Assembly (NCBI RefSeq): GCF_029909975.1 | Contig: NZ_CP094516.1 | Location: forward strand, 62,001-126,000 | Direction of reading: 5' to 3' | DNA from: Bradyrhizobium sp. ISRA430 | GTDB taxonomy: Bacteria > Pseudomonadota > Alphaproteobacteria > Rhizobiales > Xanthobacteraceae | DNA length: 64,000 nt | Shown: one piece after another, positions 1 to 64,000 of the stretch | Position numbering within the stretch: position 1 is the stretch's first letter | How the letters are laid out: each line of letters starts with the position of its first letter | Made by a program: the position numbers and the translations under genes | The notes under the pieces: model-generated | Seen by the model: only the letters and a program-made list of their open reading frames with translations | Databases searched by the model: none | What the model was told of the DNA's origin: nothing

Positions 1-582
1 GACGAAGCAATCGAGGCCGTCGACCTTGCGCGGCCCGGCATCCATGAACTTCATGGAAGGCGCCTCTGCACAAAGTTTCGCCAGCGCAGCTTCCGCCTTC
101 GGGCCCTGCAGGGCGATCAGCGCGCGCTGGCTAAGCGAATCGATGATGCAGTCGTCCGAGAGGTGCGCGCGCAGATGCGCCTCGTCCTCAGCCTTGCAGG
201 CGGCGTTGACGACCAGGAACAGGTGATCGCCGAAATTGGCGACCATCAGATCGTCTAGGATGCCGCCGTCCGGATTGGTGAATTGGGCGTAGCGCTGTCG
301 GCCCGGGGCGAGCGCCACGATGTCCTGCGGTACCAGCTTTTCCAGCGCCTTTGCCGCATCCTCGACCTTGCCGGATTTCGGTCGTAGTGCGATTTGGCCC
401 ATGTGAGACACGTCGAACAAGCCGGCGGAAGCTCGGGTATGGAGGTGTTCCTTCAGGACGCCTGCGGGGTACTGCACCGGCATTTCATAGCCCGCAAACG
501 GCACCATCTTGCCGCCGAGGGACACGTGCAGCCCGTAGAGGGGGGTACGTCTGAGGGAGTTTTGGTCTTCGCGCGCTAGCAT
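1..582 (-). CDS. gcvT: Aminomethyltransferase, glycine cleavage T protein (5' part only)
   Basis: The first 194 codons of the T protein of the glycine cleavage system, which takes the aminomethyl group from lipoyl-H protein and passes the methylene to tetrahydrofolate. The N-terminus reads MLAREDQNSLRRTPLYGLHV, then GGKMVPFAGYEMPVQY and LFDVSHMGQ, the classic GcvT folate-binding start. The ATG lies at 580-582. The 3' end, normally about 180 more codons, is beyond the left edge. A tandem glycine riboswitch lies just upstream, which matches known control of gcv operons and supports the call. Confidence 0.93.
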   Translation of the reverse strand, partial: MLAREDQNSLRRTPLYGLHVSLGGKMVPFAGYEMPVQYPAGVLKEHLHTRASAGLFDVSHMGQIALRPKSGKVEDAAKALEKLVPQDIVALAPGRQRYAQFTNPDGGILDDLMVANFGDHLFLVVNAACKAEDEAHLRAHLSDDCIIDSLSQRALIALQGPKAEAALAKLCAEAPSMKFMDAGPRKVDGLDCFV

Positions 583-637
583 CACAGGGGCCCTCGCGGT
601 TCCCGGGGACGATTCCCCGATGGAAACCAGTCGAAGC

Positions 638-818
638 CCCATCTGTCGCTGTGCCTGAGAGTATTATCCCGTCGGCGGGTGCCACCCGGGCTTCAAGCCC
701 GTCGGCGCCTCTTTCCAGATGCTGTCAAAGCCACGCGGTCCTTTTGCCTGAGAGTTTCCGGGGCGGTTGCTCCTTCGGCGCCGGCTACCAAAAGCCGGTC
801 TCTCCCGACGTGGCCGTA
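638..818 (-). ncRNA. Tandem glycine riboswitch upstream of gcvT
   Basis: Read on the minus strand there are two consecutive glycine aptamers. The first (about 728-818) opens with GGAGAGACC, carries CGCCGAAGGAGCAA and closes with AACTCTCAGGCAAAAGGACC. The second (about 638-727) has GGAAAGAGGCGCCGACGG and closes with ACTCTCAGGCACAGCGACAG. The paired CTCTCAGGCAnA signatures are diagnostic of the gcvT RNA motif. Between the second aptamer and the gcvT start is a small hairpin at 605-618 (GGGGA-loop-TCCCC) without a U tract, so control of translation is more likely than termination. That mechanism is inference. Confidence 0.92.
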
Positions 819-832
819 CGATACAGGTAGGT

Positions 833-861
833 ACAGAACACGGCACGGCCAAGGCTGTCAA
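833..861 (-). promoter_or_regulatory. Putative sigma-70-type promoter of the gcvT riboswitch transcript
   Basis: On the minus strand a perfect -35 hexamer TTGACA (856-861) is followed after 17 bases by a weak -10 (TTCTGT, 833-838). Transcription would start near 826, a few bases before the first glycine aptamer, which is where it should be. The remaining bases up to the alaS start (862-1035) show no further gene or clear motif. Confidence 0.45.
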
Positions 862-1035
862 CGCGTCCAGAACGCCTATCAACGGTCGATTGCGCGCCTG
901 CGGCAACCCTCTGATCTGCCTGCACAGTTTCTGGACAGTGAAGCTGGCCTTGTCTAAAAGCGCATTCGCCCGCAGATATCAGCCTAAATCTTCCGGTTTG
1001 GATGGCGTGAAGCGGGTCCAAGCATACCCGATTGG

Positions 1036-3720
<2,685 letters not shown>

Positions 3721-3725
3721 GCGCC

Positions 3726-4952
3726 GTGCGCCTCGTTCCGCGAGGACGTGGGCTTCGCGATCCCAATTTGAGGGATCGCCTCTACGAATTGCTGGAACAT
3801 GATCCGTTGGCCTATTCGGCCGGGTCGCGCTTCATCCAGCTCATCATCGGCGTCATCGTGCTCGACGTAATCGCGATGACGCTCGCCTCGGTGCCGGACC
3901 TGGACGCGCAGTTCGGTCTGCTGTTTTCGGCGCTTGCCATCCTGTCCGTGATCGTGTTCGCGCTGGAATATGCCGCGCGGCTGTGGACGGTGGCGGGCCA
4001 CACGCCGCGCACGGGCTCGGCGCTCGCGGACCGGCTCGGCTACGTCTTCTCCGCGCTCGGCATCATCGACCTCATGGCGTTCCTCCCCGCTGGAATCGTG
4101 CTGGCGACGGGGCGGCACGCGACGCTGGCCGCGCTCGGCGTGCTGCCGTTCTTCAAGCTGATCCGCTATTCGCCGGCGATGCGCTCGCTGCTTGCCGCTG
4201 TGCACGCCGAACGGCGGGCGCTGATCGGGTGCATCGTCATCCTGTTCGGTGTGGTGCTCACCTTCGCTTCGCTGCTCTATGCCATCGAGCGCGACGTGCA
4301 GCCGGACAAGCTCGGCACCATCCCGCAGGCGATGTGGTGGGCGATCGTGACGCTCGGCACCGTCGGCTATGGCGACGTCGTGCCGGTGACGCCGCTCGGA
4401 AAATTCGTTTCCGTCTTCGCCATCATCAGCGGCTTTGCCATGATCGCGCTGCCGGTCGCGATCATCTCCACCGCCTTTGCCGAAGAGGTGAAGCGGCGCG
4501 ACTTCGTCGTCACCTGGGGCATGCTGGCGCGGGTGCCGCTGTTCTCGCATCTGTCGGCAGCGGAGATCGCCGACATCATGCGGCTCTTGCGGGCGCGCAC
4601 CATCGAGCAGGGTGAGATCCTGGTCCGGCGGGGCGATGCCGCCACGTCGATGTATTTCATCACCGCCGGCGAGGTCGAGATCGAGCTGCCGAGCCAGCAC
4701 GTGCGCCTTGCCGACGGCACCTTCTTCGGCGAGATCGCGCTGCTGCACAAAACCAAGCGCAGCGGCACGGTGACCGCGACGCGCAAGACCCGTCTCCTCG
4801 TGCTCGACGCCCAGGACTTTCATGCACTGATCGAACGCATGCCGACACTGGCCGCCCACGTCCGCAAGACCGCCGAGGCGCGGCTGGGGGAGACGGGCGA
4901 TCTCGCGATGGCCGAGCTGGCGCAGGCGGAGCGCGAGGGCTCCGACCGATGA
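3726..4952 (+). CDS. Cyclic nucleotide-gated K+ channel (MloK1-like)
   Basis: A 408-residue six-TM potassium channel with a C-terminal cyclic-nucleotide-binding domain. A voltage-sensor-like bundle occupies roughly residues 35-190. The pore helix and filter read PQAMWWAIVTLGTVGYGD, and the segment YAIERDVQPDKLGTIPQAMW is closely similar to MloK1 of Mesorhizobium loti. The C-linker is followed by a binding domain with phosphate-binding cassette FFGEIALLHKTKRSGTVTA, including the expected Glu and Arg. Ligand and gating direction cannot be read from sequence. The ATG is 5 bases after the alaS stop, so expression probably depends on alaS transcription. Confidence 0.93.
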   Translation: MRLVPRGRGLRDPNLRDRLYELLEHDPLAYSAGSRFIQLIIGVIVLDVIAMTLASVPDLDAQFGLLFSALAILSVIVFALEYAARLWTVAGHTPRTGSALADRLGYVFSALGIIDLMAFLPAGIVLATGRHATLAALGVLPFFKLIRYSPAMRSLLAAVHAERRALIGCIVILFGVVLTFASLLYAIERDVQPDKLGTIPQAMWWAIVTLGTVGYGDVVPVTPLGKFVSVFAIISGFAMIALPVAIISTAFAEEVKRRDFVVTWGMLARVPLFSHLSAAEIADIMRLLRARTIEQGEILVRRGDAATSMYFITAGEVEIELPSQHVRLADGTFFGEIALLHKTKRSGTVTATRKTRLLVLDAQDFHALIERMPTLAAHVRKTAEARLGETGDLAMAELAQAEREGSDR

Positions 4953-4965
4953 TGCTGCGGCTACA

Positions 4966-5070
4966 TCAACCCTTGCGCAGGAAGATGTACTGGGCCGAGT
5001 AGGGCGCGCTCCCGAACTCGCCGGTCCTCTCGCATGCGCCGTCGAGCTTGCCGAGCAAAGGTCTCGTCAT
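4966..5070 (-). pseudogene. Possible C-terminal gene remnant abutting a repeat
   Basis: A 34-codon reading frame whose last part, ACERTGEFGSAPYSAQYIF followed by LRKG, looks like the normal C-terminus of a folded protein rather than random translation. Its apparent ATG lies inside the repeat element at 5065-5151, so the upstream part of the gene seems to have been lost or displaced. I do not recognise the parent family. It could also be a small unrelated ORF. Confidence 0.3.
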
Positions 5071-5151
5071 TGCGGGGAGTCTTTGCGACGGAGCAATCCA
5101 GACTTGTCCCATGGAGGGATTCTGGATTGCTTCGCTGCGCTCGCAATGACG
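5065..5151. repeat. Intergenic palindromic repeat (GTCATTGCG family)
   Basis: An imperfect inverted repeat opening CGTCATTGCG and closing CGCAATGACG, with internal GGAGCAATCCAGA facing TCTGGATTGCTTCG. A second copy lies at 34907-34986 with the same ends and core. It resembles a dispersed intergenic element common in Bradyrhizobium genomes. It sits downstream of icd and the K+ channel, between convergent genes. Confidence 0.8.
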
Positions 5152-5168
5152 AGGTGGCGGATGGCAGC

Positions 5169-6383
5169 TTACGCCGCCAGCGCCTTGCCCAGGTTCTCGG
5201 CGACCTTGTCCAGGAAGCCGGTGGTCGAGAGCCAGCGCTGGTCGGCGCCGACGAGCAGCGCGAGGTCCTTGGTCATGTAGCCGTCTTCGACGGTGTCGAC
5301 GCAGACCTTCTCCAGGGTGGTCGCGAACTTCGCGAGCTGCGGATTGTTGTCGAGCTTGGCGCGGTGGGCGAGACCACGGGTCCAGGCGAAGATCGACGCG
5401 ATCGAGTTGGTCGAGGTCTCCTTGCCCTTCTGGTGCTCGCGGTAGTGGCGCGTCACGGTGCCGTGGGCGGCTTCGGCTTCCACCGTCTTGCCGTCGGGGG
5501 TGAGCAGCACCGAGGTCATCAGGCCGAGCGAGCCGTAGCCCTGCGCGACGGTGTCGGACTGCACGTCACCGTCGTAGTTCTTACAGGCCCAGACATAGCC
5601 GCCGGACCACTTCAGCGCCGAGGCGACCATGTCGTCGATCAGGCGGTGCTCGTAGGTCAGGCCCTTGGCGTCGAATTCCTTCTTGAACTCGCGGTCGAAG
5701 ATGTCCTGGAAGATGTCCTTGAAGCGGCCGTCATAGACCTTGAGGATGGTGTTCTTGGTCGAGAGATAGACCGGATAATTGCGCATCAGGCCGTAGTTGA
5801 ACGACGCGCGCGCGAAGTCGATGATGGAATCGTCGAGATTGTACATCTCCATGGCGACGCCGGCGCCGGGGGCCTTGAACACTTCCTTCTCGATCACGGT
5901 GCCGTCCTCGCCGACGAACTTCAGCGAGAGGGTGCCCTTGCCCGGGAACTTAATGTCGGTGGCGCGGTACTGGTCGCCATAGGCGTGGCGGCCGATGATG
6001 ATCGGCTTGGTCCAGCCGGGAACGAGGCGCGGCACGTTCTTGCAGATGATCGGCTCGCGGAAGATGCAGCCGCCGAGGATGTTGCGGATGGTGCCGTTCG
6101 GCGACTTCCACATCTGCTTGAGGTTGAACTCCTTCACCCGGGCCTCGTCCGGGGTGATGGTAGCGCACTTGACGCCGACGCCGACCTTCTTGATCGCCTC
6201 GGCCGCATCGATGGTCACCTGATCGTTGGTCTTGTCGCGGTACTCCATCCCCAGGTCGAAATAGAGCAGTTCGACATCGAGGAACGGGTTGATCAGCTTG
6301 TCCTTGATGTACTGCCAGATGATCCGGGTCATCTCGTCGCCATCGAGTTCGACGACGGGGTTGGTCACCTTGATTTTTGCCAT
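5169..6383 (-). CDS. icd: NADP-dependent isocitrate dehydrogenase
   Basis: A 404-residue homodimeric, eukaryote-like isocitrate dehydrogenase of the TCA cycle, converting isocitrate to 2-oxoglutarate and CO2 with NADP+. It starts [20 protein letters not shown]. Substrate contacts appear in [12 protein letters not shown] and in [16 protein letters not shown]; the late motifs [18 protein letters not shown] and [11 protein letters not shown] are typical. Length matches the approximately 404-residue rhizobial enzymes. It is convergent with the K+ channel gene and separated from it by the repeat element. Confidence 0.97.
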
Positions 6384-6718
6384 GATCGGGGAAGCCTCTT
6401 GGGAACGGCGCCTCGGGCGCCAACTGGAATGTCCGGCGCCTCATAGCACCGGGAAGCGGCGGGCGAAAGCCAAGTGATTATGCACTTTTAGCCCATCCAG
6501 CTTCCGCAGACGGGGAGCCGCGGGCGATCGCCGGCCGCCCCCGCGGATGAAGTTTCAGGCGAGATTCAAAAGTCGATTCTAACCCCGTTATTTCCCTTGA
6601 GAATTTTGTCAGGACAGGCAAACGACAGGCGGACGGGGCCGGCCCAAGGGCGCGGCTTGAATCAATTCTTTGGAACGCCTGCGCAAGGCCTTGAGAGATA
6701 GCGTGAAAGCAAAGCGAG
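6384..6718. other. Intergenic region between divergent icd and trmJ-like gene
   Basis: 335 bases holding the 5' regions of two divergent genes. I found no convincing ORF, RNA or repeat. Apparent reading frames here are short and run into the methyltransferase gene on the wrong strand. Promoters for both genes must lie here, but no hexamer pair stood out. Confidence 0.5.
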
Positions 6719-7918
6719 ATGTCGGGGACTGACAAGAGCAAAGCGGGCCTCGCCCTCGACGGTCCGATTGTGATCCTGGTCGAGCCGCAGCTCGGTGAGA
6801 ACATCGGCATGGCGGCGCGCGCCATGGGCAATTTCGCCCTGAGCCGCTTACGCATCGTCAACCCCCGCGACGGTTGGCCCAACATCGCCGCTCAGCGCGC
6901 GGCCGCCGGCGCCGACCACATCCTGGAGCGGGTCGAGCTGTTCGATACGGTCGAGGAGGCGGTCGCCGATCTCGATCTGCTGTTCGCCGCCACCGCCCGC
7001 GCCCATGACCAGGCCAAGCCGGTGGTCGGGCCCGAGGCGGCCGCGGCCGAGATTTCGGGGCACATTGCGGCAGGGGGCGCGGCTGGCATCCTGTTCGGCC
7101 GCGAGCGCTGGGGGCTGACCAACGAGGAGGTGGGCCTCGCCAACCGCATCGTCACCTTCCCGGTCAATCCCGGCTTTGCGTCGCTGAACCTCGCCCAGGC
7201 GGTGCTGCTGGTCGGCTATGAATGGTTCAAGCAGGCGACATCCGGCGCGCTGCCGCACGGCATGCCGGAGCGCTCCGAGCGCGCCTCGCAACACCAGATG
7301 CAGGCCTTCTTCGATAACCTCGTGCGCGAGCTCGATCGGGTCGAGTTTTTACGTCCGCCCGAGAAGCGCGACACCATGCTGGTCAACCTGCGCAACATTT
7401 TCACGCGGATGGAGCCGACCAAGCAGGACATGCACACCCTGCACGGCGTGGTCATGGCGATCGCCGAGGGACGCAAGGGCCCGGCCAAGGGCGGCGTGCT
7501 CGACGGCGAGCAGGCGACGCGGCTGCGCGCGCTTCTGGCCGAGCACGGGCAGAGCGGGCTGCCCGACAGCGGCAGCACGGTGCGCGGGCTCGCGCGACTG
7601 CTCCGCCGCAACCCGACCGACGCCGAGCGCCTGCTCTGGCAGGCGCTCACCCGCGACCGCCGCTTCGCCGGCCAGTTCAAGCGCCAGACCCCGGTCGGCC
7701 GCCACATTCCGGACTTCGTCTCGTTTCCGCACCGGATCGCGATCGAGCTGGTGAACGTCGGCGAGGGCGAGACCATTGTCGCCGACCGCGCCGCAAGGCG
7801 GGCGTGGCTGGAGGCGCGGGACTACCGGGTCATCGAGATGCGGGCCACGGAGGTGGAGCACGATCTGGAAGCGGAGCTGGCGCGGCTGCAAGCTCTCGTG
7901 AGTGCAACGAGCGCCTAG
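6719..7918 (+). CDS. TrmJ/TrmH-family RNA methyltransferase with C-terminal DUF559-like domain
   Basis: A 399-residue fusion. Residues about 15-265 are a SPOUT methyltransferase of the TrmJ group (2'-O-methylation of tRNA). They carry ILVEPQLGENIGMAARAMGN, then GILFGRERWGLTNEE and the knot motif FPVNPGFASLNLAQAVLL. From about residue 288 the protein continues as a DUF559-like PD-(D/E)XK nuclease fold: RNPTDAERLLWQAL, IPDFVSFPHRIAIELV, RRAWLEARDYRVIEM. The Asp and Glu of the nuclease core are kept, but the usual Gly-Gly-Gln-His after them is replaced by NVGEGET. Plain TrmJ proteins end near 240-270 residues. The methyltransferase call is firm; nuclease activity is doubtful. Confidence 0.88.
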   Translation: MSGTDKSKAGLALDGPIVILVEPQLGENIGMAARAMGNFALSRLRIVNPRDGWPNIAAQRAAAGADHILERVELFDTVEEAVADLDLLFAATARAHDQAKPVVGPEAAAAEISGHIAAGGAAGILFGRERWGLTNEEVGLANRIVTFPVNPGFASLNLAQAVLLVGYEWFKQATSGALPHGMPERSERASQHQMQAFFDNLVRELDRVEFLRPPEKRDTMLVNLRNIFTRMEPTKQDMHTLHGVVMAIAEGRKGPAKGGVLDGEQATRLRALLAEHGQSGLPDSGSTVRGLARLLRRNPTDAERLLWQALTRDRRFAGQFKRQTPVGRHIPDFVSFPHRIAIELVNVGEGETIVADRAARRAWLEARDYRVIEMRATEVEHDLEAELARLQALVSATSA

Positions 7919-7976
7919 AGCCGCCTTCGCGCTTCCTGCTTGCACTCACTCGTGGGGCAGCCTTGGCTCAATCCAT

Positions 7977-7992
7977 TGGCACGTTTCGTGCA
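7977..7992 (+). promoter_or_regulatory. Putative sigma-54 promoter upstream of cynS
   Basis: TGGCACGTTTCGTGCA matches the -24/-12 consensus TGGCACG-N4-TTGCA, with correct GG-to-GC spacing and one mismatch (first T of TTGC is G). Transcription would start near 8004, about 80 bases before the cynS ATG. Nitrogen-regulated transcription fits an enzyme that releases ammonia from cyanate. No clear NtrC site was found upstream. Confidence 0.5.
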
Positions 7993-8085
7993 ATCGAACG
8001 CGACACGAAACGACGTTGCTTCTATCCTGCTTCCCGGACGGGAACGGACTGGCGCGACAACTGGCTAGCCAAGGGAGACCCTGAC

Positions 8086-8574
8086 ATGAAGCGTTCCGAC
8101 CTCACCGAAAAATTGCTCGACATCAAGCGCGAGAAGGGCTGGAGCTGGAAGTACATCTGCGAGAAGATCGGCGGCTATTCGGAGGTGCTGATCGTCGGCG
8201 CCATTCTCGGCCAGATGAAACTGACGAAGCCGCAAGCGGCCAATGCCGGCGAGCTGTTCGGCCTGTCGAAGACGGAAGTCGCGATGCTGAACGAGACGCC
8301 GATGCGCGGACAGGGCGTGCCGATGCCGCCGACCGACCCGCTGATCTATCGCTTCTACGAGCTCGTGATGATCAACGGCCCGGCCTGGAAAGCGCTGATC
8401 GAAGAGGAGTTCGGCGACGGCATCATGTCGGCGATCGATTTTGACATGGTGATGGAGCGCCTGCCGAACCCGAAGGGCGACCGCGTCAAGATCACCATGA
8501 GCGGCAAATTCCTGCCCTACAAATACTACGGTGCGAGCGGCAACGTGCCGGAGTACGGCTTCAAAGAGGGCTGA
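8086..8574 (+). CDS. cynS: Cyanate hydratase (cyanase)
   Basis: A 162-residue enzyme that converts cyanate and bicarbonate to ammonia and CO2, forming a decamer. The N-terminal helical domain reads MKRSDLTEKLLDIKREKGWS. The C-terminal active-site domain has IYRFYELVMINGPAWKALI, with the catalytic Arg and Glu in the RFYE stretch, and GIMSAIDF with the catalytic Ser. The ATG at 8086 gives the family length; the open frame extends upstream but that part is not conserved. It overlaps the last 14 bases of the convergent gene. Confidence 0.96.
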   Translation: MKRSDLTEKLLDIKREKGWSWKYICEKIGGYSEVLIVGAILGQMKLTKPQAANAGELFGLSKTEVAMLNETPMRGQGVPMPPTDPLIYRFYELVMINGPAWKALIEEEFGDGIMSAIDFDMVMERLPNPKGDRVKITMSGKFLPYKYYGASGNVPEYGFKEG

Positions 8575-9388
8575 CCGAAGCGAAGGCCTCGCGCAGCTCC
8601 TTGATCGGCGCCATCTCGCGAACAAAGGTGAAGGAGCCGTTCTCCTTCATCTCGCGTGCGCTCCGCAGGAACGCCGCCAGCGCATATCGCGACATGGCGC
8701 CGCCGACGCTGATGCGTTTGACGCCGGCTTCGGACAATTGCGCGAGCGTCAGCGTCGGATCGGCAAAGCCCATCACGAGGTTGAAGGGCTTGTTCACAGA
8801 AGCGATGACGGTCTTGATCGTGGCAAGGTCATGGACGCCCGGCGCGTAGAGGACGTCGGCGCCGGCAGCCTCGAACGCCTTCAGCCGCCGGATCGTGTCG
8901 TCGAGATCGTTGCGTCCGTGCAGAAGGTTCTCCGCGCGTGCCGTCAGCGTGAACGGGATAGACAGCGAGCGCGCCATCTCGACGGCCGCCTGCACGCGCT
9001 CGACTGCGAGCGAGAAGTCGTAGATCGGCCGCTCGCCGTCTCCGGTGGAGTCCTCGATCGAGCCGCCGACCGCGCCGGCCTCGGCGGCGCGCCGGATCGC
9101 TTCCGCCGCGCGCGTGGGATCATGCGCGCCGCAGTTTTCCAGGTCGACGCTGACCGGCAGGTCGGTGGCTGTCGCGATCGCGCGGCAATTGTCTAGGATG
9201 GCGTCGAGGCTGACCGTCGAAGTTCCCTGCAGGTTGGCAAGACCGAGGCTCGTGGTCGCGAGCGCCTCGAAGCCGGCCGCAGCGAGCAGTTTCGCGGTGC
9301 CGGCGTCGTAAGGGTTGGGAATGATGAAGGCGCCGGGGCGCTCGTGTAGGGCGCGAAACGCCTTCGCTTTCTCCAACTGGCTCGTCAT
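8561..9388 (-). CDS. Isocitrate lyase/PEP mutase family protein
   Basis: A 275-residue TIM-barrel protein of the PEP mutase/isocitrate lyase superfamily. FIIPNPYDAGTAKLLAAAGF and LATTSLGLANLQG match the N-terminal strand region. SVDLENCGAHD and GGSIEDSTGDGERPIYDF provide the Asp/Glu metal ligands. FTLTARAENLLHGRNDLDD is typical of the oxaloacetate-hydrolase-like branch. The exact substrate (2-methylisocitrate, oxaloacetate or another oxo acid) is not determined. ATG at 9386-9388. It is divergent from a LysR regulator, which probably controls it. Confidence 0.88.
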   Translation of the reverse strand: MTSQLEKAKAFRALHERPGAFIIPNPYDAGTAKLLAAAGFEALATTSLGLANLQGTSTVSLDAILDNCRAIATATDLPVSVDLENCGAHDPTRAAEAIRRAAEAGAVGGSIEDSTGDGERPIYDFSLAVERVQAAVEMARSLSIPFTLTARAENLLHGRNDLDDTIRRLKAFEAAGADVLYAPGVHDLATIKTVIASVNKPFNLVMGFADPTLTLAQLSEAGVKRISVGGAMSRYALAAFLRSAREMKENGSFTFVREMAPIKELREAFASVSPL

Positions 9389-9487
9389 GGCTCGTCTCCG
9401 CTTGACCTCGTCTGCTCGAGCCACCCTTAGGGGCATTCTCGTCATCCGCCAAATTTGTTATTTCTTTTTAGATCATCAGTTTTTTGC

Positions 9488-10474
9488 ATGAGCTCCGCGA
9501 TGGACAGCGACGCCCTCAACACCTTCCTGGCCGTTCACCGCAAGGGCGGGATCTCGAATGCCGCGAAATTCCTGCATCGTTCGCAGCCAGCGATTTCGCG
9601 ACGTATCACACTGTTGGAGCAGGAACTCGGCGTGCCGCTGTTCGAGCGGGTGGCGGGCCGCACGAGGCTCAGCGACGCCGGGCGCGTGCTGATCCCCTAT
9701 GCCGAGCGCGCGGTCGCGGCGGCGCAGGATGCCGAACAGGCGATACGCGCGCTGACTAGGCAGAATTCGGGGCCGGTTGCGCTGGCCGTGACCGGTACGC
9801 TTGCCGACGGCCGCCTGTCGGCCATCATGAAGCGATTTGCCAAGGAAAATCCCGATGTCACGCTTGCCTTGCGGACGGCGACCAGCGCGGAAGTGAGCGA
9901 TCTCATCCGGCGCGGCGAGGCCACGATCGGCCTGCGCTACAACACCGATCGCGCCGGCGACCTCGCGTGCGAGCTGGTGCTCACCGAGGCGCTGCAGGTC
10001 GTCTGCGCGCCCGATCATCCGCTTGCGGGAAAGCGCGTGAAGCGCCTTGCCGAGCTTCGTGGCGAACGCTGGATCGCGTTCCCGGAGACGCGTGGGCGCC
10101 GCGAGATCGCGGCGGCTCACGTGTTCGCGCTGTTTCTCACGCAAGGGCTGGGCGAGGTGGAGTGGACCGCGGTGGACAGCCTCACTGCGCAGAAGCGGCT
10201 TGTGGAGTCCGGCTTCGGCCTTGCGCTATTGGCGCGAAGCCATGTGGCGGAGGAGCTGCGTGCAGGTTCGATCGCGACGATCGCGGTCGGCGATCTTGGC
10301 ATGGAGCAGGATATCGTTCTTGTGACACGTAGCGGCGGCTTCCTGAGCGCGGCCGCTCAACGCCTGTTGGACACGATTCGCCGCGATTATGGCGCGCTCG
10401 ATGTAGCGACCAAAAGGGGCGTCAAGAAGGGGTCGCCAGCGCGCAAGGTCATTGCACGCCGGCGCCGGGCCTGA
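9488..10474 (+). CDS. LysR-family transcriptional regulator
   Basis: A 328-residue LTTR. The winged helix-turn-helix spans about residues 5-65 (LNTFLAVHRKGGISNAAKF, then SQPAISRRITLLEQELGVPL). A periplasmic-binding-protein-like effector domain follows. The start is uncertain: ATG at 9488 is used, ATG at 9500 (MDSDALNTF) is equally good, and neither has a strong ribosome binding site. The roughly 100-base divergent region shared with the PEP mutase-like gene is the likely operator, as in most LysR pairs. The effector is unknown. Confidence 0.88.
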   Translation: MSSAMDSDALNTFLAVHRKGGISNAAKFLHRSQPAISRRITLLEQELGVPLFERVAGRTRLSDAGRVLIPYAERAVAAAQDAEQAIRALTRQNSGPVALAVTGTLADGRLSAIMKRFAKENPDVTLALRTATSAEVSDLIRRGEATIGLRYNTDRAGDLACELVLTEALQVVCAPDHPLAGKRVKRLAELRGERWIAFPETRGRREIAAAHVFALFLTQGLGEVEWTAVDSLTAQKRLVESGFGLALLARSHVAEELRAGSIATIAVGDLGMEQDIVLVTRSGGFLSAAAQRLLDTIRRDYGALDVATKRGVKKGSPARKVIARRRRA

Positions 10475-10479
10475 ACAGA

Positions 10480-10803
10480 TTATTTCCCCGCCTTCACCTC
10501 CGCGGCCGCCACCGCGGTGAGCTCGTTCATCTTGGCGCGAATCGCCAGTTCGGTGATGGCGACATTCTTGGCGGCGAAATCTGTCACGACCTTGCGCAGC
10601 ACGTCGCCGTCGCCGGCTTCCTCGAAGTCGGCAGCGACCACCTCCTTGGCGTAGGCCGTTGCCGCATCCCCGGTAATGCCCAGCTTTTCCGCCGCCCACA
10701 GGCCGAGCAGGCGGTTGCGGCGTGCCTCGGCCTTGAATTTCTGCTCCTCATCAAGGGCGAATTTCTTCTCGAAACCTTCCTCGCGCTTGTTGAACTCGCT
10801 CAT
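10480..10803 (-). CDS. DUF1476 protein, F1-ATPase inhibitor zeta subunit
   Basis: A 107-residue all-helical protein. MSEFNKREEGFEKKFALDEE and AEARRNRLLGLWAAEKLG are the hallmarks of DUF1476. In Paracoccus this family is the zeta subunit that binds F1 and blocks ATP hydrolysis. The inhibitory segment is the N-terminal region. The gene stands alone, 5 bases from the end of the LysR gene and facing it, and has its own AGGGAATTGGAAGAGGC leader before the ATG. Confidence 0.93.
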   Translation of the reverse strand: MSEFNKREEGFEKKFALDEEQKFKAEARRNRLLGLWAAEKLGITGDAATAYAKEVVAADFEEAGDGDVLRKVVTDFAAKNVAITELAIRAKMNELTAVAAAEVKAGK

Positions 10804-11113
10804 GCCTCTTCCAATTCCCTGCTGAATCGACCTCCGGGCCCTCGTTGCGGGCGGCCCTTCGCTTGCCTAGATAGAGGGCACGAATCGGCAAAACAACGAG
10901 CCGTTAAGCCGCAGGCAAGACGGTATAAGTTGGCGCCAAACGGGCCGGATCGATTGTGCTGGGACAGCCAATCGGATAGGTTGCCTAAAGGCTTGGTTCC
11001 TGTTCTGTTTCCATGGGTTCCAGGCCGTTCACGGCAGCTCCGCTGTGGGTCCTAATCCTTGTCAACCGGAGCACACCAAATTCATGGATTTCAACAAAAC
11101 ACGGTACATCCCC
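10804..11113. other. Intergenic region upstream of purC
   Basis: 310 bases between the divergent zeta-inhibitor and purC genes. A TATAAG near 10922 resembles a -10 element but has no convincing -35. The purC frame stays open upstream to 11045, but those codons do not look conserved. I see no riboswitch or repeat. Confidence 0.4.
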
Positions 11114-11881
11114 ATGAGCCGTCGGCGTCGCATTTATGAAGGCAAGGCGAAGGTCCTCTACGAAGGTCCGGAGCCGGGCACCCTGATCCAGCACTTCAAG
11201 GATGACGCCACCGCGTTCAATGCAAAAAAGCATCAGGTGATCGAGGGCAAGGGCGTCCTCAACAACCGGATCTCGGAGTACCTGTTTCAGCACCTCAACG
11301 ACATCGGGGTGCCGACCCATTTCATCCGCCGCCTCAACATGCGCGAGCAGCTCATTCGCGAGGTCGAAATCGTGCCGCTGGAAGTGGTGGTGCGCAACGT
11401 CGCCGCCGGCTCGCTGTCGCAGCGGCTCGGCATCGAGGAGGGCACGCAGCTCCCGCGCTCGATCATCGAGTTCTACTACAAGAACGATCAGCTCAACGAC
11501 CCCATGGTGTCGGAAGAGCACATCACTGCCTTCGGCTGGGCGACGCCGCAGGAGATCGACGACATCATGGCGCTCGCCATCCGCGTCAACGACTTCCTCA
11601 CCGGCCTCTTCCTGGGCATCGGCATCCGCCTCGTCGACTTCAAGATGGAGTGCGGGCGGCTGTTCGAGAACGAAATGATGCGGATCATCGTCGCCGACGA
11701 GATCTCGCCGGATTCGTGCCGGCTCTGGGACATCAAGTCGAATGAGAAGCTCGACAAGGACCGCTTCCGCAGGGATCTCGGTGGGCTGCTCGAGGCCTAC
11801 ACTGAAGTGGCAAAGCGCCTCGGCATCCTCATGGAGAACGAGCGGCCGGCGGGCTCCGGCCCGGTGCTGGTGAAGAGCTAA
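11114..11881 (+). CDS. purC: Phosphoribosylaminoimidazole-succinocarboxamide synthase (SAICAR synthetase)
   Basis: A 255-residue enzyme of de novo purine synthesis that joins CAIR and aspartate using [21 protein letters not shown] is the glycine-rich ATP-binding start. [39 protein letters not shown] and the signature [14 protein letters not shown] follow, with [17 protein letters not shown] [14 protein letters not shown]. The ATG at 11114 gives the normal length. purS follows after 15 bases. Confidence 0.97.
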
Positions 11882-11896
11882 AGAGGGAATTTTGAC

Positions 11897-12136
11897 GTGA
11901 AGGCACGTGTTACCGTTACCTTGAAGACGGGCATCCTCGATCCGCAAGGCAAGGCCATCGAAGGCGCGCTGAAGTCGCTCGGCGTCGACGGCGTCGCCAG
12001 CGTGCGCCAGGGCAAGGTGTTCGACATCGAGCTCGCCGGCGCCGACAAGGCCAAGGCCGAAGTCGTGCTGAAAGAGGCCGCCGACAAGCTGCTCGCCAAC
12101 ACCGTGATCGAGAATTACCGCGTCGAGATCGTGTAG
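11897..12136 (+). CDS. purS: Phosphoribosylformylglycinamidine synthase, PurS subunit
   Basis: A 79-residue small subunit of the three-part FGAM synthase (PurS-PurQ-PurL), which moves glutamine-derived ammonia to FGAR. It reads MKARVTVTLKTGILDPQGKA, VRQGKVFDIEL and ends NTVIENYRVEIV, matching family length. The start is GTG with AGAGGGAA upstream. It lies 15 bases after purC. The partner genes purQ and purL are further along, separated by unrelated genes. Confidence 0.96.
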   Translation: MKARVTVTLKTGILDPQGKAIEGALKSLGVDGVASVRQGKVFDIELAGADKAKAEVVLKEAADKLLANTVIENYRVEIV

Positions 12137-12158
12137 CTCTCGGAGCGCCGGCCGGGTG

Positions 12159-13184
12159 TCACAGCCAGCCGGCGCGGCGGAAGCGCACATAGAGCGCGGC
12201 GCATGAGATCGCCATCACGCTCAGCAGCACGTAATAGCCGTACTCCCATTGCAACTCCGGCATGTTCTTGAAGTTCATGCCGTAGATGCCGGCAAGCGCG
12301 GTCGGGATGGCGAGGATCGCAAGCCACGAGGCGAGCTTCTTCGAGACCGCGGTCTCCTGCGCCTGGCCGACCAGCAGGCTCGCTTCGAACGCGAAGGCCA
12401 GCACCTCGCGCATGGAATCGATGCGCTCCTGGATGTTGCGGACGTGGTCGGTGACGTCGCGGAAAAGCGGCTGCATGGTCGGGCGCACCATCGAAAGCTC
12501 ATCATGCTCCAGCCGCCGGCACACCTCGACCAGCGGCCCGATTGCGTTGCGCAGTCGCAACAAGTCGCGACGCAGCATGTAGAGCCGCTCGATCTGCTCC
12601 TTGGTGATCGCGTGCGACAGCACGTAGTCCTCGATCTCCTCGACCTCCTCGTGAATGCTCTCGAGCACGGGCGAGTAGTTGTCGACGATGAAATCGAGGA
12701 TCGCATAGAGGATGTAATCCTCGCCGCGGGCGAGCGCCCGCGGGCAGCTCTCACAGCGTTCGCGCACGGTCGTATAAGAGGTCGAGGCGCCGTGACGGAC
12801 GGTGACGAGATAGCCGTCGCCGATGAAAATGTGGGTCTCGCCGAACGCGATCCGGCCCTCGGCCAGTTGCGCCGTTCGCGCCACGATGAACAGCGCCTCG
12901 CCATACTGCTCGATCTTCGGCCGCTGATGGGCGTGGTTGGCGTCCTCGATTGCGAGCTCATGCAGGTCGAACTGCTTCTGCACGGCGGTAAGCAGCGCCA
13001 TGTCGGGCTCGTGCAGTCCGATCCAGACGACATGACCGGGCTTTGCCCGCCAGCTCGAGGCCTCGCTGATGGCGATATTGGCGACGCGCCGCCCGTCGAC
13101 ATAGGCACCGGCGGCGACGACGCCGTCGGCGGAAACCGGCTCGGCAGGAGATATCGGGCGTGGCGGGACATTCATGGCTTTCAT
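12159..13184 (-). CDS. CorA-family magnesium/divalent cation transporter
   Basis: A 341-residue CorA-like channel. A long cytoplasmic domain (residues 1-280) ends in two C-terminal transmembrane helices. The pore motif YGMNF sits after the first helix ([18 protein letters not shown]), and the C-terminus is basic (RFRRAGWL). ATG at 13184 is used, with GCCGGG ahead of it; ATG at 13175 is the alternative, and the TTG at 13205 is rejected. It lies on the strand opposite to purS and purQ and interrupts the purine cluster. Confidence 0.92.
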
Positions 13185-13340
13185 CCCGGCAAATCGTTCG
13201 GCCAAATGGCAGGCTATGGCCTGTGCACAACGCTCTCCGGCGAGGCTAGCACTGGTAAAATCCGCGTCAAATGGTTATGTCTCCTGGCGAATTGGCCCCC
13301 GCGCCAGCCCGATTCCAATCCTCGCCCGGAACTTAAAACC

Positions 13341-14042
13341 ATGAAAGCCGCCGTCCTCGTCTTTCCCGGAATCAACCGCGAGCGCGACATGGCGCGGGCG
13401 CTGAAGCTGATCTCCGGACACGCGCCCGCGATGGTCTGGCACGCCGAGACCTCGCTGCCGGCCGGAACGGATCTCGTCGTCGTGCCCGGCGGTTTCTCCT
13501 ACGGCGACTATTTACGTTGTGGCGCCATCGCGGCGCGTGCGCCGGTAATGGATGCGGTGCGCGACTACGCGGACAAGGGCGGCCTCGTGCTCGGCGTCTG
13601 CAACGGTTTCCAGATCCTCTGCGAGTCCGGCCTGCTGCCGGGTGTCTTGATGCGCAATGCGCGGCTGAAATTCATCTGCCATGACGTGCATCTGCGCGTC
13701 GAGCGTTCCGACACGCCGTTCACGCGCGGCTACAATGCCGGCCAGGTGATCCGCGTGCCGGTCGCCCATGGCGAGGGCAATTACGAAGCGGATGAAGAGA
13801 CCATCAAGCGCCTCGAAGGCGAGGGCCGGGTGCTCTATCGCTACTGCTCCGCCGACGGCGTGGTCGACGAGGCCCACAACATCAACGGCGCGGCGCATTC
13901 CATCGCCGGCATCGTCAACGACAAGGGCAACGTGCTCGGCATGATGCCCCACCCGGAGAACCACGTCGAAGAGATCATGGGCTGCACCGACGGGCGCGGC
14001 CTGTTTGCAGGGCTCGTCCAGCACCTGGAAAAGGCCGCGTGA
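13341..14042 (+). CDS. purQ: Phosphoribosylformylglycinamidine synthase, glutaminase subunit PurQ
   Basis: A 233-residue class I glutamine amidotransferase. [17 protein letters not shown] leads to [17 protein letters not shown], the nucleophile elbow [11 protein letters not shown] with the catalytic Cys, and the His/Glu pair in [14 protein letters not shown]. It supplies ammonia to PurL. The ATG at 13341 follows a roughly 150-base divergent gap with corA. The stop overlaps the GTG of the next gene. Confidence 0.97.
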
Positions 14043-15013
14043 TTGCATTCGTGTTGAAGCGGCTCTCGGCCGCGATTGTGGTCGCTCTGCTTGCGAGCGC
14101 GGCGCTCGCGCAGGATTTTCCCAAGCGTCCGATCACGATGATCGTGCCGTTCGCGGCCGGCGGCACGTCGGACGTGATCGCGCGCACGGTCGCCGAGCAG
14201 ATGAGCATCGCGCTCGGCCAGACCATCGTGATCGAGAACGTCGCCGGTGCCGGCGGCTCGACCGCACTGGCGCGCGCCTCGCGTGCCGAGCCAGACGGCT
14301 ACACGATTGCGATCGGCAATGCCGGCACGAACGCCGCGACCTACACGATCTATCCAAAGCTGCCGTTCACGCCGGACTCCTTCGTGCCGATCGCGATGGT
14401 GGCGAAGACGTTCGGCATCATCGCCCTGCGCAAGGATTTTCCGGCGAAGGACGTGAAGGAGTTCATCGCCTACGCCAAGGCCAATCCCGGCAAGATCAAT
14501 CTCGGCCATGCCGGCGTCGGTTCTTCGAACTACCTGATCTGCAAGAGCTTCGTGACGGCGGCCGGGATCGACGCGACGCTCGTCGGCTATCGTGGTGCGG
14601 CGCCCGCGCTCACCGACGCGGTCGGCAGCCAGATCGACGGCGTCTGCGATGCCGCCGCCTCCGTCTCGCAGTCGATCAACGAAAAGCTGGTGAACGGCCT
14701 CGTGGTCGGCTCCACCGTGCGCCTCGCCACGCTGCCCGATCTGCCCACTTCGGCCGAAGCGGGCCTGCCCGAATTCGAAGCACAAGGCTGGAATGGCCTG
14801 TTCGCGCCCAAGGGCACGCCGCCGGCCGTGATCGCCAAGCTGAATGCCGCCGCGCGCACGGCGGTGGAGACCGACGCGGTGAAGAAGCGCTTTGCCGATC
14901 TGTCGACCGTTGCGCCAGACGCGGACGAGCACGCGCCGCAGGTGCTCCAGCAACTCGTGACGCGTGACGTCGAGAAGTACCGTAAAATGCTGGCGGACGA
15001 CGCCAAGCAATAG
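14039..15013 (+). CDS. Tripartite tricarboxylate transporter substrate-binding protein (Bug family)
   Basis: A 324-residue secreted binding protein with signal peptide [20 protein letters not shown] ending at ALAQ. Family motifs: [51 protein letters not shown] and [19 protein letters not shown]. Bug proteins bind carboxylates or other small anions, but no TctA/TctB membrane genes are nearby, so the ligand and transporter are unknown. The GTG start overlaps the purQ stop by 4 bases, suggesting translational coupling to a functionally unrelated gene. Confidence 0.92.
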
Positions 15014-15022
15014 CGTTCTGCG

Positions 15023-15979
15023 CTATCGCAGCTTCAGCCGCTCGGCCGGCACCGTCATGGCGGCCACGCCTGCCATGACCAGCAGCAGTCCGAGCGCGAG
15101 GTTGGACGGCACGCTTTCGCCGAGCAGCACCACCGACAGCGCAACGCCGATCGGAATGCGCAAATAGCCCTGCGCATTCGTCGTCAGCGTGCCGAGCCGG
15201 CTGAGGCACATATAGAACAGCATCAGTCCCAGGGCGCTGGAGACGATCCCCATGACGATGGTGGCTGCGATCGCCTGCGGCGTCGGATGCAGCGTCCACG
15301 GCTGGTCGATGACGAGCGAGGGCGGCAGCAGCACGAGGCCGCCGAACAGGAGCGAGCCGGCTGCCACCACCATGGGATCGTAGTCGGACAGCCGCAGGCC
15401 GAAGATCGTCGCGCAGGCGAAGGAGATGGTGGCGAGCAGGATCGCGATCTCCGCCACGATCTCGCTGCCGAAGCCACGCAGCGCGTCAAGCCCGACGATA
15501 GCGACGGTGCCGACGAGGCCAAGGATCGCGCCTAGGAGCTTCAGGAGGGTTGCCGGCTCGTGCCGCGTGATCAGCGAGATGATCAGGAAGGCAAAGATCG
15601 GCGTCGTCGAGGCCAGCACCACCGTGTTCGAGGCCGGCACATATTGCTGCGACCAGGTGATGATCAGGAACGGGAAAGTCGAGTTGATCAATTGCTGGGT
15701 CGCGAACAGCTTCCAGGCCTTGGCGTCCGTGGGAATCCGGACGCCGCGCATCCGCAGGATGGCGAACAGGAACGCGGCGGCGATCAGCGAGCGCACCGAA
15801 ATGAAGGTGATCGGTGGGATCGTATCGAGCGCGAGCTTGGCCAGCGGATAGGTGGAGCTCCAGCAGCAGGCCAGCGCCAGCAGCAGCGCATAATCGCGCC
15901 AGCCGCGCGCGGCACCTGCTGCAATGGTCGGTAAAGGCGTTGGCGCGGCGCGACCCGTCCTCGATGTGCTCTGCGGCAC
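15023..15979 (-). CDS. EamA/DMT-superfamily exporter
   Basis: A 318-residue membrane protein with ten predicted helices in two EamA repeats. The first starts at WRDYALLLALACCWSSTYPL and the second at LLATISFACATIFGL. Typical motifs include STTPIFAFLIISL and LLGESVP. Substrate unknown. The chosen start is GTG at 15979, with GGGGAG 10 bases upstream. The frame stays open far upstream, but that part overlaps the thioesterase gene and is not conserved. Confidence 0.87.
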   Translation of the reverse strand: MPQSTSRTGRAAPTPLPTIAAGAARGWRDYALLLALACCWSSTYPLAKLALDTIPPITFISVRSLIAAAFLFAILRMRGVRIPTDAKAWKLFATQQLINSTFPFLIITWSQQYVPASNTVVLASTTPIFAFLIISLITRHEPATLLKLLGAILGLVGTVAIVGLDALRGFGSEIVAEIAILLATISFACATIFGLRLSDYDPMVVAAGSLLFGGLVLLPPSLVIDQPWTLHPTPQAIAATIVMGIVSSALGLMLFYMCLSRLGTLTTNAQGYLRIPIGVALSVVLLGESVPSNLALGLLLVMAGVAAMTVPAERLKLR

Positions 15980-16053
15980 CTTTTGCTTGCTCCCCGGCGC
16001 GACAGCGCCTCGCGAAGTCTGGGCGAGGGCGCACCGAAAGGGAAGCCGTCGAG

Positions 16054-16533
16054 CTATGCGTTTGGCCGAGGTAGCGGCTTCCGCTTCACCCGCTTGATCG
16101 TGCCGGAGAAGGTGAACAGCGGCCGTCCGCCCGATGTCAGCTTGCCGCGCAGGAAGATCAGCGAGCCGCCGGCGCGGGACACTTCCCCGGTGCATTCGAT
16201 CAGCTCGCCCTCGCGGGCCGCGTCGAGGAAGTCGCAGGCGAAATTGGTGGTCACGGCCGGCCCATCCAGCTCGTGTGTGGCGATCGCAAACAGGCAATAG
16301 TCGGCGAAGGCCATGAAGCATCCGCCATGGACGTTCCCAGCGCCATTGAGGTGCTTCTTCTCGACCCGGAAGGCGCAGCGGACGCCGCCGTCCTCCTCGA
16401 CCTTGTGCCAGAACGGGCCGATGTGGCTCTCAAAACTGTCGCGAATCCAGGTCCTCCAGCCCGTGAATTCCCCTTCGGTCGCGATGTGCAGGTCGGGGCG
16501 GCGGGATAGGGGGGCTTTGGTGAGCTCGTGCAA
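16054..16533 (-). CDS. PaaI-type hotdog-fold thioesterase
   Basis: A roughly 159-residue acyl-CoA thioesterase-like protein. The hotdog motif GNVHGGCFMAFADYC follows the lead strand, then AVTTNFACDFLDAAREGELI and GGSLIFLRGKL. Start choice: TTG at 16533 (SLHELTKAPLS) with GAAGG about 9 bases upstream; the frame is open to 16623. The product lies directly upstream of, and on the same strand as, the EamA gene (gap 74 bases). Physiological substrate unknown. Confidence 0.82.
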   Translation of the reverse strand: MHELTKAPLSRRPDLHIATEGEFTGWRTWIRDSFESHIGPFWHKVEEDGGVRCAFRVEKKHLNGAGNVHGGCFMAFADYCLFAIATHELDGPAVTTNFACDFLDAAREGELIECTGEVSRAGGSLIFLRGKLTSGGRPLFTFSGTIKRVKRKPLPRPNA

Positions 16534-16716
16534 GGAAATGGGGCCTTCAATTACGGGTCGTTTGCCCTTAAATCCGATCCGTGCGCGCGTTGCAATTCCT
16601 GTTCCTGCGGACCCCGGCTGCAAAACGTGGGACAGCGGGAAATTGCGTCATAAAGGGCTTTTCCCGGCCCCCCGATGTTCCTAAGAACGGCCAAACTCGC
16701 CGAAAGCCCCGAATCC

Positions 16717-18930
<2,214 letters not shown>

Positions 18931-19012
18931 GCCGCCGCCGCATTCTCAAGACCGTAATCCGGGACTGTTCCCAACGGCGAGAGACCCGGATTTCGCGGAG
19001 CCTGTCATCGTG

Positions 19013-19027
19013 CGGCGCTTTGCGCCG
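19013..19027. terminator. Small GC hairpin between convergent purL and acyltransferase
   Basis: CGGCGC-TTT-GCGCCG forms a 6-base-pair stem right at the end of the acyltransferase gene and 80 bases beyond purL. There is no U tract on either strand, so it is at best a Rho-assisted or processing hairpin. It may belong to a dispersed repeat. Confidence 0.3.
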
Positions 19028-19033
19028 GACGCC

Positions 19034-20224
19034 TCACAGCACCCTCGTTGCCCCGGGGATCTGGCGCAAGGCGCGCGTCAGCGCCCAACTGAACGCGACT
19101 GTCAGCACGAATCCGATCGTCGCCTTGATGATCGCAGGCAGGTCATAGTCGAACAGCCAGTATTGCAGCCAAAGCGCGATCGGGTAGTGCACCAAAAACA
19201 TGCCGTAGGCGTCCGCCTGCATCGGATCGAGTAGCTTGGCTGAGCCCGATTGTCTGAATCTCTGGAAAAGGGCCAGGATCAGAAACATGATAGCCACGCT
19301 GAAGACAGCGAAGCAGATGGCATAGAGCCCCTCATACCAGTTCGGCAGCGGCGACGGATTTCCCAGTATTTCGCGCTTGATGTAGATCAGCACCCAGAGC
19401 AGGCAATACGGAACGATCGCCAAGACCATCCAGTCCCAGCTAACCCTCGCCATCCGGCCGTCTGCCGCGAGCAGGCCGCGATCCATATTCGCGACGCCGA
19501 TGCCGGCACCGAAAAAGAAGTAGCTCGCATAAAGCATCACGCGCCCGTGCTGCACCGAGAACGGCCCGAACTCGAACCAGCTACTTGGTCCATAATACAT
19601 CAGCCCAGGAACATAGAACGCTGCGGTGACGGCAAGCATGACCGCGAAGAACATTTCGGGCCGACGGCGACCGTGCAGCGAGAGGCGGTTAATCGGATCG
19701 AGCAGGGTGGGTGACAGCCGATACAATATGCAGGCCACCACGTCGAAGCCGAGCAGGACCCAAAGGAACCAGATCGGTCCGCTCGGCCACGGGCCCTTCG
19801 TGACCATATTCCACCAGTATTCCGAAAAGCCGATCTCGGGATGGTGCCGGAGCGAGATGGCGTAATAGGCGAGCGGAATGACCGTGAACGCGCAGATCAC
19901 GAACGGCAGGCCAAGCCGTAGCAGGCGATCTGCCAAATAGTTCAGCGGTCCCTTGCGGGCGATGCCCGACCACGCAAACAAGCCCGACAGGAAGAAGAAC
20001 ATCGCCATGAAGAAGCTGTCGGTGGCCAGCACGACCATGTCGAAGCCGAAGAAGAATTTCGGATCGGTGTGACCGAAGTAAGTATATGGGATCACCGCGT
20101 GATGCAGCAGCACCACCAGCGTCAGGAAGGTGCGGGCGCGATCGAGTGCCAGGTTGCGCGCCTTGCTCTTCGGCGCTGCGTCCGCCTCGACGCCGATCGT
20201 CGCAGACTGTGAGATCGTGATCAT
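19034..20224 (-). CDS. Acyltransferase 3 family membrane protein (OafA/YrhL-like)
   Basis: About 396 residues with ten or more membrane helices. It opens with [20 protein letters not shown], matching the family's R-x-x-D-xx-R start and catalytic-His region, then [11 protein letters not shown] and [15 protein letters not shown]. Such proteins move acyl groups onto extracytoplasmic glycans or glucans (compare OpgC). ATG at 20224 ([11 protein letters not shown]) is chosen; ATG at 20302 adds 26 unconserved residues. The acceptor is unknown. Confidence 0.85.
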
Positions 20225-20326
20225 GGCCGCCCCGGTTTGCGTTCCTGCCCCGGTCCGACTGTGCCGCCGGGAACCGGATTCAGCAAGGGCAGTTTGCGCC
20301 ATCGCCCCCGCGTCCCGACGGCCTCA

Positions 20327-20351
20327 GGAACCAGCGCGGTGTGGCGAAGTT
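20327..20351 (+). promoter_or_regulatory. EcfG-like promoter upstream of the DUF1328 gene
   Basis: GGAAC (20327-20331), 16 bases, then AGTT (20348-20351), one base off the alphaproteobacterial EcfG consensus GGAAC-N16/17-CGTT. The ATG of the small DUF1328 protein is 58 bases further on. DUF1328/YtjA proteins are recurrent members of general stress regulons, which makes the motif more plausible, but the -10 is imperfect. Confidence 0.35.
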
Positions 20352-20409
20352 AGGATTCACGAAAAGGTTGAGGCCGCCTGAAGCGGCCACCGACACGTCG
20401 GAGCTGGCG

Positions 20410-20583
20410 ATGACCATCCTGAAATGGGCGCTGATCTTCCTGCTGATTTCGATCGTGGCCGGCGTACTCGGCTTCACCGGCATCTCGGCTGCCTCGGCCG
20501 ACATCGCCCGCTTCCTGTTCTACATCTTCGTCGTGATCTTCCTGGTGCTGCTGATATTGGGTCTCACGATATTCAGGGCGTAG
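20410..20583 (+). CDS. DUF1328 (YtjA-like) small membrane protein
   Basis: A 57-residue protein made of two hydrophobic helices: [20 protein letters not shown], then [31 protein letters not shown] between the helices is the DUF1328 signature. The ATG is preceded by GGAGCTGGCG. The function of this inner-membrane family is unknown; in rhizobia such genes are often stress-induced. Confidence 0.9.
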
Positions 20584-20607
20584 CGGGGCTGCTCCAGCAT
20601 TCTCAGT

Positions 20608-20782
20608 CGTCATGCCCGGGCTTGTCCCGGGCATCCACGTGCTTTCGCGTCCGCGATGGCCAAGAAGGTGGATGGCCGGCACCCGGCTCCGCCGAGAGGC
20701 TTCGCCGGGCTACTCAGTATTGGGCCGGCGAAGCTTTAGCGAAGACGGCAAGCCCGGCCATGATGGCAGGCCTACGTGGATG
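20608..20782. repeat. Intergenic inverted repeat (GTCATGCCCGGGC family)
   Basis: Begins CGTCATGCCCGGGCTTGTCC and ends with a degraded inverted copy (GGCCATGATGGCAGGCC then TACGTGGA facing TCCACGT). Inside are several stems around CCGGCGAAGC. It fills the gap between DUF1328 and the stop codon of the convergent DUF427 gene. It is related in style to the elements at 34754 and 55189. Confidence 0.65.
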
Positions 20783-21142
20783 TTACCCCACTTCCTCGAT
20801 CTTCACCTTGTCCGGGTAGAAGGCGAGATGGCCGGAAATCTCGGTCATCGCGGGGTAGGGTGTCTCATAGGTCCAGATCGCGTTGTCGAGTGTCGTGCCG
20901 TCGGCCTTGACGCTGTAATAGCTCGCGTCGCCCTTATAGGGGCAGTGGGTAACGCGGTCGGTACGCTCGAGCAGCGCCATGTTGGTGTCCTCGCGCGGCA
21001 CGTATTGCACGGCCGGATACTTGGCCTCCTTCAGCGTCAGGGCCTTGGCGGTATCCGCGATCACGATGTCGCCCGCCGTCACGCGGACGCGCCGGGGGTT
21101 CGGGGTGATGGTGATGGGGTGGTCGGGGCCTGGAAGCTTCAT
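20783..21142 (-). CDS. DUF427 domain-containing protein
   Basis: A 119-residue protein with the DUF427 pattern: RRVRVTAGDIVIADT, PAVQYVPREDTNMALLERTD, then THCPYKGDASYYSV with the conserved Cys-Pro-Tyr-Lys-Gly, and IWTYETPYP. The fold is a small beta sandwich and no biochemical function is established. Complete, ATG start at 21142. Confidence 0.92.
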   Translation of the reverse strand: MKLPGPDHPITITPNPRRVRVTAGDIVIADTAKALTLKEAKYPAVQYVPREDTNMALLERTDRVTHCPYKGDASYYSVKADGTTLDNAIWTYETPYPAMTEISGHLAFYPDKVKIEEVG

Positions 21143-21328
21143 GATTTCACGCCTTTTCGATCAATCTGCCGCGCGCGGCACTTTGTCGTGCCTTTATCCT
21201 GGTCGGATCGCGGATATAGTGGCTGGGTGCGTGACCTTGAAGACCGTTCACGCTAAGTTTGGCCCTGCCGGGTAGGGGACCCCGGCAGTGATTCGAAGCC
21301 GAACGAGACCAGAAGGAGCGCGACTCGA

Positions 21329-21565
21329 ATGCCAATGGACGCCCGCGATATCGAGGCGATGATCAAAGCAGCGATCCCCGATGCCGAGGTAACCATCCGT
21401 GATCTTGCCGGCGACGGCGACCACTATGCCGCGACCGTAATTTCGGAATCCTTCCGCGGTAAGTCCCGCGTCCAGCAGCACCAAATCGTCTATCAGTCGC
21501 TGCGTGGCCAGATGGGCGGCGTGCTGCACGCGCTGGCGCTGCAGACCGGAGTGCCCGGGACCTGA
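21329..21565 (+). CDS. BolA family protein
   Basis: A 78-residue BolA/IbaG-type protein. MPMDARDIEAMIKAAIPDAE and RDLAGDGDHYAATVISESF carry the conserved His region, and SRVQQHQIVYQSL holds the invariant C-terminal His. BolA proteins pair with monothiol glutaredoxins to bind [2Fe-2S] clusters, and the CGFS glutaredoxin gene lies 3.9 kb downstream. In many alphaproteobacteria bolA and grxD sit next to each other after purL. Here LtrA and egtBD lie between them. Confidence 0.94.
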   Translation: MPMDARDIEAMIKAAIPDAEVTIRDLAGDGDHYAATVISESFRGKSRVQQHQIVYQSLRGQMGGVLHALALQTGVPGT

Positions 21566-21591
21566 TTTAATCGCGGGACCGGGGGACGAAA

Positions 21592-22785
21592 ATGGCTGCG
21601 GAGAATCCTCGCGGCGCGATGTTTCGTGTCATCGTCCCGAACCAGCACAGCCGCGTGACCTATGCCGAGCTGTTCTTCGATCTCGTCTTCGTCTTCGCGG
21701 TTACGCAGGTATCGCACACGCTGCTGCACCATTTCACCCCGCTGGGCGCGGTGCACGTCACGTTGCTGTTTCTCGCGGTGTGGTGGGTCTGGGTCTACAC
21801 CACCTGGGTTACCAACTGGCTCAATCCCGAGCTGACGCCAGTCCGCATTCTGCTCTTCCTGATGATGCTCGGCGGCCTCGTGCTGTCGACGACGATCCCG
21901 ACGGCGTTCGAGGGACGTGGACTGTGGTTTGCGATCGCCTATGCGAGCATGCAGGTCGGACGCACGGCATTCTGGCTGTTTGCAACCCCGCCGCATCGCA
22001 CGCCGGTACGGCACAACGCCATCCGCATTCTGGTCTGGCTCTCCGCCTCCGCGATCTTCTGGATCCTAGGCGGCTTTGCGGATGGCGAGACCCGGCTATG
22101 GCTTTGGATCGTCGCGCTGACGATCGAATACGTTTCACCCGCGGCCCGCTTCTGGGTTCCGAAGCTTGGTCTCTCGTCGATCGAGGCCTGGGCCGTTGAA
22201 GGCGGTCACATGGCCGAACGCTGCGCCGGGTTCATCATCATCGCGCTCGGCGAAGCCATTGTCGTCAATGGCGCGACCTTCGCCGAGCTGGACTGGACCA
22301 CAGAGAACATTCTCGCCTTCGTCTCTGCCCTCGTCGGCAGCGTCGCGATGTGGTGGATCTACTTCCACAAGGGCGCCGAGGCCGGCTCCGAGCTGATCTC
22401 GAAGACCGCCGAATCCGGCCGGCTGGCACGGCTCGCCTATACCTATCTGCACCTGCCGATCGTCGCCGGCATCATCCTGACCGCGGTCTCGGACGAGCTG
22501 GTGCTGAAACATCCGACCGGCCACTCCGACATCCGGATCATCGTGAGTACGATCGGCGGGCCGCTGGTGTTCCTGGTCGGCACGATCCTGTTCAAGCATT
22601 CCATCCGCGGCTTCCTCCAACTCTCGCACGGCATCGGCATCGTCCTGCTGCTCGTGCTGAGCTGGTTTGCAGCCGATCTCTCGCCGTTATGGCTGTCGAT
22701 CGCGACGAGCGTGATCATGATCGTGGTCGCCGTGTGGGAGTCGGTATCGCTGGGGTCGACACCGGCAGAGGCCGAGGAGCATTGA
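21592..22785 (+). CDS. Low temperature requirement A (LtrA) family protein
   Basis: A 397-residue integral membrane protein with about 11 helices. The family motif YAELFFDLVFVFAVTQ is at residues 24-39, with GGHMAERCAGFIIIALGEAI in the middle. LtrA was named in Listeria for growth at low temperature; the molecular activity is unknown. It begins 26 bases after bolA and may share its transcript. Confidence 0.88.
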   Translation: MAAENPRGAMFRVIVPNQHSRVTYAELFFDLVFVFAVTQVSHTLLHHFTPLGAVHVTLLFLAVWWVWVYTTWVTNWLNPELTPVRILLFLMMLGGLVLSTTIPTAFEGRGLWFAIAYASMQVGRTAFWLFATPPHRTPVRHNAIRILVWLSASAIFWILGGFADGETRLWLWIVALTIEYVSPAARFWVPKLGLSSIEAWAVEGGHMAERCAGFIIIALGEAIVVNGATFAELDWTTENILAFVSALVGSVAMWWIYFHKGAEAGSELISKTAESGRLARLAYTYLHLPIVAGIILTAVSDELVLKHPTGHSDIRIIVSTIGGPLVFLVGTILFKHSIRGFLQLSHGIGIVLLLVLSWFAADLSPLWLSIATSVIMIVVAVWESVSLGSTPAEAEEH

Positions 22786-22885
22786 ACCGCCGGCTGGCGG
22801 ATCGACAATATCCGCACCAGGGAACCTGGATATCCTGACGCAACGGCTGACGGCGGCTCGAACCGGCGCGTTCGGCCGGAAGTGT

Positions 22886-23857
22886 TTACTCGGTGGCCTC
22901 CAATGCGTGCACCGAGAACATCTTTGCCGCATCCGTCCAGGTCTCGCGCAACCGCCAGCCGGCGCCCCGCGCCAGCGCAGCGAAGCGCTCGAGGCTGTAT
23001 TTGTAGCTGCTCTCGGTGTGGATGCTTTCACCCGGCCGGAACGAGAAGCTCGTTCCCAGCATGCGCACGGTCTGGCTCTTCTTGCTGATCAGATGCATCT
23101 CGATGCGGTGCCGCTCGCGATTGTAGATCGCGCGATGGGTGAAGCCGGACAGATCGAAATTGCCGCCGAGCTCGCGGTTGATCCGCACCAGCACATTGAG
23201 ATTGAAGCGGGCGGTGACGCCGGCGGCATCGTTGTAGGCGTCGTAGAGCACCCGCTCGTCTTTCTCGAGGTCGGCGCCGATGATCATCAGCGCGCCCTGA
23301 CCGAGGATCTCGCGCGCGCTTCTGAGAAAGGCCTGGGCTTCCTGCGGCTCGAAATTGCCGATGGTTGAACCCGGGAAAAACCCGACCTTGGGCATCGATG
23401 CGACCGCCCTGGGCAGCTCGAATGGCGTGGTGAAGTCCGCGGCCACCGGATAGATGCTGAGCGAAGCAAAGTCCCGCTTGAGGCCGCTCGCTTGCGCCTT
23501 AAGGAAGTCGCCGGAAATGTCGACCGGCACATAGGCGGCGAACTTGCAGTGCTTGAGCAGCAGGCGGACTTTTGTGGTCGCACCTGCGCCGAACTCGACC
23601 AGTGCGGCATGCTCCGGAATGATCTTCGCAATCTCGCTGCCGCGCTCCTTCAGGATCGCAAGCTCGGTGCGCGTCGGATAGTACTCCGGCAGGCGTGTGA
23701 TCGCCTCGAACAATTCCGATCCCGCCGCGTCGTAGAAATATTTCGGCGACAGTTTTTTCGGCTGCCGCGATAGGTCCTCGATGGCCTCGCGGGCGAACGC
23801 GGTGGTCTGCTCGTCGGGAAGATGGGCCTCGGCCAAAGCGCTGGCGTGCACATTCAT
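22886..23857 (-). CDS. egtD: L-histidine N-alpha-methyltransferase, ergothioneine biosynthesis
   Basis: A 323-residue SAM-dependent enzyme that trimethylates histidine to hercynine. KKLSPKYFYDAAGSELFEAI and LPEYYPTRTELAIL are signature N-terminal segments. LVEFGAGATTKVRLLL is the SAM-binding loop and FFPGSTIGNFEPQEA is characteristic of EgtD. It ends FSVHALEATE. It follows egtB by 51 bases and is presumably in the same transcript. Confidence 0.95.
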   Translation of the reverse strand: MNVHASALAEAHLPDEQTTAFAREAIEDLSRQPKKLSPKYFYDAAGSELFEAITRLPEYYPTRTELAILKERGSEIAKIIPEHAALVEFGAGATTKVRLLLKHCKFAAYVPVDISGDFLKAQASGLKRDFASLSIYPVAADFTTPFELPRAVASMPKVGFFPGSTIGNFEPQEAQAFLRSAREILGQGALMIIGADLEKDERVLYDAYNDAAGVTARFNLNVLVRINRELGGNFDLSGFTHRAIYNRERHRIEMHLISKKSQTVRMLGTSFSFRPGESIHTESSYKYSLERFAALARGAGWRLRETWTDAAKMFSVHALEATE

Positions 23858-23908
23858 GATACTCTCCTGAACGCGCTGTCCGGCGCGCGGTTGTCGTCGG
23901 ATGAGAAC

Positions 23909-25156
23909 TCAGTCGTAGTCGGCGAGCCGCAATCCCGTGAATTGCCAACGGTGGTGGGGATAGAAGAAATTGCGATAAGTAATACGGCTGTGCCCGCTCG
24001 GGGTTGCAAGCGAGGAGCCGCGCAGCACGAACTGGTTGACCATGAACTTGCCGTTATACTCGCCAAGCGCCCCTTCGATCGCGCGATAGCCGGGGTAGGG
24101 CGAATATGAGCTGCGCGTCCATTGCCAGACGATGCCGAAGGCGTCGTTGAGCTGGCCGGCGCGGGCGGCGACCTCCCATTCCATCTCGGTCGGCAGATGC
24201 TTTCCGGCCCAGCGCGCGAATGCATCCGCCTCGTAGTAGCTGACGTGGCAGACGGGCGCGTCGGGATCGACCGGCTTAAGGCCGGCCAGCGTCATCATAT
24301 GCCACGCGCCATCGACCTCGCGCCAATGACCCGGGGCGTCCCAGCCCTCGTTGTTCACGGCGGCAAAGCCATCCATGAGCCATAGCGTCGCGGTCCGATA
24401 GCCGCCGTCGCGCATGAAGGCGAGCCATTCGCCGTTGGTCACGAGATTGCGCGCGATCCTGACCGGACCGACGAGCGCACGGTGCGCGGGCTTCTCGTTG
24501 TCGAAATGGAAGCTGTCGCCGGCATGCCCGATGCTGTGGATGCCCTCGTTGAGCGTCAGCCACGCCTCGCCCGCCCGTGTTGCAGCCGGGAAGCGCCACT
24601 CTGCATCGTAGGCCGGTAGCACCGGATTCTGCGCAAACGCGTGCAGGATGTCGGTGAACATCAATTCCTGATGCTGTTGCTCATGATTGAGGCCGACCTC
24701 GAGCAGCGGCGCGATTGAGCGGAGCTTGTCCGCATCGGCCTCGCGGAAGAATTTCACCACCGCTTCATCGACATATTTGCGATATGCGGTGATCTGATCG
24801 GCGCTCGGGCGCGTGATGTCGCCGCGGCGATGCCGGGCGTGACGGGGGCCGGCGCTGACGTAATAAGAATTGAACAGGAACGCGAAGTCGCGATGAAACG
24901 GCCGGTAGTCGGGACAATGTTCGCCGAGCAAAAACTGCTCGAAAAACCACGTCGTATGCGCCCGGTGCCATTTCGCAGGACTCGCATCCGGCATGGACTG
25001 GATCTGCTGGTCCTCGGGCGAAAGCGGCGCGGCACGGCGCTCGGTCTCGCTGCGGACGGCGAGAAACGCCTCCTCCAGTGTCTGGGCGAGGCCGCCCGGC
25101 ACGGACGATGGTGACGAAAGCGGTGGCGTGGTCGTGGCGGAGGCTTGTTTCGTCAC
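23909..25156 (-). CDS. egtB: Ergothioneine biosynthesis sulfoxide synthase EgtB
   Basis: A 415-residue nonheme iron enzyme that joins hercynine and a thiol (gamma-glutamylcysteine or cysteine) using O2. The N-terminal DinB-like half has KWHRAHTTWFFEQFLL and the iron-ligand helix LNHEQQHQELMFTDI. The C-terminal formylglycine-generating-enzyme-like half has CHVSYYEADAFARWAGKHLP, PTEMEWEVAARAG and FVLRGSSLATP. Start: GTG at 25156, with GGAGAAACAC immediately ahead. The TTG at 25207 lies upstream of the EcfG promoter and is not used. No egtC or egtA is seen nearby. Confidence 0.95.
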   Translation of the reverse strand: MTKQASATTTPPLSSPSSVPGGLAQTLEEAFLAVRSETERRAAPLSPEDQQIQSMPDASPAKWHRAHTTWFFEQFLLGEHCPDYRPFHRDFAFLFNSYYVSAGPRHARHRRGDITRPSADQITAYRKYVDEAVVKFFREADADKLRSIAPLLEVGLNHEQQHQELMFTDILHAFAQNPVLPAYDAEWRFPAATRAGEAWLTLNEGIHSIGHAGDSFHFDNEKPAHRALVGPVRIARNLVTNGEWLAFMRDGGYRTATLWLMDGFAAVNNEGWDAPGHWREVDGAWHMMTLAGLKPVDPDAPVCHVSYYEADAFARWAGKHLPTEMEWEVAARAGQLNDAFGIVWQWTRSSYSPYPGYRAIEGALGEYNGKFMVNQFVLRGSSLATPSGHSRITYRNFFYPHHRWQFTGLRLADYD

Positions 25157-25180
25157 GTGTTTCTCCAGACAGGACAAGAG

Positions 25181-25205
25181 AACGTTGGTGGCGTAGTCCG
25201 GTTCC
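25181..25205 (-). promoter_or_regulatory. EcfG-type (general stress) promoter of egtB-egtD
   Basis: On the minus strand GGAAC (25201-25205), exactly 16 bases, then CGTT (25181-25184), a perfect match to the alphaproteobacterial EcfG consensus. Transcription would begin near 25174, giving an 18-base leader that contains the GGAG ribosome binding site and the GTG start at 25156. This places ergothioneine synthesis in the general stress regulon; that regulatory conclusion is inference. Confidence 0.65.
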
Positions 25206-25341
25206 AAAATTCAGGTTCGTCCTAGATAGGGCCTCCGTTACGGGATAAAAGTCCTCCCCGGCGATGATATTGGCGTCATCAGCCCATCGCCCCGCCGGGC
25301 TCCCGAGGGGGCGCCGGGAGCCTCGTCGCCGCCATTTTACT

Positions 25342-25370
25342 TTGGATGCACAATAGTTTGGGCTACATAT
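25342..25370 (+). promoter_or_regulatory. Putative sigma-70-type promoter of grxD
   Basis: TTGGAT (25342-25347), 17 bases, ACATAT (25365-25370), about 70 bases before the glutaredoxin start in a locally AT-richer stretch. A GC-rich hairpin (GGCTCCCG facing CGGGAGCC, 25298-25322) lies just upstream and separates it from the divergent egtB promoter. Confidence 0.35.
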
Positions 25371-25445
25371 ATAGGCAGGATCGGGTTAAATCGGCGGAGC
25401 CGCCCGAAGCGATTGTTGAGGGCTCCGCCCCAGAAGGACATGGAT

Positions 25446-25778
25446 ATGAGCATCGAGGAATTCATCGACAGCGAAGTGAAGTCGAACGACGTGGTTCTGT
25501 TCATGAAGGGCACGCCGCAGTTTCCGCAGTGCGGTTTTTCCGGCCAGGTCGTCCAGATCCTCGATCATCTCGGGGTCGGCTATAAGGGTCTCAACGTTCT
25601 CGAATCCGCCGAGCTGCGCAACGGCATCAAAGTCTATTCGAACTGGCCGACCATCCCGCAGCTCTATGTGAAGGGCGAGTTCGTCGGCGGCTGTGACATC
25701 GTCCGCGAAATGTTTCAGGCCGGCGAGTTGCAGCAGCTCTTCTCGGACAAGGGCGTCGCGGTCAACGCCGCGGTCTGA
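25446..25778 (+). CDS. grxD: Monothiol glutaredoxin (Grx4/GrxD type)
   Basis: A 110-residue CGFS-type glutaredoxin that carries [2Fe-2S] clusters, usually with Bol[21 protein letters not shown] leads to [19 protein letters not shown] with active Cys29. [20 protein letters not shown] holds the cis-Pro glutathione site. ATG at 25446 is preferred, with AGAAGGA 8 bases upstream; ATG at 25440 is in the same frame. The macrodomain gene starts 3 bases after the stop. Confidence 0.95.
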
Positions 25779-25781
25779 CGC

Positions 25782-26336
25782 ATGCCGGAGCTGACGTGCC
25801 GGATTGGCGGCGCCCAGCTCGAGATCATTGTTGCCGACATCACAACGCTGAGCGTTGACGCCATCGTCAACGCGGCCAACACGTCGCTCCTCGGCGGGGG
25901 CGGCGTGGATGGAGCGATCCATCGGGCAGCCGGTCCCGAACTCGTCGCCGAATGCCGCATGCTCCATGGCTGCAAGACAGGCGACGCCAAGATCACCAAG
26001 GGTTATCGGCTCAAGGCCGCCCACGTGATCCACACGGTGGGACCGGTGTGGAACGATGGTACAAGCGGCGAGGACGATCTGCTCGCCTCCTGCTATCGTC
26101 GATCTCTGGCGCTGTGCCGGAAGCATGAGCTGACTTCGGTGGCGTTTCCCGCAATTTCGACCGGCGTCTACCGCTTCCCCGCCGACCGGGCCGCCGATAT
26201 TGCCGTCCGCACCACGATCGAAGCGCTGCCGGGGGCGCCTTCCGTCACCCGCGTCGTGTTTTGCTGCTTCTCGGAGCCGAGCGCCGCCCTCCATGCCGAG
26301 GCACTCAATCGGCACAGCGGCTCTTGTGCCGACTGA
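25782..26336 (+). CDS. Macrodomain protein (O-acetyl-ADP-ribose deacetylase / ADP-ribosylhydrolase type)
   Basis: A 184-residue MacroD-like protein. [20 protein letters not shown] with IHRAAGPEL is the catalytic loop 1 region, then [19 protein letters not shown], and loop 2 [15 protein letters not shown]. This matches enzymes that hydrolyse O-acetyl-ADP-ribose or mono-ADP-ribose on Asp/Glu. It is 3 bases downstream of grxD, so the two are likely co-transcribed. The cellular target is unknown. Confidence 0.92.
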
Positions 26337-26379
26337 GCCGGTCAGTACACTCCGCCGGACCATGTTCCGGGGAGGGGAT

Positions 26380-27666
26380 ATGACTTCATATTTTGGGCTG
26401 CGCGCGCTGCTTTGCGGCGCCTTGATATCTTTTGGCACAATATCGCTGGCGCAGGCGGAGGGGACTTACGAAGTTCCGGCCGGCGCGCATTTCAATCAGG
26501 ACAAGCTCGCCAAGATCAGTGAGTTCTTCAAGAACGAGGTTGCCACCGGCAAGATCGCCGGCGCGACGGTGCTGATCCGCCAGCACGGCAAGCCGGTCTA
26601 TCACGAGGCGTTCGGCGTACAGGACGTCATCAGCAAGGCGCCGATCACGGACAAGACGATTTTCCGCCTGTTCTCAATGACCAAGGCGATCACATCGGTG
26701 GTCGCGATGCGATTGATCGAGGACGGCAAGATCAAGCTCGACGATCCCGTCTCGAAATACGTCCCCTCGTTTGCCAATGTGAAGGTCGGCGTCGAGAAGA
26801 AGGCCGAGGACGGCAGTAGGTCGCTCGAGCTGGTGCCGCCCAACCGGCCGCTGACGGTGCGCGACCTGATGACGCACACCTCCGGCGTCACCTATGGCTT
26901 TTATGGCGACAGCTTGGTCCGCAAGGCCTATCGCGACGCCAATATCTATGCGGGCGATTTCGATCTTGCCGAGTTCGCCGAGCGCATCGCCAAGTTGCCG
27001 CTGCACAACCAGCCGGGCGCGCTCTGGCAGTATGGCCATTCCACCGACATCCTGGCGCGCGTCATGGAAGTCGCCACCGGCAAGTCACTGCTCGAGATCG
27101 AGCGGGAAAAGCTGCTCGATCCGCTCGGCATGGTCGATACCGGCTTCTTCGTCACCGATCCGGCGAAGCAGAAGCTTCTGGCGCAGCCTGTGCCGAACGA
27201 CAGCGATTTCCGGGTCGGCCGGATCAACGATCCGACCGTGGTCAAGAAGTGGCAGTCCGCCAGCGGCGGTATGGTCTCGACCATGGCGGATTACGAACGC
27301 TTTGCGCAGATGCTGCTCAACGGCGGCAGCCTCGACGGCAAGACCATTCTCAAGCCGGAGACGTTCAAGCTGATGGTGACCGACCAAGTCGGCCCGAACT
27401 CGGGCGTCGATCGCGATTACTTCTACTTCCCCGGCGATGGCTTCGGCTTCGGGCTCGGGCTTGCGGTTCGCACCGATCCCGGCAACGCCAAGCCGCCACC
27501 GCCCGGCGATCTCGGCGAATTGAAGTGGGATGGCGCCTCCGGCTGCTATTTCGTGATCGACCCCAAGCAGGACATGTTCTTCGTCCTCTTGGAGCAGACC
27601 CCGACCGAGCGCCAGCGCGTGCAGCGGACACTGAAGCAGTTGGTTTATGAAGCGATGGAGAAGTGA
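26380..27666 (+). CDS. Beta-lactamase-fold serine hydrolase, exported (copy 1)
   Basis: A 428-residue class C beta-lactamase/esterase-family protein with a signal peptide (MTSYFGLRALLCGALISFGT, cleaved after LAQA). The nucleophile motif is SMTK (FRLFSMTKAI), the Tyr motif is YGHS (WQYGHSTDILARV), and HTSG is in DLMTHTSGVTYGF. These proteins are usually esterases or peptidases, not antibiotic-resistance enzymes. ATG at 26380 follows GGAGGGGAT. A paralogue starts 1 base after its stop. Confidence 0.88.
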   Translation: MTSYFGLRALLCGALISFGTISLAQAEGTYEVPAGAHFNQDKLAKISEFFKNEVATGKIAGATVLIRQHGKPVYHEAFGVQDVISKAPITDKTIFRLFSMTKAITSVVAMRLIEDGKIKLDDPVSKYVPSFANVKVGVEKKAEDGSRSLELVPPNRPLTVRDLMTHTSGVTYGFYGDSLVRKAYRDANIYAGDFDLAEFAERIAKLPLHNQPGALWQYGHSTDILARVMEVATGKSLLEIEREKLLDPLGMVDTGFFVTDPAKQKLLAQPVPNDSDFRVGRINDPTVVKKWQSASGGMVSTMADYERFAQMLLNGGSLDGKTILKPETFKLMVTDQVGPNSGVDRDYFYFPGDGFGFGLGLAVRTDPGNAKPPPPGDLGELKWDGASGCYFVIDPKQDMFFVLLEQTPTERQRVQRTLKQLVYEAMEK

Positions 27667-27667
27667 C

Positions 27668-28930
27668 ATGTGCGGGCGCCGCGCGCTCATCGCGGCGCTC
27701 GTCCTACTGTTCGGTGCAATCGGTGCGCAGGCGGGCTCCGAGCGACGCGTTGCGCACAATTTCTCGCCCGAAGGGCTGGCAAAGGTCTCCGACTACATCA
27801 GGAACGAGATCGCGACCGGCAAGATTCCCGGCGCCATTCTGCTGCTGCAGCAGCACGGCAAGCCGATCTACTACGAGAATTTCGGCGTCCGTGATGTCGC
27901 GACCGAGATTTCGATGAGCGCGGACACGATCTTCCGTCTCTATTCGATGTCGAAGCCGATCACCTCCGTTATGGTGATGATGCTGGTCGAGGAGGGCAAG
28001 CTCGCGCTCGACGATCCCGTCTCGAAATACATTCCGGCCTTTGCCGGCATGAAGGTCGGCGTCGAGACCGAGGCCGAGGACGGCAAGACCGCGCTGGTAT
28101 TGGAGCCGCTCAATCGTCCGATCACGATCAAGGATCTGCTGCGTCACACTTCCGGGCTGCCCTATGGCTATTATGGCGGCGGCGCGGTGCACCAGCTCTA
28201 TGCAGAGGCCAACCTCTTCAACGGCGATCTCACCAATGCCGACTTCGTCGCGAAGATCGCCACGCTGCCACTGGCCGAGCAGCCGGGCACGGTGTGGGAC
28301 TACGGCTATTCCACCGACGTGCTCGGTCGTGTCGTCGAGGTGATCTCGGGGAAAACGCTGCTGCAGTTCGAGAAGGAGCGGTTGCTCGATCCGCTCGGGA
28401 TGAGCGAGACTGCATTCTACGTTGCCGATCCCGCCAAATTTTCGCGCATTGCCGAGCCGATGCCGGATGACCGCAACATCAATCCGACGACGCAGGTCCG
28501 CGACATCAGGCGACCGCTGAAATGGCAATCGGGCGGCGGCGGCATGGTCGGCACAGTCGGCGACTACGCCCGTTTCGCGCAGATGCTGCTGAATGGCGGC
28601 ACCTATGAAGGTCGGCGCTATCTGAAGCCCGAGACCATCGCATTGATGGCGTCGGATCATATCGGGCCTGAGACAAGGATCGCGCGCGACCAGAACTATT
28701 ATCCGGGCGCAACCAGCGGTTTCGGCTTCGGCTTTGCGGTGCGCACCTCGGTGCCGCCGACCACCTCGTGGCCGCTCGGCGAGTATCGCTGGGACGGCGT
28801 GGGCGGCACCTTCTTCTTCATCGATCCCGAGGACGACCTGTTCGGGATCTTCATGGTGCAGACCCCATCGCAGCGCGGCCGGATTCAACTGGCGCTGAAG
28901 ACGCTGATCTATCAGGCCATGGGGCGCTGA
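27668..28930 (+). CDS. Beta-lactamase-fold serine hydrolase, exported (copy 2)
   Basis: A 420-residue paralogue of the preceding gene, with signal peptide MCGRRALIAALVLLFGAIGA. Motifs correspond one to one: SMSK (FRLYSMSKPI), YGYS (WDYGYSTDVLGRV), HTSG (HTSGLPYGYYGG). A block around LDDPVSKY is identical in DNA over about two dozen bases. ATG at 27668 has GGAGAAGTGAC ahead, built from the end of copy 1. Tandem duplication is evident; substrates are unknown. Confidence 0.88.
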   Translation: MCGRRALIAALVLLFGAIGAQAGSERRVAHNFSPEGLAKVSDYIRNEIATGKIPGAILLLQQHGKPIYYENFGVRDVATEISMSADTIFRLYSMSKPITSVMVMMLVEEGKLALDDPVSKYIPAFAGMKVGVETEAEDGKTALVLEPLNRPITIKDLLRHTSGLPYGYYGGGAVHQLYAEANLFNGDLTNADFVAKIATLPLAEQPGTVWDYGYSTDVLGRVVEVISGKTLLQFEKERLLDPLGMSETAFYVADPAKFSRIAEPMPDDRNINPTTQVRDIRRPLKWQSGGGGMVGTVGDYARFAQMLLNGGTYEGRRYLKPETIALMASDHIGPETRIARDQNYYPGATSGFGFGFAVRTSVPPTTSWPLGEYRWDGVGGTFFFIDPEDDLFGIFMVQTPSQRGRIQLALKTLIYQAMGR

Positions 28931-28933
28931 GCG

Positions 28934-30001
28934 CTACGCGCCGCGTACGATCTCGCGGACGTGGCCGATCGTCTCCTCGATCTGGCTCGCGGTGACGTCG
29001 AGATGCGTGCAGGCGCGGATGCGCCCATCCATCATCGCGAGCATCACGCCGCGCTGGCGTAACGCCGCAATCATCTTGTCGCCGGGAATGCCGGCGCCGT
29101 CCGGCTTGAAGAACACAAGGTTGGTCTCGGGCTCCTGCACGTCGATGCCTGCGATCTGCGACAGCCCGCGTGCCAGCGCGCGTGCATTGGCATGGTCGTC
29201 GGCAAGCCGCTCGACGTGATGGTCGAGCGCGTAGATGCAGGCGGCCGCACAGATGCCGGCCTGTCGCATCGAGCCGCCGAGGCGCTGCTTCCACTGCCAG
29301 ACCGCGTCGATGAAGGCGCGCGAACCCGCGAGCGCGCCGCCGATCGGTGCGCCGAGGCCCTTGGAGAAGTCGATCCAGGCCGAGTCCCAGCCGGCGGTCA
29401 TGTCGCGCGCGGAGATGCCGGTCGCGACCGTGGCGTTCAGGAGGCGCGCACCGTCCATGTGGGTGGCGAGGCCGTTTGCTTTCGCGATGGCGACGATCTC
29501 GTCCAGCGCCGCTTTCTTCCAGATCGTGCCGCCGCCGATATTGGCGGTCTGCTCGACGCTGACGATCGTCTGCGAGGGCTGGTAGCGGGTGCGCGGATGG
29601 AGCGCCTTGCGGAACGTCTCCGGCGTGAACTGGCCGTCGGGGCCCTTTAGTTGCGTAACCTGGAAGCCGCCGAGCGCGGCGTGGGCGCCGCCCTCGCGGG
29701 CGATGATATGCGCGGTCTCATGCGCGAGGATCTCGTCGCCGGGACGGCAGTGCACCAGCGTTGCCGTGACGTTGCACATCGTGCCCGACGGCATGAACAC
29801 CGCGGCCTCCTTGCCTAGGAGATCGGCGACGCGTTCGCACAGCGCGTTCACGGTCGGATCATCGCCGACCTGCTCGTCGCCGACTTCGGCGCGCGCGATC
29901 GCCTCGCGCATGGCAGCGGTCGGCCGCGTCTGCGTGTCCGAGAGCAGGTTGACGCGCACCGGCGGCGCCTTGGGATCGACGGGGGGAGGGGTGTAGAGCA
30001 T
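28934..30001 (-). CDS. Low-specificity L-threonine aldolase (beta-eliminating lyase family)
   Basis: A 355-residue PLP enzyme splitting threonine or allo-threonine to glycine and acetaldehyde. RVNLLSDTQTRPTAAMREAI, AEVGDEQVGDDPTVNALCER and FMPSGTMCNVTA match the family. The PLP lysine is in IDFSKGLGAPIGGAL. ATG at 30001, with AGGAGGCGCCCC directly ahead. It lies downstream of rpsD on the same strand, beyond a terminator, and is convergent with the beta-lactamase pair (3-base gap). Confidence 0.9.
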   Translation of the reverse strand: MLYTPPPVDPKAPPVRVNLLSDTQTRPTAAMREAIARAEVGDEQVGDDPTVNALCERVADLLGKEAAVFMPSGTMCNVTATLVHCRPGDEILAHETAHIIAREGGAHAALGGFQVTQLKGPDGQFTPETFRKALHPRTRYQPSQTIVSVEQTANIGGGTIWKKAALDEIVAIAKANGLATHMDGARLLNATVATGISARDMTAGWDSAWIDFSKGLGAPIGGALAGSRAFIDAVWQWKQRLGGSMRQAGICAAACIYALDHHVERLADDHANARALARGLSQIAGIDVQEPETNLVFFKPDGAGIPGDKMIAALRQRGVMLAMMDGRIRACTHLDVTASQIEETIGHVREIVRGA

Positions 30002-30047
30002 GGGGCGCCTCCTGACGGCGGGACGGCCACTGAGGTGGCTCTTAAGC

Positions 30048-30072
30048 AAAAAGGCCCCGGCGAACCGGGGCC
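30048..30072 (-). terminator. Rho-independent terminator of rpsD
   Basis: On the minus strand a GGCCCCGG-TTCG-CCGGGGCC hairpin (30053-30072) is followed by TTTTT (30048-30052), 16 bases after the rpsD stop codon. Confidence 0.85.
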
Positions 30073-30087
30073 TTTCGAATTTCGTTA

Positions 30088-30705
30088 TTAGCGCGAATAG
30101 AATTCGACGACCAGATGGGGCTCCATCTGCACCGGGAACGGTACGTCGGAGAGGCCGGGGATGCGCGCGTATTTTGCGGTCATCTTACCGTGGTCGACTT
30201 CGAGATAGTCGGGCACGTCGCGCTCGGCGAGCTGGCTCGCCTCCAGCACGTGGGCGAGCTGCTTGGAGGCTTCCTTGACCTCGATCACGTCGCCGACCTT
30301 GAGCTGGTAGCTCGAGATGTTGACCTTGCGGCCGTTCACCTTGATGTGGCCGTGGTTGATGAACTGACGCGCGGCGAAGATCGTGGAGACGAACTTGGCG
30401 CGGTAGACGACCGCATCGAGACGGCGCTCGAGCAGGCCGATCAGGTTCTCGCCGGTGTCACCCTTGAGGCGGCTCGCCTCGACATAGATGCCGTGGAACT
30501 GGCGCTCGGAGATGTTGGCGTAGTAGCCCTTCAGCTTCTGCTTGGCGCGGAGCTGCACGCCGAAGTCGGAGAGCTTGCCCTTGCGGCGCTGGCCATGCTG
30601 GCCGGGGCCGTATTCGCGGCGGTTCACGGGGCTCTTCGGGCGGCCCCAGATGTTCTGGCCCATACGGCGATCGATCTTGTACTTCGCCTCACTGCGCTTA
30701 GTCAT
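30088..30705 (-). CDS. rpsD: 30S ribosomal protein S4
   Basis: A 205-residue primary 16S rRNA-binding protein of the small subunit. [40 protein letters not shown] and the S4 RNA-binding motif [12 protein letters not shown], then [19 protein letters not shown]. It ends VVEFYSR as usual. In many bacteria S4 regulates its own operon; here rpsD is monocistronic, with its own promoter, a roughly 150-base structured leader and a strong terminator. Confidence 0.98.
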
Positions 30706-30816
30706 CGCGTCCTCTTAGGGTTCATGATTTGAGGAGACGCGCCCTCCTGTGTGACGGGCTAGCCCGGCACCGACAGGTCCAATCCCCAAAGCTTGGAAAG
30801 GAACAGGACCACGGGT

Positions 30817-30851
30817 CGCGAAACGCTTCGCGGGCCGAAATCGGCCCGCGA
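30817..30851 (-). promoter_or_regulatory. Overlapping hairpins at the 5' end of the rpsD leader
   Basis: On the minus strand a perfect 11-base-pair stem TCGCGGGCCGA-TT-TCGGCCCGCGA (30828-30851) starts about 4 bases from the predicted transcript start. Its 3' arm shares CGCGA with a second stem CGCGAA-GCGT-TTCGCG (30817-30832). The two cannot form completely at once. No U tract follows, so it is not a terminator for the upstream gene. A role in S4 control or mRNA stability is inference. Confidence 0.5.
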
Positions 30852-30861
30852 GCAGGGGGGC

Positions 30862-30890
30862 TTTTAGGGGAGTTTGGGCTGTCCTGTCAA
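30862..30890 (-). promoter_or_regulatory. Putative sigma-70-type promoter of rpsD
   Basis: TTGACA (30885-30890), 17 bases, CTAAAA (30862-30867) on the minus strand. Predicted start near 30855, giving a 150-base leader before the rpsD ATG at 30705. It lies directly after the end of the preceding acyltransferase gene. Confidence 0.6.
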
Positions 30891-30909
30891 CGCGAATAGC
30901 CCGCCGCCG

Positions 30910-31689
30910 TCACGTCCTGACTGCCCGGACCGGCTTCGGCTCGGCCGCTGGCCGGGTCCCCCGTAATTCGGCAGCAATTTCAGTGTTCAGGACCTGTTCC
31001 AGCTTGGTCAGGACCCGGGCGATCGGGGCGGCATCGGTCACCCGGTGGTCCCAGCGGATCACGACATGGATGGTCTGGTCGCGCCCGACCACCCCATAGC
31101 TGACGATGAAGGGGCCGGGCGTGATGGCCTGGAGCTCGCCGCCGCCATAGGCGGCGACCGAGGTCACGGAGAAGCTGCCGAACCAGTTGCCCCGCTGGCG
31201 GCCGAAATTCAGCCCCACCGCCCAGGACAGCCGTCGCAGCGGCAGCGGCAGGCGGGTCGCCCGCATGATCTTGCGGAACATCGGCACATCCTGGATCGGC
31301 GCCGCCTTGGCATGCCTGATCTGGGCATCGATCTCGGCGAGCGGCAGGGCCTCCGGGGCCGCGACCCGCTGCGGCAGCACGCATTCCTCGCCGTCCTCGG
31401 TCCGCGCGATCGCAATCAGCGCCACGCTCTTGGGCAGCTCGTAAAGCGCCGGCCGGGGCCATTTGGCGTAGACCGTGCGCAGGATCGGCTCGTCCCGGGC
31501 AACGAGGGCGAAGGCCTTGACGAACATCGCGGCCCAACCGGCTGGCGCCAGCGCGGTGGCGCGCGCCTCGAGCAAGGGACGGATCTGAAGCGGTCGGGAC
31601 AGGGAAACGAATGGCACGCTCATCGAGGCGCGCATGAGGTCGCAAATCAGACGGCGTGGCAGCGAAATGTGCTTTGGTGTACCGCGCAT
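30910..31689 (-). CDS. 2-oxoacid dehydrogenase E2-type acyltransferase domain protein
   Basis: A 259-residue protein with the catalytic fold of E2 acyltransferases but no lipoyl or E1/E3-binding domain. The start is MRGTPKHISLPRRLICDLMR. The C-terminal active-site motif reads RWDHRVTDAAP, keeping the His and Asp of the classic DHRVxDG motif. Without lipoyl domains it cannot act as a normal complex core, so an acyl-CoA transferase with a free substrate is more likely. ATG at 31689; the frame extends upstream without conservation. Confidence 0.82.
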   Translation of the reverse strand: MRGTPKHISLPRRLICDLMRASMSVPFVSLSRPLQIRPLLEARATALAPAGWAAMFVKAFALVARDEPILRTVYAKWPRPALYELPKSVALIAIARTEDGEECVLPQRVAAPEALPLAEIDAQIRHAKAAPIQDVPMFRKIMRATRLPLPLRRLSWAVGLNFGRQRGNWFGSFSVTSVAAYGGGELQAITPGPFIVSYGVVGRDQTIHVVIRWDHRVTDAAPIARVLTKLEQVLNTEIAAELRGTRPAAEPKPVRAVRT

Positions 31690-31795
31690 CGTTCTCCGGT
31701 TCCCGCGGATTGAAATGGGGTGCGGCGAGGGGCTCCCGCTCGCCGTCTGCACTAGCACGAACCAACCGGCTGGGGGCCGGTGTCGGTTCGGCCCA

Positions 31796-32179
31796 TCATG
31801 GGGCTGGCGTCGCCAGCGGCTTGGTCTTGTCGACGATGTAGATCCCAAGGACTTTCAATGACTTGTCGCCATGGGTCTTGGCGTCATGCACGACGCCGGC
31901 CGGGATCTGGTAGGAATCGCCGGCTTTCAGATGCTTGTCCGGCTGACCCTCGATGACGAGGTCGGCCTCGCCCTCCAATACATAGCCCGTCTCGATCCCG
32001 GGATGAGTGTGGCGGCCGGCGGCGCCGCCCGGGGGCACTTCGGCGACGGCGGTCACCGTCGTGTAGCCTTCCGGAAAGTCGATCTTCTGGAGCGGGGTGC
32101 GCTTGATACCGGATTGCTGGGCGAAGGCCGAAAAAGCGAGGCCTGCGAAGGTCAGAGCGAGCAAAGTCTTCTTGATCAT
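31796..32179 (-). CDS. Exported cupin-domain protein
   Basis: A 127-residue secreted single-cupin protein. Signal peptide MIKKTLLALTFAGLAFSAFA. Cupin motif 1 is GRHTHPGIETGYVLEGEADL, with two His and a Glu as metal ligands; motif 2 is AGDSYQIPAGVVHDAKT. No catalytic function can be assigned. GGAGGAAC directly precedes the ATG. The next gene on the strand (aldolase) is 67 bases upstream. Confidence 0.88.
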   Translation of the reverse strand: MIKKTLLALTFAGLAFSAFAQQSGIKRTPLQKIDFPEGYTTVTAVAEVPPGGAAGRHTHPGIETGYVLEGEADLVIEGQPDKHLKAGDSYQIPAGVVHDAKTHGDKSLKVLGIYIVDKTKPLATPAP

Positions 32180-32246
32180 GAAAGTTCCTCCCTGGAGCGG
32201 CAGACCCTAGCAGCGCGGCCGTTCCCGGCAAGGCCAGCCCGCCCAT

Positions 32247-33020
32247 TCAGCGCTTGATCCCTTCGAACGCGGCCATGATGCCACGCTGGAACAGCGACCA
32301 GTCGAAGCCGAGCGCGATGGCGCGGTAGCCGCGGTCGATCAGCCGGTTAGCCTGCTCGGCGGTGCGCGCGACGCCGCCGATCGGCACGCCACTTCTGAGG
32401 ATGCCGGCCTCGGCGCGGGCGATCAGCTCGAGCAGCTCCGGATCATCCATCTGCCCGCGCTTGTTGATGGAGGTCGCGAGATCGCCGGGGCCGATCACAG
32501 CGACGTCGATGCCGGGCGTGGCCATGATCTCGTCGATGCGGTTGACCGCGTCGACATGCTCGATGGTGATCATGCAGATCATCTCGTCGTCGGCGCCGGC
32601 CATGTAATCCGGCATCGACTGGCCCCAGCGGAACGGCGCGTGGAAGGGGCCCCAGAGCCGGTCGCCGCGCGGCGGGTAGCGCACACTGCGCACCGCTTTC
32701 TCGGCATCTTCGCGGTTGGTGATCATCGGAAAATTGATGCCGAAGGCGCCGATGTCCATCGGCGCCTTTGCAAGCCACGGCTCGTTGGCCGCGATCCGCA
32801 CCAGCGGCGTGCAGGGCGTCCCCGTGGTGGCGGCGATCATCGCGTGGGCTTCCGACAGACCGATCGGTCCGTGCTCGAGATCGACGATGATCCAGTCGAG
32901 CGAGCGCGCCATGATCTGCACGGTCTGCACGCTCGGGATCGTCGCGATCGCGCCGAAGGCGGGACGGCCCTCGCGCCAAAGCTGGCGGAGACGGTTGAGC
33001 GGCGTTGATGGGACCGACAT
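32247..33020 (-). CDS. HpcH/HpaI-family aldolase
   Basis: A 257-residue class II pyruvate aldolase-like TIM barrel. WIIVDLEHGPIGLSEAHAMI carries catalytic His and metal region, RIAANEPWLAKAPMDIGAFG follows, then MICMITIEHVDAVNRIDEI with the metal Glu and VIGPGDLATSI with the metal Asp. Related enzymes act on 4-hydroxy-2-oxo acids; the real substrate here is not known. ATG at 33020. Confidence 0.88.
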   Translation of the reverse strand: MSVPSTPLNRLRQLWREGRPAFGAIATIPSVQTVQIMARSLDWIIVDLEHGPIGLSEAHAMIAATTGTPCTPLVRIAANEPWLAKAPMDIGAFGINFPMITNREDAEKAVRSVRYPPRGDRLWGPFHAPFRWGQSMPDYMAGADDEMICMITIEHVDAVNRIDEIMATPGIDVAVIGPGDLATSINKRGQMDDPELLELIARAEAGILRSGVPIGGVARTAEQANRLIDRGYRAIALGFDWSLFQRGIMAAFEGIKR

Positions 33021-33082
33021 GGGAAACCTGCGGCGGGATGACGACGGCAGAGGCTAGCAGCCCGCCGCGTGGGCCGAAAGTC

Positions 33083-33174
33083 GGCTCTAAAGCGCGCCGC
33101 GCTTTAAAGCCTTAGTTTTGTTGGAGCATGATCTGGTCGGAAAACCGCTGCACACTTTTCCGGATCATACTCTA
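33083..33174. repeat. Palindromic repeat (GAGCATGATC / GATCATACTC type) at the murI 3' end
   Basis: A first stem AAAGCGC facing GCGCTTT (about 33090-33107) is followed by GAGCATGATC, CGGAAAACCGCTGCACAC and TTTTCCGGATCATACTC. This looks like the very common Bradyrhizobium GAGCATGATC element. It runs into the murI stop codon (33172-33174), so the repeat supplies or abuts the end of that gene. Confidence 0.7.
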
Positions 33175-33969
33175 AGCCGGCACGCGGCCGCCGAAGAACG
33201 GTGTCAGCGTGGGCCCAAGCCCATGCGCGCGGTTCGAGGTGAAGATCATCTCGGCGCCGGTCTGGACGAGATCGGCAGCTTTCGGCCCCAGCAGATCCGA
33301 GACGCGGCGGGCGATCGCAGGCGCCGGATCGATCCAGTCGACCGGCCAGGGCGCAAGCTTCTTCAATCGTTCGAGCAGCAGCGGATAGTGCGTGCAGGCG
33401 AGCACGACCGTGTCGGTGCGCGCAGTCGCGTCCTCGGGGTCACCGACGAAGCAGGGTTTCAGTTCGGCGAGGATGTCGCCGTCGCTGATCGGCTTGCCGC
33501 CAAGCGCGGCTTCGGCGAGCGAGGCGAGCTCGGGCGAGCCGACCAGCGTCACCTCGCAGCCTTGCGCGAAGTCGCGGATCAGCGCGCGCGTATATTCGCG
33601 CTTCACCGTGCCCTTGGTGCCGAGCACCGAGACGCGGCGGGTCTTCGACTGCGCGCAGGCCGGTTTGATCGCCGGCACCGTACCGACGAAGGGCACGGAA
33701 TAAGCGGCGCGTAGCTGCGATAGGACCAGGGTGGAAGCCGTGTTGCAGGCGATGACGATGAGGTCAGGATCGTGCGTGCCAATCAGTTCCCCCATCAGCG
33801 GCACCACGCGGGCGACGATCTCGTCCTCGCTGTGGTGGCCGTAGGGAAAGAAGGCATCGTCGGCGACATAAACGTAATGCGCGTCGGGGCGCGCGGCCAC
33901 GACCTCGCGCAACACCGTGAGCCCGCCAAGGCCGGAATCGAACACCAGGATGGTCGGAATATCGGTCAC
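33172..33969 (-). CDS. murI: Glutamate racemase
   Basis: A 265-residue enzyme making D-glutamate for peptidoglycan. ILVFDSGLGGLTVLREVV holds the first catalytic Asp region, VIACNTASTLVLSQLR the first catalytic Cys, and LACTHYPLLLERL the second Cys with its His. Complete, ATG at 33969. The stop codon lies at the boundary of a palindromic repeat, so the last residues (FFGGRVPA) may be affected by insertion. Confidence 0.95.
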   Translation of the reverse strand: MTDIPTILVFDSGLGGLTVLREVVAARPDAHYVYVADDAFFPYGHHSEDEIVARVVPLMGELIGTHDPDLIVIACNTASTLVLSQLRAAYSVPFVGTVPAIKPACAQSKTRRVSVLGTKGTVKREYTRALIRDFAQGCEVTLVGSPELASLAEAALGGKPISDGDILAELKPCFVGDPEDATARTDTVVLACTHYPLLLERLKKLAPWPVDWIDPAPAIARRVSDLLGPKAADLVQTGAEMIFTSNRAHGLGPTLTPFFGGRVPA

Positions 33970-34148
33970 GTCGCTAGCTTAGCCCTCGCATGGTTACCAT
34001 TCGGTTTTTGGGGCGCTTTTGCGGCCAAGCCGCCAGAATATTGATTTGGAACAATTCCAATTCGTAACTGCCGTCCTATCCCGCTATCAGGAAGCCGTGC
34101 TGCGGTGCGGGCGGCGACGACATACCCGCAAATTCCGGGGAAGCTGAC

Positions 34149-34706
34149 ATGATCAGAAATACGAATGCCGGCTGGGGCAGCGTCGCCCGATGGCTGCACT
34201 GGATCTTGGCGCTGGCGATCATCGGAATGATCGGCTTCGGCTGGTGGATGAACCACATCCCGGCGCGCCCCGACCGGTTCTTTTACCGTTCGATCCACGC
34301 CGACATCGGCTATGTGATCCTGCTGCTCACATTCATCCGCCTGGTCTGGCGCGCCATCAACCCCACGCCGGCGCTGCCGGCCGAGACCTCGCGCTGGCAG
34401 AAGATCGTCGCCCACGTCAGCCATGGCGCGCTCTATCTCGTCGTCATTCTGGTCGCGATGCTGGGCTGGGCGCATTCCGGTGCGCGTTCGCCCGACTACT
34501 CTGACTTCTTCGGCCTGTTTCACGTGCCGCAATTCACCTCTCCCGACCGCGCGGCAGCAGGCGCCTATGAGGACCGTCACATCTTCTTTGCCTATGTGCT
34601 GCTTGCGCTGATCGCGTTTCACCTGGTCGCCGCCCTCTGGCACCAGTTCATCCGCCGCGACCGTGTTGTGGCGCGGATGGTGACGGGCGAGGCCGAGGCG
34701 GGGTAG
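34149..34706 (+). CDS. Cytochrome b561 family protein
   Basis: A 185-residue four-helix membrane protein of the bacterial cytochrome b561 (CybB/YodB) family, shuttling electrons from quinol. Haem-ligand His residues appear in SVARWLHWILALAIIGMIGF, FYRSIHADIGYVILLLTFI, AHVSHGALYLVVILVAMLG and DRHIFFAYVLLALIAFHLVA. ATG at 34149 follows GGGGAAGCTGAC. The physiological acceptor is unknown. Confidence 0.92.
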   Translation: MIRNTNAGWGSVARWLHWILALAIIGMIGFGWWMNHIPARPDRFFYRSIHADIGYVILLLTFIRLVWRAINPTPALPAETSRWQKIVAHVSHGALYLVVILVAMLGWAHSGARSPDYSDFFGLFHVPQFTSPDRAAAGAYEDRHIFFAYVLLALIAFHLVAALWHQFIRRDRVVARMVTGEAEAG

Positions 34707-34753
34707 GGGCGTTTTCGCGAGGGCGTTGCGAGTGCTGTAGCCCCATACGCCGC

Positions 34754-34872
34754 TGTCGTGCCCCGGCTTGGCCGGGGCATCCAGTACGCCGCGGTTGCTC
34801 CGTATCCTCGCGCCGCCTCTGGAATACTGGATCGCCCGCCCCAGTGCGCAATTGCGCACAAGGCGGGCGATA
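34754..34872. repeat. Intergenic repeat (GTCGTGCCCCGGC family)
   Basis: Begins TGTCGTGCCCCGGCTTGGCC and contains GGGGCATCCAGTACGCCGCGG, then ATACTGGATCGCCCGCC and a GGCGGGCGATAA end. The element at 55189-55292 shares GCATCCAGTACGCCGCGG and ATACTGGATCGCCCG, so the two belong to one dispersed family. Confidence 0.75.
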
Positions 34873-34906
34873 ACAGTGAGATTATGCGACGCGCGCACCC
34901 CAATCG

Positions 34907-34986
34907 CGTCATTGCGAGCGCACCGAAGCACTCCAGACTATCTCCGTGGAAAGATTCTGGATTGCTTCGCTGCGCTCGCAATGACG
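34907..34986. repeat. Intergenic palindromic repeat (GTCATTGCG family), second copy
   Basis: Same family as 5065-5151: CGTCATTGCGAGCGCACCGA opening, TCTGGATTGCTTCGCTGCGC then TCGCAATGACG closing. It lies right behind the element at 34754, so this roughly 320-base gap between cytochrome b561 and the cyclic-nucleotide-binding protein is almost entirely repeat DNA. Confidence 0.8.
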
Positions 34987-35023
34987 ACACTATTAGTCCC
35001 GTCGTCGAACCAGACGGCGCCGA

Positions 35024-35830
35024 TCACGCGATCCTGTTCGTGGTCGCCGCCCGCTCTGCCGCGAGCTGGTCCTGCAGGCGCTGGATGTTCTGCAGCAGGC
35101 GCTGGCTGGTGAGGACCAGGAAGTAGTAGCCGAATTGCGGATCCTGGAAGTAGATCTCGAGCAGCCGATCATAGGTGATGGTCAGCACCTGTCCGTCTTC
35201 GATGCACTCGACCGTGCCGGTTCGGCGGTTGTCCGGCGTCAGGAAGCCGAGCTCTCCCATCAGGGTTCCGGGCAGGATCTCGACATTGATCTCCTTGACC
35301 AGGAATTTTCCGGTGACCGTCAGGTACATTTCGTTCGCGGGATCGCGCAGCTTGAACAGGACATCGCCGCTGCGATATTTGCGCTCGGTCATGAACGGCT
35401 TGAGCCATTCGATCGACATGTCGCCTTCCGCTGCATGGCGCGCCTTCTTGACGAGCTTGAGCATCTGCCGCAGGCGCACGGCGTTGATCGGAAGCAGCAG
35501 CAGATACAGGAGGAACGTCGAGACGTTCGCGGAGAGCGCGCCGAAGGCGGCGAAGAACACGCAGCCGATCATGTTGACGACGCGCAACGGCACCATCGTC
35601 CGCATCAGCAAGGTGGCGACGAAGAAGCCGGCGCCGATGGCCGCGAGTAGATTGGCCAGCGTGATGTTGTGCAGAAAGATCTCCAGCAGCCGATTGAAGA
35701 TCGCGTCGTAGGTGACGTCGTTGGGATCGAGGCCCATCTGGACCAAAATCTTCGCGATCCTGAGGTTGTCCGTTGCCGCATCGAGAATGCGGTCGAGGAT
35801 CGTCGAAATGTCTGCGCTGCTGGACGCCAT
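35024..35830 (-). CDS. Membrane protein with cyclic nucleotide-binding domain
   Basis: A 268-residue protein. Three predicted helices lie at about residues 48-120 (LANLLAAIGAGFFVATLLM, VVNMIGCVFFAAFGAL, FLLYLLLLPINAVRL). They are followed by a CNB domain with KPFMTERKYRSGDVLFKLRD, EMYLTVTGKFLVKE, the cassette-like MGELGFLTPDNRRTGTVECI, and a C-terminal coiled stretch LQNIQRLQDQLAAERA. The layout (three TM then CNB) recalls Popeye-domain proteins. No catalytic output domain is present. ATG at 35830. Confidence 0.8.
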   Translation of the reverse strand: MASSSADISTILDRILDAATDNLRIAKILVQMGLDPNDVTYDAIFNRLLEIFLHNITLANLLAAIGAGFFVATLLMRTMVPLRVVNMIGCVFFAAFGALSANVSTFLLYLLLLPINAVRLRQMLKLVKKARHAAEGDMSIEWLKPFMTERKYRSGDVLFKLRDPANEMYLTVTGKFLVKEINVEILPGTLMGELGFLTPDNRRTGTVECIEDGQVLTITYDRLLEIYFQDPQFGYYFLVLTSQRLLQNIQRLQDQLAAERAATTNRIA

Positions 35831-36214
35831 GATATGTCCCCGCGTAAGGCCTTCAGTCCTGATCGATGGTCTTAAGACGTATAGCCGAAATCGAATGACG
35901 ACCGCTTGAATGGAGTTTCCGGCGGTCCTGCCGCAAGGGGCGAATTTTAACCCGAACGGGAGTTTCGGCAATTGCCCGTTCGTTGCGCCTGTGATCCGAA
36001 CAGATCGTGATTCGGCAGCGGGAGGGTTGTGAGCCGCACCAAATTCTCCGATCCGGCGTCAGCAGATCTTGTCGCCGCAATGCCGAGGCAATGGACGAAC
36101 GCCAGTTCATCCATCATTCTGTCCGCGCTCGACCCACAATCGGTCGAGACCTCGCCTGAACCAAAATGTCAACGACAAGGGGCGGGGAATGAACATGAGG
36201 GAGGACGGAATTCC
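35831..36214. other. Intergenic region upstream of the acyl-CoA synthetase
   Basis: 384 bases between divergent genes. The synthetase frame is open upstream from 36029, but those codons read like non-coding sequence. A strong ribosome binding site (GAGGGAGGACGG) lies just before the ATG at 36215. No promoter pair or repeat stands out. Confidence 0.45.
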
Positions 36215-38122
36215 ATGGCGGGCATTCACGCGCTCGATCGGCTTATCGGCAACGACTATCCGGATCTTTTGACGGACGAGGAGGTCCGGGCCTTCGAGCA
36301 GGTCCCGTATGCCGATCGCGTTGCGGCCGAGAGCACCTATGACGCGATCCAGCTTGGAGCTGCGCGCAACCCCGATGGGGCAGCGATCCAGTTCCTGCAA
36401 AATGCCGATCCGGCCGACACGCCGCTCGTCGTCAGCTACCGCGACTTCATCGCCCGCGTGACGCAGGCCGCCAACATGTTTCACGCGCTCGGCGCGGGCA
36501 AGGACGACGTCATCAGCTTCATGCTGCCGCTGGTGCCCGACGCCTTCGTGACGTTGTTCGGCGCGGAGGCCGCGGGCATCGCCAACCCCGTCAATCCGCT
36601 GCTGGAGCCGTACCAGATCGCCGAGATTCTCGAGGCTGCGAACACCAGGATCCTGGTGGTGCTGGGGCCGATGCCGGGCACCGACGTCTGGCAGAAGGTC
36701 GAGCAGATCCGCCCGCAGCTCAAACATCTCAAGGCGATCGTGCAGGTGGCCGGCGGCGGCGATCCCGACAAGGGAATCTACGCATTCAGCGACCTGATCA
36801 AGCAGCAGCCGTCCGACCGGCTCGTCAGCGGTCGCAAGATTCATCGCGACGACATCGCCGCTTATTTCCACACCGGCGGCACCACCGGCACGCCGAAGCT
36901 GGTCCGCCACACCCATGCCAACCAGGTCTATCAGGCGTGGGCGCTCGGTCTGATGCTGAAGTCGAAGCCCGGCGGCAACATGCTGTTCGGCATGCCGCTA
37001 TTTCATGTCGGTGGCTCGTTGACGCAGGTGCTGCTGACGCTGTCGAGCGGCGGATCGCTCGTCGTGCTGTCGCCGAGCGGATGGCGCAATCCGAATTCGG
37101 TGAAGAACATCTGGGGACTGGTCGAGCGCTTCAGGGTGGAGGCGCTGTCGAGCGTGCCGACGGTGCTCGCCGCCGCGCTCGCTGTGCCGCCGGGCAACGC
37201 CGACATCTCCAGCCTGAAATACGCCGCCGGCGGCGGCTCGGCGATACCCGTCGCCGTCGGCTCGGCGATCCAGGACAAGCTCAAGCTGCCGGTGGTCGAG
37301 GTCTACGGGATGACGGAGACGTCGAGCGTGCACACCCTGGCCTATCCGTCGCGGCCGATCCGGCTCGGCTCGGTCGGACTGCCGATGCCTTACGCACGCG
37401 TGCGCATCGTGCAGCTCGATGCCGACGGCCGCCTGATCCGCGACTGCGCGTCCGACGAGATCGGCGTCGTGATCATGGCCGGGCCCGGTGTGTTCGGCGG
37501 TTATCTCAACGACGAACACAACAAGGGCGCCTTCGTCGACGAGGTCTGGGTCAATTCCGGCGATCTCGGCCGGCTGGATCCCGACGGCTATCTCTGGATC
37601 ACCGGCCGCGCCAAGGATCTCGTGATCCGCGGCGGCCACAACATCGATCCGGCACCGATCGAGGAGATCATGTTCCGCCATCCCGCCGTCGGCTTCGCCG
37701 CGGTGGTCGGGCAGCCCGACGCCTATGCCGGCGAGCTGCCCGTCGGCTACGTGCAGCTCAAGCCGGGCGCCAAGGTCGAGCCGGGCGAGCTGGAGGCGTG
37801 GGTGCGCGAGCGTACGCCGGAGCGAGCCGCCGTGCCCGTGCAGGTCATCCCGATCGATCCGATGCCGGTGACCGGTGTCGGCAAGGTGTTCAAGCCGCAG
37901 CTTCGCTGGGACGCTGCGCAGCGCGTGTTCACCAAGGTGCTGGCGCCGATCGCCGAGCGCGGCATCGACTGCAAGGTGCAGGTCGGCGCCCATGGCAGCC
38001 ACGGCTCGATCGCCACGGTGACGCTCGCCGGGCTCCCGGAGGAAGAGCGCGAGCTGGTCGTCGGCGAGGTACACGCGCTGCTTGCACCGTTCGTGATGCG
38101 GCACGAGGTAGTGCACGCTTAG
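36215..38122 (+). CDS. Acyl-CoA synthetase (AMP-forming)
   Basis: A 635-residue ANL-superfamily ligase activating an organic acid with ATP and CoA. The P-loop-like motif is YFHTGGTTGTPKLVRHTHAN, then VYGMTETSS, the SGDLGRLDPDGYLWITGRAK hinge and the C-terminal lysine in TGVGKVFKPQLR. Beyond that lysine about 60 extra residues follow (LAPIAERGIDCKVQVGAHGS and beyond). The chain length of the acid is unknown. Nothing around it forms an obvious catabolic operon. Confidence 0.9.
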   Translation: MAGIHALDRLIGNDYPDLLTDEEVRAFEQVPYADRVAAESTYDAIQLGAARNPDGAAIQFLQNADPADTPLVVSYRDFIARVTQAANMFHALGAGKDDVISFMLPLVPDAFVTLFGAEAAGIANPVNPLLEPYQIAEILEAANTRILVVLGPMPGTDVWQKVEQIRPQLKHLKAIVQVAGGGDPDKGIYAFSDLIKQQPSDRLVSGRKIHRDDIAAYFHTGGTTGTPKLVRHTHANQVYQAWALGLMLKSKPGGNMLFGMPLFHVGGSLTQVLLTLSSGGSLVVLSPSGWRNPNSVKNIWGLVERFRVEALSSVPTVLAAALAVPPGNADISSLKYAAGGGSAIPVAVGSAIQDKLKLPVVEVYGMTETSSVHTLAYPSRPIRLGSVGLPMPYARVRIVQLDADGRLIRDCASDEIGVVIMAGPGVFGGYLNDEHNKGAFVDEVWVNSGDLGRLDPDGYLWITGRAKDLVIRGGHNIDPAPIEEIMFRHPAVGFAAVVGQPDAYAGELPVGYVQLKPGAKVEPGELEAWVRERTPERAAVPVQVIPIDPMPVTGVGKVFKPQLRWDAAQRVFTKVLAPIAERGIDCKVQVGAHGSHGSIATVTLAGLPEEERELVVGEVHALLAPFVMRHEVVHA

Positions 38123-38298
38123 TGCAGGCGCCTCGGATCAGGCCTGGCCCCAGCTCTCGCCAAATTCAGGCGAGGGCGCTTGGGCGCATTATCCATCGGC
38201 CCGCTTGGATGACCTTGTGTGACGGATATCACATAGGACGATTTGGCATTCGGCCATGCTGCCACTAGTGTTGTGGAATTGCATCCGGGGGGACTGCA

Positions 38299-40161
38299 GT
38301 GATTCCGTTTCGGCTTTTTGGATTATTGATTTTTGCGACCTGGCTGATTAGCGGACCGGCTCACGCCGAGAAGCGGGTCGCGCTCGTCATTGGCAATTCG
38401 GCCTATAGAAGCGTGCCGCAGCTCGCCAATCCGGTGAGCGATGCCGGCCTGATCGGCGGCATGTTCAAGAGGGCCGGCTTCGACTCCGTCGAGGTCAAGC
38501 AGGACTTGAGCGGGTCCGAGATGCGCAAGGCGCTGCGCGAGTTCGGCACCCGCACGCGAGATGCCGACGTTGCGGTCGTCTACTACGCCGGTCACGGCAT
38601 GGAGGTCGATGGCAACAACTACCTCATCCCGACCGACGCCGCCCTCGAAACCGATACCGATGTTTACGACGAAGCGTTCCCGCTTGATCGCGTGCTGGTC
38701 GCCATCGAGCCGGCGAAACAGCTTCGCCTGGTGATCCTTGATGCCTGCCGCGACAACCCCTTCGCCAAGACCATGAAGCGGACGGTGGCCTCGCGGGCGA
38801 TCGGCCGCGGTCTCGCCAAGATCGAACCGACCAGCCCGAACACGATGATCGCCTTTGCGGCGAAGGCCGGCTCGACCGCCTCCGACGGCGATTCCAAAAA
38901 CAGTCCCTTTGCAACGGCGCTTGGCGATCATCTGCTGAAGCCCGGCCTCGATCTGCGCAAGGCGTTCGGCTTCGTGCGCGATGACGTCCTGAAGGCGACC
39001 GGCTACAAGCAGGAGCCGTTCGTCTATGGCTCGCTGGGCGGCGATGACGTGGCGCTGGTCCCGGCAAAGCCGGTCGCCGCCGGCCCGCAGGCCAATCCGC
39101 AGGACAGCGTCCGCCGCGACTACGAGCTGGCGCTGCAGGCCGGCCTCCGCGAGGCCTGGGAAGCATTTCTGCAAGCCTATCCCGACGGATTCTACGCCAA
39201 TCTGGCGCGTGTTCAGTTGAAGAAGATTGCGGCCGAAGAGGAGCGGGCTGCGGCGACCGAGAAGGCGCGCCTCGCCGAACAGGAGAAGACGAGGCTCGCC
39301 AGCGAGCGGGCCCAGAAGGCGGAGCTGGAAAAGGCCACTGCTGCGGCGAAGGCTGCAGAGGAGGCGCGCATCGCCGCCGAGAAGGCCAAGCAGGTCGAGC
39401 AGGCCAGAGCCGAAGCGGCCGAGCGGCAACGCAAGGCGGCCGAGGCTACCGCCGCGAAAGCGCTCGCGGAGAAGCAGGCGGCGGAGAAGGCCAAAGCCGA
39501 GCTCGCCGCCAAGCAGGCCGCCGAGAAGGCGTCAGCAGAGCAGAGCGCAAAGCAGTCGACGGATCGGCAGATGCCTGAGGGCGAGAACCAGAAAGTGGCC
39601 GCTCTCTCGCCTGCGCCGGCGTCGACGTTGTCGGCGGCTGATCTGACAAAATCCGTGCAGAGCGAACTGCGCCGCGTGGGCTGCCTGTCCGCTGCCGCCG
39701 ACGGCGACTGGAGCGCCGCATCGCAGCGCTCGCTGACGATGTTCAACAAATACGCCGGCACCCAGTTCGACGTGAAGCTCGCCAGCGTCGACGCGCTCGA
39801 TGCTCTGAAAGCGAAGCCGGGCCGGGTCTGCCCGCTCGTGTGCAATTTCGGTTTCAGGGCCGACGGCGATCAATGCGTCAAGATCACTTGCCGCGCCGGC
39901 TATCGCGTCAGCGACGACAACGAATGCGAGAAGGTGCAGGACAAGAAGCCGGTCGCAACGCGCGAGAATCCTTCGAGACGCGACGCGGAACGGAAGGCAA
40001 CCGAATCCTCGCCGTCCAAACCTGAGGCGAGCGGGCAGATTATCTGCAGTTCGACCGGCTGTCGCCCGGTGCAAAAAGGGTGCCGGCTCGTGAGCGGGGT
40101 GATCCCCGGAAGGGTCAGTTCGAATGTCACGACTGGCGGGAATTACGAGGTGTGCAATTAG
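38299..40161 (+). CDS. Secreted caspase-like (peptidase C14) protein with coiled coil (copy 1)
   Basis: 620 residues. Signal peptide of 23 residues (MIPFRLFGLLIFATWLISGP, cut after AHA). The p20-like caspase domain, about 24-250, has catalytic His99 in VVYYAGHGMEVDG and Cys150 in LVILDACRDNPFAKT. A charged alanine/glutamate/lysine coiled coil spans about 290-420. After it come LTKSVQSELRRVGC (peptidoglycan-binding-like repeat) and a Cys-rich tail with CPLVCNFGFRADGDQCVKIT. GTG start after GGGGGGAC. A paralogue follows directly. Confidence 0.9.
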   Translation: MIPFRLFGLLIFATWLISGPAHAEKRVALVIGNSAYRSVPQLANPVSDAGLIGGMFKRAGFDSVEVKQDLSGSEMRKALREFGTRTRDADVAVVYYAGHGMEVDGNNYLIPTDAALETDTDVYDEAFPLDRVLVAIEPAKQLRLVILDACRDNPFAKTMKRTVASRAIGRGLAKIEPTSPNTMIAFAAKAGSTASDGDSKNSPFATALGDHLLKPGLDLRKAFGFVRDDVLKATGYKQEPFVYGSLGGDDVALVPAKPVAAGPQANPQDSVRRDYELALQAGLREAWEAFLQAYPDGFYANLARVQLKKIAAEEERAAATEKARLAEQEKTRLASERAQKAELEKATAAAKAAEEARIAAEKAKQVEQARAEAAERQRKAAEATAAKALAEKQAAEKAKAELAAKQAAEKASAEQSAKQSTDRQMPEGENQKVAALSPAPASTLSAADLTKSVQSELRRVGCLSAAADGDWSAASQRSLTMFNKYAGTQFDVKLASVDALDALKAKPGRVCPLVCNFGFRADGDQCVKITCRAGYRVSDDNECEKVQDKKPVATRENPSRRDAERKATESSPSKPEASGQIICSSTGCRPVQKGCRLVSGVIPGRVSSNVTTGGNYEVCN

Positions 40162-40206
40162 CCGACGGCGAACTAAGCAGTGGACCGGCATCCGCGGGTG
40201 ATTTAC

Positions 40207-42060
40207 GTGAATATCATTCGTTTTTTCTGTGCATTGATTTTCGCAGCTTTCTTCGCCTGCGCCCCCGCGCAAGCCGAAAAGCGCGTCGCGCCCGTCATCG
40301 GTAATTCCGCCTACAAGAGCGCGCCCAAGCTCGGCAATCCCGTGAACGATGCCACCCTGGTCGGCGGCATGTTCAGGAGGGCGGGCTTCGATTCCGTGGA
40401 CATCAAGCTGGATCTCAACGCCAGCGAGATGCGGCGCATGTTGCGCGAGTTCGCCGGCAGGACCCGCGATGCCGATATGGCGGTGATCTATTACGCCGGC
40501 CACGGCATCGAGCTCGACGGCAACAACTATCTCATTCCGACCGATGCCGCGCTGGAGACGGATGGCGACGTTCTCGACGAGACCGTCCCGGTCGAGCGTG
40601 CGCTATTCGCGGTCGAGCCTGCCAAGCAGCTCCGCCTGATTATCCTGGACGCCTGCCGCGATAACCCATTCGCGAAGACGATGAAGCGTACGCTGGCTTC
40701 GCGCGCGATCGGGCGCGGGCTGGCGAAGGTTGAGCCAACCAGCCCCAATACCATGATTGCCTTCGCGGCAAAGGCGGGATCGACGGCATCGGACGGCGAT
40801 TCCAAGAACAGCCCGTTCGCCACGGCGCTCGTCGAGCATCTGCCGAAGCCGGGCCTGGACCTGCGCAAGGCCTTCGGCTTCGTGCGCGACGATGTGCTCA
40901 AGAGTACGGGCTACAAGCAGGAGCCCTATGTCTACGGCTCGCTCGGCGGCGACGACGTGCCCCTGGTAGCGGCGAGGCCGGCACCGACCGGTCCGCAGGC
41001 CAATCCGCAGGAGGCCATTCGCAAGGATTATGAGCTCGCGCTCCAGCTCGCCACGCGCGACGCCTGGGAAGCGTTTTTGGGGCAATATCCGGAGGGTTTC
41101 TACGCCAATCTGGCCAAGGGCCAGTTGAACAAGATCGCCGCCGAAGAGGTGCGCGCGGCGGCCGAACAAAAGGCGAGGGCGGCCGAGCAGGAAAAGACAA
41201 GACTCGCCAACGAACGCGCCCAGAAGGCCGAGCAGGAGAAGGCGGCTACGGCTGCCAAGGCCGCCGAAGAGGCGCGGATCGCGGCGGAAAAGCAAAAGCA
41301 GATCGAACAGGCCAGAGCGGAAGCGGCCGAGCGGCAGCGCAAGGCGGCCGAAGCTGCTGCCGCAAAGGCGCTCGCGGAGAAGCAGGCGGCGGAGAAGGCC
41401 AAAGCCGAGCTCGCCGCCAAGCAGGCCGCCGAGAAGGCGTCAGCCGAGCAGACCGCAAAGCCGGTAGCCGATCGACACGTGCCTGAGGGCGAGCAGAAAG
41501 TCGCAGCCCTTTCGCCCGCGCCGACGTCCACATTGTCGGCGGCCGATCTCGCAAAGTCCGTGCAGAGTGAATTGCGCCGCGTCGGCTGCATGAAGGCCGA
41601 GCCCAACGGCGAGTGGAGCGAGCCAGCGCAACGCTCGCTGATGCTGTTCAACAAATACGCCGGCACCAAATTCGACGTTAAGCTGGTGAACGTGGATGCG
41701 CTCGATGCACTGAGAGGCAAGCCGGGACGCGTCTGCCCGCTGGTCTGCGATCATGGCTTCAGGGCCGACGGCGATCAATGCACCAAGATCACCTGCCGGG
41801 CCGGCTACCGTGTCAGCGACGATAACGAATGCGAGAAGATTCCGGAGAAGAAGCCGGTCGCGACGCGCGAGGAATCGAAGAAGCGGGATACGGACCGGAA
41901 GCAGGTTGAGGCGACGCCATCCAAGCCGCAAGCATCTGGCCAGATATTTTGCAATGCTGCTGGCTGCCGCCCTGTCGGCAGGGGATGCAGAATAGAGCGC
42001 GCCGGCACGTCTGATGCGAGCTCAGTGATGTCCGGCCGGACGAAAGAAGTCTGCGATTGA
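40207..42060 (+). CDS. Secreted caspase-like (peptidase C14) protein with coiled coil (copy 2)
   Basis: A 617-residue tandem paralogue of the previous gene with the same domain order: signal peptide, His in VIYYAGHGIELDG, Cys in LIILDACRDNPFAKT, coiled coil, and Cys-rich end CPLVCDHGFRADGDQCTKIT. Starting at GTG 40207 gives a signal peptide of exactly the same length (23) as copy 1; GTG at 40180 or 40198 is possible. A 76-base stretch in the coiled coil (41368-41443) is identical to 39460-39535, while flanking sequence has diverged. Confidence 0.88.
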   Translation: MNIIRFFCALIFAAFFACAPAQAEKRVAPVIGNSAYKSAPKLGNPVNDATLVGGMFRRAGFDSVDIKLDLNASEMRRMLREFAGRTRDADMAVIYYAGHGIELDGNNYLIPTDAALETDGDVLDETVPVERALFAVEPAKQLRLIILDACRDNPFAKTMKRTLASRAIGRGLAKVEPTSPNTMIAFAAKAGSTASDGDSKNSPFATALVEHLPKPGLDLRKAFGFVRDDVLKSTGYKQEPYVYGSLGGDDVPLVAARPAPTGPQANPQEAIRKDYELALQLATRDAWEAFLGQYPEGFYANLAKGQLNKIAAEEVRAAAEQKARAAEQEKTRLANERAQKAEQEKAATAAKAAEEARIAAEKQKQIEQARAEAAERQRKAAEAAAAKALAEKQAAEKAKAELAAKQAAEKASAEQTAKPVADRHVPEGEQKVAALSPAPTSTLSAADLAKSVQSELRRVGCMKAEPNGEWSEPAQRSLMLFNKYAGTKFDVKLVNVDALDALRGKPGRVCPLVCDHGFRADGDQCTKITCRAGYRVSDDNECEKIPEKKPVATREESKKRDTDRKQVEATPSKPQASGQIFCNAAGCRPVGRGCRIERAGTSDASSVMSGRTKEVCD

Positions 42061-42061
42061 A

Positions 42062-42166
42062 TAGGGTGGGTTAGGCCGTAGGGTGGGTTAGCGCAGCGTA
42101 ACTCACCACTTCTGCAACCGCGGAAAAGGAAGAGGTGGGTTACGCCTTCGGCTAACCCACCCTACA
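42062..42166. repeat. Inverted repeat (GTAGGGTGGGTTAG family)
   Basis: GTAGGGTGGGTTAGC (42078-42092) faces GCTAACCCACCCTAC (42151-42165), a near-perfect 15-base inverted repeat typical of a dispersed Bradyrhizobium element. A partial extra copy, AGGGTGGGTTAGG, precedes it at 42063-42075. It fills the gap between the second caspase gene and the M20 stop codon and could act as a bidirectional barrier. Confidence 0.8.
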
Positions 42167-42176
42167 AGACCGTGCT

Positions 42177-43349
42177 CTAGCCCGCCGGCATCCTCGTCTC
42201 GATCAAACGCACCCAATAGGAGGCGCCGTGGCCGAGGATGTTGTCGTTGAAGACGTAGGCCGGGTGGTGGCACTCGTTGCCGTCGCCCATGCCGACCAGG
42301 ATCATCGCGCCGGGGCGCGCCTCCAGCATGAAGGAGAAGTCTTCCGCGCCCATCATCGGGATGAACTTGTCGTTGACGCGCTCGGCGCCGACGATGTCGC
42401 GGGCGACCTCCGCCGCGATGCCGGCCTCGCGCGGATGGTTCATCGTCACCGGATACATGCGCGTATATTTCGTCTCGGCCGAGCCGCCATAGGCGCGGGC
42501 GACGCTGTCGGCGACCTCGCCGATGCGGCGTTCGACGAGATCGCGCACTTCAGGATCGAGCGTGCGCACGGTGCCGCTGAGCTCGGCGACTTCCGGGATG
42601 ATGTTGAAGGCTGTGCCGGCGTGGAATTGCGTGATCGAGATGACCGCCGATTTCAAGGGGTCGACGTTGCGCGCGACGATCGACTGCAACGCGTTGACGA
42701 TCTGCGAGCCGATCAGCACGCTGTCGATCGCCTTGTGGGGGCCCGCGCCGGCGTGGCCGCCCTTGCCGTTGACGGTGATCCGGATGTTGTCGGAGGAGGC
42801 GAGCATCGGCCCGGGCGTGGTCGCGAAATGGCCTTCGGCGAGGCCCGGCATGTTGTGCATGCCGTAGACCTCCTGGATGTTCCAGCGCGTCATCAGCCCG
42901 TCCTCGACCATGGCCTTGCCGCCGCCGCCGCCTTCCTCGGCGGGCTGGAAGATGACAACCGCGGTGCCGTCGAAATTGCGCGTCTCGGCGAGATATTTGG
43001 CAGCGCCCAAGAGCATCGCGGTGTGGCCGTCATGGCCGCAGGCGTGCATCTTGCCGGGGATCTTGGAGGCGTAGGGCACGCCCGAGGTCTCCATGATCGG
43101 CAGTGCATCCATGTCGGCGCGCAGGCCAATGGTCTTGCCGGAGGCGGACTTGCGGCCGCGGATCACGCCGACGACGCCGGTGCGGCCGATGCCCGTCACC
43201 ACCTCGTCGCAGCCGAACTCGCGCAACTTGTCCGCGACGATACCGGCGGTGCGGTGGACTTCGTAGAGCAATTCAGGGTTCTCGTGGAAGTCATGGCGCC
43301 AGGCGGCCATTTCGTCGGAGAGGGCGGCGATGCGGTTCACGATGGGCAT
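42177..43349 (-). CDS. M20-family amidohydrolase (hippurate hydrolase / IAA-amino-acid hydrolase-like)
   Basis: A 390-residue metallohydrolase. WRHDFHENPELLYEVHRTA is the family start, GLRADMDALPI and MHACGHDGHTAMLLGAA carry metal ligands, FQPAEEGGGGGKAM the catalytic Glu pair, and MMGAEDFSFML the late ligand. Family members cleave N-acyl amino acids such as hippurate or auxin conjugates; which one is not clear. ATG at 43349; upstream codons come from repeat DNA. Confidence 0.92.
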   Translation of the reverse strand: MPIVNRIAALSDEMAAWRHDFHENPELLYEVHRTAGIVADKLREFGCDEVVTGIGRTGVVGVIRGRKSASGKTIGLRADMDALPIMETSGVPYASKIPGKMHACGHDGHTAMLLGAAKYLAETRNFDGTAVVIFQPAEEGGGGGKAMVEDGLMTRWNIQEVYGMHNMPGLAEGHFATTPGPMLASSDNIRITVNGKGGHAGAGPHKAIDSVLIGSQIVNALQSIVARNVDPLKSAVISITQFHAGTAFNIIPEVAELSGTVRTLDPEVRDLVERRIGEVADSVARAYGGSAETKYTRMYPVTMNHPREAGIAAEVARDIVGAERVNDKFIPMMGAEDFSFMLEARPGAMILVGMGDGNECHHPAYVFNDNILGHGASYWVRLIETRMPAG

Positions 43350-43370
43350 GAGGGCTCCGTCTCTGTTGTT

Positions 43371-43448
43371 GTAGCCCGGATGAGCGAAGCGACATCCGGG
43401 ATCTTTGTGCGTGGCTCCCCGGGGTATCGCCGCGCTCACCCGGGCTAC
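43371..43448. repeat. Intergenic inverted repeat (GTAGCCCGGATGAGC family)
   Basis: GTAGCCCGGATGAGCGAAGC with GACATCCGGG faces CGCGCTCACCCGGGCTAC. It is the common TAGCCCGGATG-type palindrome of proteobacterial intergenic DNA. It fills the gap between purB and the M20 gene on the same strand. Confidence 0.75.
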
Positions 43449-43458
43449 GGACGCGCGC

Positions 43459-44766
43459 TCAGCTCTCGCCGAACACGCGCTTGAAGATCGTGTCGACGTG
43501 CTTGAGGTGATAGCCGAGGTCGAACTGCTCTTCGATTTCGGCGTCGGTGAGATACTTCTTCACCTCGGCGTCCTTCTTCAGGAGCTGGAGGAAGTCGCCT
43601 TCGCCGCGCCACACCGGCATGGCGTTGCGCTGCACGAGCTTGTAGGCGTCCTCTCGGCTCGCGCCCTTTTGGGTCAAGGCCAAGAGCACGCGCTGCGAAT
43701 GCACGAGGCCGCCGAGGCGGTCGAGGTTCTTCTGCATGTTGGCGGGGTAGACCAGGAGCTTGTCGATCAGGCCGGCAAGGCGCACCAGCGCGAAGTCGAG
43801 CGTGACGGTCGCATCGGGGCCGATCATGCGCTCGGCGGATGAGTGCGAGATGTCGCGCTCGTGCCAGAGCACGACGTTCTCCAAGGCCGGCGTCACATAG
43901 GCCCGCACCATGCGCGAGAGGCCGGTGAGATTCTCCGACAGCACCGGGTTGCGCTTGTGCGGCATCGCGGAGGAGCCCTTCTGTCCTTCGGAGAAGAACT
44001 CTTCGGCCTCCAGCACCTCGGTGCGCTGGAGATGGCGGATTTCCACCGCGAGGCGCTCGACGGAAGAGGCGATCACGCCGAGGGTTGAAAAATACATCGC
44101 ATGGCGGTCGCGCGGGATCACCTGCGTCGAGATCGGCTCCGGCGTCAGGCCCATGGCCTTTGCGACATGCTCTTCGACGCGCGGATCGATCTGCGCGAAG
44201 GTGCCGACGGCGCCGGAGATGGCGCAGGTCGCGACCTCCTTCCGCGCCGCGATCAGGCGCTCCTTGGCGCGCGAGAATTCGGCATAGGCATAAGCGAGCT
44301 TGAGGCCGAAGGTGACCGGCTCGGCATGGATGCCGTGACTGCGGCCGATGGTCGGCGTCATCTTGTGCTCGAAGGCGCGCTTCTTCAGCGCCGCCAGCAC
44401 CTTGTCAAGGTCGGCGAGCAAGAGGTCGGCAGCGCGGGTGAGCTGGACATTGAGGCAGGTGTCGAGCACGTCGGAGGAGGTCATGCCCTGATGCACGAAG
44501 CGTGCCTCGGGGCCGACGATCTCGGCGAGGTGGGTGAGGAAGGCGATGACGTCGTGCTTGGTCTCACGCTCGATCTCGTCGATGCGGGCGACGTCGAAGG
44601 TGGCGTTCTTCGCCTTGTCCCAGACCGTCTTGGCGGCCTCTTTGGGGATCGTCCCGAGTTCGGCCAGTGCGTCCGCCGCATGCGCCTCGATCTCGAACCA
44701 GATCTTGAACCGCGTCTGCGGCTCCCAGATCGAGGCCATTTCCGGGCGGGTATAACGGGGGATCAT
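43459..44766 (-). CDS. purB: Adenylosuccinate lyase
   Basis: A 435-residue enzyme with two purine-pathway steps: SAICAR to AICAR and adenylosuccinate to [78 protein letters not shown] and the fumarase-superfamily signature [19 protein letters not shown] are all present. ATG at 44766 after GGAGCCGTCAG. It lies 24 kb from the other pur genes. Confidence 0.97.
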
Positions 44767-44964
44767 CTGACGGCTCCAGGAAGGTGGGGCGGGGCGTCCC
44801 AAGGAGAACAAGGGGCGCGGCTCCGGCCAAAATGCTTTTTACGCCGCGATTTAGCAGAGCGGGGAGGGCGAAACAAACGGCTGGGACGAGGTAGCAGGGG
44901 ATGACCGGCGGCCATGTGCGAAAGCGGCCAGTCCGGACGTAACGAGCCGGGCCAGAAATTAACT

Positions 44965-45022
44965 GTCAATCACGGATCATTGACTGACAGATATTGAAAT
45001 CTGTCAGCGAGACGTGTATATC
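44965..45022 (+). promoter_or_regulatory. Promoter with overlapping palindromic operator (TetR type)
   Basis: A perfect inverted repeat CTGACAGAT-ATTGAA-ATCTGTCAG (44984-45007) covers the -35 of a good promoter: TTGAAA (44994-44999), 17 bases, TATATC (45017-45022). A second, weaker palindrome GTCAAT-N8-ATTGAC (44965-44984) overlaps its left edge. The first gene downstream is a 33-codon ORF and the second is a TetR regulator, so autorepression is likely. The rest of 44767-45148 shows nothing else. Confidence 0.6.
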
Positions 45023-45148
45023 CGTTTCCGGACGCTCCGATTGGGCGTCCCGTGGCTATCTCCCGGGGGCGCCCGACATCCGAAACATCTGCGGATCGAG
45101 GGACGTAATTGAAGGGGCAGGAGCCGCGGACGAGTGGAGAACAAGAAA

Positions 45149-45250
45149 ATGACGACCGAAATCCTCAATTTCACCGGGACGATTGGGCATTGGCTCAATT
45201 TGCTGGTGGCGCGCCAGATCGCGGCGCAGGCTGCAAAACTGCCTCATTAA
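45149..45250 (+). CDS. Small protein (33 residues) upstream of TetR gene
   Basis: ATG at 45149 with GGAGAACAAG upstream; product MTTEILNFTGTIGHWLNLLV then ARQIAAQAAKLPH. It has an amphipathic, helix-like pattern and sits between the palindromic promoter and the TetR gene, 91 bases before it. Family not recognised. The good ribosome binding site and the position as first gene of the transcript favour a real small gene or a leader peptide. Confidence 0.45.
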   Translation: MTTEILNFTGTIGHWLNLLVARQIAAQAAKLPH

Positions 45251-45341
45251 GGCGAGAGCTTTCCGAAACGACCGGCAGGGGCGCTTCGGAAGCAGCTCCA
45301 TCGCCGGATGAGTGAGCCCTTATCGGGAACATGGTGCTGGC

Positions 45342-45932
45342 ATGAATGAAGCCGTTGTCTTGACGCCGGAGCGGATCCTCGAAGTCACTGAGGATGTGCT
45401 CAGGCGCTACGGACTTGCCAAGGCCACGGTGGTTGACGTTGCCCGTGCTCTCGATGTGAGCCACGGCAGCGTCTACCGGCATTTCCCGAGCAAGGCCTCG
45501 CTGCGCGAAGCCGTTGCAAAACGCTGGCTCGAGCGCATCGACGGACCGCTGCGCCAGATTGCCGAGGACAGCACTGGTCCCGCGCCGGAGCGGCTCGACC
45601 GCTGGCTGCGCACGCTGTTCGCCGCCAAGCGCGAGCGCGTCTGCGACGATCCCGAGATGTTCCAGACCTATCTGACGCTGGCGCGCGAAGCCTGCGCCGC
45701 GGTGAAGTGCCACAAGGACGGGCTGATCGACCAGATGTCGGCGATCCTCGTTGACGGCGTGAAGCAAGGCGTCTTCCGTGTCACCGACACCAAGGCCACC
45801 GCACGCGCGATCTTCGATGCCACCAGCCGCTTCCACCATCCGGCGCATGCCGACGAGTGGAAGGATGCCGATCTGCCGGCACGCGTCGATGCGACGCTGG
45901 CGCTGCTTCTGCGCGGTTTGCAGACCGCTTAG
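45342..45932 (+). CDS. TetR/AcrR-family transcriptional regulator
   Basis: A 196-residue repressor. The DNA-binding domain covers residues 8-55: ILEVTEDVLRRYGLAKATVV, then VARALDVSHGSVYRHFPSKA with the recognition helix. The ligand domain has ATARAIFDATSRFHHPAHAD. ATG at 45342 is chosen; GTG at 45312 is possible. No efflux pump is adjacent. The operator at 44984-45007 is a natural target. Confidence 0.9.
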   Translation: MNEAVVLTPERILEVTEDVLRRYGLAKATVVDVARALDVSHGSVYRHFPSKASLREAVAKRWLERIDGPLRQIAEDSTGPAPERLDRWLRTLFAAKRERVCDDPEMFQTYLTLAREACAAVKCHKDGLIDQMSAILVDGVKQGVFRVTDTKATARAIFDATSRFHHPAHADEWKDADLPARVDATLALLLRGLQTA

Positions 45933-45968
45933 ACCGACGCTCCCATTCCAAAGTTCGTAACGCCTACT

Positions 45969-46274
45969 TCACCCTCTCTCCTTGTGAAGAAGGTTTCCAT
46001 CGCCGTGCGACGGCGAGGGGGCCGCGTGCTTCCGTGCGTGAAGTGCGGCGCCGGTCGATGGCACAACCGACGGGCTTTCCGGGTATACATTGACTGCGAT
46101 TTCGACTGTGTCCTTTGAACGCTTTCGAAGGCGCGAGAATGTTAGCTCCTGATCGAGCATGGGGCAGCGGAAGTGGACAATGGCCGTATCCGGCAAGCGG
46201 CAAAGTTCGTCGATGAGCTCACCTACTGTAATGATCGGGGGACGTGGGACGGCCTTGTGATTAGCCTTACTCAT
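45969..46274 (-). CDS. Hypothetical protein (101 residues)
   Basis: Unrecognised. The N-terminal two thirds look folded: PIITVGELIDELCRLPDTAI, VHFRCPMLDQELTFSRLR, TVEIAVNVYPESP. The last 30 residues (LHARKHAAPSPSHGDGNLLH and beyond) are low-complexity and may be read-through into intergenic sequence. ATG at 46274 has GAAGGAG 8 bases ahead. An EcfG-like promoter lies just upstream, so it may be a stress-response gene. Confidence 0.55.
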   Translation of the reverse strand: MSKANHKAVPRPPIITVGELIDELCRLPDTAIVHFRCPMLDQELTFSRLRKRSKDTVEIAVNVYPESPSVVPSTGAALHARKHAAPSPSHGDGNLLHKERG

Positions 46275-46300
46275 GACATTACTCCTTCGACTCCAGTGCT

Positions 46301-46326
46301 AACCGGAGCTGAACGGTCTCTGTTCC
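46301..46326 (-). promoter_or_regulatory. EcfG-like promoter upstream of the 101-residue hypothetical gene
   Basis: On the minus strand GGAAC (46322-46326), 17 bases, GGTT (46301-46304). The -35 is perfect and the -10 differs from CGTT in one base. The predicted start near 46293 leaves about 20 bases to the ATG, which include the GAAGGAG ribosome binding site. Confidence 0.4.
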
Positions 46327-46403
46327 ATTTCGTATAGCAATCGGATGGGGAAGACAGACTTGAAAAGTTATGATGTCACTCAGAGAATCCGGCAGCCTTG
46401 CTG

Positions 46404-47057
46404 CTAGATCTTCGTCAGCCCGCACGTCGCGGCCAGCCGCACGAGTTGCGCGTCCGTGCGCGCGCCGGTCTTGGCCTTGATCAGATAGTGATAGTTCTGG
46501 ACCGTCTTCACACTGAGATTGAGCTGTGAGGCGATCTGCTCGGTCGTAGCGCCGCCGGCGAACTGACGCAAAATCTCGATTTCCCGTTCACCCAATTGAT
46601 CCAGCACCGAGCCGGTCGGCGCGAGGCTGTCCTCAGCCAGCACATGCGCGATGTCGTCGCTCATGGCGCGCTCGCCGCGGGCAACGCCCCGGATCGCGCT
46701 GACCACTGCGGACGGCTCGCTGCTCTTGGTGACGAAGCCGCTGGCGCCGGCGCTGAAGGCAGCTTTCACCAGCACCGCCTCGTTGTGCATGGTGAAGACC
46801 AGAATGCGCGCACGCGGGCTGCGGGCGCGGATGTTGCGGATCGCCTCCAGCCCGCTCGCGCCGGGCATCGAGATGTCCATCACCACGACGTCGGGATCAT
46901 GCGCCTTGAAGGCGGCATAAGCGTCCGCGGCGTTGTCGGCTTCCGCCACGACACGGAGATCGCCCTGGCTCTCCAGCACGCGCCGATAACCCTGTCGCAC
47001 GATCGGATGGTCGTCGACCAGCAGCACGGAGATGCCTGTTGTCGCAACCTCGGTCAT
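46404..47057 (-). CDS. NarL/FixJ-family response regulator
   Basis: A 217-residue two-domain regulator. The receiver starts ISVLLVDDHPIVRQGYRRVL, with the phospho-acceptor Asp in VVVMDISMPGASGLEA and the Lys in GFVTKSSEP. The LuxR-type helix-turn-helix is LGEREIEILRQFAGGATTEQ, then IASQLNLSVKTVQNYHY. ATG at 47057. It is encoded 7 bases after the histidine kinase gene and is surely its partner. The target genes are unknown. Confidence 0.93.
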   Translation of the reverse strand: MTEVATTGISVLLVDDHPIVRQGYRRVLESQGDLRVVAEADNAADAYAAFKAHDPDVVVMDISMPGASGLEAIRNIRARSPRARILVFTMHNEAVLVKAAFSAGASGFVTKSSEPSAVVSAIRGVARGERAMSDDIAHVLAEDSLAPTGSVLDQLGEREIEILRQFAGGATTEQIASQLNLSVKTVQNYHYLIKAKTGARTDAQLVRLAATCGLTKI

Positions 47058-47064
47058 GCCGGCC

Positions 47065-48435
47065 TCACGCCGCGAGCGGGATCGTGGCGGCCACGCTGAG
47101 GCCGCGCGTTGCGGGGAGGATCGACAGCGAGCCGCCGGCCGCCGCAACGCGCTCGCGAATGCCGGTGAGGCCAAAGCCCGCGGAGCGCGCCACCTGCTCG
47201 GCATCGCCGCCGCCGTCATCTTCCACCCGGATCACGAGCGCATCGTCTGCTCCCGAACGGCGCTCGATCCGCAACGAGATCTCGCGCGCCGCGCTGTGGC
47301 GCAGCGCGTTGGTCAGGCATTCCTGGGCGACGCGATAGGCGGTGGTTGCGGCCGGGCCGCTGATGTCGGCGAGGTCGCCCTTGAGATCGAGCTGGATCGT
47401 CGGCTGCGTCGCGCTCTGCGAGCGCCAGCGATCGACGAGATTGACGAGGCTCGCCTCCAGCCCGAGCTCCTCGGGCAGGGGATTGCGCAGACGCTTCAGC
47501 GTATCGCGCAGCGAGGCCATGATGCGGTGGGTGGCCTGCGAGATCATGCGCGCATCCTGCGCAATGCCGTTGTCCTTGCTCTCCTTTGCGCTCGCCGTCT
47601 CGATCGTGTTGGCGAAGGCCAGGATGGCCGACAGGTTCTGCCCGAATTCGTCGTGCAGCTCGCGGGCCAGCGCGCGACGTTCGTCGTCGCGGATCTCGAT
47701 CAGGCGCCTTGTCAGGGCTGCGCGCTGCTCGGTCGCCTCTTCCAGCCGGCCGCCGAGCTCGCCCACGGCCTTGCCGATCATTGCGAGCTCCATCGAGCGG
47801 AAACGTGGCAATGGCGTGCGATACTGGCCGCGCGCCATGCGCTGCAGCGCGGTGACGATCGCGCGCGCCGGCGCCAGCGTGTGCGCGATCGCCAGCGAGG
47901 CGAGCAGCGCGATCGCCGCCGACATCAACAGCGCGACGTCAATCACGTTGAGGATGTACTCCCAGGCGAGCGAGATCGCGGCCGCTTCATCCGGGGTCGC
48001 AACAACCGTGCCGGCCGCGGCTGCGCGGGGACTAACGGGCCGCACCACCTCGGCATGGCTGCCGAGGAACGTGGGCACGATCGCTGCAAACCATCGCGGC
48101 GGCGCCTTGCCGATGCCCTGGTTCTGGCCACAGAGCGGCTTTTCGAACGCGGCCGCCGGCTGGAACTCGACGCAGACGCCAGGCGAGATCAGCTTCATCG
48201 TCTCCAGCGTGCGCCAATCGGGAACCGGCAGGAGGTGCTCGCGCATTCTGCTGCTGCGCAACAACAGCTCGCGCCAGTACAGTGCCTCCAACGCTTTCGC
48301 GACGCGCTGCGCGGATGTCGCGGTGGCGCGGTCGACGCTTCGATAGGCATCGAACGTCGCCCACACCGTCGCTGCCCCGAGGCAGAGCGCGACGATGAGA
48401 AGCAGGCGGGCGACGAGCTGGAGCACGAGACGCAT
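47065..48435 (-). CDS. NarL-type sensor histidine kinase (HisKA_3)
   Basis: A 456-residue membrane sensor. TM1 lies at residues 5-26 (LQLVARLLLIVALCLGAA), a periplasmic domain of about 130 residues with three Cys follows, and TM2 is VIDVALLMSAAIALLASLAI, then a HAMP segment. The dimerisation/phosphorylation helix is RALARELHDEFGQNLSAIL, with the His in LHDE, and the ATPase domain has RVEDDGGGDAEQ and GFGLTGIRERV. Signal unknown. ATG at 48435; upstream codons are rejected. Confidence 0.92.
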   Translation of the reverse strand: MRLVLQLVARLLLIVALCLGAATVWATFDAYRSVDRATATSAQRVAKALEALYWRELLLRSSRMREHLLPVPDWRTLETMKLISPGVCVEFQPAAAFEKPLCGQNQGIGKAPPRWFAAIVPTFLGSHAEVVRPVSPRAAAAGTVVATPDEAAAISLAWEYILNVIDVALLMSAAIALLASLAIAHTLAPARAIVTALQRMARGQYRTPLPRFRSMELAMIGKAVGELGGRLEEATEQRAALTRRLIEIRDDERRALARELHDEFGQNLSAILAFANTIETASAKESKDNGIAQDARMISQATHRIMASLRDTLKRLRNPLPEELGLEASLVNLVDRWRSQSATQPTIQLDLKGDLADISGPAATTAYRVAQECLTNALRHSAAREISLRIERRSGADDALVIRVEDDGGGDAEQVARSAGFGLTGIRERVAAAGGSLSILPATRGLSVAATIPLAA

Positions 48436-48623
48436 GCGATCACCCCCGACGTTTGCTAAGCTCACAGTAACAACGCCGCCGCGCCTTGCCAATTGCAGGG
48501 AAGGGCAGGGATGAGGCTCGGGCAAATTTCCCAAGCCAGTTTGGGCATGGCTCTTTGGACCGGGGGCGGTAATTTTGATCTAATCCGCGACGAAAGATCG
48601 TTGCAGGCCGGGAGCAATGCAGC

Positions 48624-49385
48624 ATGAGCTCGATCACGATTGGACCGACCGCACGGCAACCGGCCGACCCGTCGGAGCGGAGCGCGCTCCTGTTCTGGAT
48701 GATCTTCACCGGCCTTTCCGTCTTCGCCGTCGTCCTGTTGTGGCGGTTCGGGCTGATCCATCTGATGCTGACCTCGGACCGGACCTACATTTCGAGCGTC
48801 ATCGCGGTGCTCTACGTCGCCACCTGCGGTCACTGCTTCCTGCGGACGCGGGCGATCGCGCGTGAGGGGGCGGCGGCGCGGCGCTGCCGCACGGTGCTGG
48901 CGGCGGCCGGTGGCAGCAAGGCGCTCGAGGCCGGCGGGGCCTCGCTGCCACGCGGGCTGGTGCGGGATCACATCGAAAGCCTGGTGACGAAGGCCGCCGC
49001 GCAGGACTACCGGCCGGTCGACCAGACCCTGCTGCTGCGCACCCTGGCCGACCGCCTGCGCGGCTCCAATGGTTTCGGCGCCTTTGTCTCCGACACGCTG
49101 ATGAAGCTCGGCCTGCTCGGCACCATCATCGGCTTCATCATCATGCTGGCGCCGATCGCCGGCCTGGACGCCGCCGACAAGGTCGCGATGCGGTCTTCGA
49201 TGGGGCTGATGAGCGACGGCATGGCGGTTGCCATGTACACGACGCTTGCGGGCCTCGTCGGCTCGATCTTGGTCCGCATCCAATATTACATGCTCGATGC
49301 GGCGACCCAGCGGGTGTTCTCGGATGCCGTGGTGCTGACCGAGACCTATGTCACGCCGGCTCTGGAACGCCGTCATGCTGGATGA
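48624..49385 (+). CDS. MotA/TolQ/ExbB-family ion channel-like protein
   Basis: A 253-residue four-helix membrane protein. Predicted helices: 21-42, 55-74, 158-181 and 199-218. The third and fourth carry the family pattern: LMKLGLLGTIIGFIIMLAP and SDGMAVAMYTTLAGLVGSIL, with the paired Thr typical of TolQ/ExbB/MotA. A cytoplasmic loop of about 80 residues lies between helices 2 and 3. ATG follows GGGAGCAATGCAGC. It overlaps the next gene by 11 bases. No standard MotB, ExbD or TolR lies nearby; see the next gene. Confidence 0.82.
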   Translation: MSSITIGPTARQPADPSERSALLFWMIFTGLSVFAVVLLWRFGLIHLMLTSDRTYISSVIAVLYVATCGHCFLRTRAIAREGAAARRCRTVLAAAGGSKALEAGGASLPRGLVRDHIESLVTKAAAQDYRPVDQTLLLRTLADRLRGSNGFGAFVSDTLMKLGLLGTIIGFIIMLAPIAGLDAADKVAMRSSMGLMSDGMAVAMYTTLAGLVGSILVRIQYYMLDAATQRVFSDAVVLTETYVTPALERRHAG

Positions 49386-50046
49386 TTTCGGTCTCTATCC
49401 GCGCGAGGAGCCGTTCGATCCGCTGGGCGTGATGCTGTTCAAGGCGCTCCAGGTGATCGCCTTCCTGTTCTTCCTCGCCCTGCTCGCGGTCTCCCCGGAT
49501 TCCAAAGACGGCAAGATCGACTCCAAAGCCGAGTTCATGATCACGCTGGACTGGCCGGACAATCACCCCGACGATCTCGACCTGTTCGTGCAGGATCCCG
49601 CTGGCAACATCGCCTGGTACCGGCACCGCGAGGCCGGCTTCCTCACGCTCGACCGCGATGACCGTGGCGGCGCCAACGATTTCATCATGGTCAACGGCAA
49701 GAAGATCGCGTCGCCGATCCGCGAGGAGATCGTCACGGTGCGCGGCATCGTCGCCGGCGAATACACCGTCAACGTCTCCCACTTCGTGGCGACGACCGGC
49801 GAGCCTGTCCAAGCGAACGTGAAGGTGCAAAAGCTTAATCCGACCGCGCAGGTGATCTTCGACAACAAATTCACGCTCGATCACACCGGCGACGAGAAGA
49901 CGGCGGTGCGGTTCCGGCTCGATGCCGAGGGCAAGGTGGTCAACGTCGACCAGCGGCCGAAATCGCTGCTGGAGACGTTCCGCAGCAGTTGGCGCAACGG
50001 CGGCGACGTCGATCCGAAGACCGGTGTGAGGATACGCCGTGAGTGA
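49375..50046 (+). CDS. Single-pass membrane protein with YfaP/DUF2135-like domain
   Basis: 223 residues. A short cytoplasmic start with Asp15 (EEPFDPLG) leads into one TM helix (residues 18-40, VMLFKALQVIAFLFFLALL), then an extracytoplasmic beta-rich domain: FMITLDWPDNHPDDLDLFVQ, DPAGNIAWYRHREAGF, RGGANDFIMVNG, VAGEYTVNVSHF. This resembles the YfaP/DUF2135 type of calcium-binding-like beta domain. Topology (short inside end, acidic residue, one TM, large outside domain) is that of ExbD/MotB partners. Translationally coupled to the channel gene. Function inferred only. Confidence 0.65.
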   Translation: MLDDFGLYPREEPFDPLGVMLFKALQVIAFLFFLALLAVSPDSKDGKIDSKAEFMITLDWPDNHPDDLDLFVQDPAGNIAWYRHREAGFLTLDRDDRGGANDFIMVNGKKIASPIREEIVTVRGIVAGEYTVNVSHFVATTGEPVQANVKVQKLNPTAQVIFDNKFTLDHTGDEKTAVRFRLDAEGKVVNVDQRPKSLLETFRSSWRNGGDVDPKTGVRIRRE

Positions 50047-50644
50047 TCTGCAACTGGTCATCCTGACGCTGTCGGTCGCCTACGCCGTGATCGGCGCGCT
50101 GCTGCTGGTCGTGCTGGTCTATGCGCGCCTGCACTGGTCGCTGAAGGCGGTCGCAGTGGTCGTGACCAGCGTGTTCTATGTCGTCAGCTTCGGGGGCATG
50201 CGCGGGCTGCTCGGCTGGGCCAGCGCCGAGCGGATGCCGACCTCCTTCAAGCTGCTCCAGGCGCGCATCGTCGAGCCGCATTCGCTCGAGGGCGACCCCG
50301 GCTCGATCTATTTCTGGGTCGAGGAGCTCGACGAGGACAATCGCCCGAGCGGCATCCCACGGGCCTTCCGCGTGCCCTACAACGATAGGCTGGCCGACAA
50401 GACCCACACGGCGCAGAACGAGATCGCGGCAGGGCATCCGCAAGGCGGCCGCGCCGCCGATTTCGGCGGTGGCGAGGGCAGCTTGATCGACATGGTCCGG
50501 GAATATGTGACGCCCAAGACCATCCTCGAGACCAGCGGGGGCGATTCTTCGACCGGCGAATTCAATGCTCCGCCCGCCGGTGCGCAGGGCGCCGTGTTCA
50601 CACCGCTGCCGCCGCCCCGGATGCCGCCGAAGGACGAGCAATAG
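50039..50644 (+). CDS. Two-pass membrane protein, unknown function
   Basis: 201 residues. TM1 about 5-28 (LVILTLSVAYAVIGALLLVV) and TM2 about 35-57, then a soluble region with SIYFWVEELDEDNRPSGIPR and FRVPYNDRLADKTHTAQNE, and a Pro/Gly-rich end. GTG start overlapping the previous gene by 8 bases. Not recognised as a named family; it seems a regular member of this gene run. Confidence 0.65.
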   Translation: MSDLQLVILTLSVAYAVIGALLLVVLVYARLHWSLKAVAVVVTSVFYVVSFGGMRGLLGWASAERMPTSFKLLQARIVEPHSLEGDPGSIYFWVEELDEDNRPSGIPRAFRVPYNDRLADKTHTAQNEIAAGHPQGGRAADFGGGEGSLIDMVREYVTPKTILETSGGDSSTGEFNAPPAGAQGAVFTPLPPPRMPPKDEQ

Positions 50645-50764
50645 GCTCTCCACCGCTGCGACAGCAGGGCGCGCTGGAAAGCAGCCCCGCGCTGGCGCAT
50701 CTTGTTGATGTCCCTCAAATTGGCTTTATCGGCTTCCAGATAGCCTTTCGAGGGTGGAGGGTGC

Positions 50765-51505
50765 GTGCTCCTAGCTGTCTTCTCGGATATCCACGGCAAC
50801 CGGCAGGCTTTCGATGCCTGCCTGAAGGCCGCGCGGGCGCGCGGCGCCGAGCGGATTGTGCTGCTCGGCGATCTCGTCGGCTATGGCGCCGACCCCGAAT
50901 GGGTGGTGGATACCGCGATGGAGCTGGTCGCCCATGGCGCCATCGCGGTGCGCGGCAATCACGACCAGGCAGTGAATTCGTCGGCCGAGACCATGAATGC
51001 CGCGGCGCAGATCGCGATCGAATGGACGCGGGGGCGGCTCGACACCGCGCAGCGCCGGTTCCTCGCTGAGCTGCCGATGCTCGTTGAGGACGGCGACCGT
51101 CTGTTCGTACACTCGGAAGCCTCGAGTCCCAAGCGCTGGAACTATATCCGCTCGACGGCGGACGCCGCCAAGAGCCTGATATCGACGCCCGCGCACGTCA
51201 CCTTCTGCGGCCATATCCACCGGCCCGCGCTCTATTCGATGTCGGTGACGGCGAAGATGACGAGCCTCGTGCCAAAGACCGACGTCTCCGTGCCGCTGCT
51301 GCGCGGGCGGCAATGGCTCGCCGTGCTCGGCGCCGTCGGCCAGCCGCGCGACGGCGATCCGTCGGCGGCCTTCGTATTGTTCGACACGGTCTCGTGCGAG
51401 ATCACCTATTGCCGCGCGCCCTATGACATCGCGAGCGCGGCGAACCGAATCCGCGAAAACGGCCTGCCGCCCTGGCTGGCCGACCGCCTGTCGGAAGGAC
51501 GCTGA
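50765..51505 (+). CDS. Calcineurin-like metallophosphoesterase
   Basis: 246 residues with all phosphoesterase motifs in order: FSDIHGNRQAF (D-x-H), VLLGDLVGYGADPEW (GD), AVRGNHDQAVN (GNHD), and TFCGHIHRPALY (GHxH). Closest in look to the small YfcE/PrpE-like bacterial phosphatases. GTG start at 50765 after GGTGGAGGGTGC. It lies 5 bases before the kinase gene, so it may dephosphorylate what that kinase modifies; nucleotide or phosphodiester substrates remain possible. Confidence 0.88.
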   Translation: MLLAVFSDIHGNRQAFDACLKAARARGAERIVLLGDLVGYGADPEWVVDTAMELVAHGAIAVRGNHDQAVNSSAETMNAAAQIAIEWTRGRLDTAQRRFLAELPMLVEDGDRLFVHSEASSPKRWNYIRSTADAAKSLISTPAHVTFCGHIHRPALYSMSVTAKMTSLVPKTDVSVPLLRGRQWLAVLGAVGQPRDGDPSAAFVLFDTVSCEITYCRAPYDIASAANRIRENGLPPWLADRLSEGR

Positions 51506-51510
51506 CGGCG

Positions 51511-52950
51511 ATGCCGAAACCTCTGGTCAAGCCCGGCGCGGAGATCGACGGCTACACCATCGGCGAGGGCGTCCATGCCGGCGGCATGGCGACGCTGTGG
51601 ACCGTCACTCATCCCGGCATCGACGTGCCGCTGCTGATGAAGATCCCGCGGGTGTCCGAGGGCGAGGACCCCGCGGCGATCGTCTCCTTCGAGATGGAGA
51701 TGATGATCCTGCCGAGGCTTGCGGGACGCCACGTGCCCACGTGTTTCGGCACCGGCGATTTCGCCCACCAGGCCTATGTCGTCATCGAGCGTATTCCGGG
51801 GACCACGCTTTACAAGCGGCTGCCCGACCTGCCGCTGCCCTACGACGAGGCGCGGCTGCTCGTTGCGAAAATCGCGACCGCGCTCGCCGACCTGCACCGG
51901 CAGAACGTGATCCATCACGACGTCAAGCCGAGCAGCATCATGTTCCGCGACAGTGGCGAGGCGGTGTTGATCGACTACGGCCTGTCGCACCACAATCATC
52001 TGCCGGACCTGTTGCAGGAGGAGTTCCGCCTGCCTTACGGCACCGCTCCCTACATGGCGCCGGAACGGCTCTTGGGCGTGCGCGACGATCCGCGCAGTGA
52101 TCTGTTTTCGCTCGGCGTGCTGCTCTATTTCTTCACCACCGGCGAGCGGCCGTTCGGCGAGGGCGAGACGTTGCGCGCGATGCGGCGCCGGCTGTGGCGC
52201 GATCCGCATCCGCCGCGCAAGCTGCGCCCCGACTATCCGCCCTGGCTCCAGGAGGTGGTGCTGCGCTGTCTGGAGATCGAACCGGTCTGGCGCTATCCGA
52301 CCGCGGCCCAGCTTGCCTTCGACCTTGCCCATCCCGACCAGATCAAGCTCACCGCGCGCTCGGAGCGGTTGAAGCGCGATCCCCTCGGCGTCGCCTGGCG
52401 GCGCCGCTTCAACCAGGGCGTCACGCAGCCGCGCGCGAAAGCCGATGTCGCGGCGCAGATTGCATCGAGCCCGATCCTCGCGGTCGCGCTCGACACCGCG
52501 GAAGGCGCGCCCGAGCTGAACGAAGCACTGCGTGTCACGACCGAACGCATTCTCGCGACGCTCCCGTCGGCGCGGCTTGCCTGCGTCAATGTGCTGAAAC
52601 TCAACCGCATCGCCATCGACCGGACACTGGACGAGCAGGGCTCAAACAAGCATATCGATCGCCTGGTGGCGCTCAGACACTGGGCCACTCCGCTCAAGCT
52701 GGATGAGAGCCGGCTATCGGTTCACGTGCTGGAGGCCGTCGATCCCGCCGCGGCGCTTTTGGAGTTCGCCGAGGTCAACCAGGTCGATCATGTCATCATC
52801 GGCGCGCGGCAGGGCTCGTTCAGGCGCACGCTGCTCGGCAGCGTCTCGGCCAAGGTAGCTGCGGAAGCGACCTGTACCGTCACCGTGGTGCGGCCGCCGC
52901 GGATGGCTGCGGATGCGGCAGAGGCGGATGTGGGCGAGGCGGCGGGATAG
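51511..52950 (+). CDS. Serine/threonine protein kinase fused to a universal stress protein domain
   Basis: 479 residues. A Hanks-type kinase domain (about 12-280) has Lys44 in LLMKIPRV, the catalytic loop HHDVKPSSIMF with Asp137 and Lys139, DYG (Asp155) instead of DFG, and YMAPERL. Ser142 stands where most active kinases have the metal-binding Asn. A UspA-like domain (about 320-470) ends with VDHVIIGARQGSFRRTLLGS and VSAKVAAEATCTVTVVRPP, the ATP-binding glycine pattern. No transmembrane segment. Last gene of a five-gene run. Confidence 0.87.
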   Translation: MPKPLVKPGAEIDGYTIGEGVHAGGMATLWTVTHPGIDVPLLMKIPRVSEGEDPAAIVSFEMEMMILPRLAGRHVPTCFGTGDFAHQAYVVIERIPGTTLYKRLPDLPLPYDEARLLVAKIATALADLHRQNVIHHDVKPSSIMFRDSGEAVLIDYGLSHHNHLPDLLQEEFRLPYGTAPYMAPERLLGVRDDPRSDLFSLGVLLYFFTTGERPFGEGETLRAMRRRLWRDPHPPRKLRPDYPPWLQEVVLRCLEIEPVWRYPTAAQLAFDLAHPDQIKLTARSERLKRDPLGVAWRRRFNQGVTQPRAKADVAAQIASSPILAVALDTAEGAPELNEALRVTTERILATLPSARLACVNVLKLNRIAIDRTLDEQGSNKHIDRLVALRHWATPLKLDESRLSVHVLEAVDPAAALLEFAEVNQVDHVIIGARQGSFRRTLLGSVSAKVAAEATCTVTVVRPPRMAADAAEADVGEAAG

Positions 52951-52970
52951 CGCTTCGCCCACAGGCTGGG

Positions 52971-53162
52971 TCAGGCCGGGTGGCCCGCGTGAGGGGCGCG
53001 CTTGCGGCGGATGGGCCAGGAGAAGTGCGGACCGGCTTCGCTATGATCTGCGCTGCCGCCGAAGTACTGGATGATCTCGCGGCAGGGCTCGCAATTGAAG
53101 AGGCTGCGCGAAGCGGTCGCCTTGGTCATTTCCTTCAGGCAGTTCGGGCAGTGCGGTTGCAT
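52971..53162 (-). CDS. Small zinc-ribbon-like protein
   Basis: 63 residues. MQPHCPNCLKEMTKATASRS and LFNCEPCREIIQYFG give two Cys pairs (CPNC and CEPC) that could bind one zinc. The tail is basic and His-rich. It begins 3 bases after the stop of the tiny membrane protein gene, so they form a two-gene unit. Function unknown. Confidence 0.62.
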   Translation of the reverse strand: MQPHCPNCLKEMTKATASRSLFNCEPCREIIQYFGGSADHSEAGPHFSWPIRRKRAPHAGHPA

Positions 53163-53165
53163 CAG

Positions 53166-53294
53166 TCAGTCCAAAAAAGTTCGATGCCGGATGCTGCGTG
53201 CGGCCTTCACCGGCCCGGCCGATGGGCCAAAAACGACAAATGCACTAAAACCAAGCCACAACGCCACGCCAGTCCATACCAGGGTTGTCGTCAT
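53166..53294 (-). CDS. Tiny single-pass membrane protein
   Basis: 42 residues with one helix: MTTTLVWTGVALWLGFSAFV then VFGPSAGPVKAAR and a basic end. ATG at 53294 with GGCGGGAGCACATC ahead. Paired with the zinc-ribbon gene after a 3-base gap. Family not recognised; the clean ribosome binding site and the membrane pattern support a real gene. Confidence 0.5.
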   Translation of the reverse strand: MTTTLVWTGVALWLGFSAFVVFGPSAGPVKAARSIRHRTFLD

Positions 53295-53455
53295 GATGTG
53301 CTCCCGCCAAACAGGCAAGACCCACTTGAAGTGATTTGTGCGAATCAGGGAAGTCCGGAGGAGTACGGACTTAGGTTGTAATTTTAAGGATTGCGCGCTG
53401 CATCGCGGCTGGAGCCGCGGCTCTCTTGCATCGCGCATGTCGAGCTTGATGCGGC

Positions 53456-54157
53456 TCAGATCGCTTCGCCGCGCGCTCCGAGCGCGGCGTTACGGATCGC
53501 GGCGATGTTGGTCTTGTAGGCTTCCTGCGTGCCGCCCCTGAACACCGAGGTGCCGGCGACGAACGCGTTGGCGCCGGCGGCGGCCAGCGCGCCGGCGACG
53601 TCGGGGCCGACACCGCCATCAACCTCGATGTCGATCGGGCGGCCCGCGGTCATCGCGCGGATATCGCGGATCTTGCCGATCGCGGAGGGGATGAAGGCCT
53701 GGCCGCCGAAGCCGGGATTGACCGACATCACCAGCACGAGGTCGATCAGGTCGAGGACGTATTCGAGCGCGCTGATCGGTGTGCCCGGGTTGAGCGAGAC
53801 GCCGGCCTTCTTGCCGAGCGCGCGGATCGCCTGCAGGGAGCGGTGCAGATGCGGACCTGCCTCGGCATGCACGGTGATGTGGTCGCAGCCCGCTTTCGCG
53901 AACGCTTCGAGATAGGGGTCGCAGGGCGAGATCATCAGATGCGCGTCGAAGATCTTCTTCGTATGCGGGCGCATCGCCTTGATGATGTCGGGGCCGTAGG
54001 AAATGTTGGGCACGAAATGCCCGTCCATCACGTCGAGATGGATCCAGTCCGCACCGGCCGCGTCCACCGCGCGGACCTCTTCGCCGAGCCTGGAGAAATC
54101 CGAGGCCAGGATGGAGGGCGCGATCGCCAGGGGGCGGGGGCTGAGGGCTTGGGTCAT
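53456..54157 (-). CDS. rpe: Ribulose-phosphate 3-epimerase
   Basis: A 233-residue TIM-barrel enzyme interconverting ribulose-5-phosphate and xylulose-5-phosphate. [39 protein letters not shown] (metal His/Asp), [34 protein letters not shown] and [11 protein letters not shown] (second catalytic Asp) are all present. ATG at 54157. It stands alone and is not in a cbb operon. Confidence 0.96.
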
Positions 54158-54341
54158 GGGCGTTGTTTCCCGTGGCGGCCGAAGGAGGTGAGGCCTCGCC
54201 TAACATGGGCATTTGCGCCGGGCAATGCAGGGCAGGCGTCGTTCCTGTGGGCGGAAATTTCTGCCCTCTGCGGCATGAATTGCCGATGTTCCCGGGGCTC
54301 CGAGGGCGCGGCCAAGCCGGATTTCATTGAGCTTTTCGTGC

Positions 54342-54357
54342 TGGCACGGTGCTTGCT
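54342..54357 (+). promoter_or_regulatory. Consensus sigma-54 (RpoN) promoter
   Basis: TGGCACGGTGCTTGCT matches TGGCACG-N4-TTGCW at every fixed position with the right GG-to-GC spacing. Predicted transcription start near 54369, 43 bases before the ATG of the EF-hand gene. An enhancer-binding protein site would be expected upstream toward rpe; none was recognised. Confidence 0.7.
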
Positions 54358-54411
54358 GACACAAGCGTAAGAACATTGGCCGCGGCATGCCGCATCGGTT
54401 GGAGTAGTGCA

Positions 54412-55161
54412 ATGTTGTTCGCCCTCGGTGCCGTCTCGACTGCGCTCGATGCGATCCAGTCGCTGACGAGCTCGAAATCCTCGTCGGCGCAGAAGACGGG
54501 CTTTTCGCAAGGCGCGACCAACCCGTTTGCGATCGACAGCGGCAACGGCACGAGCAGCACGGCGACCTCGTCAGTGAACTCGGGCAATTGTCCGCAGATC
54601 GCGCCGGAGACGATGAGCGCGCTGCTTGCTGCGCAAGGCCAGTCGTCGGACGGCACGAGCACGTCCGTCAGCTCGACCTCGTCGATGAGCAGGCAGGATG
54701 CGCTGAAGGATCTGTTCTCGCAGATCGATGCCGATGGCGACGGCAGTATCACCAAGTCGGAGTTCGAGAACGCACTGGGCGCGGGTGGTACCAATTTGGC
54801 GCAGGCCGATGACGTGTTCTCGAAGCTCGATGCAAATTCCGATGGCAACGTCAGCCTCGACGAGATGTCGAAGGCGCTGAAGAGCGGCCATCACGGCCAC
54901 CATCACGCCCAGGGCGCGAGCAGCTCGGGCGATGCGTCCGGCAGCTCGCAGTCGGGCGGTTCGACCTCGACCACGACGACCAACGCCGATGGCTCGACCA
55001 CCACCACGGTCACCTATGCCGACGGTTTCAAGGTGTCGACGACGGTTCCGGGCGTGTCGGGCGCCGGCAACGCAGCCTATAACTGGTTCGAGCAGATGAT
55101 GCAGCGCCAGGGGCAGGCTTCGTCCGCGACCGCATCTTCATCGATGTCGATGAGCGTGTGA
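54412..55161 (+). CDS. EF-hand calcium-binding protein, XopAW-like
   Basis: 249 residues, Ser/Thr/Gly-rich. Two canonical EF-hand loops: DADGDGSITKSEF (from Asp106) and DANSDGNVSLDEM (from Asp140), followed by a His-rich stretch (GHHGHHHAQG) and a Ser/Thr repeat. The start MLFALGAVSTALDAIQSLTS lacks a classic signal peptide. The build is that of the XopAW-like calcium-binding type III effector family widespread in Bradyrhizobium, though secretion cannot be shown from sequence. ATG at 54412 after GGAGTAGTGC. Controlled by the sigma-54 promoter upstream. Confidence 0.8.
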   Translation: MLFALGAVSTALDAIQSLTSSKSSSAQKTGFSQGATNPFAIDSGNGTSSTATSSVNSGNCPQIAPETMSALLAAQGQSSDGTSTSVSSTSSMSRQDALKDLFSQIDADGDGSITKSEFENALGAGGTNLAQADDVFSKLDANSDGNVSLDEMSKALKSGHHGHHHAQGASSSGDASGSSQSGGSTSTTTTNADGSTTTTVTYADGFKVSTTVPGVSGAGNAAYNWFEQMMQRQGQASSATASSSMSMSV

Positions 55162-55188
55162 GCCTGGGCGTCTTCCGCCAATGACGGT

Positions 55189-55292
55189 GTCATGCCCCGC
55201 GCAGGCGGGGCATCCAGTACGCCGCGGCCTCTCGATTTCACACGACCGTCTCTCGCATACTGGATCGCCCGGTCTTCGCCGGGCGATGACGC
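55189..55292. repeat. Intergenic repeat (GTCATGCCCCGC family)
   Basis: Begins GTCATGCCCCGCGCAGGCGG, contains GCATCCAGTACGCCGCGG and ATACTGGATCGCCCGG, and ends CGGGCGATGACGCG. Same family as 34754-34872. It separates the convergent EF-hand and peptidase genes. Confidence 0.75.
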
Positions 55293-55320
55293 GTGACGCG
55301 TGGGGAGAGGGGTGTCCCTA

Positions 55321-56319
55321 CTATGCGCCGAACTTATCCCTCCACGCCGGCAGCGCGTCCGCGAACGGCAGCGCGGTGGCACTGTGGACGCCGCGTGCGA
55401 TCGCGCGCGCGACCACGTTGGCAGCGACCATGCCGAGCTCGGTGAGCTCGACCAGCGGCTCGATCGGTTTCTCGCAGGTGGCCGCCGCAAACAGCACGTC
55501 GCCGTCGAGCGGGGCGTGGACGGGATAGATGGCGCGGGCAAATCCGGTCTGCGCGATCATCGCGAGCCGCTTGGCCTGCGCCTTGGTTAGAACAGCATCG
55601 GTGACGACGAGGCCGATCGTGGTGTTCTCGCGCGCGCTTGCGGCCGGGCCGCCCTTGATACGCATCGCCAGCATGTCCGGTGTGAACCCGGCCGGCAAGC
55701 CGCGCCCGCCGAACTCGCCGTTCTCCTCGAACGGCGAGGCCCAGAACCACGGCCCGTCACCAACTGTGACGCTGCCGACCGCATTGACCACCATGATCGC
55801 GGCGACCTTGACGCCGTTCGCCGTCATGGCCGATGCCGAGCCGAGCCCACCCTTGAAGGTCGCCGTGGTGGCGCCGAGGCCGGCGCCGACGCTGCCGAGA
55901 GCGAAGTCGGTGCCGGCAGAGGCGGCCGCGGCGTAGCCGAGATCGCGATAGGGCGAAAAGCGGCCCCAGGACTTGTCGCCGCCATTGAGCAGATCGAACA
56001 CGATCGCGCCGGGCACGATGGGGATCACGGCTTCTCGGATCCTGAACCCGCGGCCCTGTTCGGCGAGCCAGGCCTGTACGCCGCCGCCGGCATCGAGCCC
56101 GAAGGCGGAGCCGCCCGACAGTGCGATCGCGTCGACGCGCTCGACCGTGTTGGCGACATCGAGCAGCGAGACCTCGCGCGTGCCGGGTCCTCCGCCGCGG
56201 ACGTCGATCGCCGCCACCGCCGGGGAATCGAAGATGATCGCGGTCGTGCCGGAGGCGAGCTTGGCGTCGTCGGCGTGACCGACGCGAACGCCGGCAATAT
56301 CGGTGAGAAGGTTTTTCAA
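55321..56319 (-). CDS. P1-family peptidase (DmpA/BapA-like N-terminal nucleophile aminopeptidase)
   Basis: 332 residues. LKNLLTDIAGVRVGHADDAK is the family start, then GGGPGTREVSLLD, ALSGGSAFGLDAGGGVQAWL and VVNAVGSVTVGDGP, near the expected self-cleavage site that frees the nucleophile. These enzymes remove N-terminal D- or beta-amino acids; several are called only P1 family. The start used is TTG at 56319 with AGGAG 7 bases upstream; GTG at 56328 is the alternative. Confidence 0.86.
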   Translation of the reverse strand: MKNLLTDIAGVRVGHADDAKLASGTTAIIFDSPAVAAIDVRGGGPGTREVSLLDVANTVERVDAIALSGGSAFGLDAGGGVQAWLAEQGRGFRIREAVIPIVPGAIVFDLLNGGDKSWGRFSPYRDLGYAAAASAGTDFALGSVGAGLGATTATFKGGLGSASAMTANGVKVAAIMVVNAVGSVTVGDGPWFWASPFEENGEFGGRGLPAGFTPDMLAMRIKGGPAASARENTTIGLVVTDAVLTKAQAKRLAMIAQTGFARAIYPVHAPLDGDVLFAAATCEKPIEPLVELTELGMVAANVVARAIARGVHSATALPFADALPAWRDKFGA

Positions 56320-56378
56320 GGACGGCACTCCTGGGGCAGGCGACCTGCCTGAAGCGATAGCGCAGGCGCCGGGCCCGC

Positions 56379-59189
56379 TCAACTGGCGAGCGCCGTCCTG
56401 ATCATCCTGGCGAGCTCGGACTTGCGGTAGGGCTTTGCCAGGAGCAGCACGCCGGAATCGAGGCGGCCGTGATGGACGATGGCGTTCTCGGTGTAGCCCG
56501 AGGTGAACAGCGTCTTCAGGTCCGGACGCCGGCGTGCCGCCTCGTCGGCAAGCTGACGGCCGTTCATCGCGCCCGGCATGATGACGTCGGTGAAGAGCAG
56601 GTCGATGCCGGTATCAGCATCGATGACGGCGAGCGCCTCGGCCGCGTTGGCGGCTTCGAGCGCGGCATAACCGAGGCTCTTGATCTGGGTCACGACATAC
56701 TGCCGCACCAGGGCGTCGTCCTCGACGATCAGGATCTTCTCGTCGCCGCCGGTGATCGGCACATTCTGCAGCGCCTCGTACTCGGTCTCCTGCACGCCGG
56801 TCGAACGCGGCAGGTAGATCTTCACGCTCGTGCCGTGGCCTTCCTCGCTGTAGATCTTGATGTGGCCGCCGGATTGTTTGACGAAGCCGAACACCATACT
56901 GAGCCCGAGGCCCGTTCCCTTGCCGACCTCCTTGGTGGTGAAGAAGGGATCGAATACCCGATCGATCAAGTCGGGCGCAATTCCGCTGCCGGTATCGCTG
57001 ACCGCGATCATCACGTAGTTGCCGGGTGCGACGTCGGCGTTCATGCTGGCATAGCCGTCGTCGAGAAAGACGTTACGGGTCTCCAGTACGAGCGTGCCGC
57101 CGTCGGGCATGGCGTCGCGCGCATTCAAGGCGAGATTGAGGATCGCGGTGGTGAGCTGGTTCGGATCGATCAGCGCCGGCCAGGCATCTTCGGTGAGTTG
57201 CGGGGTGATGGTGATCTGCTCGCCAAGGGTCGGATGCAGCAGCTTGGCGGCTTCGAGCATCAGCCTGTTGACGTCGATTTCGCGCGGCTGAAGCGGCTGC
57301 TTGCGGGCGAAGGCGAGCAGATGCTTGGTGAGCTGCGCGCCGCGCTCGGCGGCATCGTCGATCAGCTTGGTGATGGCGGCAAGCTCGGGACGATCGGCGA
57401 CGGCATCCGCCAGGATGCCGATCGTGCCGGTGATGACGGTCAACACGTTGTTGAAGTCGTGGGCGACGCCGCCGGTCAACTGGCCGATGGCATCCATCTT
57501 CTGGACCTGCCTGAACTGGGCCTCGGCAGCCTGTTTCTCGGTCAGGTCGCGCCCGATGAAGAAATGGCGCTTCACAGGCTCCGACCAGGTGCCCATCCAG
57601 TTCAGCGTAACCTCGTGACCATCGTAGTGGTAGTAGCGCGCCTCGAAGCTGCGCTTGATCTGGCCACGTCGCGCCGCGCGCATCTCGTTGCGCGTACTCT
57701 CGAGATCGTCGGGATGGATGAACTCGGTCGCGCTGTGCCCGATCATGTCCTCCGGTTTGAGGCCGAGGATGGTGGTCACGCTCGGGCTGACCTGGACGAA
57801 ATTGCCGTAGCCGTCGGTGACTAGGATCAGGTCCTGCGACGTCTCGAAGATGCGCTGGCGTTCCTCGACCTCCCGGCGCAGCTTCTCCCTGGACTGCATC
57901 TCCTCGGTGATGTCATGCGCGATCTTGGAGATGCCGATGATCTCCCCGCCCGCCGCCCTCAGCGGCGAAATGTTGAGCACGACGTCGAGCTGACGGCCGT
58001 CCTTTCGCAGCCGCACCGTCTCGTGCTGAGCGATCGATTCGTTGCTGCTGATGCGGTTGAGAATGTTACGGACTTCCGGCTTGCGGTCCTTGGGCACGAT
58101 GAGATCGATCGGCTTGCCGATAGCCTCGGTGGCGTAATGGCCGAATAGGCGCTCGGCGGCCCTGTTCCAGCCGGTGATGATGCCGTCGAGGGAAGTCGTG
58201 ATGATGGCGTCATTGGAGGACTCGACGACGGCGCCGTACAGCGCGAGACGCTTGCCATAGAAGTCGCGATCCGAGGCCGACTGCTCGCGCAGCCTGCCGA
58301 CGAGGTCGACCGTATGCGCCTGGAGACGGACATTCTCGATCAGCAGCGCCGCGAGCACGAAGATTGCAGCGCAGAGGCCGTAGAGACGACCGGCGTAGAA
58401 GCCGAGATCGAAACGGGCACTGTTGAAGATCCCCGACAGCGCGATATCGAACAGCCAGGCGCACATCACCGCCATAAGCCAGACGTCGATCACCGCATGC
58501 GGCCGCCTGAACCAGAGGCCAATCAGGGCGGCAAAGCTCAAAGACCACACGAACGAGATCACGCCTACCTGCGCCGTCGTGAAGCCGCCGCCTTCCTTCA
58601 ATAGTGCCGGAAGCAGATCGTGGCGTGCGGTGACGATCCAGGTGACGGCCGCCACCGCGGCGCCGACACCGAGCACGCTGCCGATGATCGCGTTTCGCGT
58701 CGGGCCCGAGATTTCGACCCCTCCGTTCACCCCTTTCCACCAGACATAGGCCAGCACGAACAGCGGAAAGCCGCCGTGCCAGATCATATAGAGCCAAGCG
58801 GTTGTCTGCGGGCCGGAGCCAAATAGTCCACTCGGCGCGAAAAGGCCGGGAAAACTCAGCGCGTGGACTACAGCGGCTGCCGCTGTGAACAGATAGCCGC
58901 TCGAAAGCCACAGCAATGCACGGGTCCGCAACGCGGCGAATTGCGAGAACAAGAGGACTGCCGTGATGACGTCACAGACGGCGAGAGCGGATTGATAGCT
59001 CGCGATGAAGGCCGGCACGCGTTCAAGCGGCATACCGGCAAAGGGTACGGCCAGCGCGAACAGGATCGAGGAAACACCGACGATCACCAATGCTGCGGTG
59101 TGATCCTTCGATGTGGCCGGCACGGTCGAAAGAAATGTGCTTCGATCGATCGAAGGCACGGTCACCTCTTGCAGACCGGTTTTGCTCAT
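56379..59189 (-). CDS. Hybrid sensor histidine kinase: MASE-type membrane domain, two PAS, kinase, receiver
   Basis: About 936 residues. An N-terminal eight-helix MASE4-like sensor (about 30-290) is followed by PAS 1 (VVESSNDAIITTSLDGIITG), PAS 2 (IFETSQDLILVTDGYGNFVQ), HisKA with the phospho-His in TGGVAHDFNNVLTVITG, an ATPase domain with NLALNARDAMPDGG and GKGTGLGLSMVFGFVKQSGG, and a receiver with Asp in LLFTDVIMPGAMNG. ATG at 59189 chosen; 59204 and 59252 are alternatives. It is divergent from a single-domain response regulator. The signal is unknown. Confidence 0.92.
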   Translation of the reverse strand: MSKTGLQEVTVPSIDRSTFLSTVPATSKDHTAALVIVGVSSILFALAVPFAGMPLERVPAFIASYQSALAVCDVITAVLLFSQFAALRTRALLWLSSGYLFTAAAAVVHALSFPGLFAPSGLFGSGPQTTAWLYMIWHGGFPLFVLAYVWWKGVNGGVEISGPTRNAIIGSVLGVGAAVAAVTWIVTARHDLLPALLKEGGGFTTAQVGVISFVWSLSFAALIGLWFRRPHAVIDVWLMAVMCAWLFDIALSGIFNSARFDLGFYAGRLYGLCAAIFVLAALLIENVRLQAHTVDLVGRLREQSASDRDFYGKRLALYGAVVESSNDAIITTSLDGIITGWNRAAERLFGHYATEAIGKPIDLIVPKDRKPEVRNILNRISSNESIAQHETVRLRKDGRQLDVVLNISPLRAAGGEIIGISKIAHDITEEMQSREKLRREVEERQRIFETSQDLILVTDGYGNFVQVSPSVTTILGLKPEDMIGHSATEFIHPDDLESTRNEMRAARRGQIKRSFEARYYHYDGHEVTLNWMGTWSEPVKRHFFIGRDLTEKQAAEAQFRQVQKMDAIGQLTGGVAHDFNNVLTVITGTIGILADAVADRPELAAITKLIDDAAERGAQLTKHLLAFARKQPLQPREIDVNRLMLEAAKLLHPTLGEQITITPQLTEDAWPALIDPNQLTTAILNLALNARDAMPDGGTLVLETRNVFLDDGYASMNADVAPGNYVMIAVSDTGSGIAPDLIDRVFDPFFTTKEVGKGTGLGLSMVFGFVKQSGGHIKIYSEEGHGTSVKIYLPRSTGVQETEYEALQNVPITGGDEKILIVEDDALVRQYVVTQIKSLGYAALEAANAAEALAVIDADTGIDLLFTDVIMPGAMNGRQLADEAARRRPDLKTLFTSGYTENAIVHHGRLDSGVLLLAKPYRKSELARMIRTALAS

Positions 59190-59429
59190 TCCCGCAAAAT
59201 CCATTCGAGCCGGCAGCCTTGACCTCCATGGTAGCGGGTTCCGGGCGCGCATTCCGAACCGATGCGGCCGCGGCTCAACCGAAGGTTACAGCTTGCTTAA
59301 TTCTCGTGAGAACACGGAATAGGGTCAGGGTAAGATGCGCTTTACTGGACGGTGCCATAATGCCCATCCGCTGCGGCGGGTTCCAGCTTTGAATCATCCG
59401 ATTTTGATTTCAGGATCCGGGGTGTTCCC

Positions 59430-59816
59430 ATGACCCGAATTCTCATCATCGACGACCAGAAGGATGTCCGCGCGATGGTCGCGATCCTGCTGCGGGTCAA
59501 TCGTTACGAGGTGGTGGAGGCCGGTAGCGGCGCCGCCGGGCTGAAAGCCTTCGAGGAAAACTCCTTCGACGCAGCGATCGTGGACATTTTCCTCGGCGAT
59601 ACCAGCGGCGTCGACGTCATTGCGACCCTCCGCGAGTGCGTACCGGCGCTGCCGATCGTCGCGGTATCCGGGATGACCGCGCTCGATTTCATGGAGCAGT
59701 CGCCCCACCTCGCCAACGTGGTCTGCCTGCAAAAGCCGTTTCGGCCGAACGACCTGCTGCAGGCGCTGCAGACCGCGCGGGCGGCCGTGCTTGGCGAGGT
59801 GCGTGCGGCGGTCTGA
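59430..59816 (+). CDS. Single-domain response regulator
   Basis: A 128-residue receiver: MTRILIIDDQKDVRAMVAIL with the acidic pair, Asp in AAIVDIFLGDTSGVDVI, conserved Ser/Thr region VAVSGMTALDF and Lys in VCLQKPFRPNDLL. No output domain, like CheY or DivK. Divergent from the hybrid kinase 240 bases away and probably its diffusible partner. ATG at 59430. Confidence 0.92.
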   Translation: MTRILIIDDQKDVRAMVAILLRVNRYEVVEAGSGAAGLKAFEENSFDAAIVDIFLGDTSGVDVIATLRECVPALPIVAVSGMTALDFMEQSPHLANVVCLQKPFRPNDLLQALQTARAAVLGEVRAAV

Positions 59817-59824
59817 CCGCACCG

Positions 59825-59854
59825 CAAAAAGAAACGCCCCGGCAAGCCGGGGCG
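59825..59854 (-). terminator. Rho-independent terminator of the liv operon
   Basis: On the minus strand CGCCCCGG-CTTG-CCGGGGCG (59835-59854) is followed by a T-rich tract TTTCTTTTT (59825-59834), 67 bases beyond the stop of the binding-protein gene. It also lies just after the convergent response-regulator gene, which could use the stem in the other direction. Confidence 0.75.
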
Positions 59855-59920
59855 CTGTCTCGATTGGATGGCGTGAGGGCACCGGCTAAGGCCGGCAGAG
59901 CCCTCCGCACGCTGTGTGCT

Positions 59921-61039
59921 TCAGGTGCCGCCGCCGACGATTTCGGCGTAGCCGCCCTTGGCATCCCACTTGTAGACGACATAGTCGATCTGCTTGATGT
60001 CGCCCTTGGCGTCGTACTCGATCGGCCCGATCACCGTGTCCCACTTGCCGGCTTTCATCGCCGCCATGACCTTCTTGGCGTCGGTGCTGCCCGCCTTCTT
60101 GGCCGCCTGCGACCAGACCTGCATCGCGGCGTAAGTGTAGAGGGTGTAGCCCTCGGGATCGATGCCCTTGGCTTTGAAGGCCTCGACGATCTTCTTCGCG
60201 GTCGGCTTGTTGCGCGGATCGGGACCGAAGGTGAACAGCGTACCTTCGCCGGCCGGGCCGGTGATGGAGGCGTACTCCTTGTCGGCGAGCGCGTCGCCGG
60301 CCATCAGCACCGTCTTGAGGCCCTGATCGCGCATCTGGCGCAGAATCAGGCCGCTCTCCTGGTGGTAGCCGCCGACATAGACGAGATCGATGTTGTCGCG
60401 CTTCAGGCGCGAGACGATCGCGTTAAAGTCCTTGTCGCCCTTGTTGTAGGACTCGTACATCTTCTCGGTGATGCCGGCCTTGTTGAGCGCCTTCTTGGTC
60501 TCATCGGCAAGACCCTTGCCGTAGGTGGTCTTGTCGTTGAGGATCGCGATGTTCTTGCCCTTGAAGTTCTTGGCGATGTACTGCGCTGCGATCAGGCCCT
60601 GCTGATCGTCGCGGCCGCAGACGCGCGCCACGTTCCAGAGCTTGCGCTCGGTGAACAGCGGGTTGGTCGAGGCGGGCGTGATCTGCAGTACGTTACCATC
60701 GGCATAGGCTTCCGAGGCCGGGATCGACGACGAGGAGCAATAGTGCCCGGCCACGAACGGCATCTTTGCGCTGGAGATCTTCTCGGCGACTGAGCGCGCC
60801 TGCTTCGGATCGCAGGCGTCGTCCTCGACGTCGAGCGCGAGCTTCTTGCCGTTGACGCCGCCGGCGGCGTTGATGTCGGCCACGGCCATCTCCGCGCCGT
60901 TCTTCATCTGACGGCCGAAGGCGGACTCGCCGCCGGTCATCGGGCCAGCGACTGCAATTGTGACATCCTGCGCGAACGCCGCGCTCGACAGCGCGATCGA
61001 TGCGCCGAATGCCAGACCGATGAGCTTCAGTGATTTCAT
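59921..61039 (-). CDS. livK: Branched-chain amino-acid ABC transporter substrate-binding protein
   Basis: A 372-residue periplasmic binding protein. Signal peptide MKSLKLIGLAFGASIALSSA, cut after AFA. VTIAVAGPMTGGESAFGRQM, INAAGGVNGKKLALDVEDDA, GHYCSSSSIPASEAYADGNV and LNDKTTYGKGLADETKKAL are typical of the Leu/Ile/Val-binding class. Two Cys in DDACD and GHYCS could form the family disulphide. ATG at 61039; 159 bases separate it from livF. Confidence 0.92.
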   Translation of the reverse strand: MKSLKLIGLAFGASIALSSAAFAQDVTIAVAGPMTGGESAFGRQMKNGAEMAVADINAAGGVNGKKLALDVEDDACDPKQARSVAEKISSAKMPFVAGHYCSSSSIPASEAYADGNVLQITPASTNPLFTERKLWNVARVCGRDDQQGLIAAQYIAKNFKGKNIAILNDKTTYGKGLADETKKALNKAGITEKMYESYNKGDKDFNAIVSRLKRDNIDLVYVGGYHQESGLILRQMRDQGLKTVLMAGDALADKEYASITGPAGEGTLFTFGPDPRNKPTAKKIVEAFKAKGIDPEGYTLYTYAAMQVWSQAAKKAGSTDAKKVMAAMKAGKWDTVIGPIEYDAKGDIKQIDYVVYKWDAKGGYAEIVGGGT

Positions 61040-61198
61040 GAGATACCTCGCGGGGTGATCGCCTGTGGACGTTGCCGGGCAAGCCCGGCTCAAACCGGCG
61101 CCATTCTCGAATGATTTTCGGGAGAAGTCACCGGCAAAATACGGGCAGCGGCGGGGTATCTCGCCAGATTCGGCCGTACTCGGTCGGTCCCGGCGCCG

Positions 61199-61929
61199 TC
61201 AGCCGTGACGGCCGCCCTCCAGATAGGCGGCGCGAATCTCCGAGCGCTGCAGCAACTCGGCCCCGGTTCCGGCCAGCGTGATCAGGCCATTGACCATGAC
61301 ATAGCCGCGATGGGCGAGCTTGAGCGCATGGTTGGCGTTCTGCTCGACGATCAGCACCGTCAGGCCGTCCTGCCGGTTCAGGACGCGGATCGCGTCGAAG
61401 ATCTGGCGCGCGATCAGCGGCGCGAGCCCGAGCGACGGCTCGTCGAGCAGGAGCAGGCGCGGGCGGCTCATCAGGGCGCGGCCGATCGCCAGCATCTGCT
61501 GCTCGCCGCCGGACAGCGTGCCGCCGCGCTGGGCGTAGCGTTCCTTTAGCCGCGGAAACAGCGTGAAGACGCGCTCGAGCGTAGCGTCCCGTTCCGCGTC
61601 CGTGCATCCGGTGGCATCCGCTCCCATCTGGAGGTTTTCCGCGACGCTCATGCGCGGGAAGATGCGCCGGCCCTCGGGCGATTGCGCGATGCGCAAATGC
61701 GCGATCTCGTGGGTCGGGACATCGGTGATGTCGCGGCCCTCGTACAGGATCTGGCCGGCGCGGGCGCGCGGCTTGCCGAAGATCGTCATCATCAGCGTCG
61801 ACTTGCCGGCGCCGTTGGCGCCGATCAGCGCGACGATCTCGCCGGCATTGATCTCGATGTCGACGCCCTTCAGCGCCTCGATCTTGCCGTAGGCGGCGCG
61901 CAGGCCGCGGATCGCGAGCAGGGGCGCGG

Positions 61930-61933
<4 letters not shown>
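61199..61933 (-). CDS. livF: Branched-chain amino-acid ABC transporter ATP-binding protein LivF
   Basis: 244 residues. Walker A GANGAGKSTLMM, signature LSGGEQQMLAIGRALM, Walker B LLLLDEPSLGLAPL, and H-loop region IVEQNANHALKLAH, where LivF proteins have Asn/His variants. GTG start overlapping livG by 4 bases. The smaller of two ATPases driving uptake by the LivH/LivM channel. Confidence 0.95.
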
Positions 61934-62759
<826 letters not shown>

Positions 62760-62763
<4 letters not shown>

Positions 62764-64000
62764 CCGTGACCTTCCTTGACGAGGTCAGAGGAGATCGCCT
62801 GCGCCTTGGTCAGGTATACCGTCGGCGCGCGGTGGCCGATCAGGCCGCGCGGCCGCCAGATCATGATCAGCACCATCGCCATGCCGAACACCAGCATGCG
62901 GTAGGTTTCGAGCCCGCGGAACAGCTCGAAGCCGCCGATCATGGTGAGCGCGGCGAGCGCGACGCCGAGCTGAGAGCCCATGCCGCCGAGCACGACGATG
63001 GCGAGTACCAGTGCCGATTCCTGGAAGGTGAAGGACTCCGGGCTGATGAAGCCCTGGCGCGTGGCGAAGAACGCGCCGGCAAAGCCGCCGAACATCGCGC
63101 CCGTCGCGAACGCCGTCAGCTTCGTGGTCGTGGTGTTGATGCCGAGCGCGCGGCAGGCGACCTCGTCCTCGCGCAGCGCTTCCCAGGCGCGGCCGATCGG
63201 CAGGCGGCGCAGGCGGATCGTCACCCAGTTGGTGAGGAGGGCGAGGGCTAGGATCACGTAGAACAGGAAGACGATGCGGTGCGTTGGCGAATACTCGATG
63301 CCGAGCTTGGCGGCGAGCCCGTCGTCGCTGCTGTCGAGCGGGATGCCGAACAGCGTAGGCCGCGGAATGCCGGAGACGCCGTTCGGTCCGCCGGTCAGGT
63401 CTTGCCAGTTGATGATGACGAGGCGAATGATCTCGCCGAAGGCGAGCGTCACGATCGCGAGATAGTCGCCGCGCAGCCGCAGCACCGGGAAGCCGAGCAT
63501 CACGCCCCAGAGGGCCGCGAGCATGCCGGCAAGCGGCAGGCAGACCCAGAACGACCAGCCGAAATTGGTGGCGAGCAGCCCGTAGGAATAGGCGCCCACC
63601 GCGTAGAAGGCGACGTAGCCGAGGTCGAGCAGGCCGGCGAGCCCGACCACGACGTTGAGGCCCCAACCCAGCATCACATAGGTGAGGACGAGTATCCCGA
63701 GGTCGAGGATGTAACGCTGGTCATAGAAGATCACGGGCATCAGCAGGGCGAAGATCAGAAGCGCCGGCGCGAGAAAGCGGCCGAGGAATGTTATTCCGCT
63801 TTGCACCGCAGGCGGCACGAGCCGTTCGGCGCCGCTCGGACCGATCCATTGCCGCAACAGTTCGATCACGATCGAGCCGCCGAACACGACGGCGACGAGG
63901 GAGGCGAGCTCGCCGAAGCGCGTCCAGTAGGTGAGCTGGCCGTCGGAGCCGGCCTCGGTGCGGATGCCGACCATCAGCGAAAACAGCACCACCGCGACAG
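62760..64000 (-). CDS. livM: Branched-chain amino-acid ABC transporter permease LivM (5' end outside window)
   Basis: At least 413 codons of the permease; the frame is still open at the right edge, so the start is not seen. Eight or more helices. Motifs: YVMLGWGLNVVVGLAGLLDL, GAYSYGLLATNFGWSFW, FPVLRLRGDYLAIVTLAFGE (the family EAA-like region), and IGRAWEALREDEVACRALGI. The N-terminal part is longer than the roughly 320-residue minimal LivM, as in other rhizobial versions. livH should lie just beyond the edge. Confidence 0.93.

Follow-up and report, generated by a model that had tools for sequence, protein, structure and literature searches.

A three-gene MotA/TolQ/ExbB-type membrane module of Bradyrhizobium sp. 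ISRA430, also carried by tailed phages, as a candidate stator-type machine with a displaced aspartate

Ion-driven membrane motors of the stator kind power flagella and outer-membrane uptake. Two of the described systems closest to the locus reported here, TolQ-TolR and ExbB-ExbD, are generic ion transporters (PMC12505986); the others used for comparison are MotA-MotB, PomA-PomB, Zorya ZorA-ZorB and the YfaP/DUF2135 proteins. The locus lies in a 64,000-nt window of Bradyrhizobium sp. ISRA430 (the window is the whole stretch analysed, and all coordinates are positions within it). An earlier note on this DNA had described a run of five open reading frames, here called A, B, C, MPP and STK, and all five were confirmed from the sequence where it had placed them, together with the 11-base overlap of A and B, the 8-base overlap of B and C and the 5-base spacing of MPP and STK; the gap of 120 bases between C and MPP had gone unmentioned. 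The features are as follows.

46404..47048, minus strand: response regulator with LuxR-type HTH, adjoining the histidine kinase (domain search)
47065..48534, minus strand: divergent histidine kinase, start codon uncertain (HisKA_3/HATPase_c)
48624..49385, plus strand: A, MotA/TolQ/ExbB-type ring or channel subunit, 253 aa (PF01618; 4 TM; small cytoplasmic domain)
49375..50046, plus strand: B, single-pass, putatively axle-like partner, 223 aa, with DUF2135/YfaP-like outer domain (1 TM; hhalign)
49417..49419, plus strand: Asp15 codon of B, the displaced carboxylate (sequence, alignment columns)
49429..49431, plus strand: Val19 codon of B (aligned with the Asp of homologues bearing the ExbD/TolR-like PFxD motif)
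49441..49443, plus strand: Lys23 codon of B (alignment of non-identical homologues)
50039..50644, plus strand: C, the trio's third member, a membrane protein of 201 aa with two passes (2 TM; homologous phage C)
50645..50764, plus strand: C-MPP gap, 120 bp, with conserved promoter-like core (68 aligned sequences)
50765..51505, plus strand: MPP, metallophosphoesterase, a neighbour outside the trio (Metallophos_2; variable distance)
51511..52950, plus strand: STK, Ser/Thr kinase-Usp fusion, accompanying MPP rather than the trio (Pfam)

The histidine kinase is a possible regulator of the locus, lying divergently 69-230 bp from A (script count) in all 76 of the 80 loci where it was found. No known RNA family matched within 44000-56000 at gathering scores.

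A meets Pfam family PF01618, MotA_ExbB (E 1.3e-8, 35.1 bits against a gathering cut-off of 22.9), and was recovered again by a MotA_ExbB family search of its own genome. Hydropathy gives 4 membrane segments in A, 1 in B and 2 in C, in line with the proposal that a MotA/ExbB-type protein is paired with an unusual single-pass protein and joined by a two-pass one. Among solved chains, the A profile matches 8vvn best (3.2e-8; the record reads MotA/TolQ/ExbB-domain protein, which we take to be ZorA), then TolQ (9.2e-6) and MotA (9.8e-5), with weaker matches to ZorA (8qyh, 0.0064) and ExbB (0.031, weak). Profile alignment (hhalign) of A to the TolQ-like, ExbB-like and two MotA-like proteins of the same genome gave modest values of 65, 47, 32 and 5%, the TolQ- and ExbB-like proteins being nearest.

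Like TolQ-TolR and ExbB-ExbD, the locus has a MotA_ExbB-family A gene followed by B, and in many B relatives the helix opens with an Asp of the PFxD type. Unlike them, A has four TM segments by hydropathy, B lacks an ExbD domain, a third subunit is present, the Asp is displaced in the Bradyrhizobium clade, and the trio is also phage-borne. Membership of B in ExbD/TolR was rejected, as it has no PF02472 match and a PF02472 search of the genome yields two other genes only. The four-TM A and single-pass B with an acidic residue resemble MotA-MotB and PomA-PomB, but the cytoplasmic domain of A is small, C is added, and B matches neither MotB_plug (PF13677) nor an OmpA-like domain; B was likewise rejected as a MotB member, the genome search again yielding two other genes only, and MotA-like and MotB genes occur separately in the genome. 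A TonB/Tol-like energiser, in which the B domain would drive uptake or constrict the envelope by pulling on a partner in the outer membrane or cell wall, would suit both the nearness of A to TolQ- and ExbB-like proteins and the D19 motif of the B relatives, which is that of ExbD. We find it doubtful, as no TonB- or TolA-like partner is known (neighbours in 20 longer regions were clustered, unannotated) and phages would have no evident need for uptake.

The matches of A to solved ZorA also recall Zorya, but a PADLOC scan of the five window genes gave A only weak ZorA hits (best E 1.4e-6) and gave B, ZorB included, and C none. A is shorter than the ZorA models it hit (420-1063 positions), its best ZorA NCBIfam score is 16.7 bits against a cut-off of 500, and phages themselves carry the A-B-C trio; membership in Zorya was rejected on the NCBIfam score and the lack of PADLOC hits to B.

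Pfam finds nothing above cut-off in B, with DUF2135 not among the hits, but when the B profile was aligned by hhalign to a DUF2135 profile (built from 8 of 15 DUF2135 loci) it reached 95% with a score of 55.6, against at most 20.1 for 20 column-shuffled profiles and 11.4 for C used as a control. The label YfaP/DUF2135-like, given to the outer domain in the earlier note, thus holds as a distant relation, since B aligns profile against profile. B differs from YfaP/DUF2135 proteins in falling below the Pfam threshold, in its TM helix and in being tied to a MotA-like gene. A PF09906 family search matched none of 41 genomes in the family (own genome included) and 11 of 150 in the phylum, the own genome not among them. 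PDB searches returned nothing reliable for B profiles and no match for the C profile, and C has no Pfam family match above cut-off; its termini are probably both outside, from the positive-inside rule read by eye.

Asp15 had been named as the acidic residue of the partner, and this stands in part: it is conserved in the Bradyrhizobium clade, but the Asp of ExbD/TolR aligns with another column. This canonical position is 19 in the B alignment, one helical turn after Asp15, and the clade combines Asp15, Val19 and Lys23. The ExbD of the same genome has TPFIDVML, the PFxD motif of many B relatives, and its TolR-like protein has TPMVDVML with the Asp at the position matching 19. All 467 non-identical homologues have Asp at 15 or 19, 192 of them at 19; Lys23 occurs in every sequence with Val or Leu at 19 (275/275) and in none with Asp19 (0/192), and the same 275 all keep Asp15. 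Asp19 is found in 128 of 134 viral rows and Asp15 in none, while in three viral contigs (L201, L235, L253) Gly replaces the canonical Asp. Some relatives carry both Asp15 and Asp19, and the shift from Asp19 to Val19/Lys23/Asp15 is one change on the tree. As this one-turn shift of the carboxylate comes with V19 and K23, ion coupling is probably altered in the Bradyrhizobium clade, judging from the sequences; because this clade lacks the canonical Asp and three viral contigs have Gly, conduction may not be universal. It is unlikely, in our estimate, that the Bradyrhizobium complex has lost conduction through Val19 and persists as a passive sensor or scaffold with the stator fold kept. The single replacement of the canonical Asp by Val, with Lys23, would fit such a loss, but the retention of Asp15 and the existence of two-Asp relatives are what would be expected had the function been handed over and not lost.

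The earlier note would have been refuted on this point had the three membrane genes not been neighbours in other genomes, but in all 80 of the 80 Bradyrhizobium-type loci A, B and C lie side by side, which is more than chance. In 127 of the 129 loci where all three matched, the genes share a strand and neither gap reaches 200 bases (132 loci gave a B match; this set overlaps with the 80 and partly internally). Across the class, with the window's own locus included, A stands beside B in 30/30 loci and both A and C are present in 27/30. Within the genus the chromosomal trio is near-core, occurring in 31 of 36 genomes with the own genome counted. Plasmid carriage was rejected on a search of 72,556 records with one query, the L116 B protein, which gave no match.

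The metallophosphoesterase and the Ser/Thr kinase-USP fusion were correctly recognised (Pfam Metallophos_2; protein kinase plus Usp), but their place as members of the machine did not survive. All five genes are on the same strand, and in 67 of the 76 loci where the pair was found it lies 113-134 bp behind C; in the other 9 it lies 305-1960 bp behind, and in 4 of 80 loci it was not found, some of these being contig ends, though not L099. MPP and STK themselves stay 3-25 apart in 76/76 loci (all these counts include the 3-base stop codon). Near more distant trios the pair gave no match, either in short flanks or in 20 longer regions, where the gene picker misses genes, including some A, B and C. 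The gap between C and MPP is of nearly constant length, and 68 aligned sequences (mean identity to the window 77%) share a promoter-like conserved core, which suggests that the pair has its own promoter. The real unit is therefore the A-B-C trio and not five genes, the five-gene unit being rejected on the variable or missing pair, the lack of matches near distant trios and the promoter-like gap core. Because the pair is 0.3-2 kb away in 9/76 loci and not found in 4/80, switching by phosphorylation is unsupported: the pair is a neighbour, not a switch, and a single five-gene machine under reversible phosphorylation is very improbable.

The trio is also found in viruses of related bacteria, among them Rhizobium phage 16-3 and Pootjesviridae. 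Of 106 non-redundant viral loci (134 loci, including repeats of one contig, minus B proteins at ≥90% identity), 96 have A and C at most 1.5 kb from B, and bacterial and phage profiles align by hhalign at 99.7% for A, 99.9% for B and 99.1% for C. Phage A open reading frames span 129-297 aa, with p038 of phage 16-3 at about 138; to our knowledge, few MotA-type subunits would be more reduced than these. An integrase gene lies 6-7 kb from the trio in the cultured phages 16-3 and RHph_TM3_3_14B, in phages of 153-156 kb the trio sits amid replication genes, and 29 of the 106 viral loci have a trypsin-like protease cluster near it, upstream in 27 and downstream in 2. An rIIA gene beside the trio in L265 was considered as a telling link and dropped, as a tblastn search with that one protein turned up no second copy in any of the loci collected. 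On both B trees the type-I clade of bacteria falls among viral rows (first tree: 111 rows, with B proteins shorter than 150 aa removed, as well as those sharing ≥80% identity with a retained row; second tree: 12 of 139 left out, as 6 near-copies and 6 long or unstable rows), the trees being midpoint-rooted and unevenly sampled, so that they fix neither the root nor the direction of transfer. These phage settings and the nesting would suit a phage-type envelope module that alters the energised inner membrane or periplasm, for instance in superinfection exclusion or in holding the proton motive force of an infected or lysogenic cell, with the bacterial copy captured and perhaps serving as a Zorya-like envelope guard. 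This is possible but on balance improbable, given the near-core chromosomal copy in the genus, the PADLOC result and the unsettled direction of transfer.

We rather favour the reading that A, B and C form one ion-driven inner-membrane machine of 5:2 stator type, with C as its third subunit, acting in the envelope. What the data show is the family of A, the hydropathy topology, the gene triplet, the three-part phage homology and the Asp shift; the 5:2 assembly, ion conduction, force transmission and envelope role are what we infer. A would form the ring and the ion path, and two B helices the axle, with their carboxylate binding the ion; ion flow would turn or rock B relative to A, and this motion would move the DUF2135-like domain in the periplasm. 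C would serve as a third, dedicated subunit, taking up or gating the motion of B. In the Bradyrhizobium clade, where V19 and K23 are found, the ion-binding carboxylate would sit one turn closer to the cytoplasm, at D15 in place of D19.

Some observations were counted against a stator reading: B matches no ExbD or MotB model, the hhalign values of A to the TolQ-, ExbB- and MotA-like proteins of its genome are modest, the canonical Asp is missing in the clade, and no outer-membrane partner is known.

More tentatively, and at less than even confidence, we propose that a previously unnamed three-part stator-type machine driven by ion-motive force is passed around among alphaproteobacterial chromosomes and tailed phages. 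Phages, temperate and large ones, would carry it complete in a minimal form and use it to reshape or protect the energised envelope of the cell they occupy, the bacterial type-I copies would stem from one capture, and in Bradyrhizobium the ion-binding Asp would have been handed over by one helical turn through a two-Asp intermediate. If this is true, phages encode their own stator-type motors, for which a limited search of open-access literature found no report, and the trio offers a defined gene set for deletion in model rhizobia and phage 16-3. The hand-over from D19 to D15, with its two-Asp relatives, would then test in natural variants how rigidly such motors hold to one ion site.

The adjacent genes A, B and C encode a real, conserved three-part relative of the stator family that occurs in both chromosomes and phages, and is putative in structure, conduction and function. 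All five open reading frames of the earlier note are present as it described them, and lie in this region as follows:

46404-48534 (-): histidine kinase and LuxR-type response regulator pair
48624-49385 (+): A
49375-50046 (+): B
50039-50644 (+): C
50645-50764: gap between C and the phosphatase gene, almost constant in length in 67 loci and with a strongly conserved core
50765-51505 (+): metallophosphoesterase
51511-52950 (+): Ser/Thr kinase-Usp fusion

Protein A scores above the Pfam MotA_ExbB cut-off; neither B nor C reaches the cut-off of any Pfam family, the top match of B being a marginal PPC (E 0.036). Hydropathy gives four membrane segments for A, one for B and two for C, and among 29 aligned A proteins it gives four in 17, three in 8, five in 2 and two in 2. 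Against solved chains, the A profile matched 8vvn (3.2e-8), which we take to be a ZorA, TolQ (9.2e-6), MotA (9.8e-5), ZorA (0.0064) and ExbB (0.031). In hhalign comparisons, A matched the genome's own TolQ-, ExbB- and two MotA-like proteins (named from their sequences and neighbors) at 65, 47, 32 and 5%, and B matched DUF2135 at 95% with a score of 55.6, compared to at most 20.1 for 20 column-shuffled controls and 11.4 for C; a phage-type B profile matched DUF2135 at 91%. Protein searches yielded 2432, at least 5509 (8000 candidates scored) and 2471 matches, and those listed (120 from each search) carried no Pfam domain and were named hypothetical or uncharacterized.

The unit is A-B-C. The earlier note had proposed a five-gene run and a check of gene order in other genomes; A, B and C are neighbors in all 80 loci kept out of 172 found, but the distance to the phosphatase gene varies. 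This gene was found in 76 of the 80 loci: in 67 it starts 113-134 bp 3' of C, and in the other nine the distance is 305-1960 bp (stop codon counted). Its 120-base separation from C in the window was omitted by the earlier note. The conserved core of this gap, which has no Rfam match, may be a promoter. In the same 80 loci, a divergent histidine kinase gene lies 5' of A in 76 of the 76 where it was found; a comparable histidine kinase/regulator pair precedes the trio at another collected locus (L136), and at four distant bacterial loci (L139, L142, L143 and L145) the gene directly 5' of A encodes a Sel1-like repeat protein that has a membrane segment (by eye). Among 132 partly overlapping loci with a tblastn match to B, A, B and C were all found in 129, A and B in one (L127), and B alone in two (L126 and L128); seen over longer regions, L126 (there L147) has both an A-like and a C-like gene adjoining B, and L127 (there L148) has a C-like gene. 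The trio is on one strand with gaps below 200 bases in 127 of the 129 full loci, the exceptions being L120 and L122, with C about 0.3 kb away. No phosphatase or kinase match was found within 1.5-kb flanks of trios L107-L128 and L130-L132. The kinase domain of the Ser/Thr kinase-Usp fusion matches PADLOC PD-T4-6 defense-kinase models (best E 2e-49), perhaps merely reflecting a general Ser/Thr kinase.

The earlier note assigned the acidic residue of the single-pass partner to Asp15, and Asp is indeed present there in the window's clade, but the canonical site is residue 19, from which Asp15 is displaced, as judged from Asp counts, the tree, and the genome's own motifs (ExbD, TPFIDVML; TolR-like, TPMVDVML) and MotB proteins, with Asp at a similar place. 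Of 467 non-identical B proteins, a set whose collection favored Bradyrhizobium, 275 have Asp at residue 15 alone, 61 have it at both sites, 131 have it at residue 19 alone, and none lacks it at both; among 49 below 70% identity, the corresponding counts are 5, 14, 30 and 0. Lys23 accompanies Val or Leu19 in 275/275 and Asp19 in 0/192, and the spacing of residues 15, 19 and 23 would place them on one helix face. In a 127-row tree, Val19/Lys23 requires a single change and Asp15, found in 23 rows, all bacterial, at least four. The 134 viral rows (repeats included) have Asp19 in 128, and none has Asp15 or Lys23 with Asp19; the exceptions are three with Gly at the canonical site (L201, L235 and L253), possibly non-conducting variants, two with Asp displaced by alignment (L288 and L295) and one partial protein (L256).

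Searches located B in 33 of 60 relatives and, within the genus, in 31 of 36 genomes (the window's own genome included). Over the order the figure is 31 of 297, over the class 61 of 385 with a profile (six weaker than 1e-25), and over the phylum 16 of 398 with a single sequence. At the 30 class-level loci kept, including the window's own, A is by B in all 30 (640 bp away in one) and C is present in 27. No plasmid record matched the L116 B protein. Contig L094, from a record titled Frankia sp. RB7, has the Bradyrhizobium locus (90-92% identity, same neighbors), and the record is probably mislabeled or contaminated.

Among 50,697 phage records, all those in which five queries found B are Rhizobium or Sinorhizobium phages, including 16-3, AP-16-3, NV1.1.1, RHph_X2_25 and RHph_TM3_3_14B, and phages of 153-171 kb and 68 kb, some of them Pootjesviridae. 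A- and C-type proteins are encoded near B in eight inspected regions, and in phage 16-3 the trio is p038, p040 and p042, with small ORFs in between. IMG/VR scans added 6 loci, then 80 (of 85) and 41. Using profile HMMs, A and C were found within 1.5 kb of B in 116 of 134 viral loci, or 96 of 106 with near-copies removed; the remaining ten lack A (6) or C (4), three being at contig ends, and 82 of 100 A genes are within 60 bp of B. An annotated homing-endonuclease gene lies between A and B in RHph_TM3_3_14B (L163:6240-6998), so the trio persists although split. Genes near the trio in sampled contigs encode a terminase (L267), head closure (L268) and a virion structural protein (L264), and the distant B of L147 is two genes from an endolysin gene; no phage-type gene was among four proteins scanned at L272. 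An RIIA lysis-inhibitor family gene (phrog_612, E 3.9e-129) is directly 5' of the trio at L265:3170-5215, and was not found in other collected loci. A protease cluster, which includes annotated protease/trypsin-like genes of 16-3, RHph_X2_25, RHph_TM3_3_14B and RHph_N3_13, lies close by in 29 of the 106 viral loci, upstream of the trio in 27 and downstream in 2.

Bacterial and phage profiles, the latter including some rows from genome contigs, match by hhalign at 99.7% (A), 99.9% (B) and 99.1% (C). The 17 type-I bacterial rows of a careful 111-row B tree make up a single clade (100/99), which lies inside a group that also has 33 phage rows. Adding class-level loci raises the type-I bacterial set to 29 rows, again a single clade (98, quick search) amid phage rows, and a second bacterial set is mixed with phages in type II. 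The fewest label changes are 6 and 8, respectively, with at least 4 forced in each. Capture of the type-I bacterial trio from phages is suggested, short of shown, because the root is a midpoint, the bootstrap of the 111-row tree did not stabilize, and viruses and bacteria were sampled unevenly.

In PMC12505986, MotAB homologs fall into two groups, flagellar and generic ion transporters, and both Zorya and a variety of appended domains are mentioned; a word search of the paper gave no Bradyrhizobium, and 'phage' solely with Zorya. PMC9389320 describes 5:2 motors, passages of PMC5537653 contained nothing relevant, and word searches of PMC10460002, PMC10783043 and PMC12429752 had no match. No description of the phage trio was found in open-access literature, and this three-part stator relative is apparently undescribed so far. 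From their family and topology, A and B would form an ion-driven ring and axle, with the outer domain of B as the moving part in the periplasm; C, nearly always present alongside A and B, would be a dedicated third subunit. That phages retain the trio, which in some has a lysozyme or integrase gene at a distance of 5-7 kb and in the large ones sits among replication genes, argues that it acts on the envelope or the membrane potential while the phage infects or lysogenizes its host.
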